From Caulochytrium protostelioides (taxonomy: Eukaryota; Chytridiomycota; Caulochytriomycetes; Caulochytriales; Caulochytriaceae): a DNA stretch of 64,000 nucleotides. A program made the translations under genes and the position numbers. The notes beneath the pieces are model-generated. The model saw only the letters and a program-made list of their open reading frames with translations. It ran no database searches and was not told the origin of the DNA. Positions 1-64,000 of the stretch are shown here, one piece after another (position 1 is the first letter of the stretch; every line of letters begins with the position of its first letter). The stretch lies in NCBI GenBank assembly GCA_003615045.1, contig ML014202.1, forward strand, positions 1 to 64,000, given 5' to 3'.

Positions 1-19
1 TTTATACCTTTACCTCGGC

Positions 20-42
20 GGAGGAATAAGCTTTATTCCTCC
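20..42. repeat. Perfect 10-bp-arm palindrome
   Basis: Arms GGAGGAATAA (20-29) and TTATTCCTCC (33-42) are exact reverse complements around a 3-base centre, GCT. A second palindrome follows 29 bases later with a related AT-rich core. Confidence 0.8.
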
Positions 43-71
43 ACCTAAGTGTCCTCGTCCACCTGAGGTGA

Positions 72-90
72 GAAAATAAAGCTTATTTTC
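72..90. repeat. Perfect 8-bp-arm palindrome
   Basis: Arms GAAAATAA (72-79) and TTATTTTC (83-90) are exact reverse complements around AGC. The centre is the reverse complement of the GCT centre of the palindrome at 20-42, so the two elements resemble an inverted pair. Confidence 0.8.
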
Positions 91-1085
91 CCCGCCTCCG
101 CGTCATTCCCCGCTGGGCATCAGAGGGTCTGCGGGATCCCGTCGGGCACTGCCCGTGGAGGCCACATCGCCAGACGTCAAGGTGGCGCGATGCTCAGCGG
201 ACGATCGCCCCGACGCTGGACGTCAGCGGGTCGACGTGATCTCGCCGTCGAAAAGAACCGGGCGACGCGGGCTTACCGAGAGGCGATGCAATCGCTGTAC
301 GACGGGGTGTTTCCTGAGTGGCCATCGAAAGAAACCACGCCACGGTCTGATGTGGCCTTTGGCGAATCCGATCAGCGCTGACCGGAGAGTGAGAGCAACG
401 AACGCATTCGCCCGGCTCACGGCTTGGGTGCTTCGTTGGGCCGGTGGGCGCGCAGCCTCTTTGAAATCTTGGTGCCACGATGCAGCTGAACCTTCACGAG
501 ACCGGCGTGCCATCCGCGTTCATCAGCATGGTACTGGTCAAATCACGCACGTCCAGCACGCGCTGGTCTTCAAGCCGTGTTATCATGCTCGAGAATAGCG
601 CGAGCTGCGGGTCGACGTCAAGGGCCTCGACGACGGAGAACGTCTCGAGCAAATGATCCACCGCTCATAAAGAGACATAGGGTTGATCCGCGAGGGAAGC
701 CCCGGGATCGCGCGCAGCAGGTCACTCCCAGCACGGAGTGTTCCGCGTGGCTCTGGATGGTGACGACATCGATCTGGGGACGACGGAGCTGACGCGGTGA
801 ACGGGGTTCCGTGGCGCCGATTTGATGATCCTGCCCGCCTCGCTCGTTGGTGCCAACGCCGTGGCCGTTGACGCGTCGATGGACGGAGGCATGGCAGCGT
901 TTGACTCGGCGAAGGCCAGGCCTTCACATCAGGTCGTAACGGTGCAGAATTACATGATTTTTTTATGAACTATGTCTGGGGGTAGGGGTGGGGGGCACCT
1001 CAGCACATTTACTAGTGTTGCAGCCAGCCTCGCTTGCACAGGCTGCCCCGCGGTTTTGATGGTCCATCGGACGAATTTGGTCTTG

Positions 1086-2366
1086 TTAGACATGGGGGAA
1101 CTTGGACACTGCGGATCCCAATTCTGACACCTCTAGCCACCCTTCCTCGATAGCTTCCACAGCTTTCACAGCGGTGGAATGGCTTGTCGATGCAGATGAA
1201 CGACCGGAAGATGTTGATGCTGTGCCAGGCAGCAGTGAGGGGGACAACACTGCTTTCGTCTGATGGAGGCCGCTGTTCAATTGCTCCACAATGCCAAGAA
1301 GCCTCGCAGGATTGGGGATTTTGCTCGACACGAGATTTTTCCAAATGTTTTTCGTAAACGCAAAAGGACGTACGTGCATAGTCAAATGATGTACAGGCTG
1401 GGCGCTCCGATAGATCTCAGAAAGGCGATGGCTGTCGCACCAAAGAAACCTGAGCATCATATAGCTGCAGAAATCCCGATCGATTCGAAAGAGAACTTGA
1501 GACTTAATCGAGCGATCCGCGGCCAAGTCAAGTTCAGACTGGAATGACTCTAGAAACATGTTGTACACGTTCTCCTTGTTCGGCCAGTCTTCGCGGAGAT
1601 GAGCGATCCTCTTGTAGACCATACGATTGACGAATAAGCGATACTGATTGGCACGGAAAACGACGTCGTCGAGAAGTACCTGGCGAACTGCATCGTCCAG
1701 GAACGATTTCTTCGTCATCTCACCTGGCAGATGTCCCTTTGTGATCAAAGAGCCGAGACGCGTGATGGTTGAGGGCACCCGCCTGATCGTTCCCCAGTAC
1801 TCAGGCACCGAAACGACGGGTTCGGACGGGTCCACAAGGTTGGATAGCGTCATAAAACAAATCAAATTCACGTACTGATCATCAGTCTGCGGTGAAACCC
1901 AATTCAGCGCCGGCCAGTCGGCGAAGATGTGGTCTGGCACTGAGTCTGGCACTGCTTCCCTTTCACTAGGAATCAAGGTCTTCCAGACATGATTCACAAA
2001 GGTCTCCGCGTTGTTGATATCCGTGTTGCGGAGAGCGGCGGTCAATGATATAACCGTACGCTTATCATCAGCCACCTGCGCTGCGCTGTATACGTGGAAC
2101 ACGCTGGAAAACGCCTCAAAAACGGGCTCCCATGCCTCTTCATTATAGCCCTTGACATAGGTCACGACAGGGTTTGTCATGGCATGTTCGATCTTTCGGT
2201 AGTCAGCAATTGCCTGGTGAGGACCCCACTGAAGCTTTGCCTCTAAAAACGGGTATGAAAGGATCCGGTCGCGCCAGTCGGAAATGGCGGGGGCACTCGT
2301 GACGACGGTGACGAGGTATAGCAGCGCCAACCAGACCCCGCGTATGTGACACGCCAACAGCAGCAT
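1086..2366 (-). CDS. Orphan secreted protein, 426 aa
   Basis: The product is unrecognised. The first ~25 residues form a classical secretion signal: a short charged start, a Leu/Val-rich core (VWLALLYLVTVV) and a small-residue cleavage region (TSAPA). No later membrane segment is evident, so it is probably secreted or luminal. The mature part is rich in aromatic and acidic residues, lacks the Ala/Pro low-complexity runs typical of the window, and ends in a Ser/Thr-rich segment (about residues 375-400). Its codon use is visibly less GC-biased than that of neighbouring genes, which suggests a young, fast-evolving or acquired gene. A TATA-like stretch lies near 2641-2650, upstream on the minus strand. 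The ATG chosen is the first in frame and starts directly at the signal peptide. It may be an effector-type or surface protein, but this is speculation. Confidence 0.68.
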   Translation of the reverse strand: MLLLACHIRGVWLALLYLVTVVTSAPAISDWRDRILSYPFLEAKLQWGPHQAIADYRKIEHAMTNPVVTYVKGYNEEAWEPVFEAFSSVFHVYSAAQVADDKRTVISLTAALRNTDINNAETFVNHVWKTLIPSEREAVPDSVPDHIFADWPALNWVSPQTDDQYVNLICFMTLSNLVDPSEPVVSVPEYWGTIRRVPSTITRLGSLITKGHLPGEMTKKSFLDDAVRQVLLDDVVFRANQYRLFVNRMVYKRIAHLREDWPNKENVYNMFLESFQSELDLAADRSIKSQVLFRIDRDFCSYMMLRFLWCDSHRLSEIYRSAQPVHHLTMHVRPFAFTKNIWKNLVSSKIPNPARLLGIVEQLNSGLHQTKAVLSPSLLPGTASTSSGRSSASTSHSTAVKAVEAIEEGWLEVSELGSAVSKFPHV

Positions 2367-2834
2367 GGTCGTTCACTCGAGGCGACCAATCAAGCGAGGG
2401 TTGTTTGTGGGCGAGAAGAGAAGGAAAGGGAGGAGATAGAATCGAGTGCGAAAGGGCGGGCGAATTCACGGCGACAAGATGAGTGCAGAGACGGAGGCAG
2501 AGACCAGAGATGGGATGTTGAACATGAGTCTGACGCCGGGGTAAGTGCCGAGGCCCATTCAAGGAGGGAGGAGAGGAGGACTGAGTGTGAGGGCGCGCTG
2601 TCAGCCAGGCCGGCACCAGGCTACCTTCCTAGCTCCGTGACTATATATACTGAAACGCCGGCGCCCGTTATCACGGTGCTTGTGTCAACGTTGCTCAACC
2701 TTTCCGAGTAGTTTCGCTGGACCCTGCGCTAATCTTAGTCAACGAGATGGTAGACCATGTCAGTCACGCCCCTACCATGAACATCGAGCCTCTCCCTTTT
2801 GAGAGCCTCCGAAGCCGGCGGCCTAACCCAGTGA
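2367..2834. promoter_or_regulatory. Upstream region of the secreted gene, with a short open stretch
   Basis: This covers the presumed promoter of the minus-strand secreted gene, including TATATATA at 2643-2650. In plus frame, an open stretch 2654-2872 without its own start reads plausibly as protein (for example VVSLDPALILVNEMVDH). It runs into the Fanzor-like relic in a different frame and could be an earlier piece of that element joined by a frameshift. No firm gene is supported. Confidence 0.3.
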
Positions 2835-3596
2835 GTCACTGGCGCGGTGGCGGCGAACCGAGTTCGACATGAGCTGCATGATAACACCCGCCCTCTCCTG
2901 TTTAACCAGTTCATGAACCGCGTCGCCCAGGGGACCGCTGGGGCGATGGCGCCCGTGGTCACTGAAGTGGTGGTTGCCTAGGGCGCGTCCAAGTTGGCCC
3001 CTGGAGGCCAGGACGACATCTCCGATCCAACCGCTCGCGCGTACCAGGCGTGTGCCCAGCGCTTCCGCACCGTCCTGGTCGATGAGTTCCGGACGACCCA
3101 GGGGCATGCCGAGACGAATGGCATCCTCACCAAGGTGAAACCCCGGGACCCGACGCAGATGGCGATCGCTCGCACGTCCCAGGCAAGCGTTGCCCCAACC
3201 GCGTCTACGGCCGCCAACCCGGCCGGCAATACCTGGACGAGCCCTCGCTCGACGGCGCCGACGCGGGTCAACCCACCCCGTAGGACGCGCGCAGGCGCTT
3301 CCCCGGCCGCGCCGACGCCGGCCACCCCGTTCTGGGAGACCCGGGTGGACGCCCGGATCAATGTGGTCCTGACACCCGGTTAACACCGGCGTCAGGGAAC
3401 CGTGGTCCGAGGGCTGCTGTGGTATAAAGCTACCAACGGCCATGATGTCACCTACAGCACGTGGGTGAACCGCGATCTCCATGCCGCGTTGACCATCCGA
3501 CGCTGCCTGGCCTTACCGGACAGACCAGAAGCGCGGTGCCGCAATCTCGGGCAAGCGCCCCTGCGGTCCGTGGTCGGCAAAGTCATCCGACACTGA
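2835..3596 (+). pseudogene. Fanzor-like (TnpB-related) RuvC nuclease relic
   Basis: One reading frame runs from 2835 to a TGA at 3594-3596, broken by in-frame TAG (2979-2981) and TAA (3381-3383). It reads VVTEVVVA, stop, GASKLAPGG, then YQACAQRFRTVLVDEFRTT (Asp-Glu codons 3081-3086), later VRGLLWYK, and STWVNRDLHAALTI (Asp codon 3474-3476). The order of a Val-rich strand, a DEFRT motif, GLL and NRDxxAAxxI matches the C-terminal RuvC part of TnpB/Fanzor proteins, where DEFRT-type and NRD-type motifs carry catalytic acids flanking a Cys-rich zinc ribbon. The acids are kept here, but no Cys remains between the two motifs. An Ala/Pro/Thr-rich stretch of about 80 residues separates them. The N-terminal half, including a sure RuvC-I, was not found. 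It is most likely a dead copy. The assignment rests on motif memory, not on an alignment. Confidence 0.58.
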
Positions 3597-4802
3597 GCCA
3601 ACTATGTCTTACAGCATCATGCCGATGCGATGACCGGTGCATGGTGAAACACGCCATCGAGCGGAGGGTCGCTTTTGTGGGAGGACTGGGACATGGCTTG
3701 GGCATGCCCCCCCTGCCGCCGGCGGCGATCCGTCTTACGTGACGTTCGCCGTGCAGGTGGACATGCTGCCCACCGCATGGTGGCAAAACGCGCCGTGACC
3801 AGCGCGGCGGACGCCAGTCGATTCTGGCGGTGGCGCCCACCCACCCCGGCTGCGCCACCGCGCAGGCTCGCCAACGCCACACGGCGGTGCCACACGGCCA
3901 TCAACACGCAGCCTCATCCGCCGTCGTCTCTGATGCGTGATGCGAGGCCGCGGATGTCGCCTGTGCGGCACAGCACCGTGATAGCGAGCGCGGCCTGGCG
4001 CAGCGACCGGGTCGCAGCCGCGTGAGCAGCCTCGAAGTCATGCGGAGAGGCCACCTCATGCACGGCCCCCGCGGCCGCCATTTCTCCTGGCACGCCAATC
4101 CGCGCGCCACAGTGGCGACGGGATCGGCGCGACGCCTTTTACATGGGGGGTGCATCGTCGATCGGGTCGCCGCCTCGAGCCGCGAGGGGATGCACGCTGC
4201 GACGAGGCCCGAGCAAGACATACCTGCTGCGGCGCGCGCGAGCCACGCATCCGTTCGGTTGGGTGGCCAGTGGCAGTCTCAGAGTGACATGTCATATCGA
4301 GGATGTTTCAGTCACGGGCCGGGTTGCTAGCATTCATCCATGGGGTAGGGGTTGGCCTGCTTCGCCATTGCCGTTTGATGACCTGGCAGGGTGCGGAGGC
4401 AACCGCGCGCGATCATGTATAAGTTGCGCCTCCCGTGCGCGCCGAGCGCAGGGGCGTAAGACCGATAGCGGATGGCGAAAGTCTAATGGGGGTTGGAGTT
4501 GGATTTTCTTCCATGCTTTCTTCCATCGCTTCACGATCCTACGCTCGGTGCTCCTCGGACGTTTCTCTTTCTCGAGCCACGTTGGAAGCCTTTCCGCTTC
4601 CAGACCCACGCATCCCCAACCACCCGCAGTAGCACCTGGTTTCTGTTTATTTTTTTTGTTTTATTTTTGGCTCTGTAACTATACGTATGTCTCTTAGCAT
4701 CTTGCTTCCCCGCTCGCCGTTTGCTCTGCTGACCTCTTTCGCTGTAGACGGTTGCACCCTTTCTTGTTTCAATTCCCGCCATTCAAGCTCACGTAGCCGA
4801 CC
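3597..4802. other. Gene-poor spacer before the second secreted gene
   Basis: No supported gene. A short plus-strand stretch around 3715-3795 (containing DPSYVTFAVQVDMLPTAWW) has protein-like composition and may be more debris of the same element. The last ~300 bases (4500-4802) are T- and CT-rich and are presumably the promoter and 5' leader of the gene starting at 4803. Confidence 0.4.
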
Positions 4803-6458
4803 ATGCTTGCGGGTCTGATGACAGCCTCGTGGCTGTCGCTGGTGCTCCATGGCGTGCTGGTGTCGGCGGGCCCGTTGATCCGCACGAAGCGTGACATGCA
4901 TCCCTGGGACAAAGGGCCCTTGGACGACATGAAGGGCCTGTATCCGCTGTGGCAGAATCGCGGCAACACTCCCCACGAAACGACCCAGATGTGGAACGAG
5001 GTTCTCGCCGTGCTGCCGCGGGAGCGCCAGCCGTGGCAGAAGCGTCCCACGTCCGATCCCAGCGCTTATGAGAACCGACACCGGAAGGATCTCGAGTGGA
5101 CTGAGCCCGAGTGGGGGATGCCCACGCTGTCGCAATATAAAGACGGTTGCATCCCCTGCACGGGTGCGCAACACAAGGGAAGCGGTAAGCCGACCAAGTA
5201 CTTGTCCAAGTTCGAGGCCAAGCCTCTCGATGCCGGCCAGACGAAGGACGGCAACGAGTGGCCGACGATGGTGTCGAAGCTGGAGATCTGCATGTGCCTG
5301 AAGAAGCAGTACGAGGAGAGCAGCTGGAAAGAAAAGGAGGGCCAGGCGCTGCTCAACCTGCTGAACCGACTGCCGACAGCAATCCGCAAGGACCTGCCCC
5401 GCGTGTACATCAATGACGACCCGGTCGCGGAGGACTATGTGATCCGGTATGACCAGGATAAGGTGCCCGGCCAGCTGTTCCAGGCCTCAATTTCGCTGTG
5501 GCTCAACTATCTCCGCATCTTCAGCACTTTGCCCGTGACCTACAATCCCCGCGCAGTAAACGGCAAGGAGCCGAAGGTTGTTGCGCCCTTCTTTGAAAAA
5601 TTCAAAAGCTTCATCTCCTCGGCCGGCCCCTCGTACAACACCTGCTTGCCGACCGACGCCTCGCTCGCTAGCTACCGCACCGCGATCAGAGAGGTGATCA
5701 CGGTATACTTTGCCTTCTGGTACTGGGCCGACCCGAACGCTGCCGGCGACCTAAACCGCCGCAACATCTGGAACGCGTCCAACCTGGCGTGCATGTGGCC
5801 GGCGGTGCTGCAGACGATGAAGCACATCCAGGAAGAGCGCGGCGGCGCCGGTTTGCCCCTGCCGGAGATCTCGAACTTGTTCCCGCTGACGTTCCGCAAG
5901 ATGACGAGCTACCCGGCGAACATTCAGAACGAGAAGGCTAATAACACCGTGGCGGACGGCAACGGCGACGACAAAACCATTGACAAGAACACGGCGGTGG
6001 ACCCGCCGGTCTGGGATGTAGAGATCCGCGAGATGGTGTGCGTCGAGTCCGTTATCAAGTCGAACCGCAAGGTGGTCTCGGGCTGCAAAGATCTCTGGGG
6101 CGACAAGGCGTCCAAGTCGACGCCCCTCGTCATGTTCGGTTACGCCAACGCCTTCTCGCCCGAGTTCCAGAACGTGCAGCCCGACCTCCAGGTGCTCCGC
6201 AACCGGTACTGGTGCGAGAACGATATCTTGGAGGAGCTCCAGCTGAAGAGTAAGGCCCAGGGCAAGGCCAGCCTGACGCAGTTTGCAGACCCGACCAACT
6301 ATGAGACGAGCACGATCCAGCTCGAGTGGCGCGACGAGAACAAGTCCCGCAACTCGAACTCCAGGGTCGCGTTCCGCTCCCCCCGCATCTCGGTCTACCG
6401 CAAGGAGCTCTGCCAGAGCGCGGACAGTGCCGGGGCCGTCAACTCCGTGAGCCTGTAA
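4803..6458 (+). CDS. Orphan secreted protein, 551 aa
   Basis: The product is unrecognised. It opens with a secretion signal (SWLSLVLHGVLVSAG, cleavage plausible near residues 22-24) and has no later hydrophobic span, so it should be exported. The mature chain is rich in Trp, Tyr, Lys and Asp, with two close Cys in CIPCTG and two in CMCLKK, and further Cys spread along the chain. N-glycosylation-type sequons occur in WNASN and in NNTVAD. No known catalytic motif was found. The gene lies 1.2 kb downstream of the Fanzor-like relic and faces away from the other secreted gene; both share a VTY segment followed by a P.FE.F pattern, but the likeness is too weak to call them paralogues. The start is the first ATG of the frame and places the signal peptide at the terminus. 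Confidence 0.72.
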   Translation: MLAGLMTASWLSLVLHGVLVSAGPLIRTKRDMHPWDKGPLDDMKGLYPLWQNRGNTPHETTQMWNEVLAVLPRERQPWQKRPTSDPSAYENRHRKDLEWTEPEWGMPTLSQYKDGCIPCTGAQHKGSGKPTKYLSKFEAKPLDAGQTKDGNEWPTMVSKLEICMCLKKQYEESSWKEKEGQALLNLLNRLPTAIRKDLPRVYINDDPVAEDYVIRYDQDKVPGQLFQASISLWLNYLRIFSTLPVTYNPRAVNGKEPKVVAPFFEKFKSFISSAGPSYNTCLPTDASLASYRTAIREVITVYFAFWYWADPNAAGDLNRRNIWNASNLACMWPAVLQTMKHIQEERGGAGLPLPEISNLFPLTFRKMTSYPANIQNEKANNTVADGNGDDKTIDKNTAVDPPVWDVEIREMVCVESVIKSNRKVVSGCKDLWGDKASKSTPLVMFGYANAFSPEFQNVQPDLQVLRNRYWCENDILEELQLKSKAQGKASLTQFADPTNYETSTIQLEWRDENKSRNSNSRVAFRSPRISVYRKELCQSADSAGAVNSVSL

Positions 6459-7358
6459 CGGAGCTGAACCTGAATGGCGAACGATGCCATCGCTGCTGGT
6501 CGACGCAGGTCAAGCATCGCCGAAGGCACCCGACCAGAGTCGACCCGGCGTTTCACCTCTATATATAATTCGATTTGTCTCTTCCTGTTGCTCAAGGGTC
6601 GCGTGGCTCATCATCCCTTGTCATGGGTTGCGGATCGAACGTGGTGGTCGTCTTACCCCACGGTCGGCGGAGGACCGTGCCGAAGGCGGAAACCGCCGAT
6701 CCCTCCCACAAAGTCTGCTCAGCCGGCGGCCAGCCGACCGGGGCCGACCGGGGCCTGCTGCGCCACGACGGATGGGCGCGCGGTGCACGACGCTGTCAAG
6801 GGTAGCGTGGCCACCTGACCGAGCGGAGTTTGCACCCCCGTCGGGGTTTCTCTCGCTGACGACAGGAGTGGGAGGCTTGGCCGGCGCTTTCCACTACAAC
6901 AGACAAAAATTTGCGCTCAAGCACAAGCGACATCGCGAAGGCCCAAGCAGATGCTGTTGGCACAATGGCACGATGGCACGGGCCGGTCGTGCCTGCCTGC
7001 GCCTGAACAGCACGCGCGTCATGCTACCGTCGTGGACCGTGGTGCCGTCGCCGTCGCCATCGGATGGAGGGGACGCGAAACCGTCGCTCGGCACCGCGGT
7101 CGGGGTTCACGATGCGCACGAGCTGGCAGGGGCCCTCATGCGGCGACGACTGCGTGTGCCGAGCGTCAGCGTTGGAAGCAGCTGGAAGGAGCCGGACTGA
7201 CGCGCCGCGCGCGGGCCATGGCGCCGACAAGCGGCCGCCGCGAGAGGCGCGAGAGACGTCGTATGGGTCCTGCCGCCGCGGTGGTCTTGCGGTGGCGCAT
7301 TCAGTGCGGCCACTGCAACTCGCGACTGCGGAGCAGCCCTGGGCGGCTTCTCGCCACA

Positions 7359-7408
<50 letters not shown>

Positions 7409-8034
7409 GGTGGTGGCGGTGGCGGCGACGGCCACGACGGCGGCTGTAGCTACGAGACGGTAGCAAGAACTGGAACCCCCAAGCTTGTGGGCCACGCGGG
7501 CCATCCTCGCCAAGGAGCGGGGTCGTGTATCAAGGCACCACAGCTTCTGGGCCCATTTGCGCAAGTCACCCGGCCAACTTGAAGGGTATTCTGGTTGGCA
7601 AGAGAAACATGGCTCGTGGTGGTCATCACTGCGCTTCGTCGGCCCTCATCTTGGCTACCACAGCCTTTCATCATCCCGCCATCCGCATCGTCGCCATCGC
7701 CGCGAATCGTCGCCAGACGAGCGTTGGCGCTGCCACCTGATCCATCGCCCACGGATGCCCCATTGACGACTGCAGGATCCTTTTCCTCTCTCGTTGGTCT
7801 CTCGAAGCGCGAACCGCCTTTTTCGTGCGCACCACGGCCACGCCGGCGGGACGACGGTCGCATCGCCCGCCGCTCGGCCCACCAGGACTGCCGCCGGGAC
7901 CGGCCGCCGCGCCCATTCGTGCAGCCAGCCGCGTGCTGCCGGCCCGTCGGCCGTTCTTTACCTTCATCGACGGCCCCATGTCGCGGGCATCAGGTCGGCC
8001 CGCGCCTGACGGCGGTCGCGGCGCCGTGATCCGG
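6459..8034. other. Intergenic region with a long (ACG)n tract
   Basis: No gene is supported. The sequence contains AT-rich TATATATAAT at 6561-6570, probably 3' flank of the preceding gene, and a trinucleotide tract at 7359-7407. Open frames in all directions around the tract are poly-Asp, poly-Arg, poly-Thr or poly-Val artefacts. The last part is the presumed promoter of the membrane-protein gene downstream. Confidence 0.5.
7359..7407. repeat. (ACG)n microsatellite
   Basis: About 16 uninterrupted copies of a three-base unit (ACG/GAC/CGA), followed by GGT and GGC triplets. It lies in an intergenic stretch and is likely length-variable. Confidence 0.9.
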
Positions 8035-9111
8035 ATGGCCGCCGTGCTGGCGGCCGCCGCGGGTCTGCTCGCCATCGCGGTCTGCCTGCCGGGCGCCGCG
8101 GCGATGCCGGCCCTCCCTGCCGCCGCCGCCGCCGCCGCGCCGTCGAACGCGGCCTCCGACCCCGCCGTGCCTGCCGCCGCCGCACCCGTCAACGCGCGTC
8201 TCGTGATCGCCGCGCTGAACGACGAGAGTACGCTGACGAGCAGCTCGCCCGCGATGCGCGCGCTGACGGCGCAGCTGTCGGCGGCGTGGGCCGAGAGCCC
8301 CGCGCTCGCGGCGGCCCTGGCACCGCACTACGTCGGCGACGCCGCGCGGCTGCGCCAGGACCAGCGCGCGCTGGCGGCGCCCGCCGCGATCCGCACCGCG
8401 ATCGTCGCGCTCCGTCTCGCCGCCGCCGACGCCGTCCGCGACCACGGCCACCCGGACGCATGGACGGCCGCCCACGACGCCAACCTGGCGCAGGCGTTCA
8501 CGGCGCTCGCGGAGCCCCGTCTCGTGTCGCTGCTCGTGAGCGCCCCGGCCAGCTCGCCGCGGGCGCCGTCGCCGTGGCCGCGGCCGCTGCCCACACCGCC
8601 GGGGTCGCCGCCGCCCACACCGCCGCCCACACCGCCGCCGCCGCCAGCACTGCTGCAGCAACACGGCCGCCTCGAGCGGCGCGCGTTCTCGCTTAACGCC
8701 GTCTCGCTCAAGCCGTTCATGCCCATCGAGCGCTACACGCGCGTGTGCACGACATGGCTGAAGTGGGGCTTTGCGCAGCTGTTTGGGAACCTGTGGCACT
8801 GGTTCCACAACCACATGCTCGAGGCGCTTGCGGTCGGCCTCGCCGGCTTGATCATCGTCGCCGGCTTCCGGCTCTACCGATACCTGGCGGACCGGCACGC
8901 TGCCAAGCTCGCCGAACGCGAGCGTGAGAAATGGCTCCAGCGCTTGCATGAGGCGCAGCGCCAGGAGGCTGCCCAAGCGAAGCGCGAGCGGCGGCGCCGT
9001 CGCCGCCTCGCGCAGCGCCGCAAGGCCGCTGCGGCGAAGGACGGAACGCAGGACAGCGTTCAAAACGCCGTGCAGGACGGTGCGCCGGATGGAGCCCAGG
9101 ACGGCGCATAG
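8035..9111 (+). CDS. Orphan single-pass membrane protein with basic tail
   Basis: The frame is open from 7825. I chose the ATG at 8035 because it places a signal peptide at the start (AAVLAAAAGLLAIAVCLPG); the ATG at 7978 is an alternative adding 19 residues. The product is about 358 aa. Order of parts: signal peptide; Ala-rich, predicted lumenal helical region; a Pro-rich stalk of SPPPTPPPTP type near residues 185-205; a segment with Trp and His; one transmembrane helix (LEALAVGLAGLIIVAGF); then a highly charged Glu/Arg/Lys helix with a run of Arg residues; and a Gln/Asp repeat tail (QDSVQNAVQDGAPDG). This is a type I topology with a strongly basic cytosolic tail. It could be an ER or vacuolar membrane protein, but no family is recognised. 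Convergent or overlapping genes were not seen. Confidence 0.6.
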   Translation: MAAVLAAAAGLLAIAVCLPGAAAMPALPAAAAAAAPSNAASDPAVPAAAAPVNARLVIAALNDESTLTSSSPAMRALTAQLSAAWAESPALAAALAPHYVGDAARLRQDQRALAAPAAIRTAIVALRLAAADAVRDHGHPDAWTAAHDANLAQAFTALAEPRLVSLLVSAPASSPRAPSPWPRPLPTPPGSPPPTPPPTPPPPPALLQQHGRLERRAFSLNAVSLKPFMPIERYTRVCTTWLKWGFAQLFGNLWHWFHNHMLEALAVGLAGLIIVAGFRLYRYLADRHAAKLAEREREKWLQRLHEAQRQEAAQAKRERRRRRRLAQRRKAAAAKDGTQDSVQNAVQDGAPDGAQDGA

Positions 9112-10182
9112 GATGCACGCTTTGACCGTGGTAAAGTCAACGGCGTCGGCATCGCGCCAGACCCCACCTCTCGTCAACGTGGCGACTGCCCGCCTTCGTG
9201 GGGGGGAGGCAACAGGTCGCTACGCACCCTCCTGGCGAGTGCTCGGCCCGTAGTGCCTCGTGCATTCGCTCGCCGTCCCGCATCGCCGGTACCAGCTCGG
9301 TTGCTTCATGTCCTCATTAAGAGATTCTTGATTATAGTGAGGCGTTCGCCAGGGACCCGCGATCAGAGACCCGCGATCAGGGACCCGCGACGGGGACCAC
9401 CGGTGACGAACGCGACGCGAGTGCTGCCGCGAGGCCGTCGCTCGCCGTCCGCGGTGGCGAGCGGCTCCCGGCGCGCCGGCCCGGGCCGCCAAGCGGTGAA
9501 CGCCGCCGCCACGCCAGCCACGAGCGCCACATCGGGCGGCTCCGCCACGCGCCGCCGCCGTCTCCGACGCTCGATGACCGGCATCCGGCGCTCCAGCATC
9601 GGGTACGTGCGTACCTGCGGCAACGCCCGAGAACGCCTCGCGCCTCGCACTCGTTATCACCGGTGCGGACTCCCGCGCTCAGCTCGGGCGTCAGAAACAG
9701 CCGCGGGACCCGTCGCGTCACCGTCGGCGGAGACCATGGGTGCGTGCTGGGGACACGCGGCGTGGAGCACGCGCCTTAACGGGGATCACGCGACGCCGTC
9801 CGTCGGACGACGCGAGGCCAAACTCCGCGCAGCAGTCCTGATCCGCGTTCCATTCCATTCCATTTCATTCCACACCAACGTCGGCGCCGCGTGGGCCCGG
9901 CCTCTCCGTCGATCGCAGTCTCGAGCGGCTACGCCGTCGATCGCTGGCCCTTGGGCCTGTTCATTCGGGTGACGCGTGGCGGCGACGCCGATCGCGAGCG
10001 CCCTGCCACATCAGACTCTCGCCTGGACGTCCTGTCATACGGGGAGCGCTGCTCCTCGGCGGTACGGTCGACAGCGGCGGCAGTCCCGCCTTCACGGCAC
10101 CGGAACGCCCATCACCCGACCACGGTGCACGTGGCGCTCAGCGCGTACGGCGGCTCGCGGGGGACGGGCGGCCCGTGAGACC
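9112..10182. other. Spacer upstream of the condensin gene
   Basis: No gene is supported. It contains a short tandem at 9354-9390 (units of about 13-14 bases around GACCCGCGATCAG) and a CATTC-type pentamer run near 9847-9872. The final part is the presumed promoter and leader of the condensin gene. Confidence 0.45.
9354..9390. repeat. Short tandem repeat, unit near GACCCGCGATCAG
   Basis: Two full copies and a partial third, degenerate copy of a 13-14-base unit occur head to tail in the spacer before the condensin gene. Confidence 0.7.
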
Positions 10183-13100
10183 ATGGCGGTCGCGGGCGCC
10201 GCCGCGGGCGCCGCCGCGGGTGGCGCCGCGGGCGCGCAGACCGGAACGCCGCCATCGCCCATGCCGTCGCCCTCGCCAGCGATCAATCCCGTTCAGCAGG
10301 TCGTCTCGCAGCTGTTCGCCGAAGCCGTGAGCAGCGGGACCTCCCACCGCAAGAACGCGCGGAAACTCCGCAAACTGCACCGACAGTGCGCGCAGCGGCG
10401 GCGCGAGGACCCGCAGCGCCCCGACGACCTCGCCGAGGCGGTGTGGCAGTGCGTGCTGCAGATCATCGCGGCGAAGCAGGACGCCGTCGAGACGGCGCGC
10501 GCATTCCGGTTTCTCACGGCGTACCTGACCCTGCTGAACCACGACGCGCCGCCGGCGAGCGGCGACGCGCCCGAGGAGGAGCGCGACGCGACGCTGAGCG
10601 CGATGCTGGTCGAGACGCTGCTGACGCGCGCCATGCTGGGGCTCGAGGCGAGAGACAAGCACGTGCGGCGCCGCGTCTGCGAAGTCATCTCGCTGCTGCT
10701 GGCGCACCTCTCGGAGATCACCGACGCCACCGACGCCGCGCTCACCGAGGGGCTCGCCGTCCGCGCCACCGACAAGGAGGCCTCGGTTCGCGCCAAAGCC
10801 CTGCTCGCGCTGGCCAAGCTGGTGACGGGCGATGGCGATGGCGACGGCGACCGCGATGGCGATGCAGACCGCGATGCCGGGGACGACTTGGCCCGTGGCG
10901 CCGATCCCATCCTGGAGCGCATTACGCAGGCGCACAACGACAAGTCGCCGCTCGTGCGGCGCATGGTCTGCGCCGTGCTCGAGCCGTCGCCGCGGCACCT
11001 GCCGTACCTGATGCAGTTCACGCGCGACCGCGAAGCGAGCGTGCGCGCCGTCGCGTTCGCCCGGCTCGTCGCCGCGCCGCGGCTCCACGACCACCTCACC
11101 CGCAGCCAGCGCGACGACCTGCTTGCGCGCAGCCTCAGCGACCGCGACACGGCGGTCAAGAAGCAGGGCCTCAAGCTCTTCTTTGAGGCGTGGCTGCCGC
11201 GCGCCGCGGACGATGTCGTGCTGTTTCTCGAGCGCATCGACGTCGTCCGCGGCCACGCGGCACGCCCGCTGCTGCGCGCTTACTTCTTCCAGAACGCGGC
11301 CCGCATCGAGGACGCGCTCGCCTACCACACGTCCGAGTGGCAGCAGCTCACGCCCGAGCGCGCCGCCTTCTATGTCGAGTGGCTGCTCTGGTGCCAGGAG
11401 ACGGCCCGCGAGGCCGCGTGGGAAGCGGTCTGCCCGACGCTGACGCAGCTCACGCACCTGCTCGGACACTACCTGGCGCAGATCGAGCAGCTGCCGCCGA
11501 TCGAGGACACCGTCGCGGCCGGCGACGGGCTGGACCCGCCCACGCTGAGCGACCACGACGCCGCCGTGCTCGAGCAGCGGCAAGCCCTCGAGTGGATCCT
11601 GACGGCGCTGTTCAGGCTCGCCTGCCAGCAGGACACGACCGACGAGATCGGCCGCCGGCGTATGGTCGCATGGATCGCCGGCGCCGTGGGACACCCCGCC
11701 TGGGACACCGCCCACGTCGCGACCCTTATCAAGACCATGCGGTACCTCTGCGAAAACGAAAAGGACTTTGTCCAGCTCGTCACCGAGACCGTGCACGACC
11801 TGCATGATGTCGACGGCGACGACGACGCCGCCACCGCGACCACGACGACCGCTGCTACTGCGGCTGCCGCCGCCGCGGACGCGGCGGTCTCGGGCCCCCA
11901 TGGCGACGGTGACGGCGACGACGGGCCCCGGCTCCGACTCGCGCCCGAAGGCCGTCTGGTCAGCGTCGACGACGACCTGGAATCTTCGCAGGACGGCGAG
12001 GGCGATCATGGCGATCATGGCAATGATGCGGCGCGCCGACGCCGTTCGCGCGAGCGCGACGACGTCGCGGGCGCCATGAGCAGCGCGAGCATGCGCACAG
12101 CCCTCGGCGACCACGACGACGACCACCGCGCTGCGCTCCCCGGGGCCGACGTGGCGATGGGCGAAGACGATGCGACAAGTCTCGCCTCGGCGACGGCAGC
12201 AGCTGCCACGGTGGCGCCAGGGCCCTCTCGTGACTCGGCGGCGGCGGCGACGGCGACGGACGAGGACCGCGAGGACCGGCTGCTGCAGAAAGCGTACCGG
12301 TGCCTGGAAATCGTGCAGGCCGCGGCGGCGCGCATCGACGCGTTCCACCCCGCCCTACGCGGGTGGATCGAAACGTTCTGCGTGCCCGCGATCCGGCGCC
12401 CACTGGCGCCGTTCCAGTCGATCGGGTACGGCTGCCTCGCGCTTATCTGTCTGCTTAACCGCGAGGTCGCCGTGGAGCACATGCCGCTCTTCTTCCACGC
12501 CTTCCGCATGGGCACCGACGACATGAAGGGCCTTGCCATGAACAGCCTCTTTGATCTGATTTTGTGCTTCGGTCCCGAGACGGTCTTCTCGGACGCGGCC
12601 ATGACGCGCGGCGCTTTTGAGATCGACAGTCTGCTCGGGTTCTGCCAGCAGACGCTGGACTACGAAGCGCTCAACAACCGCGCGCTGTTTGCGATCGGCA
12701 TCGAGGGCAACTGCAAGCTGTGGATCCGGCAGTACTTGGACAACGACGAAATCCTCGGCCACCTCATCGTGCTCGCGTACCATCCGCAGACGGCCGAGCT
12801 GCCCGAGGTCCGTGCGACGATCCGCGCTGCCCTGCCCGTCTTCGGGCTGCTTACCCGCGACCACCAAAACCGGCTCGCCCGCGTCGTCGTGCCGGCCCTC
12901 CTGCAGCTGCTTGAGCAAGCCGAGGCGTCGCGCGGGGCGCTCATGGAAGTCGCCCAGATCGGCCGCGACCTGCTCGCCTGGACCGACCGCCGCCACCTCC
13001 GCATCCCGACGCCGCGGCGCTACCCACTCCGAGCCGCTGCGACTCGCGCGAACCGCCGCCGTCTCGGCGACGACGGCGACGATGGCGACGGCGGTGACGG

Positions 13101-13584
13101 CGGTGGCGCGGCCGACAACGCGGCCGACCATGCGGCCGACGACAAGCCCGAGGACGACGAGGCCGCCGTCCCGGAAGACGGCCATCTGCGCATCGCGTAC
13201 GATCTGCTCGTCGCGCTCGCGGCGCGGCTCAGCCAGAACGCCACCGCCGTCGCGACACCGCGCACGCTGATCGGATGGCTGCGCCGGTGCTCCCTCGGCG
13301 ACACGGTAGCGGCGGCGGCGGCGGCGGCGGCGGCGGGCCCGGCGGGCGGCGACGGCGTGCCGTCTCCGATGGACCTGGTGGCCGACACGCGGCCCGCGCA
13401 CTGGCGCATGCTGGTCGATGCGACGCTCGATGTCCGCGCCCACCGGGGCTCCCTCGACGGGCTCAGCCGTGTCTCCTTCAACAAGTTCATGACGCAGTTG
13501 AATACGGTCGTCATGGCCGACGGCGCCTTCGTGCGCAATCCGGACAACGTCGTTCTGGCGCGGCAGCTACTCGTCCACGAGTGA
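10183..13584 (+). CDS. YCG1: Condensin complex subunit CAP-G (Ycg1/Cnd3)
   Basis: HEAT-repeat subunit of condensin, which binds the kleisin CAP-H and DNA and helps compact mitotic chromosomes in the nucleus. The frame opens at 9976, but the ATG at 10183 is the first good start and gives 1133 aa, close to the family's usual length. HEAT-like helices begin near residue 100 (ARAFRFLTAYLTLLN) and continue through VRRRVCEVISLLLAHL (about 162) and VKKQGLKLFFEAWLP (about 324). An Ala/Asp-rich, probably disordered insert spans about 540-695. The C-terminal Cnd3-type domain follows (about 700-940; IGYGCLALICLLNREVA). A second acidic insert (about 955-995) and a poly-Ala run (about 1042-1052) interrupt the last part. 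The two inserts are unusual for the family and match the low-complexity habit of this genome. The gene converges with its minus-strand neighbour, leaving only about 107 bases between stops. Confidence 0.87.
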   Translation: MAVAGAAAGAAAGGAAGAQTGTPPSPMPSPSPAINPVQQVVSQLFAEAVSSGTSHRKNARKLRKLHRQCAQRRREDPQRPDDLAEAVWQCVLQIIAAKQDAVETARAFRFLTAYLTLLNHDAPPASGDAPEEERDATLSAMLVETLLTRAMLGLEARDKHVRRRVCEVISLLLAHLSEITDATDAALTEGLAVRATDKEASVRAKALLALAKLVTGDGDGDGDRDGDADRDAGDDLARGADPILERITQAHNDKSPLVRRMVCAVLEPSPRHLPYLMQFTRDREASVRAVAFARLVAAPRLHDHLTRSQRDDLLARSLSDRDTAVKKQGLKLFFEAWLPRAADDVVLFLERIDVVRGHAARPLLRAYFFQNAARIEDALAYHTSEWQQLTPERAAFYVEWLLWCQETAREAAWEAVCPTLTQLTHLLGHYLAQIEQLPPIEDTVAAGDGLDPPTLSDHDAAVLEQRQALEWILTALFRLACQQDTTDEIGRRRMVAWIAGAVGHPAWDTAHVATLIKTMRYLCENEKDFVQLVTETVHDLHDVDGDDDAATATTTTAATAAAAAADAAVSGPHGDGDGDDGPRLRLAPEGRLVSVDDDLESSQDGEGDHGDHGNDAARRRRSRERDDVAGAMSSASMRTALGDHDDDHRAALPGADVAMGEDDATSLASATAAAATVAPGPSRDSAAAATATDEDREDRLLQKAYRCLEIVQAAAARIDAFHPALRGWIETFCVPAIRRPLAPFQSIGYGCLALICLLNREVAVEHMPLFFHAFRMGTDDMKGLAMNSLFDLILCFGPETVFSDAAMTRGAFEIDSLLGFCQQTLDYEALNNRALFAIGIEGNCKLWIRQYLDNDEILGHLIVLAYHPQTAELPEVRATIRAALPVFGLLTRDHQNRLARVVVPALLQLLEQAEASRGALMEVAQIGRDLLAWTDRRHLRIPTPRRYPLRAAATRANRRRLGDDGDDGDGGDGGGAADNAADHAADDKPEDDEAAVPEDGHLRIAYDLLVALAARLSQNATAVATPRTLIGWLRRCSLGDTVAAAAAAAAAGPAGGDGVPSPMDLVADTRPAHWRMLVDATLDVRAHRGSLDGLSRVSFNKFMTQLNTVVMADGAFVRNPDNVVLARQLLVHE

Positions 13585-13691
13585 CCAACAACCCTCCGCC
13601 GCAACCATTTAGTGGATCACTGGCGATGCGTTCGCAGTTGGTAGACCTGTCTATAGCATCTAGAGCATACATAGCACACCCCTTCAACGGA

Positions 13692-16613
13692 TTACGCGGC
13701 TGACGGCGATGCGGCATCCGTCGACGCAGCGTCCGCGGCTTCCGAATCAGCGTTGGCGGACGCGCCGTCGTCCTGCTGGTCTTCCGCATCCGCTTCATCG
13801 GCTTCATCATCGTCGTCGTCGAGCACGATATCCGGGAAGGCTTCGTCGTCATCCTCCTCCGCGTTTGCCGGAGCAGAAGAAGGCGGCGCTGCAGGCCGCG
13901 ACGTACTGACAGCCCCCGCCGCGGGCGCAGCCGTCGATACGGACGCGGACACCGCCGGGCGGTCCGCCGCGGTCGTGGCGGCACCGCCGCCCAGCACGCG
14001 GAACGGCACCAGCCCCGTTTCGGGATCGACGCGGCTGCGCTTCGGCGAGCCCGGTGCCGCCTCCGTCGTCTCGGCCGCGCTGTGCTTGCCGAGTGTCGAG
14101 GCGGATGCGGACCACTGGTCGGCCGCGTTGGCATCACTCGTCCCCATGACGTCCGCCATGGCGGCGGCAGCGGCCGACGCGGCGGCGGCCGACGCGGGCG
14201 CCGCGGCGCGCGGAGCCACCGGCGGCAGGGCGAAGGCAGGGCGCGCGGCCGGCGAGGGCGCCGGCGCCGCCGTCGCGTCCGTCGCCATCGTCAGCGCCGT
14301 CGGGTGCGCGCGTCGCGTCGCGCCCGCAGTGGTCGCGGCGGTAGTTTCGGACCGCGGCGCCGCGAGGGGCGCCAGCGTCGGGAGCCACGTGGCCGGCAGG
14401 TGCGGGCGCGTGCGGGCGGCGAGGACGTCGCGGGTGGCGGCGCCGACGGCGGCGTCGAGGGCCGGGTCCGGTCCGAAGGGCAGGGCGGCGAACACGCGCA
14501 GGCTCACGGGTAGCAGGCGCGCGGCAACGGCGTCGTCGCGGCGAACGAGCCGGGCGAGCGCGCCGACGTAGGCGGCGGCGAGCCGGCCGCCGAGGCCGCG
14601 CTGCGCGAGCGCCGGGCGCAGCGGACAGGCGAGCAGGTGCAGCGCGCGCTGAGCCACGATGTGAACGGCGAAGCGCTGGAAGGCGAGCTCCGGCGCCGCG
14701 GGCGCCGCTGTCATGATGCCGGTCAGCACGCCGACGAGGACGGCGTGGTGCTCGGCGCGCTGCGGCGCGGTCGCGTCCGCGTAGTCAGTCATGCCGAGCG
14801 TGGCTTGGGCTTTCAGGTGCGCGGCCGTCATGAGGACGACGGGCGCGTCGCCCTGGGTGCCGCAGAAGAGACGGCCCCAGGGGCCGAGGAAGCGGTCGAG
14901 CCGGGCCTCGAGGCGCGACCACAGGGCGTTGCGGGCGCGGTGGCTCAGCGCGGCGGCCCAAGTGTCGATGGCGAGCGTCCTGAGGAGGTCGGTCTCGAGC
15001 ACGGCGGCGCCGACGAGGGCGCCGTCCGTGGCACGGGTGAGGTCCTCCACGTAGTGGTGTACCGAGCGGGCGAGCGTGTCGAGCAGCGTGCGGTGGGTGG
15101 CGAGGGCCGCGACGCCGACGCGGGGGACGTAGGCCTGCGCCCACGTGGCGGCGGTCGCGAGCACGACGTCGGGCCAGAGCGTGTGCATGCGCTGCCGCGC
15201 GGCCGGCGACTGGTCGGAACGGACAAGCAGCCGTTGCGGGTGCACGAGGACGCGCTGCACCAGCTCCGTCATGGCTGGGTGCGGCAGAACGAGCAGTTGC
15301 GCTGACGGCGTCGCGCACGGCGACACGAGCACGCAGCGCATGACATCGAGCGCGACGCGGTAGAGTGGCAGGTGCTGCGCCACGACAGTCTCGTACGCGA
15401 TGCTGTGGTGCGCGTCGTCGGGCGAGGGGAGGCGCGCGGCCATGCCCGGGGCGAGGCACAGCTTGGCGAGCGGCGACAGCGACGGGAATGCCGACAGCGC
15501 CGAGACGGGCTCCATCACGGGGCGGAACAGCTGCGAGAGGCTGGCGTGTGCCACGTGGAGCATGAGGCCGAGCACGGCCGAGGGCACCGTCTCGAAGAGG
15601 GCGCCCTGCTTCGTGGCGGGCCGCGGGATATGCATGTACGCAAGCAGTGCGCGGAGCAGCGCGCCCGTGGCCTTGGCGGGCGCCGTGGTCGACCACGGCG
15701 CGATCGCCGTGCTGGCGGCTGCTGCGGCCTCGCGGTGCGGATACTGCTGGTCGTATGCGACGAGCAGCGCTTGGAGGGTGTGGCCGACCAGCTCTTCTTG
15801 GCGGGACCGCAGGTTGAGCGGGAACTCGGTGGCAAACGCGGCCAGCACGACACACGCGCTGGCGGCGGCGGCGTTCTCCTGCGGGGTGGCCGACGGCGCA
15901 CTCGAGGCGGCCATGCGGGGCACGAGCTGGCGCACGACGTGGTTAATGAGATGCTGCCACGGCGCCTTCTTGCCGGCGGCCTGGCCCGCGGGTGCACGGC
16001 TCGACTCACGGGTCGACGCGGTCGTGGCGTCACGCATTACGGCCGCCAGCTGGCACAGCACGGCACCAACCAGTTCCGCTTCGGCAAGACTCATCGCGAG
16101 TGCGGCGCTGTGCGGGCCGGCCACGAGCGCCATCAGCGTCTGCGCGAACGTGTCGGCGACCGGTGCGTTGCGCGTCGCACTGCCCTTGCCGGCCGCCAGA
16201 TAGGCCGAGCCGAGCGCCATCGCGGGGCACACGCGCAGCATCGTCTGCAGCACGGCGACGGCGCGCATGGCCGAGCGGTACGCGGCGCGAGCGCCCGCGC
16301 GGCTCGCCGCATCGGTGTCCTGGGCGACGAGCGCAGCAAGCGCGTCGGTGCCCGCGGCCACGTACGCGAGCAGCCGGGATCGCAGGCCGTTGAGCACCGC
16401 GAGCTCGCTGCCGCCGGGCCGCGGCGGCGCCGCGACGCCGCTGGCGACGGCATAGACATGGGCCAGTGCTGCGGAGGACGCGAGGAGCCGCGTGCAATGC
16501 GCGGCGGCGGCGGCGCTCAGCACGGCGTCGGCCGTCAGCCGCTCCGTCACGGCCTCCAGCGTCGCGAGGCTCGCCGCATAGAGCTCCTCGTCGGCGGTCG
16601 ACGCCATCGTCAT
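13692..16613 (-). CDS. Rix1/PELP1-like pre-60S ribosome factor (candidate)
   Basis: The protein of about 973 aa is almost all alpha-helical, with an Ala/Leu-rich repeat-like body (residues ~1-780), a Pro/Ala-rich linker, a possible nuclear localisation patch (GSPKRSRVDPE) and a highly acidic tail preceded by AFPDIVLDDDDDE. A helical-repeat body with an acidic tail after a (F/P)-(D/E)-I-V type motif is what is seen in Rix1/PELP1 proteins, which act with Ipi1 and Ipi3 in late 60S maturation in the nucleus. The segment EFPLNLRSRQEELVGHTLQ fits the family's pattern loosely. No enzyme motif is present. The frame is open to 16781; I took the ATG at 16613 (16607 is equally possible) because the upstream residues are Pro/Leu-rich and look non-coding. 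Alternative: another ARM/HEAT-type nuclear protein. Confidence 0.5.
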   Translation of the reverse strand: MTMASTADEELYAASLATLEAVTERLTADAVLSAAAAAHCTRLLASSAALAHVYAVASGVAAPPRPGGSELAVLNGLRSRLLAYVAAGTDALAALVAQDTDAASRAGARAAYRSAMRAVAVLQTMLRVCPAMALGSAYLAAGKGSATRNAPVADTFAQTLMALVAGPHSAALAMSLAEAELVGAVLCQLAAVMRDATTASTRESSRAPAGQAAGKKAPWQHLINHVVRQLVPRMAASSAPSATPQENAAAASACVVLAAFATEFPLNLRSRQEELVGHTLQALLVAYDQQYPHREAAAAASTAIAPWSTTAPAKATGALLRALLAYMHIPRPATKQGALFETVPSAVLGLMLHVAHASLSQLFRPVMEPVSALSAFPSLSPLAKLCLAPGMAARLPSPDDAHHSIAYETVVAQHLPLYRVALDVMRCVLVSPCATPSAQLLVLPHPAMTELVQRVLVHPQRLLVRSDQSPAARQRMHTLWPDVVLATAATWAQAYVPRVGVAALATHRTLLDTLARSVHHYVEDLTRATDGALVGAAVLETDLLRTLAIDTWAAALSHRARNALWSRLEARLDRFLGPWGRLFCGTQGDAPVVLMTAAHLKAQATLGMTDYADATAPQRAEHHAVLVGVLTGIMTAAPAAPELAFQRFAVHIVAQRALHLLACPLRPALAQRGLGGRLAAAYVGALARLVRRDDAVAARLLPVSLRVFAALPFGPDPALDAAVGAATRDVLAARTRPHLPATWLPTLAPLAAPRSETTAATTAGATRRAHPTALTMATDATAAPAPSPAARPAFALPPVAPRAAAPASAAAASAAAAAMADVMGTSDANAADQWSASASTLGKHSAAETTEAAPGSPKRSRVDPETGLVPFRVLGGGAATTAADRPAVSASVSTAAPAAGAVSTSRPAAPPSSAPANAEEDDDEAFPDIVLDDDDDEADEADAEDQQDDGASANADSEAADAASTDAASPSAA

Positions 16614-18497
16614 GGTGAGGGCGAACGCACGCGAGAGAAGTTGGGAAGCACTATCGAGAAGCAATAGCGGGCGGCCTCGCGGTATGCCACTCGCAGCGGC
16701 AGGAAGCAGGGGGGTGAGGGAGGCGAGACAGCGATAGGTCGGCGGGGGATCAGGCCCAGCCACGGGAAAAGGGCGTATCACGTGGTGTCAAGCGGCCCCC
16801 GCAGAGAGCGCCGTGATGATGGAGCACGAGCGCACCATCGGGTTGATGAGCGACGCGTCCTTCTCGGTGGGATCGCAGCCTATCGAGTCGTGCGCTTAAT
16901 TTGCGCTTAGTAGGGGAGCGGAGTTAGGGTGGACGAGCGGCGGGGTTGGGGCGGGCAGGCGGAGGCGCGTGGCTGAGCATGTGTGGCGCATTTCTGATGG
17001 CTAATATCGGAATGCGATGATGAACAAATCGCCCAGGCTGCCTGGCATTGTGGAGAGCGACCGGTTCACAGCCATGCCATCGACAGCGCAACCAGAATGT
17101 CAGGGACAACGATGAGACTCATCTTGGATAGTTACAGATAGGCTTGTACCAGTAGTGATTCGCTGCACATGTTTCTTTTTCGAGTGGGTCGACCAAAAAG
17201 ACCCAATGACAATGTCAGTCCAGGTTCACGAAAGCGTTTCTCCGCCAGTTGTGTGAGGTGTCGTTTCAGATCCCAATGGTCAAAAACCACGAAATTGAAA
17301 AAGAACACCGAGCATGGTTTCTGGACCCGGAATGACGGATCACTCGTTCGATTCTTGTAACGGCGTCGATGCCGAGCATTCGCTCCGATACGGAAGCGAC
17401 GGGATAAGAAGCTTCGAGCGGTAATCCCTCAGCGACTCAGCCCCCTTCGCGTGTCGTCGGCAGCGTGTGCCGGTCGAGTGTTTCTGTGGTCGCTTCGGTC
17501 TGTGCCGGCCCGCCGCCCTGCCGCCCTGCCGCCCTGCCGCCGCCGCCGTACCGCCGCCGCCGCCGCCGCCGGGCGCAAGCGCCACGGGAGGCGTGCTTTT
17601 GGTTCATCGTGCCATGCTTGCATCCGGCGTTCCGATGCTTCGCTGCACCGCTCATCGGCGCAGCATCGGTCTCTCCGCCGCGTCGCCTGCGCTGCTTTGT
17701 TATGAGCGAGACGCTGTCCTGTCGGGGCGTGCCGGCGCGGGTATGAAGATGACGGCATGACGGTCGAGCAGAGCCAGGCGAGACGGCGCGAGGCTGGCGG
17801 CTCCTGGCGAGGCGAGGCGAGGCGAGGGCGATCCATCCTGTGACTCGTCCCGAAAGTGCACGCCCGCCATCGAGCCCTGCGCGGCGGAGAAGACGCGTGA
17901 TTCTACTTATCGACGCTGACGTCGGTTCATCTGCACCACGTAGCGACGCCTGGATACCTATTTCCCCGCCCGCCTCCCAATCACGCTGCTGGATGAACGC
18001 GGCATCGACGCGATTCCCCTCATTTTTTTTTTCGCTCCCGCATCGCGTCTTCATACCGAGTCCCTGTGTGGAGTCTCCGCATCGCCGTACATGGCGCAGG
18101 CGGCGGTAGTGACTGTGATACGATTACTTGAAGGCATCTCCCGATAGGCTCTTCTCGTACGCATCACCACGTCGGGCGGCTAAGCCGTGCGCCGTCGTCT
18201 GCGGCTGCTGTCCTGCGTTTGGCCTCCTTCTTGCGGCGCTGACTCCCCGTCTTCGGCCGGCGAGGCGGGGCCATCGCGGCAGCCTGCTTGGGCATCGTTC
18301 CCGCATCGCGCCCCCCTGACCGCCGCTTGCCGCTGTCTTGCCTTTGCCTGACTTGGCCGTCCGCGTTCCGCTTGCTTTGCTGATTCTGATCTCTGACAAA
18401 GGCGCGCCCTTCTCCCCTTAACCCCGACGTCGAGACTGCGGCAGCAGCGGAGGCATACGACGCAGCCGACGGACGGACGGACGGACCGACAGCGGTC
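16614..18497. other. Divergent promoter region, no gene
   Basis: About 1.9 kb separates two divergently oriented genes (the Rix1-like gene on minus, the kinesin on plus). No coding stretch is convincing. It includes a less GC-rich part (about 16960-17400) and a CCG/CCCTG-rich tract at about 17505-17572. No tRNA-like B box could be folded into a tRNA. Confidence 0.5.
17505..17572. repeat. GCCGCCCT / CCG low-complexity tract
   Basis: Several copies of GCCGCCCT run into a (CCG)n stretch. It makes spurious Pro-rich or Gly-rich open frames on both strands. Confidence 0.75.
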
Positions 18498-21400
18498 ATG
18501 GCGTCGGATGCGTCGGCGGCCGCCGCGGACGGCGGGGTCCCGACGGGCCTCAGAGACGCGGCTCTCGCCGCGGCGCCGTCCGCGGTGCCCGCGAGCACCA
18601 ACCTCCGCGTCTGCGTCCGCGTGCGGCCTCTCAGCACCAAGGAGCGCGACTCGGGCCAGGAAGTCGCGTGGCATGTCCAAAAGCACACGATCACGCAGCT
18701 TGCGCTCGGCGACGGCGGTGGCCGGCTAATCCCGGCCGCGTCCTGGACCTTTGGTAAGTATCATGGGTGCGCCCTGCTCGTATCCGGCCGCTACCGGATG
18801 CCGATATTCGCAGTCGGCTTTCTTTTGACTCACCCAGCGCGATGCTTCTTTGATCATGACCATGATGATGGCCGACGGATGTTGGATGGGTAGACCATGT
18901 CATTCCGACCAACAAGACGAACAGCGATGTGTACAACGAAGTCGGACGCGACATCATCCAGTCTTCGACGGACGGGATCAATGGCACCATCTTTTGCTAT
19001 GGCCAGACGGGCAGTGGCAAGACCTACACGATGTCTGGCACGCACGAAGAGCCCGGTGTGATTGTCCTCAGCATCAAGCAACTCTTCGAGACCGTCGGCC
19101 GGCGCAGCGACCGCGAGTTCTTGCTCCGGATGTCGTATATCGAGATCTACAACGAAGTCATCAAGGATCTGCTCAACCCGTCTAACCGCAATCTCAAAAT
19201 CCACGAGACGCCCGACCGCGACATTTTTGTCGGCAACCTGACCGAGAAAGTCGTCACCTGCGGCCGCGATGTTGCCGAGCTCATCATGACGGGCGAGAGC
19301 AACCGTCACGTGGGCCAGACAAATATGAACGAGCACAGCAGCCGCTCGCACACGATTATCCGTGTCGTCATCGAGTCCCGCGAGCGCGGCGCCCAGCGCC
19401 AGGGCGTCGGCGCCGTCAAAGTCTCCCGGCTCAACCTCGTCGATCTGGCGGGCAGCGAACGCGTGTCCACGGCCGGGACCGATGGCGCGCGCCTGCGCGA
19501 AGGCAGCCACATCAACAAGTCGCTGCTCACCCTTGGCACGGTGATCTCGAAGCTCAGCGAGGGCGTCGGCGAGAACACGCATATCCCGTACCGCGACTCG
19601 AAGCTCACGCGCATCCTGCAGCCGTCGCTGGGCGGGAACGCACAGACCGCCGTGATCTGCACCATCACGCTCGCCAGCTTCCAGATCGAGGAAACCATCT
19701 CGACGCTCAAGTTCGCCGCGCGCGCGCGCACCATCTGCAACAAGCCCGAGGTCAATGAAGTCGTAAGCGACGAGACGCTGCTCCGGCGATACCGCAAGGA
19801 AATCACGCATCTGAAGCGGCAGCTGGACACGATGCGCAGCGCCAGCGCCAGCGCCACCGTCGTGGCGGGGGTCTCGCCCGCCGTCGCCGCGGCCGCACCG
19901 CCGTCGGCGGCCCCCGCCATCGCGCCCGCCGCAGGCCCCGTGCCCTCGCCCCCGTCACGGCATGCCGCGGCCCGGCCCGTGAAGCGCAAACTCCGACGCT
20001 CGACGCGGCGGCAGACATGGGCAGCCTCGGCGCCGCCCATCGATGTCGATGGCGGCAGCGAGGACGAAGACCCGCTGACGGCCATCACGCCGCGCTCATC
20101 GGCCGCGGCATCGACCACCACGCCCGCAGCGGCGGCGGCGGCTCACGGAGATCTGAGCGACGACCACAGCGACGCCGCGAGCACGACGAGCGCAGGCGCC
20201 GACACCGTGACGCCGACAGCGTCGCGCCGGTCGCGGCGGCTCTCGAAGCGGGCGCGGACGGCGGCCATGCAGGACGCCGCGACGGCCATGACGCCGCGCA
20301 AGACGCCGTCCAAGGCGCGGGGGCGCCGCGGTTCCCGCGGGCGGGTCTCGGCGGCCTCCGATGCGGACGACGCGGAAGCGGAAGCGGAAGCCAATGCCGA
20401 TGCCAATGCCAATGCCAATGCTGAAACCGACACAAAGGTGGATTTTGGTGCTGGCGTTCACGCTGATACTGACGCTGATTTGTCGACCACGCCCCATGAA
20501 GCAGCCGCAGACGCGATCGATGCCGTTCATCGGCCGGCGGATGAAGTTACCGATGCCAAGCCTCTCCCCGTCACATCAAGATCAACAGCAACAGCAGCGT
20601 CGCCACCGCCCCCGGCGACCGGCGCACGTGACGAGAAAGCGTTGCAGCAGGAAGCGGTGTATGAGATGATGCTGGATGTCCTGGACGCGCTGTCACATGA
20701 CAAGATGCCGCCCGAGTTGGTGAATCTGCAGCCGCTGGACGACGCGGCGCAGATGACCTCACTGCCACCCCAGGTCCGCCGCATCGCGGCGAACCTGGCG
20801 GACCTGCATGCCCGCATGGCGCAGCTTGAAGAGCGCCGCCGCCGCGAGGCGGTCGTGTATACGGAGCAGCTGTCGTTTCTGCGCCAGGAACACGGCCACC
20901 ACGTGGATGCCGACCACGCGCTCGCGGAAGAGCGTGCCCAGTGGCAGGCCCGTCTCGAAGCGCTGGAGCAGGTGCAGGCAGAGCGTGCTCATGTGCATGC
21001 TGCCCACGTCCAGGCGCTCACGCAAGAGAAAGCGACGGCCGCGAGCCAATTAGAGATCATGACCGAAGATCTGGAGGAACTCAACATGCAGCTCGAGCTC
21101 CAGAAGGAGAGCTTTGACGCCAAGGTCGCGGCCTTGACGGCCCGGGCAGAGGCTGCGGAGGTCGCAGGCGCCGAACAGCGCGACCAGCACGCGGTATTAG
21201 AAGCGCGTTGTGCGCGTCTCGACCGCGCGCTCTCCGCTGTGCAATCCGAATTGCAGCTCGATGCGACGGCGTCCGCCCTGATGAACCACGTCTGGGCCGA
21301 GACCCATCACGACGCGCTCGCGACGCTGGAAGCGGGGATGCAGCGCCAGATGCAACAACAGGTCCACGAGGCGGTCCAGCACGAGCGGGCGCTCCACCAG

Positions 21401-24400
21401 TCGGCAGCGGCCGCGCTTCAATCGCAGTGCCAGGCCCAGGTGGCCGATGCCCTCGCGCAGGCCGACGCCGTGGCGCGCGGGGCCCTCGCGGCACGTGAAC
21501 GAATCGAAGCCCGCCTGGTTGACGTGGACGCCCAACACGCGGCCGACCGGCGGGCGCATGCGGACGCGATGGCGGCGCAGCTCGCGCTGACGGCGGCCGC
21601 CGAGGCCTCGCTGGCCATGACGCAGGAGCAGCTGGCCGCTGCCGAATCAGCCACGAACACCCGCCTTTCGTTGCTGAAGACCGAGCTGGCCACGAGCACG
21701 GCGGAGCTGGCGGCGGCGCGTGCTCAGCATGCGGCCGCGTCGGCCGAGGCCGCGAGCCAGATCGACGTGCTTCGCGCCGAGCGCGATGATGCCGTCGCGC
21801 GGTCGGCCTCCCAGACCGCCGACCTCGCAGCCATGCAGCATCGAGGCGACGTCGCCGAAGGCGCGATGGCCGAACTGGGCGCTGCGCTTGAAGCGCAGCA
21901 GCGCGACCACGCGGCGGCGGTCGCGCGTCTCGAGATCGAGACGACGTCGCTGCACGCGCAGCTGGAAGCAACGCAGGGCGACCACTCCCACGTCACGGCG
22001 GTGCTTGATGCGCTGCGGGCCGATCTCGAGCACGCGCGGGCGCAGTGCCGCTCCGCCGAGGCCGCGTGCCGCGAGCACGAGCGGTCCGCCGAAGCCGCGA
22101 CGGCCGCGCTTGCCGCCGAGTCTGACGCGCTTGCGGCCTTCCGCCAGGAAATGGTGGCGCAGCAGGCGCTCGCGTCGGATGCCGCCGCCGCGCGCCATGC
22201 CGCCGAGGCGCAGCTTGCCGCGGCGGACCTCGCGCTGCAGAAGCGTGAGGCCGTCGTGACATCGCTGACCGCGCAGCTGGATGAGGCGCAGCAGCTGGTG
22301 ACGGAGACGCAGCAGCACGTGACCCGTCTTACGACCCAACTCGCCGAGCAGCAGGATGCGGTCGATGCTCGCGTCGCCCAGCGCGAGGCCGACTTGGCCG
22401 CGGCGCAGCAGACGGCCGGCACGCTCGCTGCCCAGCTGGCGCTCGTCCGGGCCGACGCTGCTGCGGACGCCGCGGCGGAGGTGATGGCCTCGGCACTGTC
22501 GTCGTCCGTGCTCGTCGCCACGCTCGAAGCCGCCGCAGCCGAGCAGACGGCCGCTGTGCGCGGGGACCACGCCGTGGCCGTCCAGCGCCTGCAGACCGAC
22601 CTCGCCCGTGCCACGGCGGCGCTCGCGGCGGCCCAGGAGGATGCCGCTACCCGTGACGCGCAGGCCGCGACCGCCGCCGCAGCGCTCGCCGCCGCGCGTC
22701 ATGCCCAGCAGTCGGCCGAGCACGCCCTCAGCGCGCAGCAGGACGCTGCGGCCACGGCTGCCGCCGACGCCGCCGCGGCGCTCACGGCGGCCCTGCAGGA
22801 CGCCGCAGCCGCCCGCGACGCGTATGCGGCGGTGCAATCGCAGCTGGCCGATGCCGAGCACACAGTCGCAGCGGCCGAGGCGCGTGCCGCGGCGGCCGAG
22901 CAGGCCTGCGTGGTAGCGCAGCAATCGCTCGCACAGATGGCCGAGACGTCGGCGGCTTTGGAGCAGCGCCTGGCCGCGATGGCCGCGGCGGCTGCTGGCC
23001 CTCCGCCGCGTGTGGCCGAGCTCGAAGCTGAAATCGCGCGTCTGACGGACCTGCAGGCCGAGCGGCAGCAGGCCTTCGAGTCGCTCGAGCAGACTGGCGC
23101 GACGCTGCGTGCCGAACGGGATGAGGCGCAGCGCGCCGTGCAGGTGGCGCAGCAGGAGCGCGACACGCTTCAGGTGGCACTTGACGCCCTTCAGCAGCAG
23201 CGCGATGCGCTGGAGCACGGGCGTGACACGGTTCAACAAGAGCGCGACATGCTTCAGTCATCGCTTGATACGCTGCAGCACCGGCATGAGATGCTCCAGT
23301 CCTCGCTGGATACGCTGCAGCACGAGCATGATGTGTTCCAGCAAACGCAGACTACGCTGCAGCAGGAGCGCGATACGCTGCAGCAGGAGCTGACTGATCG
23401 TCAGCAAGCGCTGGATCGTCTTCAGCAGGAGCGGACAGCGATCCAACAGCAGCAGACGGCTCTTCAAGGCGAGTACGAGACCCTTCAGCAAACGCTGCAG
23501 ACGTCGCAGGACCAGTGCGACGCAGTCCGGCGTGAGCTCCAGACGCTGCAGCCGTTGCTGGACGCCGCGCAGCACGACCGGGATGTGGCGCAGCAAGCCC
23601 TCGCCGCGCAGCAAGCGCGTACGGCGGAGATGGAGCAGGCGCACGCCACGGAACGTGCGCGGATGGGGACTGAGCGAGACGATGCGGAGGCCGCGGTGCA
23701 AGCTCAGGTCGCGACTCTCACGGCCGCCCGGGATGCCGCGGTCGAGGCGGCCGATGCGGCGCGCGCCGAGCAGGCGGTGCTGACGGCGCGCGTGGCGGAG
23801 CACGAGGCCGCGTTGGCCGCAGCCGAGTCGGCGCTCGCCGCCAGAGACAAGACGTGCCGCGAGCTCCAGGACGTGTTGCTGCTCGCGCAGGAAGCCGCGC
23901 AGCTGCAGCAGTCGCAGTCGGCGGCGCTCGAAGCGGCGGTGGCGGCGCGCACGCGTGACGCGGAGGCAGCCCAGTCGCGGGCGTCGACGCTGGCGGCGCA
24001 GGTCGCTTCGCTAGAGTCAGCGGCAGCCGCCGCGACGGCGTCGCAATCCGAGATGACAGCGTCGCAGGCCGAGCTGACAGCGGCGCTCTCCGCGTTGAAA
24101 GCCGAGCTGGCCGAAAAGGATGCGGCTGCGGCCCAATTGGCTGAGCGTGCGCAGGACCTCGAGACCGCCAAGACGTCGCTTGCCGTGCAGCTGGAGCAAG
24201 TGATCCAGCGCTTTGAGTCGGACAAGGCCGACAGCGAGCAGCGGCTCACGGAGGCCCGTCAGCAGCTCACCGAGCAGGCGGAGCAACGCGTGTCGTTGCA
24301 GTCAGCCGGCGAGGCGGCACAGGCGGCGTTGGCGAGTATGGAAGCCGACCATGTCCAGGCGCTGGCCGCGCTGGAGGCCAAGCATCAGCAGGCCCTTGCT

Positions 24401-25831
24401 GCCCATGCCTCGGAGCTGGCACGCCTGCAGCAGACGACCACTGCGACCGAAGCGGAGCTCGTGCGTCTCCAGGCAGAGCACGCGCGCGTCCAGTCGGATC
24501 ACGCTGACCACGTGGCGCGCGTCACCCACGAGACCGAGGCCCAGCACAGCGCGCTGCAGGCGCGTGTGGCCGCATTGGAGCAGCAGCTCGAGCGCGCGAC
24601 GCAGCATAGCGCGTCCGAGACCACGGCGCTCCAGGCCGAGCTGGACCGCCGAGCGCGCGCACATGACGCAGAGCTCGTCGCGCTCAAGTCGCAGCTCGAA
24701 CAGACCGAACGCGCGTCCGCCCAAACGACGCTGATGGCGACGGGCATGCGGCAGACGCTCGAGGAGGAGCGCGAGCGGTACACCGCGCTCGAGACGGCGC
24801 GTCAGCAGCTGGCCGAGGAGATGCTGGTCTACAAGGACGAGTGCGCGCAGCAGACCCAGGAGCTGCAGGCCGCCGTGGCGCAGGCCTCGAAGGCGCAGCA
24901 GGCCCTCCAGACCGAGCGCTCCCAGAACACGCGCTGGCAGGAGCAGACCGAGCAGCTCATGACCCAGACCCAGCGTGCCCTCGAAGCGGCCGAGGCTAGC
25001 AAGGCCCAGCTCCAGCAGGAGCTCCAAACGCTGACGCCGCAGCTTGCAGCGCTGCGCAGCGAGCAGGAGCCGCTGCGGCGCGAGCGCGATCAGCTGGCGG
25101 CGCAGTGCTCGGCCCTGCGCGACGAGAAGCAGGGCTGGGGCCGGCAGATCGCGGACCTCCGTGTCGAGGTGCTCGCGGCCAACACGCGCGCCGAGCAGGC
25201 CGCCGCCCATGCGGCCGCCAACGCTCAGCCCGCTCGCGCCCTCCATGTTCACCGGTCCACCACCACCGACCTCGCCGGCGCCCTCGCCGCCCACCACCAC
25301 GCCGTCAGTCCGCTCAAGACTGTCACGGCCACCGGTGCCGCTCTCGCCGCCGCCGCCACCACCGCCACCACCACGAACGGTCATGCCGCGCCCGCCTCGG
25401 CGGGCCCTGGCGCCGCGCCGACCAGCCGTCTGCTCGCCGGCGGCCTCAAGCCGCGAGCCTCGGCCGCACTGCCAGCCACGGGGCTTGCCTCGCTCGCGGC
25501 GGCGCCCGTCACGGCATCGACGGTATCGACGGCGGCGGCCTCCGCGACCACGAGCGCCGCGACGCGCAGCGTGCTGGGCGCCCTGCCGGCCGCGCTGAAT
25601 CACGCGACGCGGCCCGCGCTCCCGTCCGCGCTCACGGCCACGGCGGCTTCGCCCCTCGGCAAGCGGCCGCTGGCCCGGCCACCGGTGGCGTCGGCGGCCG
25701 CTGCGATGGCCGCCTCGCCGACTGCCGGCCCCGCGGTGCTCGCGCCCGCGCTCGGCACCAAGCGCCGCACCTTGCGGACCCGCAAACTGCCCGAAACGAC
25801 CACCGACGAGAACCAATGCGCGCAACAGTAA
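18498..25831 (+). CDS. CENP-E-type kinesin-7 motor, 2397 aa, one intron
   Basis: Plus-end-directed microtubule motor of the kinesin-7 group; CENP-E relatives link kinetochores to spindle microtubules. Exons are 18498-18753 and 18894-25831; splicing joins WTF to DHVIPTNKTN in phase 1. Motor motifs: NLRVCVRVRPL (35-45), P-loop GQTGSGKT (122-129), switch I NEHSSRSH (231-238), switch II DLAGSE (269-274) and HIPYRDSKLTRIL. The neck continues as LLRRYRKEITHLKRQL, which closely matches the neck of CENP-E and separates it from other kinesins. A disordered region with NLS-like SRRSRRLSKRAR and an Ala/Asn/Asp repeat follows (about 350-660). A huge Ala/Gln-rich coiled coil fills about 670-2190, then a basic Ala/Pro tail ends in TDENQ. 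Most ascomycete kinesin-7 proteins are far shorter, so this length is notable. The start ATG follows a short leader and has no upstream in-frame competitor. Confidence 0.88.
18754..18893 (+). other. Intron of the kinesin gene (140 bp)
   Basis: The donor is GTAAGTATC at 18754 and the acceptor GATGGGTAG ends at 18893. Removing it restores the conserved kinesin beta-strand junction F-D-H-V. The intron sequence itself encodes nothing recognisable. Confidence 0.88.
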
Positions 25832-26083
25832 CCGACTACGGCTGTTCTCCTCGTTTCCATTTCTCTACTCTATGTTTGGACCTCATTGCACGACGCATTC
25901 CTCATGCCGCCGGCGACCGCGTTCGCAGCATCCATCGGCCGTCCCGGGCGGCTCACGACGCTCTTCTATATAATTTCGTTTTTTTTTATCAACACGGATG
26001 AACAAAAACCGCTCGTGCGGTGGCAGAACCATGATATCCGATCCGATCCGATAGTCCTGCATCGGGGCCGTCGCGCGAGAGCG
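25832..26083. other. Convergent 3' flank
   Basis: The kinesin (plus) and FIP1 (minus) genes end towards each other here. The stretch is AT-richer than its flanks, with TATATAATTTC and a T run near 25964-25988 that may serve 3' end formation. Confidence 0.5.
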
Positions 26084-26120
26084 CTAGTGTCGACGACGAC
26101 GATTCCGGTCGCGGCGTCCG

Positions 26121-26174
<54 letters not shown>

Positions 26175-28021
26175 TTGCCGCCGTCATTTTCATGGCCGCC
26201 GCCACCACCGTCACCGAACCCGCGGCCGCGTTTCCGGCTTCGGCCGCCGCCGCCGCCACCGCCGCCGTCGTTGCCATCGTTGCCGCCGTCCTTGCCGCGA
26301 TCCCAATCACGACCTGACGGCTGTTGCTGCTGTTGGCCCGACGATGCATCGCCACCGCGACCGCCGCCGCCGCCACGGCCGCCACGGTCGCGTTCGCGAT
26401 CACGCTCACGGGGGCGATCGCCTTGACGGTCGCCGCCGCCGCCGCCGCCGCGACCGCCGCCACGATGACGCTCGCGCTCGCGCTCACGGTCGCGTTCGCG
26501 CTCATGATCGCGGTCGCGCTCGCGCGAGGCCGCATGGTGCGCGGCGCTGCCGGGCGCGCCGGACCCGCTGCGGCCGACGTGGTCGCCGTCCGGCGTGCCG
26601 CTCAGACTACTCTGCCGGGAGGCCGTGCGGTCGCGGTCGCCGCGGTCGCCGCGGTCGCGATCACCGCGGTCGAGGTCGTGGCCGCGTCCGCCGGGCGACG
26701 ACGCACGGCTGGCGCCGCGGCGGTCCGGCTCGCCGTCGGGATCGTGGCTGGCGCCGGCCATCGACGCCGCGGGCGGGTGGTTCCCACCGCGCCCGTCGCC
26801 ACGCCCGTCGCCACGCCCGTCGCCACGCCCGTCGCCACGCCCGTCGCCGCGACCGTCGCCGCGACCGTCGCCGCGGGTCTCGCGCGCGTCGCGGCCGTCG
26901 TTGGCGCCGTGAGGCGCGTGGTGGTGGCCCGACGCGCGGGATCCGGACGGCGAGTCGGTGAGGCCCATTTTGCTATCGATCTGCATCGCGGATGCGTTGC
27001 TCGTGCTCGTGGCGCCGCCGCCGCCGCCGGAGGAACGGCCGGACGCGGCATGGCGGTCTTGCATGATCGGGAGGCCGAGGTGCATGCGGTCATAGACTTC
27101 ACGCTCGAGCTCGGCCATGTGCTCGCGCAGCTGCCGCTGCTTCTCGCAGTAGAGGCGCCAGGTCTGCTGGTTGAAGCCGTAGTTGAAGTAGTCGGCGAGG
27201 TTGACGCCCGGCAGCTCCCACGGGCGCTCCTGGAGCGTGTCGATGTCGACGTCCCACGTGGCGCGGCCGTCCAGCAGCGGCACGGCCGTCAGATCGACCT
27301 GGCTCGGCGGCTCGGTGATCGCGCCGGCCGGCGCCGCGGCGGGCGCGGCCACCGCCCCCGTGGGCAGCGGGCGGCCGCCGTGCGTGGGCGCGAGCGGCGC
27401 CTTCGGCGGCTGGAACGTCGACAGGGTCGCGGCGGATCCGGCGGAAGGCGCAGCCAATCGCGCTGCGTCAGCACGCGGCGACGCGTGTGTTGAAGGGGTC
27501 GTCGTCGTGGCGGCCGCGGGATGGGCGTGGGCCGGCGACGGCACCGGCTTCGCGTCCTGACGCGTCGCGTCGCCGGTCGCCGCGGGCGGCGTGCGCATCA
27601 CGGGCTTGGCGTCCACGGGCATCATGGCCGCGTCCTCGCCGCCATCGCCGTCGTGGGCGCCGCCGTCGTGGACGCCGCCGTCGTGGACGCCGCCATCGGC
27701 CGCGGCGAGCGGAGGATCGTCGTCGTCGTCGAACTCGTCGTCGTCAAAGAACGCTTGGCTCAGGCTCAGACCCTTCTTGGAGGGCGGCGGTCCCGGAGCC
27801 GGCGCGGGCGCCGGTGCCGGCACGGGCGCGCGTGCCGCCGCCACCACGGCCGCGGGTACGGGTGTCAACGCCGGCGCGGGCTTCAAGGCCGGCGGCGAGG
27901 CGGAGGTCGGCGCTGGCACCGGCTTGAGGTCCGGAGGGGCGATCGGCGACGCGGCGTCCGTCGAGCGCGGCGTGTGCTCGGCCTCGAGATTGGCCAGAAA
28001 ATCCTCGTCGCTGTCGGACAT
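26084..28021 (-). CDS. FIP1: Pre-mRNA polyadenylation factor FIP1
   Basis: FIP1 is a flexible subunit of the nuclear cleavage and polyadenylation factor that tethers poly(A) polymerase. The diagnostic Fip1 motif is clear at about residues 262-300: ERPWELPGVNLADYFNYGF followed by NQQTWRLYCEKQRQLREH. The N-terminus is acidic (MSDSDEDFL; FFDDDEFDDDDD near 92), as in other FIP1 proteins. After the motif come a DGRG tandem (about residues 380-410), an Arg/Asp/Glu mixed-charge region and a Gly-rich RGG-like tail with a long poly-Gly run, ending RRDRNRRRRH. The RD/RE and Gly-rich tail resembles that of animal FIP1L1 more than short yeast Fip1. The ATG at 28021 was chosen over one four codons upstream because it gives the typical acidic start. 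Length is 645 aa. Confidence 0.88.
26775..26880. repeat. Tandem repeat encoding the DGRG array of FIP1
   Basis: Repeats of a 12-base unit (CGCCCGTCGCCA or CGACCGTCGCCG on plus) encode successive Gly-Asp-Gly-Arg blocks on the minus strand. They are nearly identical at DNA level, which indicates recent expansion. Confidence 0.8.
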
Positions 28022-28634
28022 GGCGGCCCGCACGTTTCCGGGTTCAGGCTCGCGTGATCAGGAGACATGCAAACGCGATGCTGTGGGGAGGCCCAGGACA
28101 ATGGGAAAGGACCCTGCAGCGAGACGGTCGCGGTGAGATGGTCGCGGTGAGATGGTCGCGGTGAGACGGCAGCGGCGATAGCGATGGCGAGGGCCCAAGA
28201 GGGAATCGCCTCCTGACGCGCGTTTCGCCGAGACGGAGGAGGGGGAGACTCGGCCCGAGCGGAAGCATCGAGATGCGCAGCGTCGTCGGCGTCGCGGATC
28301 TCCTCGGACGCCTCGGTCGCTGTTGGGCATCGTTCATGCGCTCTCGGGGTGCGACGGTCGGAACGGCACGATGCGGCCGTGGGCCAGGCCAAGAGACAAC
28401 GGTCCCTGTTCAAGCACGCCGCGTGCGCCGCGGACCCCCCCGACGCCGCGTGCGGTGGCGGGGTGCCGCGAGGCGAGGGACGAGGGCCCCGCCGCCGCCG
28501 ACATGTGGAATGGTCGTTGTTCTACTTTTTTAAATACACGCATAAGTCGAGTCGTTGAGCGTTCTTCAAAACATCGCCGCATGGAGACGCATGCACATGG
28601 AATAGGGAACGCAAGCATCCGCCGACCCCTCGTT
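28022..28634. promoter_or_regulatory. FIP1 upstream region / NOC4 3' flank
   Basis: Non-coding as far as visible. It contains a 14-bp tandem repeat at 28121-28169 about 100 bases upstream of the FIP1 start codon, and an AT-rich patch at about 28515-28550 that fits the 3' end of the NOC4 transcript. Confidence 0.5.
28121..28169. repeat. 14-bp tandem repeat, unit GAGATGGTCGCGGT
   Basis: Three full copies (the first with one substitution) and a partial fourth lie head to tail just upstream of FIP1. Confidence 0.9.
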
Positions 28635-30746
28635 CTAGTGGGATGCGGCTGCGGTTGCGGCTGCGACATCGGCAGCCGGCGGCGCGGACCGCTTCCAGAT
28701 CGAGGCAAGCGGCTTCAGGGGTACCGTGCGCATGGCATACTCTACGTCGTCGGCGTCATCGCCCTCCGCGGCCTTGGCGGCCGTTTTGTCGAGCGCTGTC
28801 GCCGCCATCGACGCATACGTCTCGCCAAAGAACTCGTCGAGCACGTAAATCGGACGCACCAGCGGCTCCTCGAAGAGCCGCACGAGCGCCGCCACCGACG
28901 GCACCGCGTGCTGCTTCAGCGCCATCAGCTCCCACAGACTGCTGTCCATCGCGTTCGCGTCCTCGGGGTTCGCCTCATCGGCCACGAAGGGATCCGCGGC
29001 GACGCGGAAGCCGATCGGGAACCCAGCCTCGTCGGTCAGATCGGCGGCCGCGGCGGCGTCAGCGGCATCGCTTGACGTCTGCTCGGTCTGCTCGGTCGAC
29101 GCGGGGTCCTTGCTCTCGGGGTTGTGGCTGCTGGTCGTGTTGATGGCCGGAGCCGCCGTGGTCGTCGCCGCGCGCGGCTGGTACTGGAGCAGGCCGATCA
29201 CGTTGTTGTGGCGCTTCAGGGTGTTGTAGAGGAAGGGCAGCACAAAGAGCAGCACGGGCGTCGGCGCGCGCAGGGCCTGGCGCGCCGTGCGCTTGACAAA
29301 CGCCGCCACGAGACGGTCTGAGAGCTGGACCGACGACAGGAAGATGTTCAGCAGGCGGAAGAAGCGCGGCAGGTGCGGCAGCTGCCACAGGTCCGTGTAG
29401 CCCACGAGCGCGTACAGTTGCTTCCAGAAGTCCGGGTACGTGACGTTGTACCGCTGGATCAGGGTCCACAGACCATAGAGCGCCTCAACCGCAAGGGCCC
29501 CACCGCGCTCGTACGCGGACGAGAAGAAGTCGGTCATCAGCTGCGGCTCGCGCAGACAGGGCAGCAGCTTGGGCATCCGCAGCAGCAGCGGCTTGAGGAC
29601 CGACACGGGCAGCACGTGGCGCAGGTAGCCGCGGAAAAAGAGATTCAGCGCCTTCTGGCCCTCACGGGCGAGGGTATGGGGGTACACGTCCTTCGGGCCG
29701 AGCGGGTACGTATCGTACACGGGCACAAAGAAGAGCGGCTCGGTTTCCTCGTCGTCGCGGTCGTGGTCGGGGTCTTCGAGGTCCTCGCGCGCAAAGCCGA
29801 ACTCGTCGCGCTCGATCACGCGCTTGCCCGCCGCGCGCTGCTTCGCATGGCGCTTCTGCTGGCTCTGCTGGTCGGCCTCGCCGGCCGCGCCGATCGTCGT
29901 AAAGTCCAGCGGGCCCACCAGTGCCCAGACTTGGTCCAGCACGGCGAGGCGCTCGGCTTCCGTGCGGTACAGCACCCCGGTATACTGCGTCGTGTCCGTC
30001 TGGAGCGTGCGGTGCAGCATCTCGGCGAGGCCACGGAACGCGTGCAAGCGGAAGTCGGGGAACTGCTCGAGCTTGTCCATCAGGTTAGCGCGGACCGGCG
30101 CGAGCAGCGGCTCGCCCTCGCGGTGCGCGAACACTGCCGTCCAGAAATCGGCCATCGACGTGATGCTCAGGATGGGCTTGCCCGTCTTCTGGCTCTCGCG
30201 CAGCGAGTCGGCGGTCACCTCCACCAGCAGCAGCTCCACCGCGTGCAGCACAAACACGGGGTCCGCTTCCTGCATCTGCAAGCGCAGCAGCTTCACGAAC
30301 AGGCGGTACTGGTTCTTGATGTACTGCGCCGTGGCTTTGCTCACGCTACCGCTGTGCACGCGGGGCATCAGCACGCCGTAGATGCGGGACAGCAGCGTCT
30401 CGGCCTCGAACCGCGTCTTGGCAGCCACCGACGATGCCGACGCCGACGGCTGGCTACGCCGGAACAGCTCTGCCAGATGCGTCAGATGCTGCGTCGATGT
30501 AATCACTTCCTGCGCGAGCACGGCGCTCGACAGCGCCGCTACGTCTCGTTCTTCGGCCTTGCTCGGCTTGATCGCCTTGATCTTTTCCGAAGAAACGGTC
30601 GTCTTGGCGGTTTTGCTGGAGGGCGTGGGGGCTGCCGCGGCAGCACTAGCAGCCGCAGCCGCAGACGAGCCACGGGCCTTCTTGGCCGGCGTCGCCGGGG
30701 CAGCGGCGGCGGCGGCCGGCGCCACCGAGCGCTTCACAGCAGGCAT
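28635..30746 (-). CDS. NOC4: Nucleolar complex protein 4 (CBF/Mak21 family)
   Basis: Noc4 pairs with Nop14 in the small-subunit processome and is needed for 40S assembly and export. The 703-aa protein starts with a basic, Ala-rich tail carrying NLS-like AKKARGSS, followed by helical repeats. The C-terminal half carries the CBF/Mak21 fold: LNLFFRGYLRHVLPVSVL (about 364), YPDFWKQLYALVGYTDLW (about 435), SSVQLSDRLVAAFVKR, and the late motif SSLWELMALKQHAVPSV (about 604), which is characteristic of Noc4 rather than Noc1 or Noc3. A Ser/Thr/Asn-rich insert interrupts the domain after LLQYQPRA. The frame is open to 30902, but the ATG at 30746 gives a natural start after a non-conserved leader. It is co-oriented with FIP1, about 0.6 kb upstream of it. 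Confidence 0.88.
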   Translation of the reverse strand: MPAVKRSVAPAAAAAAPATPAKKARGSSAAAAASAAAAAPTPSSKTAKTTVSSEKIKAIKPSKAEERDVAALSSAVLAQEVITSTQHLTHLAELFRRSQPSASASSVAAKTRFEAETLLSRIYGVLMPRVHSGSVSKATAQYIKNQYRLFVKLLRLQMQEADPVFVLHAVELLLVEVTADSLRESQKTGKPILSITSMADFWTAVFAHREGEPLLAPVRANLMDKLEQFPDFRLHAFRGLAEMLHRTLQTDTTQYTGVLYRTEAERLAVLDQVWALVGPLDFTTIGAAGEADQQSQQKRHAKQRAAGKRVIERDEFGFAREDLEDPDHDRDDEETEPLFFVPVYDTYPLGPKDVYPHTLAREGQKALNLFFRGYLRHVLPVSVLKPLLLRMPKLLPCLREPQLMTDFFSSAYERGGALAVEALYGLWTLIQRYNVTYPDFWKQLYALVGYTDLWQLPHLPRFFRLLNIFLSSVQLSDRLVAAFVKRTARQALRAPTPVLLFVLPFLYNTLKRHNNVIGLLQYQPRAATTTAAPAINTTSSHNPESKDPASTEQTEQTSSDAADAAAAADLTDEAGFPIGFRVAADPFVADEANPEDANAMDSSLWELMALKQHAVPSVAALVRLFEEPLVRPIYVLDEFFGETYASMAATALDKTAAKAAEGDDADDVEYAMRTVPLKPLASIWKRSAPPAADVAAATAAASH

Positions 30747-31190
30747 CCTCTCAAAGGGGCGTCGGCGCGGTATGAAAGGGGAAGGCCCGTCTCTCCTCAG
30801 GCAGCAAGCAGCCGTGAGCGTCAGGGATCCGAGGTCAGCGCCCAGAGGGGGTTTGGCGGTGCCTATCACTATGAGGAGTCGGGTGCGAGATGGCGGCGAC
30901 ATCCAGAGCGGAGCTCATCACCGTCCGTGCCCAGCATGGCGACGTCGAGGCGTTCGGCACCTTCACTGCATGGGCTCCGCGTGGGCACCGGAAGACGGCG
31001 ATCCAGTCGTGATATGCAAGCAGAGCTTATGTGCGATCCGCGTGCGCAACGGCGTTCCTCAAGCGGTGGTGTGCGATGGCCGATGCGCTCCCGCCGAGCC
31101 GGCGGACGGTGGGCGGCAGCGTCGCCGACGGCGAGATGGCCGCCGGGCGGAGGGGCTCGGTTCGGCCGGCGGCCGTGAGGGAGCGGGGTT
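30747..31190. other. Region upstream of NOC4
   Basis: Presumed NOC4 promoter. On plus, an ATG at 30890 opens a 40-codon frame (MAATSRAELITVRAQHGDV) with balanced composition. It could be a first exon or a chance frame. No acceptor-linked continuation could be shown. Confidence 0.3.
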
Positions 31191-31832
31191 TCAGCCGCCA
31201 GAGAAGGGGGCCGGCGGGCCACGGTCGCGGCTGAGCCACTCCTCTGGATCGGCGCTGCCCAATCCTCCGTCATCCTGGGGAATCGAGGGACGCTCAGTAC
31301 CGTCGCTCAGGACGTCGACCCTCACCCAGAACTCACGTAGGCTATGAGAGTATGATTCCATCCATCGCTCGTGTATGATGTGTCCTTGGACCTGATGGAG
31401 AAAGGCGTTGCACCCATCGCCGGCTAATTGGTCATCGCCGATGGGGTAGCCCACGACAGAACAAGAAGACTCGGTCTCGAACACACGCCCTTCGGTGTCC
31501 TGATCGTATGACCGAAGAGGCGATCGCCTGCCGTGGCGATGCTTCGCGTGCTGGTCGTCGACTTCAGGATTCGGGATTTCGTATTCAGCGAAGGCTGCGG
31601 CCGCGGGTCGATTGGACTTTGTCTCGCTTTGCCTGGCGTGGTGGGGGCGGCGTCGGAGCGGCCCACAGGGGCCCACAGCAGCAGCCGGTGGCCCCACCGC
31701 CCTGCGGCGGGCCTCGGCTCTGTGTTCAAGAACCGCGACCGTCGGTCCTTCACGCTTGACCCTGGGCGCCTGGCTCGCGCGAGGCCGCCGCGCACGCGAT
31801 AGCTTCTTGCCGTTGTGAGTCACTCGTTGCAT
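31191..31832 (-). CDS. Possible hypothetical protein, 213 aa
   Basis: An open minus-strand frame with a start at 31832. Its first third is basic (THNGKKLSRARRPRAS), its middle is Ala/Pro/Arg-rich, and its C-terminal half has balanced, protein-like composition (GRVFETESSCSVVGYPIGDD, then HIIHERWMESYSHSLREFW). No family, signal or membrane segment is recognised. In favour: composition unlike the low-complexity shadows and less GC-extreme codons. Against: no overlapping homologous gene explains it, no motif supports it, and GC-rich DNA gives long chance frames. It would be transcribed divergently from the mL50-like gene about 370 bases away. Confidence 0.35.
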   Translation of the reverse strand: MQRVTHNGKKLSRARRPRASQAPRVKREGPTVAVLEHRAEARRRAVGPPAAAVGPCGPLRRRPHHARQSETKSNRPAAAAFAEYEIPNPEVDDQHAKHRHGRRSPLRSYDQDTEGRVFETESSCSVVGYPIGDDQLAGDGCNAFLHQVQGHIIHERWMESYSHSLREFWVRVDVLSDGTERPSIPQDDGGLGSADPEEWLSRDRGPPAPFSGG

Positions 31833-32198
31833 CGCACGAGACCGGTATCATTGAACACTAGCACGCTTCTTTAAAGCTAACCCCCGTCCGCGTCCGCGTC
31901 CGCGTCCGCTGCAGCACGGACTCCGACCCTCCTCCCCCCGACCTCGAGTCGTCGACCCCCCGGCCCTTTCTTGACGGTCGCGTGCGCTGGCCCGCAGCTG
32001 CCTCCATATCCGCCTCCGCATCTGCCTTGGCATCCGCATTTCGTCACAGCCTTTCGTATCAGCATTTGCATCCGCATCGACTGACCTTGTGGCGATCCCG
32101 TTGTTGATACGATATCATCGCCAGCGCCGACGAGACCTATCGGCCCCTGCCAATCGCCCCCTTGCCACAGAGCGCATTCTCCTGCGCCGCTGCCTGCG
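31833..32198. promoter_or_regulatory. Upstream region of the mL50-like gene
   Basis: Contains a (CCGCGT)-type hexamer run at about 31886-31908 and CATCCGCAT-like degenerate repeats at about 32010-32075. It is probably the promoter and leader; no coding stretch is supported. Confidence 0.45.
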
Positions 32199-33123
32199 AT
32201 GATGCTGTGCCGATCATCGAGAGCCGTGCCATCGCGGGCACTGCGCTCGTTGGTTCCGCTCGTGCAGGGATCCCTGCCGGCGCCCTGCACCGCCCGCGCT
32301 TTCAGCCAGGCACGCGTGCTCGGCTTCCCGAGGGCACCGCCGATCGCCGACTTGCTGGCCCGCGGCGCCGCCCGCGTCGGCACCCGCTACCAGCCGCCGA
32401 CCCGCAACCCTTATGTCGTGAGCAATGTGTACCGTTGTTTTTTGTTTTTGCTTGGACTGTCCTTCTCGGAAGGATTCATACGCAGCGACGTGGTCAACTC
32501 ACCCCGAATCTCTTTTTTGTTGTTGTGGTGATGCGACCCATCGGCGTCGACTCGGCATCTCTCACAGCTTGACTGAAGCAGATGTCGAGGCCATTGAAGC
32601 GCAGATCCGCACCGTGGTCGAGCGCTATGTGGTGTGCGACACGCCCGAGCAGTGGCGCGCGGTCGAGTTTGCGGACCTCGCGCTGAAGAGCCGCGTCGTC
32701 CGCGACGTGATGGCCGCGCTGGACATTGCGTTTACGAACCCCGAGCTGACGAACATCTACGACGTGCCGACGCTGATCGCGGCGACGACCCTCCACCGCG
32801 AGGGCCGCGTCTACTACGACGACATGTTCGATGTCCGCGACCCGGTCGCGACCTTCTTTGCCCGCCACCGCGGGCCCCACGCCGTGGTCTACACCACCGA
32901 GGCCTCGGAGGCCGACCGGGTCTATGTGCCGCAGCTGCTGCCCCACGAGTCGCCGCTGCCGCCGAATCTGGCGTTCAAGCCGATGCGGCCAAAGCGCTAC
33001 GAGGCCGTCGTCAAGCCCTGGCTCGCCGACACCAAGCCGATGGCCGATGACGCGGCTGCGGCCGCGGCCACCGACGCGCCGGCCGCTCCAGCACCGGGCG
33101 CCAGCGCGTTCCAGGAAGTTTAA
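32199..33123 (+). CDS. Mitochondrial large-ribosomal protein mL50 (candidate), one intron
   Basis: Exon 1 opens with an Arg/Ser-rich mitochondrial presequence (MMLCRSSRAVPSRALRSLV). Exon 2 starts with LTEADVEAIEAQIRTVVERY, then WRAVEFADLALKSRVVRDVM and NPELTNIYDVPTLIAATTL. A small helical module with a W..V.F.D..LK pattern followed by N-x-x-L-T-x-x-x-x-V resembles the acyl-carrier-like core of mL50, a peripheral subunit of the mitochondrial 54S/39S ribosome. The C-terminus is Ala/Pro-rich. Splicing is not fully settled: the canonical-looking donor GTGAGC at 32418 leaves the wrong phase for the acceptor CTCACAG ending at 32567, whereas a GTACCG donor at 32429 keeps the frame and gives 261 aa. 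Alternative: another mitochondrial matrix protein. Confidence 0.52.
32429..32567 (+). other. Probable intron of the mL50-like gene
   Basis: The frame-consistent model runs from a weak GTACCG donor to TCTCACAG. The stretch is T-rich before the acceptor, as for a polypyrimidine tract. The stronger-looking donor GTGAGC lies 11 bases upstream but shifts the frame. Confidence 0.5.
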
Positions 33124-34495
33124 TCGCATCCGCATCCGCGGTGATACATACCATCCTCTTTGATAGACATTAGCGGAGAGTCCGCCCGCCAGAATGTGAG
33201 GGAAAACGGCGGGATAGAGTCATAGAGTGTCGTTGCAGCGTCCCACCGAGGCATCTGCCTCCCGCAGGAGCCTGGCTCCCCCACGGGCCACGGGCATCGA
33301 CAACATGGAAAGATCGGCACCCGACCCCCCGACAGGCCTGCCAGTCCGCCCCAAACGCCTCGCCACCCCGTGGCGACCACCGGGTCATTTCTCACGCGGA
33401 CATGATCGTTGCCGCGCGGCCATCGGACAATGGCTGCTTCCGTCGATGTAAGGTCGTCCTCTGGCACCATGCGATGACCAGCGACCGTTGACGCGGCCGC
33501 GACCATCGATGCGTCGTCGCGCATTGTTGACAGCCTCGTTGGTCGCTGTGCCTTCCTTGCAGCGTCGTGGTCGATGGGTCGATGGGTCGGTCTCGCGCGG
33601 GCGGCGGCAGTGGTGGCGGCAGTGGTGGCGGCAGGCTATGCGCGTGGAGGGGACTGGGCGCAGCCGCGGCCGCGGCCGCAGCAGCGATAGGCAAGACCCG
33701 AAGGCGCTCGCTGGGCCGAGGGCCGAGGGCCGCGTGCCGCCCGTCCGCCCGCCGCCTTGCGGATGTCTGGCGCGATCGCCTGCTCCTCCTCCGGGACGAG
33801 CGCGAGCCGCGGCGTGGGAAGCGCGGCGTGGACGCTGCGGACGGCCGCCGGTGGTCGCGCATCGGCAAGAACCGCAGACCGCCGGCGCGGCTCCCACGCG
33901 GCAGATCGCGGTCGCCGGCGCTGCTGCCGATCCGTCGCTCGTGGCGGGCCGCGGATGGCGACCGTCCGATCTCAGCACGCGCCGCGGCACGCCTCGCTTG
34001 TGGCGCTTCCTGTGGGCGTCGCTGGCGTCGTTGGCATCGTTGGCGTCGTTGGCATCGTACGCAACGAGCCCACCGGCAACGCCGACGGCTGGTGCTCCCG
34101 CAGCGCGGCGCCTGGCACTCAACCGCTTCCCTCCCCACGGTCCCCGCGGCCGTGATTCATGCCGCTCGCAGGTCGACCCCACCCTCGACTCGAGTTGCCG
34201 CGCCTGCATGATTCGCGGAGTGTGATACCGCCATCTCCTTGATGTCGCTGCGACATCGCACGACCCGGTTTAACGGCGCGAGCGTGATTGACGACGGCTG
34301 GTCCGCCGATCTGACGCTCTATCCTTGTCGACGCCATCCCCGATTGCCCCTTTCTGACCGTCGCATCCGAGCCCCTCTGCTCTCCTGCCGAACCGAAACG
34401 TGTTGCGGAACGCTGTGTGTGATTGAGCCGGTGCGCCTGGCCTCGTCACCTCTCCTCTGGTGTTGGTTTATCCACTGACCTCGTCTGCTACCGCC
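33124..34495. other. Spacer between the mL50-like and septin genes
   Basis: About 1.4 kb without a supported gene. It has a (GGCGTCGTT)/(GGCATCGTT) tandem at about 34015-34060, which makes an Asn-Asp-Ala repeat on minus. Long frames on both strands are Arg/Ala/Pro-rich and look like composition artefacts. The last 200 bases are the septin promoter and leader. Confidence 0.45.
34015..34060. repeat. 9-bp tandem repeat (GTTGGCATC / GTTGGCGTC)
   Basis: About five head-to-tail copies with alternating A or G at one position. Confidence 0.8.
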
Positions 34496-35965
34496 ATGCC
34501 TTTGGTAAGATCTCGCCAGCAAACATGCTGCTGCTGCTGCTGCTGCTGCTGAAAACCCATCTCAGGCTAGGCCATTCAACACGAGAACCTGATCACTCAT
34601 CATCGGCCTCTGGGCGATTTTCTATGCCTTGACTGACTCCTGCGCGTGACCTTTTCATGGTTGGCATGGTGGTGCTTTTCTATTTGGGCCATGGCTTCTT
34701 TCCCGCTTTAGGAATACGCCCTCCAATTCCGAGGCCGCAACCCGGACCCGGGTCCTTGGAAGCTGCCGCGGTCCTTCCCCGCCCGCCTGCGCGAGCCCCT
34801 GGGCATCGCTGACTTGCCCACGCAGCGCGTCCGCCGCTCCAAGCGCCAGCCCTATGTCTTCAACATCATGGTCGTCGGCGAAAGCGGTCTCGGCAAATCG
34901 ACATTTCTCAACAGCCTCTTCGACACGGATCTGATCCAGCCCGGCGTCACGCGCCACCTCGCGTCATCCAAGGGCGTCACGGTCCGGCCGCAGACGTTCG
35001 AGGTCGAGGAGAAAGGGGTCACCCTTCATCTGACGGTGATCGACACGCCCGGGTTCGGCGACCAGCTCGACCGCAAGGACAACCACGAGCCCATCCTGCA
35101 GTACATCGAGCAGCAGTATGACCGCTACTTCCAGGCGGAGCGCGGCAATGCGCTCCGGCGCAACATCCCGGATACGCGGGTTCACGCGCTGCTGTACTTC
35201 ATCGCGCCCTCCGGCACGAAGGGGCTCAAGGAGCTGGACGTGGACTTCTTGCAGCGGCTGTGCCTGCGCGTCAACATCATTCCCGTGATCGCGCGCGCGG
35301 ACGCGCTGACGGTCGAGGAAAAAAGCGCGTTCAAGAAGCAGATTCTGCGCGAGTTCGAGGCCCACGACATCCGCGTCTACCCGGCGCACCATACCGACGA
35401 CCGCGAGCTCATGCAGGAGTTCGAGCGATACATGCCGTTCGCGGTCATCGGCTCCAACGAGATGATCCAGGTCAAGGGCAAAGCCGTGCGCGGCCGCCGC
35501 TACCGCTGGGGCGAGATCGACATCGCCGATCCCGCGTGCTCCGACTTCATCCATCTGCGGAGTCTGCTGGTCGGCACGCACTGCCAGGACCTCATCGAGG
35601 TGACCTCGGCGGTGCACTATGCGGCCTACCGCGCACAGGCGATCCGCTCGGTCGGGCGGCCCGAGTCGTTCCTTGCCTGCGACGAGGCCTACGAGACGCG
35701 TGTCGACAACGCGAAGCGGCTGCTGGCGGACGAGATGGCGCGCAAGGAAGATGAGATGCGACAGATGTTTGTGGCGCGCGTCCGCGAGAAGGAGTCGAGT
35801 CTGCGGGAGCGCGAGGAGGCGCTCAACGCGAAGCGCCAGGCCATGATGGACGAGCTGGAGCGCCTGCGCCGTGCCGTCGAGCAGGAGGATCAGCTCATCA
35901 ATGAGATGGTCCTGCAGCAGAGCGGCGGAACGCCGTCCCCGCAAGGCGCGCGGCGTTACCGCTAG
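34496..35965 (+). CDS. Septin GTPase, 420 aa, three-codon first exon
   Basis: Septins are GTP-binding filament proteins that form rings at division and growth sites under the plasma membrane. Exon 1 is only ATG-CCT-TTG (34496-34504) in a CCGCCATGC context, ending at GTAAGATC. Exon 2 starts at 34712 (EYALQFRGRNPDPGPWKLP) in the same phase. Motifs: polybasic VRRSKRQ before the G domain, G1 GESGLGKS (59-66), G3 DTPG (114-117), G4 ARAD (197-200; AKAD is usual), septin-unique element with RWGEIDIADPACSDFIHLRS, and a C-terminal coiled coil (about 333-400) like those of the Cdc3, Cdc11 and Cdc12 groups. I cannot tell which group it belongs to. Reading exon 2 alone lacks any ATG before the conserved N-terminus, which supports the tiny first exon. 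Confidence 0.9.
34505..34711 (+). other. Septin intron (207 bp) with (CTG)8
   Basis: Donor GTAAGATC and acceptor CCCGCTTTAG are in phase 0. A CTG/TGC microsatellite of eight copies lies at 34528-34551 inside it, about 25 bases from the donor. Confidence 0.82.
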
Positions 35966-36360
35966 AACTAGATAACGTAGCGATGGGGGGGTGCGCACGT
36001 GTCGGCGATGGATCGATATTTCCCGCCAGAGGATATGATAACTTGCGTCAACGGTCCCTGATGCTTGCTGTTCTCTGTATCGCTCGATGTGGTTCAACTG
36101 TGTTGATTAAATGGCGCTCGAATCGCCTTCTTTTGTCCGTGTCCATATCTTGTTTCTCGTCAGCTTTTTTTTTTGTCTACGAGCGCTGCCGTGTACCGCC
36201 TCTTGGTACCTACGCCGTCGCTGCGTGGGAGGGCGAGCGTGATGATGGACCTCTGGCTGTCGGAGGCGATCCATCAATGGTGGGTAGATGGGCAGCGACT
36301 TTCTATTCCTACACTGCGCGTCGGAAATGCCAAATCAGTGTTTCTTTTTATGATATCTTT
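35966..36360. other. Convergent 3' flanks of septin and mS29 genes
   Basis: No gene. It is AT-richer than its flanks, with a T run at 36165-36174. It is probably the site of 3' end formation for both convergent genes. Confidence 0.5.
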
Positions 36361-38046
36361 CTACAAGCAGGAGGCCAGCACATCCGCCGGGTTACCGCCC
36401 GTCACGAAGTACCGACGGTCTAGGCTCTTCTCGGGGTTGTGGTGGAGGTCAGTCGGCGGCCAGTAGAGCTTGGCCTGGGTGTAGTAGTTCATGACGGCCG
36501 CGAGCTCCGGCCGCGAGTAGCCCTGCATCTCGATCTGAGAGTAGGTCGCGTCCGCAGCGGCGGCGGCGTCAGCGTTCCAGAAGCGCGCCAGCGCCGGGTG
36601 CGCAGCGAACTGCGGGAGCTGGTTCTGCAGCGCGACCGGCAAGTCGACGCGGCCCGGCTGGAGGTCCTCGGGGGCCACGCCCTCGGGCAGCACGAAGGGC
36701 GGTGCCGCAGCGCTCGCCGGTGGCGTCCACGACGGGGTCGCCTCCGGCGCCACGACCGCGGCCACATCGAGCGGCGCCGCGGGCAGCGCGCGCCACACGG
36801 CGTCCATGCCCACGACCGCACGCGTTGCCTCGCTCGCGTCGACGGCGACCACGCGGTGCACCACGCCCGCGCCGCGCACAGTGCGCGACGTCGCCGCCGC
36901 CGCCTTGTCGGGCACCAGCGCGTTCACGAGGTCGTCCACGAGCGCGAGCTCCGTGCCGAGGAGACGGCGGCCCGTGGCATCCTTGTACTCCGAGAGGGGG
37001 AACAGCGCGTTGACGCTGTCGACGAGGAGCGCGGCCGGCTGGGCGGCGTGGCCGCCCGCGACGTGGTCGAGCAGCGCCTTCCACAGCTGGTTCGGCGTGA
37101 TGGCGGCGGCGCCGGCGCCGGCGGCGGCCGTCGCGGCGGCGGCGGCCTTCGAGGGGCCGGCGACGGCGGCGGCCGCATTCTTGTTGGCCGACGACGACAG
37201 CGCCGCGACCATGCGCTGGATCTCCTGGCCGAACGTCGTGGACGCATGGCCGGGGACGCGGAGATCGGCGAGGGCCGCGCCGTTCAGGGCGAGCTGCTGG
37301 GCGAGCATGCGCACGGCGAGGTCCGGCTGGAGGAAGCGGCGGGGCGGCGCGTCCGGGCGGGCCGGGTCGGTCTCTGGCTCGAAGGCGTCGAAGCCGCCGA
37401 CCCAGTGCGCGGGCCGCGGGACATACAGCACGAGCCAGTCGCGGCGGTGCAGATACTCGGCCAGCTGGAGCAGCGCCGTCGACTTGCCGGAGCCGGCGCG
37501 GCCCGTCAGCACATAGCGCGCGCCCTTCGCGGCGGCGGCGGCGTTCTCGGCGGCGGTCAGGGCGGCCATGAGTGCCGCGGTCTGCGGCTGCAGCACAAAC
37601 GCCGGGTGCGGCGTCACCTGGCAGGCCTTCGCGACGCGCGTCGGGTAGGTCGTGGAGGGCATGCGCGCCACGAACGACGGGTCGAGCGCGAACACCGACC
37701 CGGCGGGCCGCTGCATGCCGGCGAGCTCGCCCTGCACCGCGAGCGGAAGGAACGCATCGAGCACGGGCGCCGCGGCCGCGTCAATGGCGACCGGTGGGCG
37801 GACAGGACCACGCGGGACCGCGACGCCACGTGTCGCCGTGGCCACTTTATACGCGTCCAGCAGAGGATCGCGCGTCGCGCGGCTTGAGCCGGCCGCGGCA
37901 GCGGACGCGGCAGCGCCTGCGTGGAAGGCGCGCCATGATGCGGACGGCGACGGCGCCGCAGCCGCGGACATGGACACGGAACGGGCAAGGCCCAGCGCCG
38001 AGCGGGCGGCCTGCCGCCAAACGAGAGCGGGTGCTGGCGACGGCAT
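36361..38046 (-). CDS. Mitochondrial small-ribosomal protein mS29 (DAP3/Rsm23)
   Basis: mS29 is a GTP-binding protein of the mitochondrial small ribosomal subunit head; its animal form is DAP3. The 561-aa chain starts with an Ala/Arg mitochondrial targeting region (RQAARSALGLARSVSM). The core shows AFVLQPQTAALMAALTAAE, a P-loop GRAGSGKST at about 182-190, LVLYVPRPAHWVGG, a Walker-B-like ALLVDSVNALF and the family's C-terminal YSRPELAAVMNYYTQAKLY. An Ala-rich insert of about 35 residues (about 275-315) is not usual. The frame continues upstream to 38502, but that part is Arg-rich and encoded by a (GTCGGC)n tract, so the ATG at 38046 was chosen. The gene is divergent from Sla2 across a 1.4-kb spacer. 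Confidence 0.85.
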   Translation of the reverse strand: MPSPAPALVWRQAARSALGLARSVSMSAAAAPSPSASWRAFHAGAAASAAAAGSSRATRDPLLDAYKVATATRGVAVPRGPVRPPVAIDAAAAPVLDAFLPLAVQGELAGMQRPAGSVFALDPSFVARMPSTTYPTRVAKACQVTPHPAFVLQPQTAALMAALTAAENAAAAAKGARYVLTGRAGSGKSTALLQLAEYLHRRDWLVLYVPRPAHWVGGFDAFEPETDPARPDAPPRRFLQPDLAVRMLAQQLALNGAALADLRVPGHASTTFGQEIQRMVAALSSSANKNAAAAVAGPSKAAAAATAAAGAGAAAITPNQLWKALLDHVAGGHAAQPAALLVDSVNALFPLSEYKDATGRRLLGTELALVDDLVNALVPDKAAAATSRTVRGAGVVHRVVAVDASEATRAVVGMDAVWRALPAAPLDVAAVVAPEATPSWTPPASAAAPPFVLPEGVAPEDLQPGRVDLPVALQNQLPQFAAHPALARFWNADAAAAADATYSQIEMQGYSRPELAAVMNYYTQAKLYWPPTDLHHNPEKSLDRRYFVTGGNPADVLASCL

Positions 38047-38060
38047 CGTGCTAGGGTCGA

Positions 38061-38098
<38 letters not shown>

Positions 38099-38100
38099 TG
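38061..38100. repeat. (GTCGGC)n hexamer repeat
   Basis: Six to seven head-to-tail copies lie 15 bases upstream of the mS29 start codon, probably inside the 5' leader. Confidence 0.9.
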
Positions 38101-39041
38101 GCGGTCGGGGAGGCGAGGACGGCGCGGCAGGCAGGACCGACGACGGAGGCTGGCGACCGGAGGTGGTGGACAGCGCAACCTGAGACAGCGGTTCGCCGTG
38201 TCGGACTTTTTGAGCTTGGATGTAGCGCTGCCTGGCGAGTCCGTCGTGGATGCGGCCAGTCGCCAAGTATGCGCTCGGTAGGTCGTGCTGGTCCTGCGAT
38301 GCGTGAGTGCCGCGCACGTGGCGAAGCGCTGCGGTCTCGGCGACACGGCGATGTGCCAGCCAGCCTGCGTCTGCCCGTATCGCTGGCGGTCGCGGCCTGC
38401 GCGGCCCGGGTGCGCGGAGTCTGGCTCATGCACGGGCCCAACCACCCCGGCGAAAAAAGACAAAGCCACTCTGCCGCTCGAGCTCCGACCCCGGCTCATC
38501 ACCGACCCGTCTCACGCGAGTGGGGTGCCGACCACATCACAACCCTCCTCGCACATCGGTGACCAGGAGCACGTCTCCAACGCTGGGAGATCGCTTCGAA
38601 AGAGCGACGCGCAGGGCCATCGGTGGATCCCCGCGATGCGGACGACTCTCGCAGGCTCGCATGCCACCCATGAACGCCTTCTCGATGCTTCTCGGCTCGC
38701 GATTGACATTGATTGGCGTTGAGGATGCGCCAGGGGCAGGCGATGCATCAGCTGCACGTGACGTTGATGCTGATGCTGATCCAGTTCATGGCCATCAGCC
38801 GGTTTACGCTGGCTAGCCTGAGCGGGTGCCCGCGTCAGCGCACGTGGGACGGCAGGTCGGCCGTGGTTTCGTTTGGTTTCATGAGGCCCCGCGCGTCGGG
38901 CTGAGTCGCGCGCGGCTCCTCGACCCATTCTTTTTGGCCCGAGGGAAAGGACGTCGCGTTGCCGCGTAGGCCCACTCACTGGGTCCGGCACGAGGCCCAC
39001 GGGGACCCATGCCGATGGCAAGGGCGATCACTACGGCGCGT

Positions 39042-39160
39042 ATCGCATCGACGTGGCATCACAAGGCATCGCATCGCATCGCAGGGCATCGCATCGCATC
39101 GCATCGCAGCGCATGGCATAGCATGGTCCGGCATCGCATCATATCGCATGGTATGGGATG
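39042..39160. repeat. GCATC pentanucleotide array
   Basis: Many copies of GCATC, partly degenerate (GCATG, GCAGC), in a ~120-base block upstream of SLA2. Confidence 0.85.
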
Positions 39161-39429
39161 CCAGGGTGCCGACGGTACCGAATGTCACTCGCGTCGACAG
39201 GAAACCGGGCACGAGCGATCGCGCTGCTGCAGAGGAGCACAAAGATCGCGATGGAGGTTCTTCAATGCGATGATTCCATCTGGACCGCGCCACGCTCGCG
39301 CTCTCGAACGCACGGCCTTCGCCACGCTCCGTTCACCGCTGGCGTGCGGACGGACTCTCTCCCCCCCATCTCGCGGTGCCCACGTGGTCGGCGCGACCTC
39401 CCCACCCGCACTGCTGGCCCTTCGCCACC

Positions 39430-42400
39430 ATGTCGTACTATCCCGGCAGCCAGGACTACTACCACGCGAACCGGCCGATTGTGACGAGTCGGCCGGTCGC
39501 CACCGAGAAGCTTGAGGATGAGCTGAGCCAGCATGTCAAGAAAGCGCTGACGCCCGACGAGACGGCGCCCAAGCAGAAGCACGTGCGCGCCTGCATCATC
39601 TATACCTGCGATGTCAAGGGCAGCGGCTCCTTCTGGCACGTTCTCAAGACGTTTCCGCTGCTCAGCGATGAGATTGTGACCTTCAAGGCCCTTATTGTCT
39701 TTCACAAAGTGATTCGTCAGGGCCATCCCTTGGTAAGTGGCCGACATGCTGGCCTTCCCGCATGTGCGATGATCGCCATCAACGATCACCCTCCACCGAA
39801 GAGCACCCGTGTGATGGCGAAAGCTCACCAATGGCAACTATGGATCTGATGATTGATTTGGTCGATGAACGTATCTTCATGGGTCTCCCGGATCGACTTG
39901 GTTCACAAAACTCTACAAAAAAAACAGGTTCTCAAGGATGCGATCAGCGAAGCGTCCTGGCTGGACAACCTAGTCCGCCATACGAATCAGTACGGCCACG
40001 GCGGGTACGGCATTCTTATTCGCGCCTATGTGCAGTTCTTGCACGCCAAGCTGCAGTACCACAGCTACCACCCTGAGTTCAGCGGCACCTTCGACTACCA
40101 GGAGTACGTGAGCCTGAAGGGCGTCGAAGACCCGAACGAAGGATTCGAAACCATCAATGACCTGCTCGGCCTGCTGGACAAGCTGGATTCGCTGCAGAAG
40201 ATGATCTTTGACAGCTTCCGCAACACCTCCACCAACGAGTGCCGCATTGCCGCGCTGGTCCCGCTGGTCGAGGAGTCGTATGGCATCTACCAGTTCCTCG
40301 TCTCGATGCTGATGGCTATGCACCAGATCATCGGCTCCGTCGAAGTCCTCGGGCCGCTGCGCGACAAGTTTCGCGCAGGCCACTACGCCATGTTCAACTT
40401 CTATCACGCCTGCAGCAATCTCCGCTTCCTCACGTCGCTCATCACGGTGCCCCGGCTCAGCCAGGACCCACCCGATTTCCTGGCCCAGGGCCCGCCGACC
40501 GTGCCGCCGCGCAAGACGGCGCCGCCCGTGAGCGCGCAGCCCAAGGAGCCCGACATCGATCTGGAGGCCCAGCAGCGCGAGTTCGAGCGGTATGAGCGCG
40601 AGGCCGAGGAGCGGCGCCGCCTGCAGGACGAGGAGCTGGCTCGCCAGCGGCAGCAGCAGGCGGAAATGGAGCGGCAGCGGCAGCAGCAACTCGCGCTGGA
40701 GCGCGAGCACCAGAACCAGCTCGAGATGCAGCGGCGCATGGAGATGCAGCGCCAGGCGGAGCAACAGAGTTTGCTTGAAGAGCAGCAGCGCATGCTTGCG
40801 CAGCAGCAACAGTACGCGAACGCCGCCGCCGAGAAGCAGCTCTTGCAGCAGCGGCTGGCGAACATCCAGAACCAGCTGGACAACTACCGCAACCAGACAG
40901 GCCGCGACGCGGCGACGATTCAGGCCTACGAGGGCCGGATCCGCGCCCTGGAGCAGGAGCTGGAGACATTTGCGAGCGCCAACAAGTCCCGCGACGACAT
41001 CAAGGAAGACATGATCCGCAAGCTGCAGGACGAGGTGCAACAGTGGAAGACCAAGTATGAGGCCCTCGCGAAGCTCTATACGCAGCTGCGGAAAGAACAT
41101 TTGGACCTGCTCGGCAAGTTCAAGGTTCTCAAGGATGCGGGCGCGCGCCAGACGGACGGCGTGCGCGCTGAGGTCGCGCGGCTGAACGAGGAGCTGCGGT
41201 CGAAGGCCAAGGAAATGACTGAAATCATGCTCGAACGCGACCGTCTGCGCGCCGACATCGACCGGGCGCGGCTTGAGGGCGACGGCGAGATCCGGCGCCT
41301 GCGCGACCAGCTCGCGAGCGTGCAGCGCGACCTGGACCAGGCGCAGCTCGAGAGCCGCCGCGAGGTCGACCGCCTGCTGGCCAAAAGCGCCGCGGAGCGC
41401 GAGGCCCTCGAGCAGGCGAGCCGGGCCAAGAACGACGACACGGAGGTGCTCAAGACGGGCCTCGACGAGACGCTGCTCGCGCTGTCGGGCCTCCAGCAGA
41501 CCGTGCAGCAGCACGAGGTGGCCATGAAACGGCTGCGCGGCGACCACGCGTCGCAGCTCAACAAGATGATGGACAACGTGCTGCAGTCCTGTATCGAGAT
41601 GGTCGACCAGGCGGTGTACACGCTCGAGAGCCCGACGGACCTCGGCAACCAGACCGCCTCGCCCGAGTATGTGAGCTCGCTTGTCGAGAAGTTGGTTGTG
41701 ACGACGGGCGAATTCGGCGACGCCTTTGTGCGCCTCGTGCAGAGTGGCGACCAGATCGGCGCCATCACGCAGAGCCACACGTTTGCGAACGCGATGGTGC
41801 AGTTCTTGCACAACGTCAAGGGCGTCGCGCGCCTCGCCAGCGAGGAGGACGGCCAGGCCGACGAGCTTCTGCGGGCTGCGAAGGATGCCGTCGTGCTCGG
41901 CGGGCGCCACTTCTTTGAAGCCATGAAGAGCGCGGCGCTAGGTGCCATCCCGGGCAGCCAGCGCATCGGCCACATCGCAGACTTAACCGAGCAGGCGCAG
42001 ACGCGCATGGCCGAGACGCTGCTGCTGGTGGACAAGCTGATTGCGGACGAGGTGCGGCAGGCCATGACGGGCGATCTCGGTGACGCGGTCGACCGCGAGA
42101 TGCACGCGGCGGCGCAGGCGATCGAGGATGCCGCGCGCCGCTTGCAGGAGCTGATGGCGCAACCGCGCGAGCTGAACGTGCACGGAGCGATCTTGCAGGC
42201 TGCGATCGCGCTCACGACCGCCATCTCGAACCTCATCCGCTGCGCCACCGCCACCCAGCAGGAGATCGTGGCCCACGGCCGCGGCAGCTCGAATGTCGCC
42301 ACGTTCTACAAAAAGAACAACAAGTGGACCGAGGGTCTCATCTCGGCCGCGAAAGCCGTCGCCGTCGCGACGACGTACCTCGTCGAGAGCGCGGACGGGC

Positions 42401-42771
42401 TCGTGACGGGCTCGCACACGTATGAGCAGCTCATGGTGGCTGCGCAAGAAGTCGGCGTCGCGACGACACAGCTGGTGGCCGCGTCGCGCGTCAAGACGGT
42501 GCCTTTCAGCAAGACCCAGGACAAGCTCGAGGACGCGGCGACCCGGGTCCGCGAAGCGACGAAGCTGCTGGTCAAGGCTGCGCGCGCCGCGAGCCAACGC
42601 CACGCCCAGCTCGCCGCTGACCAGGAGATCTCGCACATGGGCCGCCACGAGTACAAAGTCAAGGAGATGGAGCAGCAGGTCCAGATCCTTGAGCTCGAGA
42701 AATCCCTCACCAACGCGCGGTATAAGCTCGCCTCGATCCGCAAATCAGGCTACCAGACGAGCGACTCCTAG
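39430..42771 (+). CDS. SLA2: Endocytic adaptor Sla2/End4 (HIP1R family), one intron
   Basis: Sla2 links clathrin-coated pits and PI(4,5)P2 to actin at the plasma membrane. Exons are 39430-39732 and 39928-42771, joined in phase 0 as GHPL-VLKDAISEASWLDN; 1048 aa in total. Domains in order: ANTH (about 20-290; PKQKHVRACIIYTCD, FKALIVFHKVIRQGHP), Pro-rich linker (PPRKTAPPVSAQPKEP), a long Gln/Arg/Glu coiled coil (about 315-650) that should bind clathrin light chain, and a C-terminal talin-like actin-binding THATCH domain (about 770-1025; GSSNVATFYKKNNKWTEGLI, IRKSGYQ near the end). Length and order match the family well. The ATG at 39430 has a CCACC context; an upstream in-frame extension to 39376 is not needed. 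Confidence 0.93.
39733..39927 (+). other. SLA2 intron (195 bp)
   Basis: Donor GTAAGTGG at 39733 and acceptor AAAAACAG ending at 39927, preceded by an A-rich rather than pyrimidine-rich stretch. Splicing restores the ANTH domain. Confidence 0.88.
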
Positions 42772-43124
42772 AGTCCACGTTGAATGGCGGATCCCACGGA
42801 TTGGCTCCTCTGCGACGAGAGCGGTGTGTTTTCTTTATTGTGTATTCCTGTAATTTTCCTCTTCGTTGTTCGTGTATGCTTGAATGTCGAAATTTCGCGT
42901 TCGGTTTGATGGAAGGCATCGACGGTGCTGCATATCGCACATTCATGGTCCGTAGCCCCCACGTATCGCCGTACTCGATTCACATGATATCAGCAAGGAA
43001 AAAGAGGTTCTCTACAAACAAAAAAAAAAAAAAAAATATGTCGACGAGAGTATCGTCGAGGGCTCGATGGCTCAGAGGGAGGCCATCGCTGTGCACACCA
43101 CCCACCGCCTGCATCGACGGCCGA
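42772..43124. other. Convergent 3' flank with poly(A) run
   Basis: The SLA2 gene and the large minus-strand gene end here. It is AT-richer than its flanks, with an uninterrupted A run at about 43020-43036. No gene seen. Confidence 0.5.
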
Positions 43125-46100
43125 TCAAAGGTCCAGGAAAGACATGGAAGCGCTGTTCGTGAGCCGCGACTCGGTGCTCAGCGTATGTTGCCGCTTGCGT
43201 CGCTTGGCCTCGCGCTTTGCAGGATCCCCATCACGCTCGCGATGCGAGGTGGATGGCGACGGCGTCATCGTCGCCGTCGTGGGCAAGAACGACAAGCGCG
43301 ACATCGATTGGGACGACGTCGTGGCGACGGCGTTCGGGGTCGCCGCGGCTAGAGAGCCCGATGCCGACCGCTTGGGGGCCCCCGCCAGATGGGCCGCGCG
43401 GGCGCGCTCCGCGGCTCGTGGGGATGGCTGCGCGACGGACGGGTCCGAGCTCGACGCGGACATGCCGAGCGCGGGCGAGGATCCCGTTTTGGATTTACCG
43501 GACTTGGACCTGGATTTCTTAGGTTTGGCCGTCAGGGGCTGGATCGGCAGACCGGGCCAGCGCTGGAAGAGGTCCGGCATCACGGTGGACGCAAAGCCCT
43601 TCCTGGGGCCCTTATCCTTGCCTGAAGCGTGGGGGGCGGTAGCTGGATGCTTGCTCCGAGTTGAACCGAAAGCAGGACTGGACTTCAGGCGTTGGCCTAG
43701 GCTCTGGCTCTGGCCTTGGCTTTTCTTTTGGCTCTGGCTCTGGCTTTGGCTTCGGCCTTGACCTGGCGAAATAGGGTCGTGGTCATGAGGCTCAGAAGGA
43801 TACGAACGCCTCGTCCCGCTTTGGCCTTGTGCGTCCCTCGGCGGCACCGTGCTCGGTGCCGCGATCAGTATGAATCCCGTCTTGGCCGTAGCCATGGACA
43901 CGGAAGGGGACATCAGCGTGACCGCGGCGTGGCCGCTGATCGGGAGAGGACGATGCGGGTCCGGCGTGTCGCGCATCCCATCGGTCGTCGTGGTCGCGAT
44001 CGTCGCACACGCATCCGAACCCGTCTCCGCATTGGAAACTGCATCAGCATCGAACGGAGAGTGTGTATCGCGGTGTAAAGGCCGCGGGCGATCCACATCC
44101 AGGTCCCGCTCACGCTCAGTGGTTGACGGCGGGGTCAGGAAGGGGCGCGTTGCTTCGTCGTGGTCGGCGTCCGCATCACCCGCCGGGACGTCGGTCGTGG
44201 CCGCCGCCGCGTGCGACACCGGTGCTGCGCGCGGAAACGCTGCGACGCGATCCGGGCCATCGTCCGTCAGCTCGTCGGTTTCAGACGTCGCCTGCTCGGT
44301 CTCGGCGTCAGTCTCTGCCCGTGTGGCATGATCCGCTGGTGCCGGTGATGGCAGCACGTCGTCTTCATGACCACGCCCAGGCCCGTGGTCAGGCACGTGG
44401 CTAGACAAGGGGTCCGACCAGGGGCCAGACGGTGGGAAAACGACATAAGTATCCTCGCTGGCCGCGCCATGCTGGCGCATGGCATCCATGAGCTGCGGAT
44501 GGATCGCGACCTCGGAGTCCGCCTCGCTATCCGCGTCTGATGTCGGATCCGCCGGCGGGAGCGTGTCCGAGTGCGTCTCGGACGCCGTCGTGACGGACAC
44601 AGCGCCATGGCGCGAGCGCGGACTCCATGTCGGCAGCATCATGGGCGGCTCGCCGTCGTCGTCTCCATCGGACACGCCGCGGACATGGGTCGAGTGGTTG
44701 CCAATCAGATCATCGGTACCGGGCGGCAGCGGAGGCCGGTCATCCGTGCTGGGGACGGCGCCGTCCATATCGGCACCCACTGGATGGTCCATGAGAGTGC
44801 CGTCATGGTGATCGGCCACAACCAGCGTCGTTGACGCTGCGGTGGTGGTGGTGGGTCGCTGAGTCTCCCATCGCGGCGAGCTGGACGGCTCGTCCTCGTC
44901 GTGGTGGTCAGGACAGGTGCTGGTATAAGGCGGCGCGTCGAAACGGTAGACGGTCCATGCGGCGTCATCGTGATCAGCATTGGTCGAAAAGGCGGCGGCA
45001 GCAGCATCGATCGGGGACAAAGGGAGATCGTCGGTCTCGGCCAGGAAGATGAGATCGGATTCTGTCTCCGCCGGATGAGAAAGAGCGCGACCAGCATCAA
45101 GCGCAGCAGGTCCAAGCAAAGCGCGATCAAGGGTATCAGCATGATGCGAAGCAGGATCAAGCGAATCGCCAGCAGAAGCAGAAATAGAGGTAACGGCTGC
45201 AGGAGAAGTAGCAGAAAGAGCCGAATGGTCTTGATCGTGTGGGCCCACTCTCACATAGGTCTCGAACGCCGTGGATGCCGTCTCGAGGTGGGCTTCGGGC
45301 GCTGTAACGGGCTCATGCGGTGCCGAGGACATGGTCGCCATCACCACCGGGGGAGAGGAAGGCGTCAAGCCCAGCGCCTGGGTGAACTCGGCTTCAGAGT
45401 CCACATCACCGTCTGTGGCGATGTCGCTCTCGCTCAGCGCATCGGTCCAAGCGGGGGCCACGGAACGAGCGATGGCACTGGCGGCGGGGCTAGCGGTAGC
45501 ACTGGCCATGGGGTGAGTCTCGGCATCCGAACCAGGATTAGCATCGGCAAGGGCACGAGCATCAGGGCCCGTATGGGCATCAGAGTCCGTATGGGCATCA
45601 GCGATGTCATGAGCATCGCTGTCGGTCTCAGCAGGCTGGTCAATGGTGGTCGTCGCGTTTTCACGGACGGGTGAGTCGGCAAGGGACGCAGCCGCGGCTT
45701 CCATCTCATCCTCCGTATCCAGAATCATGATTTCATCCCCCACGGCGCCGGTGTGGCCCATCGGCGCATGGGCCGCATCGGGCGCCGCCGCGGCGTGGCC
45801 AACGACCGCGGAAGCGCGAGGCGGCGTGTCGGGATGAGTCAAAGTGTCCGCCGCAGACGCCTCGACCTCGAGCAAGGCGTCGGGGATACCCCTCGGCGTA
45901 GCGTGATCATGATCCGCCTGCGGCGTTGCGTAAGGATGGGAGAGCGCGGGCCGCTCCGAGGCCCCTCGCTCTATGGCCGCCGCCGTCGGCGGCGGCGGCG
46001 GCGACGGCGTGGCTGAGCCAAGGACAAGCTCGATCGCACGGGCGCGGGACTGATGCCAGTCCACGAGGAATGCGGGCAGTGGCACGGAGGCCGCTTCGGT

Positions 46101-49100
46101 GAGCGCGGCTTCGGCGTGCGCCGCGGTCAGGAAGAGCGGCAACGCCGCCGGGTTCGCATTGGCCGCCAACGGAGTTTCCGCGGCAGCGGTCGTGTCGATC
46201 ATTCCCGCGGCGTGCGGGGTTGCGGCGGTTGCAGTTGTCACGTCCATGATGTTGACGTCGGTAGCGGTATTTGCATCGCCATCGTCCACGTTTGCCTCGA
46301 CACAGCGTGATGGCGCGAGAGAGGCGGCAGGTGCGAGAGAAGCTACGCTCAAACGCGGATCGGTCGCCATCTCCGCGCTCGGCAGCGATTCGCGGATGGC
46401 GGCTAGTGGGGGGCGCCGAGCCGCCGTGGCGGGCGTTGCGCGCGCGGACGCGGCGCGCCGATGATCGGACGCAAAGTCCGAATCGGACGCCGATGAAGCC
46501 GACGACGTGGCTACGACGAACGCTAGGGGTCGGGCCGCATGCGCGGTGCGCGCGTCACGTAGCGTCGATGATGCGGCTGCCAGTGGCGCCGGAGCCGCCG
46601 TGAGGACCGTGGATTGGCGCGCGTAAGTGTCGTCGATACTCTCGTCGTCCGCATCATTGTCGGTGTCCCAGTTCATGCCCCTTTCGTTCGCCGAGAGCGG
46701 CCCTTCGGCGTCCGTGTGATCGGTTGATTCGGCAAACTCGTCGACTGCAGTGGCTGCAGTCGCCACGGTGTCGGCGGTGCCGGTGACCGCGGAAGCGCTG
46801 ACGGCGCTGTCGCTAACTGCGGTGGCGCTGAAGGCAGGACCCGTCTGAACGGGCGTGGCGCGGACGATATCCTTGTCAGTATCCATATTGACGACCACGT
46901 CAGGGAGAGAGACGTCGTTAGCAGGGTCATCCACTGCGGCATCACCATCAGCTTCAGCATCCGCATCAGCTTCAGCATCATCGACGGTATAATCATCTGC
47001 ATCCACTGTCGCATCTGCATCGGCATTACCATCACTAGCAGCATTCGCATCGGCGCCGCCATCTTCGTCGTCATTGGCCGCGAGCTCCAGCGCCACATAT
47101 TGCGAGAGCGGCGGGAGCGTGTCGGCGGTCGACGGCAGGGCCAGCGAGCCCGACGACAGCGGAGCCCGCGGCGCGGGGAATGCCGGTAACGCTGTGGGCG
47201 CTACAGGCGCTGGCGAGGGCGAGGTGACTGCATGACATGGTGATTGCGACGCTGGGGGTGATGGGGATGATGAGGGTACGGTCGTGGAAGCTTCGGAAGA
47301 CGGAGATGCGGCCGATGTCATGAGCGATGAAGACGGTGGCGGTGACGACGATGACGACGTTGATGGCGATGATGAGGATGATGAAGCGATCGACGAGGAG
47401 GACGGCGACGCGGGCGCCTCATCGATCGACGTCGTCTGAGCCAGCATGGTGCTCATTGAATCCAGATCGGCTGGCGACTCTGCAGACATTTCTGTCGGCG
47501 TCTCTGTGGGTGATTCTGCTTGAGTGACCGGGGTCGGCGTCAGGGGTGTCGATATGTCCGGGGTCGGCGGAGCAGCCGGGTCGTCGCCTTCGAGCATGGC
47601 CATGCCTTGCTCCAGGAGCTTGAGACTCGACATGGCCAAAGCCGCGGTCGTGCGCGTCGCATGCTGCGTCATATGCGGTGCCTGGCCCAGCGGCTCCGCC
47701 GTCGCCGGGCCGCTGCTGGTGCGATCGCTCGGTACTTGGGAGGGGGTCGCGTCAAATGGCTCATCGCGGTCCGACGCAGAGTCACGCATCGACGGGTCTT
47801 CTGCCTCCGCGGAGAGCTCGTCGGCCGCCGCCGCTGCTGCTTCTTCTTCACCTTCTTCCGATTTCGATTCCGACTCCGATTCCGACTCCGATCCTTTATC
47901 AGAATCTGACTCTTCTTCAGAGCCCGACTCTTCTTCGGAGTCCGATGCCGAATCTGAGCGGGACGCTGACTCAGCGTCGGACGCTGACTCAGGTCGGGAT
48001 GCTCGCGCGGGCGCACCGTCATGATGGCGATGCGTGCGAATCGCGGGAGACGGCGTCCCGTTGCCGTCACGGTCGGCGGAGGAGTCCGACACCGCGTAGC
48101 GGAAGACCACATGGCGACGTGGCTCGATCGGTGCGGTATCATCCCCCGTCTCCAGCGCTGCGGTATCGATGGCGATCGTCGTCGCATCGGCATGGAACGT
48201 GGTGTCGACGACCGGCGTCGACGGCGAGCGCGCCGGCGACAAGGAGGGCGGCAGAACGGTAGACCAGGCGGACTCGGGCGGCGGCGAGACTGGGTCACGC
48301 GGTGGTGGTGCCATGTCAGCTCTCTCGGTCAACTCGGTCATCTCGGCCATGTCGGCCATGTCGGCATCATCGCCGGACGCATCCGCTGGCACGTCGGCCA
48401 CGGACGCTTCCGCTGCTGATGAGTCTGCGGCGGATGCAACACCATCGTCATTGACATGTGGTGTCGCATGACCCGACACTGGATCAGTCTCAAGCTCGTG
48501 CTCCGGCTCGCTGTCCGATGCGGCATCCGGCAACTCTGTGTCCAGCACGAGCTCCTGCGAGGCCGCGGGCGGCAGCGCGCGCGGCAGCAGTGACGACGGC
48601 AACGACGACGGAGACGGCGACGGCGACGGCGAGGCGACCTGGAACAAGTCGGGCGAGAGCGTCATCGCATCGGCGGCAGGAGGCATTGCTCCGATATAAT
48701 CGGCCTCGGGAAGCGTTGCATTGATCGGGGATCCGCGCTCCGCATCATTAGAACCCCGATCGTCGTTGTCATCGTCGTTATCTCCGGCATCAGCGGCGGA
48801 CGCAGCCTCCGTCACCATCAGTGGCGGCTCGGCCACCATCGCACCGTCGGTACCGTCAGCACTCGTCGAGGCCATCGCGGCTGACGCGGCCGATGACGAC
48901 GTGGGCATCTGTTCCGAAAGAGGCGCCACGCGGCTGGCGACCGTCTCAGCCGACTCCGGCGCGGCGCTCGACACCGCGGGGTTCCACGTCAGCCGCGACA
49001 CATCGCTGGCCGCGACCCCATCGCGCGTCGGTGGGTCGCTCCGAACCGCGTCCGACGAATGGGTCAGCCGGTGCGTGAGCGGCAGGTCAGGCAGCATCGC

Positions 49101-51269
49101 TTCGGCGAGGCCCTTGCGACCGGCGAGAGGGGCCGTCCTAGACAAAGCGGGCGCCAGGGCCGTGGGCGCGGCCGCGGCCGCGGTCGCGGCGTCGCCCTGC
49201 GGCGGCGGCGAGGGCAACGGCGCGGTTGCGTCCGCCATTGGCGAATCGGAGTCGCCTCCAGGCGGCGACGGCGCAAACGCAAGCGTCTCATCCACATCCG
49301 ACGAAGGAGTGACTTCCTCGGCCGTTGCCGCGGCGGGCGCCTCGATCGGAACGCGCGGCAGCTGCGTCCGCGGCGTGCCGCCAGGTAAAACGCGCAGCAG
49401 TATCCGGAGCCGTCCGGCATTCGCCATGGCGTCGACTGCGGGTTCTAGCTCAGGCTCCTGTTCCGATTCCGGTTGTAGTCGTGCGAGGGGTTGAGGCTCG
49501 GCTTCCGCTTGTGTTTCCGCCTCGAGTTCGGCGTCAGCCCTCTCAGCCTCGGAACTGGGGGCCTCGGGAGACTCACGAGCCGTCTCGTCTTCCGATGCCA
49601 TTGCCATATCGGCTGTCGTCGCTTCAGCAAGAATCGCCGGGGCGGCATCCGCATGGGCTGCCGCATCGTCCATCACGTGGTCAGCCACATGCTCAGTCGA
49701 GGGATCGGCCACGTGCACGACGTCAGGCTCGGCCTCAGATCCGGCCTCGGCCTCGGGATCGGCTACGGGACCGGCCTCGGCCTCAGCCTCGGAAGCGGCA
49801 GCAGAACCAGAACCAGAACCAGAATCGGGGTCAGCAAGGAGCAGACCTTCTTCACAGGGCGCCGAAGAGGCCGGAGCTGACGGAAGGGCTTCGAGGCCGC
49901 GTTTCACGGACGAGGGCAGCGTCGAAGGCGTCTGAGATGGCGGCTGCATCTCTTCTTGTGCACGAAGGGGCGGCGCGTCGGCCGTCTCCTGCAGCCGTCT
50001 TTCGCCTGGAGCGCCGGCCACCGTGGCCGTCGCGTGACCGACCGTGATGACATCGCCGTGGGGTGGACCGGTCGTCGTCGGGAACACAGCCGCCGCTGCA
50101 GCGGGAAGCGCCTGATCGGGCTCGTCGGTATGGGCCCCAGCTTCGGGAGGGATCCCTACGTCGCCACGGCCCGCCTCATCGCCGCCAGCGGCCTTCGACG
50201 TCGGTCTGGCTTTATCCGCTTTAGCTATAGCATCTGCTTCACCCGCTTCGACGGCGTTGTTGGCGTCGTCCGCGTCTCCAACGTCGTCGGCATCGTCGGC
50301 GCCGTCCGCTATCGGAGGTCGCGCGCCCAGCATCGCGGGATCCGGCGCATCCGTCACGGGGCTCTCCCAGGTGTCCAAAAGAGTCCGCAGGGCGTCGGGC
50401 AGCACCAGCACGCGGTCCGGCAAGCTGGTCGGGAACGCGCCCCAGCCCGGGTGCATGGCCGGCGGGTAGACCAGATCCAGGGCCTCGGGGGCGGCGGCCC
50501 GATGGCGCGCGACCATGGCCGTGTAAGCGGCCTTGAGGGCCGCGAGCCCCGCGTGCGGCGCCTCATCGTGTTGCGCGATGGGCGTCGGCGTGCCGACCAC
50601 CGCGGTGCGCGCCAGCACGTCAAACGCATACACATTCATCGACATCCAGTACCGCCCGTTCTTGTCTTCCTTGATGCACCATTCGTAGCGCTGCAGACTC
50701 AGAACGCGGCCGACCCAGTCGGCGGGGTCGTCATGATGGCTCAGACCATCGAGCGTCGCGGCTGTTGCTGATGCCGAGGGGCCGTCCACACCGCCAGCCG
50801 GCGCGGCGAGTGCGGCGCCCGAGGCCGCCGCGGCCGCGGCCGCCTGCTGGCGCTTCTTTTTCTTCTTGGCCTTGTTCCGGGCCTTGAGCGGCGCCTCAAA
50901 GAAATGGGCCTTGACCACGACCGCGCTGTCGGAGATGTCGCAGGTGGCCAGCAGGTACGGCTGGTTGCGCTCGAGGTAGCCGCGCTTGCGCGGGTTCGGC
51001 TTGGCGCTGATGACCTGCACGCGTCGGATCTTGTTGTAGGAGGCGAACTGCGCCGCCTGGGTGATGGAGGGCACCGGCGGCACGGTCGCGGCGGAGGCGG
51101 CCACCGAGGGCGGCGGCGGGACGCCGGGGAGGGCCCGCCGCGGCTCGGGCTGAACGGCGCGCAGGAGCGCGTCCGGGAACGCGGCATCGGGCCGCACGTG
51201 GGTCTGCGCCCGTTTTAACTCCGACGCGCATAGCGCCGCCATCCACGGCGACGACAGCGTCTGCGCCAT
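43125..51269 (-). CDS. Giant, mostly disordered orphan protein, 2714 aa
   Basis: One uninterrupted frame; the function is not recognised. I took the ATG at 51269 (MAQTLSSPWMAALCASEL); the frame is open to 51449, but the added residues look non-coding. Residues ~80-250 look folded: NKIRRVQVISAKPNPRKRG, PYLLATCDISDSAVVVKAHF, then WVGRVLSLQRYEWCIKED and YWMSMNVYAFDVLAR, split by a Lys-rich run (KAKKKKKRQQ). The alternating strands hint at a beta-barrel or OB-like domain, which is only a guess. The rest is Ala/Ser/Asp/Glu/Pro/Thr-rich, with Glu/Ser and Asp/Ala tandem stretches, Ser-only runs and many SP/TP sites. The last ~150 residues turn basic (KPKKSRSKSGKSK, KREAKRRKRQ), like an NLS or nucleic-acid contact. 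A nuclear scaffold is plausible. With so few stops over 8 kb, translation is very likely. Confidence 0.72.
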   Translation of the reverse strand: MAQTLSSPWMAALCASELKRAQTHVRPDAAFPDALLRAVQPEPRRALPGVPPPPSVAASAATVPPVPSITQAAQFASYNKIRRVQVISAKPNPRKRGYLERNQPYLLATCDISDSAVVVKAHFFEAPLKARNKAKKKKKRQQAAAAAAASGAALAAPAGGVDGPSASATAATLDGLSHHDDPADWVGRVLSLQRYEWCIKEDKNGRYWMSMNVYAFDVLARTAVVGTPTPIAQHDEAPHAGLAALKAAYTAMVARHRAAAPEALDLVYPPAMHPGWGAFPTSLPDRVLVLPDALRTLLDTWESPVTDAPDPAMLGARPPIADGADDADDVGDADDANNAVEAGEADAIAKADKARPTSKAAGGDEAGRGDVGIPPEAGAHTDEPDQALPAAAAAVFPTTTGPPHGDVITVGHATATVAGAPGERRLQETADAPPLRAQEEMQPPSQTPSTLPSSVKRGLEALPSAPASSAPCEEGLLLADPDSGSGSGSAAASEAEAEAGPVADPEAEAGSEAEPDVVHVADPSTEHVADHVMDDAAAHADAAPAILAEATTADMAMASEDETARESPEAPSSEAERADAELEAETQAEAEPQPLARLQPESEQEPELEPAVDAMANAGRLRILLRVLPGGTPRTQLPRVPIEAPAAATAEEVTPSSDVDETLAFAPSPPGGDSDSPMADATAPLPSPPPQGDAATAAAAAPTALAPALSRTAPLAGRKGLAEAMLPDLPLTHRLTHSSDAVRSDPPTRDGVAASDVSRLTWNPAVSSAAPESAETVASRVAPLSEQMPTSSSAASAAMASTSADGTDGAMVAEPPLMVTEAASAADAGDNDDDNDDRGSNDAERGSPINATLPEADYIGAMPPAADAMTLSPDLFQVASPSPSPSPSSLPSSLLPRALPPAASQELVLDTELPDAASDSEPEHELETDPVSGHATPHVNDDGVASAADSSAAEASVADVPADASGDDADMADMAEMTELTERADMAPPPRDPVSPPPESAWSTVLPPSLSPARSPSTPVVDTTFHADATTIAIDTAALETGDDTAPIEPRRHVVFRYAVSDSSADRDGNGTPSPAIRTHRHHDGAPARASRPESASDAESASRSDSASDSEEESGSEEESDSDKGSESESESESKSEEGEEEAAAAAADELSAEAEDPSMRDSASDRDEPFDATPSQVPSDRTSSGPATAEPLGQAPHMTQHATRTTAALAMSSLKLLEQGMAMLEGDDPAAPPTPDISTPLTPTPVTQAESPTETPTEMSAESPADLDSMSTMLAQTTSIDEAPASPSSSSIASSSSSSPSTSSSSSPPPSSSLMTSAASPSSEASTTVPSSSPSPPASQSPCHAVTSPSPAPVAPTALPAFPAPRAPLSSGSLALPSTADTLPPLSQYVALELAANDDEDGGADANAASDGNADADATVDADDYTVDDAEADADAEADGDAAVDDPANDVSLPDVVVNMDTDKDIVRATPVQTGPAFSATAVSDSAVSASAVTGTADTVATAATAVDEFAESTDHTDAEGPLSANERGMNWDTDNDADDESIDDTYARQSTVLTAAPAPLAAASSTLRDARTAHAARPLAFVVATSSASSASDSDFASDHRRAASARATPATAARRPPLAAIRESLPSAEMATDPRLSVASLAPAASLAPSRCVEANVDDGDANTATDVNIMDVTTATAATPHAAGMIDTTAAAETPLAANANPAALPLFLTAAHAEAALTEAASVPLPAFLVDWHQSRARAIELVLGSATPSPPPPPTAAAIERGASERPALSHPYATPQADHDHATPRGIPDALLEVEASAADTLTHPDTPPRASAVVGHAAAAPDAAHAPMGHTGAVGDEIMILDTEDEMEAAAASLADSPVRENATTTIDQPAETDSDAHDIADAHTDSDAHTGPDARALADANPGSDAETHPMASATASPAASAIARSVAPAWTDALSESDIATDGDVDSEAEFTQALGLTPSSPPVVMATMSSAPHEPVTAPEAHLETASTAFETYVRVGPHDQDHSALSATSPAAVTSISASAGDSLDPASHHADTLDRALLGPAALDAGRALSHPAETESDLIFLAETDDLPLSPIDAAAAAFSTNADHDDAAWTVYRFDAPPYTSTCPDHHDEDEPSSSPRWETQRPTTTTAASTTLVVADHHDGTLMDHPVGADMDGAVPSTDDRPPLPPGTDDLIGNHSTHVRGVSDGDDDGEPPMMLPTWSPRSRHGAVSVTTASETHSDTLPPADPTSDADSEADSEVAIHPQLMDAMRQHGAASEDTYVVFPPSGPWSDPLSSHVPDHGPGRGHEDDVLPSPAPADHATRAETDAETEQATSETDELTDDGPDRVAAFPRAAPVSHAAAATTDVPAGDADADHDEATRPFLTPPSTTERERDLDVDRPRPLHRDTHSPFDADAVSNAETGSDACATIATTTTDGMRDTPDPHRPLPISGHAAVTLMSPSVSMATAKTGFILIAAPSTVPPRDAQGQSGTRRSYPSEPHDHDPISPGQGRSQSQSQSQKKSQGQSQSLGQRLKSSPAFGSTRSKHPATAPHASGKDKGPRKGFASTVMPDLFQRWPGLPIQPLTAKPKKSRSKSGKSKTGSSPALGMSASSSDPSVAQPSPRAAERARAAHLAGAPKRSASGSLAAATPNAVATTSSQSMSRLSFLPTTATMTPSPSTSHRERDGDPAKREAKRRKRQHTLSTESRLTNSASMSFLDL

Positions 51270-52165
51270 CACGGGATCCGGTTGATCGAGCGGCGGACGG
51301 CGGCGCCAATGCCGAGCCCGACGCGATCGAGAGAAGCGGCAGCGTCCTCCGTGGCAGAGAGAGAAGTCGCGGTCACGCGACCCTGATCGCGGTACAGCAG
51401 GGGAACCCCCCCGCGGGGGCAGGTCGCTGCCGGGTTCACCGAGGGACACGGGGGCGGTGTCGCGCCGTCCATACCCCCCGTTCCTGCGCGGCCTGGATCA
51501 GCGCAATCACCGGCGAGACCCTTTGGCTGCCGAGGCCACAATCAGCACGCGAGCGAGTCACTGGGGAAGTCGTTGGGCGAGAGGCACGAGATGGCAGCAC
51601 AGCGAATGGCCCGGCTCACGGCGCATCGTCCAGCATCGCCACGTATCGCGGGATCACCGCTTGCACCGCCAGCCAGTGCCGCGAGGCATCGCGTGAGCCA
51701 TGACTGCGTTAGGACACCGCGAGTCCACCGGCCTCCGTTCACGCGAATCCATCGGCATTTTCAAGTCCGCCGTGCCACGACGCCCATCGGGGGTGCGAGC
51801 GGTGTTTTGGGCGCTTGGGGGGCGCTTGGGGGCACGGGCTCGGCCTGGACGCCGGAGGAGTGCGCCACACACTCGCCTCCGTCACCGCCATCCGCGCACG
51901 TCGCGTGGCGCGGGGCGTCGGGAGGTGCGCGGGCGGGCGGGGCCCTTCTGCACACCAACACGCCGGCCTCGCGCAGATCGGCAAGTGGCAGGTTGACTGA
52001 GCAAGCTGACCACAGATCCCTCTCCCCATCCGCCCGCATGGCGTCCTCGTCCTCATGAGTGTCCTCGTCCTCGTCATGGTCGCCGGCTCTTCGCGCGTCT
52101 TCGTTTGTCTTTTCGCTCTTTCCGTCTATGGTCTCCATGTTACTGAAGGGGACTAAAAGGATCAT
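51270..52165. promoter_or_regulatory. Upstream region of the giant gene / AHA1 3' flank
   Basis: Nearly 0.9 kb with no supported gene. It has a CCTCGTCCTC-like degenerate repeat at about 52045-52080 near the AHA1 3' end. Confidence 0.45.
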
Positions 52166-53245
52166 TTAGAAGACGCTACCGAAGCCGTAGATGGTCTTGA
52201 TGGGCCGCCAGAAGAACTGCTCCCAGTTGCGCCGGACGGTCTCGGTCTCGCCGACGGGCACGCCGGTCTGGGTCACCTGGAGCCGCGTGCCGCGCTGGCC
52301 GTGGCCGCTGCCGGCCTCCGAGAACGCGAACGTCACGCGTGAGACGTGAGCCGCGGGCCACGACGACAGACGGAAGTCCCAGGCGAGGGCGTGGGCCTCC
52401 GCCGCCGAGGCCTCGGTCCCGCTCGCCTGCGCCGCGTTCCCGAGCTGCGGCGACTGCGCCGACACGACCGTGCCCGTGATGTTCCCGTCGAACAGGCGCA
52501 GCGGCGTGCCCGGCTGCGTGCCGAGCGACGCCTGCCCGCGCGTCCAGCCCTGCGCGCGCTGCGGGTCCGTCAGCACCGCGAACAGATCGTCCGCCGAGCA
52601 CACGAACTCGATGTCCTGCGTGACCGTCGTCACGCTGCCCTTCACGGTGGCCGCCGCCGCCTTGGCCGCCGCGTCCGCCTCGGCGCTCGATGCGGCGTTG
52701 CCGCCCGGGGGCGCCGGCTTGTAGCTCGACGCGGTGCCGCCCGAGCGCGCGGCGTCGACGGCGACCTGGATATCCTTGCCGTGCGCCTGGAGCAGCGCCG
52801 GGCCGAACTGGGCGAGACGGGCCTTGATGTCCGGGAGCAGCTGGGTGCGCACCAGGTCGCGCAGCTGCGCGACCACCTCGGGCTTCATGGCGTCGGGCGT
52901 GGTGGTGGTGGCGATCTCGCACGCGAGGTCCGAGGAGCGGGCATCGAGGTCCGTGTCGTGCATGAACTCGGGCAGCGCGAGGGTGCCCTTCAGAACGACA
53001 TCGGCCTGCGACGCCTCGAAGGCCTCCCAGGTGGCGTGGATGGCGACATCGTAGATGGTGATGACCTTGCCCTTGCGCTGGTTGAGGTCGACGTCGCCGG
53101 TGACTTGGGTGATCTCCGTGAGGCGGACCGTGTGCTCGGGCGTCACGCGCTGCGCGGCCTTAGGCAGCTCGGTCTTGAACCAGTCCTGCGCCCACGGCAG
53201 GCAGTTCTTTTCGACCCAGTGCCAGTTGTTGGCGTTGACGACCAT
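52166..53245 (-). CDS. AHA1: Hsp90 co-chaperone Aha1
   Basis: Aha1 binds Hsp90 in the cytosol and stimulates its ATPase. The 359-aa length fits the family. The N-terminal Aha1 domain (about 10-140) carries the hallmark NANNWHWVEKNCLPWAQDWF and RKGKVITIYDVAIH. An Ala/Gly/Ser linker follows (about 175-210). The C-terminal Bet-v1-like AHSA1 domain (about 215-359) shows FVCSADDLFAVLTDPQRAQG, GTPLRLFDGNITGTVV and ends NWEQFFWRPIKTIYGFG. An Ala-rich insert in the second domain is a minor local feature. The start ATG is the first of the frame and gives the expected N-terminus. No intron is needed. Confidence 0.94.
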   Translation of the reverse strand: MVVNANNWHWVEKNCLPWAQDWFKTELPKAAQRVTPEHTVRLTEITQVTGDVDLNQRKGKVITIYDVAIHATWEAFEASQADVVLKGTLALPEFMHDTDLDARSSDLACEIATTTTPDAMKPEVVAQLRDLVRTQLLPDIKARLAQFGPALLQAHGKDIQVAVDAARSGGTASSYKPAPPGGNAASSAEADAAAKAAAATVKGSVTTVTQDIEFVCSADDLFAVLTDPQRAQGWTRGQASLGTQPGTPLRLFDGNITGTVVSAQSPQLGNAAQASGTEASAAEAHALAWDFRLSSWPAAHVSRVTFAFSEAGSGHGQRGTRLQVTQTGVPVGETETVRRNWEQFFWRPIKTIYGFGSVF

Positions 53246-54011
53246 GGTGGTGGGGGGGAAGGAGTCGCGGCGCGGGGGGAAGGAGCGAGGGCGGCGGCGT
53301 CAAGACGAAGCGAGCACGGCGGCAATCTCGGAACGCGAGTGGTGGTTCGGGATCAGCGGCGTGCATCAATCACGGAGCGCGTGTGTCCTGGGTCGGGTCA
53401 GTCGTTCGATAAAGCGTGGCTGAAGGCGGTCAAGGGTGGGGAGCCGAGACGTCCTGCGCGTCTCACGGGGGAAGCAGCCTGGCACGACGCGTCTACCGTG
53501 GTCCCGCCCAAGACCATACGTGCCCGGCCCTGCCGCCGCCTCTGCCGCCGGGGCTCATGAACGTGGGTGCCAGGATCCGAAGCACCGCCAACCGCGCTCG
53601 GCATACGGACGGCATACGTTGGCGATACGCGACGGGCGAGCCAACCCGAGCGACCCCCACCAGCGGATCACCCGGCCGCAGCGTCGATTGGGGGGGTGAA
53701 GGGTCGGTGATCGTGGTTCCGCGGCCGTCCAGGCTTCCGTCGTCTCGGCCCCTTGGCCCCTCCGCCCCGGACCCTTGGCCCCGCGGCCGGCCGCCGCAGG
53801 TCCGGCCGCCGCAGGTCCGGACGCCGAGGGCCGGGCCGCCTGCGCCACGCGCCGCGGCGTTCTGTGGCGCCACGCTTCGCTTCCAACGGCGCTTCGCTCC
53901 TCTTCCATCCGATTCGGCCGGCTTCGGCACCAAACACAACCCGTTGACGATGATGGCAAAATGAGGCTACAAAAAAGGGGCGCAGTCGCTCAGCCACGCG
54001 CTGGCGCCGGG
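53246..54011. promoter_or_regulatory. AHA1 upstream region / 3' flank of the F-BAR gene
   Basis: No gene seen. It holds a short direct repeat at about 53785-53825 (GGCCGCCGCAGGTCC twice, with a third variant copy). Frames here are Arg/Pro/Ala artefacts. Confidence 0.45.
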
Positions 54012-57000
54012 TTAGACGACGACGCGGTCGGCGCCCGTGTCGGGACGGCCCGAGAGCGTCGTCTTGGCCGAGAGGAGCTGGCCGTCGGCGTCGACGACAC
54101 GGATCGCGCCCGACTGGCGGATCGCGTTGATCGTCGGGTTCGAGTTGAGGCTCGTCTGGCGCGTGACGTCGCCGCTGTCGCCGCCGTCCTCCGCGAACGG
54201 CGGCGGCGTCGTCACGACCTCCGTGCGGCCGGTGTGAATCCGTGTGGGCTGAGCCCCATGGCCGCTGTCGCTCTCGGCGACGTCGTGGTAGTGGTCGTCG
54301 CCGGCGACCGATGATGCGGCCGACGTCGTGGCTCGGGTCATCGCCGGCGTGGCGGAGGCCGACACGGTCGACGACCGGGCCGGCTGCGGCGCCGGCGCGA
54401 GCGACAGGAACTGGTTCACGCCGGACGTGCCGCTGCCGGCCGCGGCGCCCGGGCCCGACTTGGGCACGGCCTCGTAGGTCACGAGCGCGCGCTCGCCAAG
54501 CACGTGGCGCCACGACAGCGCGTCCGCATTGGCCTGGGCGTCTTCCGTGAGAGCGTCGGCGCTCGGCACGCGGAATCGGAACGTCTGCGCCTGCTGCTGC
54601 TGCTGCTGCTGCTTGTGGCGGTCACGGCGCGAGGCTGCCGTCGTCGGCGGCACCGACGGCGGGTGGAACACGAGGTGGAACTCGTGCCACGCGTACGCGC
54701 CGCCGCTGCCGCCCATCGACGAGTACGCCGACGACGACAGGATGCTTGCGCTGTCGTCCGCGCCCACGCGGGACTCGGCCGACGACCAGCGGCTGCTGCC
54801 GCCCACGCCGCCGCCTGCCGCATAGCCCAGGCCCAGGGGCGACGCGTGCGCCGTCGGCGCCGGCGTCAGGATGCCCTGCGGGATGTAGAGCGACGAGAAG
54901 GGGAGCACGCGCGTGTGCTCGACCTCCTCGGCGGTCGGCGGGATCCGCGCCGTGCCGTCCGGCGCCAGCAGGCTGCCGTTCATCGGGCGCAGGCCAAAGA
55001 TGGGCTGGACCGCGTCCGTCATCGAGCCACTGCGGCCCTGAGCCGCCGCGTCCTCGGGGCTCGCCGTCGGCAGCGGCAGCTGCGTCGAGGTGAACGTCCA
55101 CGCCGGCGGCATCGCGTGGCCCGGGAACAGGTGCAGGTAGCCCACCGCGCTGACGACCGCGAACACCGGCGTCCACCCGCGGTGGATCGTGTGCGTACCG
55201 TTGAGAAGCGTCTCGGCGCCGGTCGCCCCCGTGCTGTTGCGGCGCTTGCCGCTGCGCCCGTTCGTGCGCATCAGGCGCGACCAGAAGCTGCCGCTCTTGC
55301 GCTGCGTCACGCCCGGCGAGGCCGCGCTCGACGACGGCGACTGCTCCTTGGGGCCGCCCTGCGTCATGAGCACGCCGCAGTGGACCGCGTTCGCCAGCGG
55401 ATTGCGGCGCTCCGGGTACGTCGACGGCGGCACCGCCACCTTCGGGCATGCCGCAATGCGCTCGCGCAGCGCCTCTGCCTCGCGGTCATCGGCCGCCGTG
55501 AAGTCCTCGGCGCCCTGCGCCTGTGCGCGCACGACCGCCTGGCTCACCGACAGATCGGCGCCCTGGGTGGGCGGCGTCATCAGGCGGTGGTACTGCGCCA
55601 CGCAGTCACGCACCGTGCGCACGACGGTGTCACGGTCATAGGCCAGGTACGACGCCACGGTCGACTCGCACCAGGCCTCACGCACCGTGTGGCGGTTGTG
55701 CATGCGCATCATGGCCGAGTCGGCGGCCAGGCGGTACATCCACGGGTCACAGCCCTGGCTGGGGTCGTGCACAAAGTGGCCCAGGCCGCGTTGCGCGGCG
55801 GCCAGCGACGCGTGGTAGGCTTCCACGGCGTCCTGGAAGGCATGGCGCTCCTCCGAGCGGGCGCTCGCCATGTCGCGACGCGCCTTCTTGAGCGTGGAGT
55901 GGCACTGGTTCATGTCGGCCGCCAGCTGGCGGAGGCGCGGCAGCAGGCTCGACTCGAGCACCTCGACATGGCGCTTGTGCGACTCGCCCATCAGACGCGA
56001 CATGGACGCCAGGTTGTCCGGCAGGTACGCAAGCTCTTCGTTGTTGGCGCGATGCTGGCCAGGCACCATCGCCATCGACGTCATGGCGGCCATCGTGGGC
56101 GTCGTCGGGGTCGGGCCGGCGTTGTACGACGTGACGGGGGCCGAGCGCGACGGCGCCGTGTTGGCGCGCCTCGCGTGGCCGCCGAACAGGCTGCGGCGCT
56201 GCTGCTTCTTTTCGTGTCCGATCAGGGTCCCGTAGTGGCTGTCGTGCGCCTCCGCTGCCGCGCGCTCCGCAGTCGCCAGCGACTCGAGGTGCGCAATGAA
56301 CTGGGAAAGGAATCGGTTCCATCCGCCCGTGCGGTGCAGCAAAATCAGCATGGGGTCTTCGGGCGGCGCCGTCAGCTGCAGACGGCCCTGGCCGTGCGGG
56401 ACGAGCTGGCCCGAGGTGGCCGACGCCATCATGACCTGGGTTTGCGGCTGAGCCTGGGTCTGCGGCTCGACCTGGACCTGGGTCTGGGTCTGGGTCGTCG
56501 ACGCACGCGGACGCGAAGCGGCAGGCGCGGTCGTTGACGCCGACGCGTTCACGCGGTCATCGCCGGCCGTGTGTGACGCCGTGGAGGGCGCACGGCGGGC
56601 GGTGCGGTTGCGGTAAGGCCTCCCGATGTCGGCCGTCGGCATCTCGGGCATGGGCGGCACGTTCATCCCGCCGTAGGGGTGCTGGACGCCCGCACCCAGG
56701 CCGTCGGTGCGGAACTGCTCTGCGGCCCGAGCGGCCGCACTCTCCATGGCCGTGGGGCTCATCTGGCCTGAGTGAACGGGGGAACCGAGGCCCTGGCTCG
56801 TGTTGACGATGGGGCCATCACGGTCGTCCTCGGGACCCGGCGAGACCGATCGGGCGTGGGAGGTCTCATCCTGGTAGAAGCCGGGGGCCTGGATGCTGTC
56901 ACGCTGGTTCGTGTACAGCGTGGTCGTATCGTCGGCATGCACGTGGTCGTGGGAGCTGTCATGCGAGGCCGCGCCGAACTTTTCCTTGATCTTGGTCTTC

Positions 57001-57143
57001 AGCGGCTTGCTCTCGTGGTCACCCGTCGCGTGGGTGTTCGAGCCGTCGTCATACGGCTTGATGGGGCTCTTGAAATCGGACGACGTGGGCGGCACGCCCA
57101 TAGGCGCGACAGCGCGGTTCTGGCTGCTGATCAGACGCGACAT
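54012..57143 (-). CDS. Slm1/Slm2-like F-BAR and PH-domain protein
   Basis: Slm proteins bind PI(4,5)P2 at the plasma membrane, mark eisosome-linked domains and pass signals to TORC2. The 1043-aa chain has a disordered Ser/Asp N-terminus, then a Gln/Thr-rich stretch (QTQTQVQVEPQTQ), an F-BAR-like helical domain at about 264-525 (LILLHRTGGWNRFLSQFIAH; HVEVLESSLLPRLRQLAADM) and a PH domain from about 640 to 890 (IHRGWTPVFAVVSAVGYLHL; WRHVLGERALVTYEA). The PH domain is expanded by low-complexity inserts, including a Gln run. The tail is Ser/Thr-rich. F-BAR followed directly by PH is the Slm layout; the longer N-terminus is odd. I chose the ATG at 57143 over an upstream frame start at 57359 with non-conserved sequence. 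Alternative: another fungal BAR/PH protein. Confidence 0.65.
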   Translation of the reverse strand: MSRLISSQNRAVAPMGVPPTSSDFKSPIKPYDDGSNTHATGDHESKPLKTKIKEKFGAASHDSSHDHVHADDTTTLYTNQRDSIQAPGFYQDETSHARSVSPGPEDDRDGPIVNTSQGLGSPVHSGQMSPTAMESAAARAAEQFRTDGLGAGVQHPYGGMNVPPMPEMPTADIGRPYRNRTARRAPSTASHTAGDDRVNASASTTAPAASRPRASTTQTQTQVQVEPQTQAQPQTQVMMASATSGQLVPHGQGRLQLTAPPEDPMLILLHRTGGWNRFLSQFIAHLESLATAERAAAEAHDSHYGTLIGHEKKQQRRSLFGGHARRANTAPSRSAPVTSYNAGPTPTTPTMAAMTSMAMVPGQHRANNEELAYLPDNLASMSRLMGESHKRHVEVLESSLLPRLRQLAADMNQCHSTLKKARRDMASARSEERHAFQDAVEAYHASLAAAQRGLGHFVHDPSQGCDPWMYRLAADSAMMRMHNRHTVREAWCESTVASYLAYDRDTVVRTVRDCVAQYHRLMTPPTQGADLSVSQAVVRAQAQGAEDFTAADDREAEALRERIAACPKVAVPPSTYPERRNPLANAVHCGVLMTQGGPKEQSPSSSAASPGVTQRKSGSFWSRLMRTNGRSGKRRNSTGATGAETLLNGTHTIHRGWTPVFAVVSAVGYLHLFPGHAMPPAWTFTSTQLPLPTASPEDAAAQGRSGSMTDAVQPIFGLRPMNGSLLAPDGTARIPPTAEEVEHTRVLPFSSLYIPQGILTPAPTAHASPLGLGYAAGGGVGGSSRWSSAESRVGADDSASILSSSAYSSMGGSGGAYAWHEFHLVFHPPSVPPTTAASRRDRHKQQQQQQQAQTFRFRVPSADALTEDAQANADALSWRHVLGERALVTYEAVPKSGPGAAAGSGTSGVNQFLSLAPAPQPARSSTVSASATPAMTRATTSAASSVAGDDHYHDVAESDSGHGAQPTRIHTGRTEVVTTPPPFAEDGGDSGDVTRQTSLNSNPTINAIRQSGAIRVVDADGQLLSAKTTLSGRPDTGADRVVV
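54591..54613. repeat. (CTG)n encoding a Gln run
   Basis: About seven CTG triplets on plus (CAG on minus) encode poly-Gln inside the PH domain of the Slm-like protein. Confidence 0.85.
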
Positions 57144-57945
57144 GGTCGATGCTGGGTGCTGAGAAAGACGGGGCAATGACGTCGTTTCGCGCGCGTGCGG
57201 GTCTGTGCTGCTCAGCCACGTGATGCCACAATGAAGGGGTAAAACAAGGGGGGCGCCCCGGAAAATTGATGTTTCACAACGGTCGTGAACCAGGAAAGCG
57301 GAAGAACAGAAGTAGTGGCCCCAATGAGGCCCGGTTGGTTGATGCGAAGAGGGAGACAAAAATGAGGCTCAGAGCAAGAACGAGAGGAACACCACTGGAG
57401 AGGAGTGCGGATGCTGCGTGACAGCGGGAAACAGATGCGATGAACGATGCGATGCGATGAACCAGGGATGCCAAAAAGGACTCGCGTCAGGTATGCAACA
57501 AGACCGGCCCGAGGGATGTCGGACGCCAGTGCTCTTTACGCGGAAATGCGGCGGGGGAGCCGAGGGAATGAAACAAAAAAGGAACCAAGAAAACCAACAA
57601 GAAAAGCGTGTTTGAACACGTCACAGGGATGCTCGACACGCGCGAGGATGCTATGGAAGATGCTTTGGCAGGGATGATGCTGTCAAGTGCGTGATTTGGC
57701 TCATGGCAGGTGGGGAGTGCGTGCCGACCCTGGCCAAGTGGCCCTCTGTCTCGCCCTCCATGGGATAGCTTGTAGCACGGCCGTGTCACCGTCGCGTGCC
57801 GTCGGGAACGGTGCGACCCGATGGCGGGGGCAGGGAGCTCTGGCGTGGGGTGCCCCGAAGCTGTCCTTATATACTTTTCGGGGGGTGGGCGGTCCGAGCG
57901 CGCGGGATGACGCCGGGCGAGGGGTGTGCCCGGGACGCGGTGACG

Positions 57946-58010
57946 TGACGCTGATGCTGACGCTGATGCTGTTGCTGATGCTGTTGCTGATGCTGATGCT
58001 GACGCTGACG
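57946..58010. repeat. GCTGAT/GCTGAC/GCTGTT hexamer array
   Basis: About ten degenerate head-to-tail hexamers, directly followed by the CGAT run. Confidence 0.88.
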
Positions 58011-58015
58011 GTGCT

Positions 58016-58037
58016 CGATCGATCGATCGATCGATCG
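58016..58037. repeat. (CGAT)n tetramer run
   Basis: Five and a half copies of a self-complementary unit; the run is itself palindromic. Confidence 0.9.
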
Positions 58038-58130
58038 CTTCGATCCGGATGAAGCCGGCGCGCGACGGCGGGACGCTGGGTCCGTCCGGCTCCGTCGATG
58101 ACGTCGATCCCGCGGACGGTGTCACGCTCC

Positions 58131-58169
58131 TGTGCCACCGACGCCGGCTCCGTCGGCGTCGGTGGCACA
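58131..58169. repeat. Perfect 16-bp inverted repeat, 7-base loop
   Basis: Left arm 58131-58146 (TGTGCCACCGACGCCG) and right arm 58154-58169 (CGGCGTCGGTGGCACA) are exact reverse complements around GCTCCGT. It would form a very stable hairpin in DNA or RNA. There is no T run to suggest a terminator. Confidence 0.92.
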
Positions 58170-58930
58170 CGGCTGACGGCGCACGGCCCACAGCCCACGC
58201 CACCCCGGTCCCGCCGGGCTCCGACGCGCGGCAGGCCGATGCGTGCCGCCGGCCGATCGGCCTGTCCCGCGCGCCTCCGGGCCCGCCGCGCCGATAAAAA
58301 AAAAAGCTTATTGACGGCTCCCACGGGGCACGGCCGGCCTGCGGGCCCGAATGACGTGACGGTCGGGACGGGCTCTCGCGATGTCCGTCCTGGGCCCGGC
58401 GAGGCCGGTCGAGGGTCGCCACCGGTTGCCACCGGTCGCCACCCGCCTGGCCTCACGCGCCGCCAGCGGAGCCCCGCAGGCTGGATCGTCGGGCTCGCGC
58501 GACGACCCGACCGACGGCACCGCGCCGGGGGAGGGACGGGAGAGGGGGGGTGGTCCAGTCCGAGCGTGGCTGAGCCGCACCGCCGCCGCCGGTCGGAAGC
58601 CGTGTGGCGCGCGTCGATCCGATCCGACGTCACGCGCTGGCGCGCTCGCCGCGGTCGAATGACGTCGGGACGCTCCGCGCACGCCGGTGGCGCAGCCCCG
58701 CCGCGACGTCCCCCGGCGGCGCCCTACGGCCCCCGGCCGGCAGCACCGGGAACCGACGGCAGCGGCGCGCTGGTCCATCACGTCATCGCCGTCGCCGTCG
58801 TGTGACGGGGCCACCCCGGCGGGCGGCGGCGGCGGGCGGCGGCGGCGGCGGTGAGTGGCGCAGCCACCACCCCGCCTCGCCGTGGGTGCCCCGGGGGTCT
58901 CGTCCCGACGGCGCCGTCCCCGACTGCGCC

Positions 58931-58981
58931 ACCCGGCCACCAAGCCACCCGGCCACCAAGCCACCCGGCCACCAAGCCACC
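58931..58981. repeat. 16-bp tandem repeat, three copies
   Basis: Three exact copies of ACCCGGCCACCAAGCC, then a partial fourth, upstream of BST1. Confidence 0.92.
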
Positions 58982-59396
58982 AGGGGCCCAACGGTCCTGG
59001 CAGACGCGTCCCGCGGCGGGCCGGCCCAGCCCGCGGGACGGGCCCGGAGCCGCCGCCGCTGCGCGGCGGCAGCGCCACGTGGCCCTCGCGCGCGCGCACC
59101 CGATCGCCGGCCGTCCTCGCCGCGGGATCGGCCGACCCCGGCACTTCTGTTCGAAAGGCCCGGCCCCAGACGCGCGCGCGGCGACCGCGCGGCTGCGGCC
59201 GCCGACGGCGACCCCTCCGTGGAGCGATCGATGCGTCGTCTCAGCCACGACGCGCGCGCGCGTGCGCGCTGCCTCCACCCGCGGAGGCCGATCGTCGCAC
59301 CGTCGCACCGTCGCCCACCCCCCGGACCGCGCGGGAGCAGCGGAGCGCGCGCCCGCGAGCCAACGCGACGCGCGACGCGCGACTTCCTCTGCCACC

Positions 59397-62300
59397 ATGC
59401 GACTCCGCCACCTCACGCGGCTGCTCGTGGCGTCCGTGGCCGTGCTGCTGCTGAGCGTCTCGGCCTTCCTCCGCCCGGCGCGCCCGCCCTTCCCGACGGC
59501 CGTCGTCGATCCCGAGGCCGCGCCCACGTGGGCCGAGTGGCTCGCCGGCCACCCGACCCGCGACCCCATCCGCTGCCACATGACCTACATGTCGCCCCAC
59601 TACGTCGACGTGCCCCTCGCGACCCTCCCGGCCGGCTACCGCCTCGCCCTCTACCGGGACCGGGGCGAGGATGGCCGCGACGCCGTCGTCTGGCGCCACA
59701 CCGCCGCCGGCCCGGGGGCCGCTCCCGGCGGCCCGACAGCCTCCGCGCGCGCGACCCGCATCGCGCTCTTTGTGCCGGGCAACGCCGGCAGCCGCGGCCA
59801 AGTCCGCAGCCTGGCCTCCGAGAGCTCCCGCATGGTCCGCGCCCTGGGGTCGTCCCCCGCCGCCGCCGCGTCACCCGAGGCCCCGTGGTGGGACCACGTG
59901 TCCTGGCTCGGCCGCCACCCACGGCCCCCGGCACAGCCGTCGCCCGCGTCGCCCGCATCGCCCGCGTACGCGTGGGACAGCGACCCGGAGGCCATCGACT
60001 GGTTCACGCTCGACTTCAACGAGGCCTGGGCCGCCTTCAGCCCGCACCTGCTCCAGCTCCAGGCCGAGGCGCTCAACCAGGCGATCCGGTTCCTCATCGA
60101 TGACTACGCGGCGCGGCGCGTCGCGCGGCCCCCGGTGGGCGTCGCCCCGACGCGCCCCGACGCCGATGCGCACCACCACCACCACCCCAACGACAACGAC
60201 AACGTCAACGACAACGTCAACGACAACGACGCGGCTCTGACGCCGCTCGAGATCATCGTGGTCGGCCACAGTATGGGCGGCGTCGTCGCCCGCCTCGCGC
60301 CGCTCCTGGACTCGTACCCCCAGCACGCCGTGCACGTCCTCGTGACCCTCGCCACGCCCCACCGCCGGCCGCCGATCGCCACGTCGCGCGGCCTGCTGCA
60401 GATCTACGACGCCATCCAGCGCGGATGGAACGATCCCGCCGAGGCCGAGGGGGACGCCGTCCGTCGCGTCGTGTGCGGCGCAGGCGATGGCGATGGCCCC
60501 GGTGCCGCGCCGGAGGCTGGCCCGCCCGCGACGGACGCCGCCCTGGACGCCGCCGCGGCACCCGGCATGAACCCGTTCGGCATCGCCCACGTCTCGCTCG
60601 GCAGCGGCAACCAAGACCAGCTCATCCCCATGGAGTCGACACGGCTGGCGCCCGTCTGGGGCCCCGACGACACCGCCATGGGCGCCGCGGCGACGTGCGA
60701 CACGATGCAGTTCTCGACCGCGACGACCGCGCTCATGGGCGCGTGGACGGCCGCGGACCACCTGGGCATCATTTGGTGCCATCAAGTCATGCGCGTCGTC
60801 CTCACGGGCCTGCTCCATGCGCTGCACGTGCCTGTGCCGGCCGCCCCCGCGGCCAAGGACGCCGTCCCGGCGATCCTGCGCCGCGTCGCCGTTCAGCGCA
60901 TCCACCGCATTCGCGAGGCGTGGCTGCGGGCCCGCTGGACGCCGGGCGAGCCGTGGCACGCCGCCTCCGCCGCCAGCCCCGCCCCGTCGTCCCCGGTGGC
61001 GGCGGCCGCGGTGTCCACGGAGGCGGCGCCCCCCTCGTCCCTCCGCCGTCCCTCCCCCGCCGCCGACGATGCCACGCTCGGCGATCCCGACGCTCCCGTC
61101 TGGCATGTCCGCTCCGCGTTCTCGGCCCCGTGGCCGCCGCGAACGATCCTGCGCCCTGCCAGCGCGGGTGGCCCGGCTGACAATGCCGCGCCGGTCGCGG
61201 CCGTCACGGACGCCTCGTCCCCCGTCGCGAGCGCGGCGTATGTGGTGGATGCGACGGCGTATCCGACGCGCCCCGACGTGCTTCCCGCGCGGCCTGGCGC
61301 CCCCTTCGTCGAGCGGCCCGCGCCGCCGCGCCGCCGCGCCGCTCCCAACGCGGACGCGGACGCGGACACGGACACGGACGTGAACCCCGACTACCGGTGG
61401 CACTACCGCGTTCGCCACGGCGCCGTGCCGCTGGCCCGCGCCCTCCGCGCCCAGCTGGGCTCTCGGCTGGTGATTGCGGACGCTGCGCCTAGGGCCGTGG
61501 CCGAGCGCGCTCGCCAGGCGGCCGCCCTGGACCTGCGCGGCTCGGCGCCCCCGTGGCGGCCCTGGTCGTGGCACCGATGGGCCTGGACGCAGCGTCGGGT
61601 CTGGGCCCGTGACGCACCGTCCCCCAGCACGAGGGTGGACAGCCCGCCCGAGACTGCCGCGGCCGCGGCCGGAGACGGTGGGACCAGCGACGGCGGCTCC
61701 CGTGACCGGCACAGCGCCCCCTACGTCGGCGCCACCGTGTTTCCCGAAATCCGGCTGCCGGCCACGCCGTGGATGCAGTATGAGGTCCGTCTGACCTGCC
61801 TCGCTCGCGAGCGCGGCGCGGCTCACGCGTCGGGCACGGCTCCGGGCGGCACGCCCATACCGGTGCACGTGCAGCAGAGCGCGCCCGGATGGGAGACCAA
61901 GTTCTGGCCGCACGTGCCGCCCGGCGCATGGCTGCCGATCGGATGGAACGTCGATCCACGGGCGCCCGCCGCCGCCTTCCACCCGGTTCTGACCCTCTGG
62001 CCACAGCCGCCGCCGGCCGACGCCGCCACGAGGGCCTCCCAGCGGGCCTCGCCGTCGCCCGTCGAGCCGGAATGCGCGACCTTGGTGGTGGAATGGCGGC
62101 CCCACCTCTGGGCGACGCTGGGCCAGCTCGTGCGGTCCGGATGGACCGATCTGGCGATGGGCGCGTTTGTCTGGGCCCTGCTCGCGTTCGGCACCTATCT
62201 CGTCTCGGCGACCGAGCCAGACGGCCGCTCTGCAGCGGACGCGGACGACGGGGGCGACCCTGCGGCAACGGCAGCGGCTGCGACGAATGCCGCGGAAGGC

Positions 62301-63671
62301 CAGGACGAGGACGCGGCCATGAGCCGCGCTCGGGACCCGCAAAAAGACGCAGAGCGCGGCCTTGCGCCGCTGCGCCTCGATACCCCCCACAACGATGGCG
62401 ATGACGCCGCGGCCGCCGCGGCCGGCGTCTCCAGCGGCTGGACGACGCGGGGGATGCCCGCGGATCGCCGCGAGGCCGTCCTGGCGGGGATGCGACGGGC
62501 GCCGATGGGGCGGAGCGCGGTGATGAGGTCCATCGACGCGGCGGTGGACACGCGGTGTGACGCCGAAGGGACCCGCATGCCCGGTGGCGGTGCCGGCGAT
62601 CCTCATCCGGCGAGCCGATGGGGCACTGGCGGGCCGGCGGGGCTCGCGCTCCCGCGCTGTCCAGCGGCTCGGCGCCACCATCGCCGCCCTGTCGCCGCCG
62701 CCGCCGCCGCTGGCGTGATCCTGCTTTCGCTCGCGTGGACGGCGCCGGGCACCTGCCTCCGTGGGACGTGGCTCGCCCTCGCCTCGTTTGCCGTATTCTG
62801 GCTGACGCACCTCCTCACGGCGACCGTGTTCGCGCTGCTGCAGCGCGCGCCCGGGGCGGCGTGGGCCCTGCCTCGGCGTCTGACGGCGCCGTCGGTGCTG
62901 CTGTGCCTGGTGCTGCCGCCGCCGCTCGTCTGCCTCGCGGGCTGGGCCATGACCCTCCAGACGCAGCGGCGGCACTACGATCTCGACGCGCTGGGGGCCT
63001 TGCTCGGCGCCATGGCACCCCTCATCACGCTGTCGGTCCTGCTGCACGTCCCTGGCGTGATCGCCACCCTCCAGGCCCTGATCGCCGTGCATACCGAACA
63101 CGTCGACCGCCCGGTGGCGGCCGTGGCCACGCTGCTGTGGCAGCCGGGCGTCGAGGAGGAGCGCTGGCTGGCCCTGCTGCTCCTGCTCGGCCCGGCGTTC
63201 CGCATGCCGCTCCATCCCGGCGACCGCCTCGCCGAGGTGGACGCGGACGCGGGGTGGCGGGCGATGCGCAGTGGCGCGGCCGCCGCGGTCGTGTCGGCCG
63301 CGTCGGCCGCGTCACCTGGCGAGCGGCCCCCCTTGCCGTCCTCCGCATGGCGTCAGCGGTGGCGCCGGCAGCAGCGTCGTCTCCGCGTCGCGTTTGGCGG
63401 GACGCGGCACGCGGCGACCGCCCCGGCGACCGCGCCTGAGCGCGGCCTGACGGCCTGGCTGGGGGTCCGCGTGCTGGCGGCGCATCGCCCGGCGCGGGTC
63501 GTGTGGACCCGTGTCGTGGCCGTGGCCGTCGTCGTGCTGCTGAGCCTGAGCTGCCGGGGCCGGCACCTCTGGGCCATGACGCCCCTGTGCAGCGTGCTGC
63601 TCGCTGGCCTGACGCATGCCGTCGCGCCCGCCCGCCGACTGCGTCTCCTGGACCGGGACCTTGTCAAGTAA
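59397..63671 (+). CDS. BST1: GPI inositol-deacylase Bst1/PGAP1
   Basis: This ER membrane lipase removes the acyl chain from the inositol of GPI anchors, letting GPI proteins leave the ER. The start ATG at 59397 has a GCCACC context and is followed by a signal-anchor helix (LLVASVAVLLLSVSAFL). Hallmarks: CHMTYMSPHYVDV, ALFVPGNAGSRGQVRSLASE (about 125), DFNEAWAAFS, and the lipase nucleophile motif VGHSMGGVVARL with Ser292, then LATPHRRPP. The C-terminal part has several membrane helices (from about 917, and in 1100-1240 and 1370-1410), as in the family. At 1424 aa it is much longer than yeast or human forms, owing to Ala/Pro/Asp inserts, for example a His run with Asn-Asp repeats before the nucleophile and a long insert after it. 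The remaining catalytic Asp and His were not placed. The frame extends upstream to 58851, but that part is not conserved-looking. Confidence 0.9.
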   Translation: MRLRHLTRLLVASVAVLLLSVSAFLRPARPPFPTAVVDPEAAPTWAEWLAGHPTRDPIRCHMTYMSPHYVDVPLATLPAGYRLALYRDRGEDGRDAVVWRHTAAGPGAAPGGPTASARATRIALFVPGNAGSRGQVRSLASESSRMVRALGSSPAAAASPEAPWWDHVSWLGRHPRPPAQPSPASPASPAYAWDSDPEAIDWFTLDFNEAWAAFSPHLLQLQAEALNQAIRFLIDDYAARRVARPPVGVAPTRPDADAHHHHHPNDNDNVNDNVNDNDAALTPLEIIVVGHSMGGVVARLAPLLDSYPQHAVHVLVTLATPHRRPPIATSRGLLQIYDAIQRGWNDPAEAEGDAVRRVVCGAGDGDGPGAAPEAGPPATDAALDAAAAPGMNPFGIAHVSLGSGNQDQLIPMESTRLAPVWGPDDTAMGAAATCDTMQFSTATTALMGAWTAADHLGIIWCHQVMRVVLTGLLHALHVPVPAAPAAKDAVPAILRRVAVQRIHRIREAWLRARWTPGEPWHAASAASPAPSSPVAAAAVSTEAAPPSSLRRPSPAADDATLGDPDAPVWHVRSAFSAPWPPRTILRPASAGGPADNAAPVAAVTDASSPVASAAYVVDATAYPTRPDVLPARPGAPFVERPAPPRRRAAPNADADADTDTDVNPDYRWHYRVRHGAVPLARALRAQLGSRLVIADAAPRAVAERARQAAALDLRGSAPPWRPWSWHRWAWTQRRVWARDAPSPSTRVDSPPETAAAAAGDGGTSDGGSRDRHSAPYVGATVFPEIRLPATPWMQYEVRLTCLARERGAAHASGTAPGGTPIPVHVQQSAPGWETKFWPHVPPGAWLPIGWNVDPRAPAAAFHPVLTLWPQPPPADAATRASQRASPSPVEPECATLVVEWRPHLWATLGQLVRSGWTDLAMGAFVWALLAFGTYLVSATEPDGRSAADADDGGDPAATAAAATNAAEGQDEDAAMSRARDPQKDAERGLAPLRLDTPHNDGDDAAAAAAGVSSGWTTRGMPADRREAVLAGMRRAPMGRSAVMRSIDAAVDTRCDAEGTRMPGGGAGDPHPASRWGTGGPAGLALPRCPAARRHHRRPVAAAAAAGVILLSLAWTAPGTCLRGTWLALASFAVFWLTHLLTATVFALLQRAPGAAWALPRRLTAPSVLLCLVLPPPLVCLAGWAMTLQTQRRHYDLDALGALLGAMAPLITLSVLLHVPGVIATLQALIAVHTEHVDRPVAAVATLLWQPGVEEERWLALLLLLGPAFRMPLHPGDRLAEVDADAGWRAMRSGAAAAVVSAASAASPGERPPLPSSAWRQRWRRQQRRLRVAFGGTRHAATAPATAPERGLTAWLGVRVLAAHRPARVVWTRVVAVAVVVLLSLSCRGRHLWAMTPLCSVLLAGLTHAVAPARRLRLLDRDLVK
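60163..60235. repeat. His run and Asn-Asp repeat tract in BST1
   Basis: CAC triplets followed by degenerate AACGAC units encode a His cluster and alternating Asn-Asp in an insert just before the nucleophile motif. Confidence 0.8.
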
Positions 63672-63805
63672 ACCGCCCTCGGGCGGCCCGTCCTGATGGC
63701 CGTCGCCGGGCGGCCATGGCCATGGCCATGGTCGTCGCTGCCGTCCGGGGGTGGCGGTGGCGGCAGCCGGTTTCGTCTGAACAGCGCTTGCTTACGCACG
63801 CCGGT
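63672..63805. other. BST1 3' flank
   Basis: Short convergent spacer with a CCATGG-containing self-complementary tract (about 63711-63735). Nothing else seen. Confidence 0.5.
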
Positions 63806-63952
63806 TCAGCGGAGGACGCGTCCGGATCGACCTCGACCTCGGGAGAGGCCGCGCTGTGCCTCGACGCGAGCTCTGGCGCCTTTGGGAGGGCGAGCAGCTT
63901 TCTTGCTGGTGCTTTCTCCCCAAGCAGCGGTGTCCTCGGTCTGGCCTTCGGA
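63806..63952 (-). CDS. Possible last exon of a gene leaving the window
   Basis: A minus-strand frame open for 49 codons ends at a TGA (63806-63808). It reads STSKKAARPPKGARARVEAQ then RGLSRGRGRSGRVLR, a basic, Arg/Gly-rich C-terminus typical of RNA-binding or ribosome-associated proteins. It has no start; a stop precedes it at 63953-63955, so it would have to be spliced, and an AG for a 3' splice site lies just downstream of that stop on the minus strand. The rest of the gene would be outside the window. Chance composition is a real alternative. Confidence 0.28.
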   Translation of the reverse strand, partial: SEGQTEDTAAWGESTSKKAARPPKGARARVEAQRGLSRGRGRSGRVLR

Positions 63953-64000
63953 TCACGCGATCCCCCGCACGAGGCCTGGGCCTCGCCACCTTCCAGCACG

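Follow-up and report, generated by a model that had tools for sequence, protein, structure and literature searches.

The window, by which we mean the whole stretch of 64,000 nucleotides analyzed, carries at 2899..3601 on the plus strand what is very probably a dead, 5′-truncated copy of a repeat encoding a protein of the Fanzor1 kind, from a branch without the four-cysteine (C4) zinc ribbon. The repeat would have encoded one protein, an RNA-guided DNA endonuclease with the RuvC site DPG / Ealt / RD, in which Ealt is the alternative RuvC-II catalytic Glu of Fanzors.

Frame and extent of the window copy

The initial annotation described a single frame at 2835..3596 with two in-frame stops, and the translation obtained here agrees with it. 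VLVDEFRTT, GLL, and VNRDLHAALTI were all found in this frame, the acids are intact (Asp 3081..3083, Glu 3084..3086, and Asp 3474..3476), and no Cys occurs from the RuvC-II Glu to the RuvC-III Asp. On the plus strand, translation places one in-frame stop at 2979..2981, followed by an open piece at 2982..3380 that runs through the RuvC-II Glu and an Ala/Pro/Thr-rich insert. The second in-frame stop (3381..3383) was placed by translation and by alignment of the copies, and is followed by an open piece carrying RGLLW and RuvC-III (3384..3593) and by the terminal stop of the frame (3594..3596).

The closest known proteins are the Fanzor1 proteins of solved structure, SpuFz1 (Spizellomyces punctatus), PpFz (Parasitella parasitica), and GtFz (Guillardia theta). 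The VDEFRTT of the window copy, whose Asp-Glu lies at 3081..3086 (+) with the Glu as Ealt, was aligned with DEFRTS of PpFz and DEYKTS of SpuFz1. The RuvC-III motif VNRDLHAALTI at 3465..3497 (+), with the catalytic Asp at 3474..3476, was aligned with both proteins through its NRD.

Genome matches to the DNA query 2650..4750 (45 rows including its own place, 40 of 562 candidates scored, 20.9-Mb genome) were confined to approximately 2899..3601, with 77–95% identity in the longer rows, and protein alignment to the relative P0002 extended leftward to approximately 2859. The frame as annotated is thus upheld from about 2859 at the protein level and from 2899 at the DNA level, and its first part, 2835..2858, is unsupported. 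Aligned as protein with the relative P0055 (620 residues), the window copy begins near residue 457; the DPG Asp is residue 375 of P0055, upstream of this start, and RuvC-I with its Asp is therefore missing. The conserved non-coding tail that ends sister copies was not found after the terminal stop: 3600..3760 aligned to two tails no better than shuffled sequence did, 448 and 339 of 500 shuffles reaching the respective scores. The window copy is dead, with RuvC-I absent, two stops, and the right-end tail absent.

Elsewhere in the window, 9976..13584, 18929..25831, and 28635..30902 encode condensin subunit (Cnd3), kinesin, and CBF/Mak21 domains, which are nuclear genes; their stop-free frames of up to 2300 residues suggest few introns. 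The initial annotation placed the relic in a fungal genome, which may be right: 9 Zn_clus matches and the lack of any chlorophyll-binding protein match are compatible with a fungus, no CCCTAA-type telomere repeat was found, and the CBF-domain ORF had no match at E ≤ 1e-20 among 7,993 scored candidates. Two long intronless frames nearer the copy, at 4803..6458 (+) and 1086..2366 (−), have by eye a hydrophobic, signal-peptide-like start and no Pfam match above cut-off, the best being PWI (E 0.23) for 1086..2366.

Fanzor1 identity of the frame

A profile built from 73 database relatives, none from the genome's own contigs (A5), was searched against all stop-to-stop segments of at least 20 residues in the window, the two open pieces being searched separately. 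It matched just two of the 1,234 segments, 2982..3380 (E 5.9e-18) and 3384..3593 (E 8e-18); the next-best segment had E 7.2, and the best of 3,302 control segments, taken from shuffled or reversed sequence, had E 8. With the piece 2982..3380 as query, 164 protein matches were obtained in the genome at E ≤ 1, its own place among them and some copies matched twice; 150 of 490 candidates were scored, and the count is a lower bound. For the frame, a chance resemblance arising in GC-rich DNA could be proposed, since composition produces long open frames on both strands here and the Pfam and NCBIfam libraries returned no family at its cut-off for the window pieces. Against the profile values and the matches elsewhere in the genome, such an explanation has practically no likelihood, and a chance or low-complexity origin was ruled out by the A5 profile versus its controls. 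The A5 matches, together with the alignment of the RuvC motifs to PpFz and SpuFz1, bear out the annotation of the frame as a relic of the Fanzor family.

The signature residues are widespread in the 139 relatives collected. DPG is present in 116 of them, some of the others being fragments, and Ealt in 124 by pattern and, by eye, in 14 of the remaining 15, the exception being P0032. The host copies L034, L074, and L076 carry GNDPGRTNI (RuvC-I), the part that the window copy is without. The overall Fanzor1 fold was found in a relative, and TnpB and Fanzor2 match far more weakly than Fanzor1 in both fold and sequence. Some relatives bear the precomputed label PF26935, which a Pfam search of five proteins did not return; the family so labelled may already bear a name. 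A giant-virus origin was considered, but among the pattern stretches picked up in viral contigs, 600 with A1 and 28 with A3, none was confirmed, an absence that proves little, and a scan for a prokaryotic origin gave 587 stretches, likewise with none confirmed.

A dispersed and decayed repeat family

The proposal of past activity of a Fanzor-carrying mobile element agrees with the finding that the window copy belongs to a dispersed, multi-copy repeat, the copies of which are about 20% diverged. Another copy, 84% identical, occurs on the same contig toward its far end (C92:70896..71588, outside the window, minus strand; L002 and L053). When P0055 was used as the query for intact copies, none of the 84 host-genome matches, from 71 scored candidates out of 976, covered the full protein free of stops. 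Among 46 mapped loci, 8 extend as far left as residue 60, 43 extend to residue 590, and 30 carry the tail; these loci were found mainly by a C-terminal query, which biases the counts, including the 43, toward 3′ parts, and seven of them are cut on one side by the end of the sequence analyzed.

Relative to 44 other copies, mismatch at codon positions 1, 2, and 3 of the window copy was 15.8, 11.6, and 23.8% before the insert, 28.7, 15.8, and 21.0% inside it, and 18.5, 19.2, and 21.5% past it, percentages that are descriptive, as the rows compared share ancestry. The pattern before the insert is that left by coding ancestors, the one past it is nearly flat, and the insert shows neither. Survival of the catalytic acids, which had been presented as striking in so decayed a copy, is ordinary: Glu is retained in 39 of 43 aligned copies and Asp in 37 of 40, versus a mean modal-residue frequency among copies of 0.82 before the insert and 0.79 after it.

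Absence of the C4 ribbon from the relatives examined

The 139 relatives (35 + 104 more; 102 longer than 500 residues) were collected with ribbon-less queries, with 7,995 candidates scored and 120 of 283 listed, and near ribbon-bearing relatives could therefore be missed. No C4 ribbon was found in any of the 139, nor does the C-terminal half of any of them show a C4 pattern. The Ealt...RD pattern was matched by 124, and CxxC occurs between the two motifs in none of these; the number of Cys residues there is 0 in 49, 1 in 60, 2 in 12, and 3 in 3. The other 15 relatives, inspected by eye, have no ribbon either. Loss of the ribbon cysteines had been taken as a mark of long decay, a reading that does not survive this comparison, as the ribbon is equally absent from the relatives examined and its loss looks like a trait of an entire branch.

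The C4 finger belongs, according to the excerpted text of PMC10432273, to the NUC domain that SpuFz1 and ISDra2 TnpB have in common. In the branch of the repeat, the lone remaining Cys is often that of LLWC, which aligns with Cys 3 of the SpuFz1 ribbon. PF07282, the Pfam model of the ribbon domain, matches 10 of 19 A1 members at E ≤ 1 (best 4.5e-5), and its score on P0108, 27.1 bits, is slightly above the cut-off of 26.3. Because of these weak matches and the single Cys kept in many relatives, the NUC segment reads, from its sequence, as a degenerate ribbon and not an unrelated one.

It could be argued instead that an ordinary ribbon-bearing Fanzor lost its ribbon by decay within the host genome, and the window copy is indeed decayed, with two stops and a truncation. 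The absence of the C4 ribbon from 139/139 relatives and from the insert-free copy L074 makes this very improbable. A search of the host genome with PF07282 for a ribbon-bearing sister copy scored 4 candidates and gave no match at E ≤ 0.001.

The branch of the repeat thus differs from SpuFz1, PpFz, and GtFz in being without the C4 ribbon. Published definitions divide on such proteins: the strict Fanzor motif of Bao and Jurka (2013) includes the C4 finger in the portion of PMC3627910 available, whereas in the available portion of Yoon et al. (2023; PMC10711439) the Fanzor fingerprint is DPG + Ealt, with the finger in many members. Judged by its motifs, the branch is outside the strict 2013 motif and inside the 2023 fingerprint, and we therefore name it a ribbon-less variant of Fanzor1. 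In searches of the literature on Fanzor, TnpB, or RuvC with zinc, with subscription journals mostly outside the coverage, no title or abstract opening concerned ribbon-less Fanzors.

Ealt and the last Asp are 44 residues apart in P0055 (536 and 580), versus 65 in SpuFz1 (E541 and D606, as given in the excerpts of PMC10432273). In the branch, a stretch of about 45 residues, folded as strands in the model, would link the two. With moderate confidence, we favor the reading that a large eukaryotic Fanzor1 branch works without the ribbon, by means of a short zinc-free strand pair, that it was missed by searches with the four-Cys motif, and that in one lineage the freed loop gained a growing 18-residue repeat as the element multiplied.

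A tandem repeat at the ribbon position

The Ala/Pro/Thr insert reported in the ribbon region is present at 3150..3380 (+; ends approximate) and is here resolved as a tandem repeat with units of 54 bp (18 residues). Its self-identity in 10 copies was 0.492 at lag 54 and 0.503 at lag 108, versus 0.301 (maximum 0.331) for shuffled sequence. Neither the copy L074 nor the relatives in the alignment A1 have the insert, and L035 and L039 seemingly have, by eye, one repeat unit each. The order of events would be that the ribbon was already absent branch-wide, that a tandem repeat then arose at the ribbon point in the host genome, and that it then spread.

Longer Ealt-to-RD spans, of 66–75 residues in the pattern match, were observed in P0035, P0099, P0005, and P0105, and the loop therefore takes inserts outside the host genome too.

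Right end and a possible guide RNA

The copies that have a tail share its sequence, which runs for about 100 bases beyond the stop and finishes at a sharp right end ...GACGACCGCGTTAAACTCAATAT. With one tail as query, all 39 other scored matches ended no more than 9 bases apart (40 of 115 candidates scored), and the last 23 bases, at ≤ 3 mismatches, occur at 56 places in the genome, with 0 in the control. Two copies have a common left region with the TATA-like CTATATAAAC.

The guide RNA of SpuFz1, as described in the excerpts of PMC10432273, consists of a 75-base scaffold, reaching from the stop to the right end, plus 14–15 variable flank bases. SpuFz1 thus encodes its guide RNA at the same position as that of the repeat's tail. 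Guide-RNA cutting is proposed because of the fold, the active site, and this tail position. In living members, the protein would bind RNA from the right-end tail with the flank as guide, and the guided protein would cut matching DNA, as SpuFz1 does, so aiding the persistence of the element. Compensatory pairs in the tail numbered 0 of 24 (25 sequences), and one tail folded no better than its shuffles (z −1.06; 29 of 200 folding at least as well); we therefore infer the guide-RNA step from tail position.

Candidate routes of mobilization

The ends of the SpuFz1 element are inverted repeats in the excerpted text of PMC10432273, whereas no inverted right-end copy was seen in 23 oriented loci of the repeat (22 copies), most of which stop short of a left end. 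This absence would suit a non-autonomous Helitron2-like, rolling-circle element like CRe-1, 2, and 3 of Chlamydomonas reinhardtii. The CRe elements, compared by their description in the available part of PMC3627910, are also multi-copy and Fanzor-only, with 5′ truncation, internal deletions, and 3′ ends mostly kept, a habit matched here by 8 of 46 loci reaching residue 60 and 30 having the tail, although the C-terminal query behind most of these loci favors 3′ parts. They differ in belonging to the C4-defined family and in having been linked to Helitron2 ends, neither of which was found here, and Helitron_like_N (PF14214) matched nothing, its positive controls being silent too. A rolling-circle mover is accordingly a tentative candidate.

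Reverse-transcriptase copying by LINE-like trans-mobilization appears unlikely, somewhat more so than the rolling-circle route. Left ends are ragged and the right end is fixed, short repeats of ACTCAATATA occur at some right ends, and RVT_1 has 19 matches in the genome. None of these 19 places is near any of the 56 listed right ends, however, the single common contig (C41) having them more than 70 kb apart. Target-site duplications were not detected either: the longest common flank words averaged 5.72 versus 5.87 in the control (32 copies), with the divergence among copies possibly having erased old duplications. L057, L065, and L069 have a repeat of ACTCAATATA, exact or nearly so, directly beyond the right end. 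The mover may thus have acted by rolling circle, by reverse transcription in trans, or by something else.

By description alone, the repeat also resembles the most abundant repeat of Auxenochlorella, a Fanzor element of uncharacterized type in a small genome (available portion of PMC12633428).

Implications for the Fanzor family

The repeat of the host genome indicates that the loop at the ribbon point tolerates long inserts. A finger-less branch, possibly numbering in the hundreds of proteins, with the RuvC acids and the fold kept, would provide a natural test of the role of the finger. If the favored reading is true, censuses based on the C4 motif undercount Fanzors.
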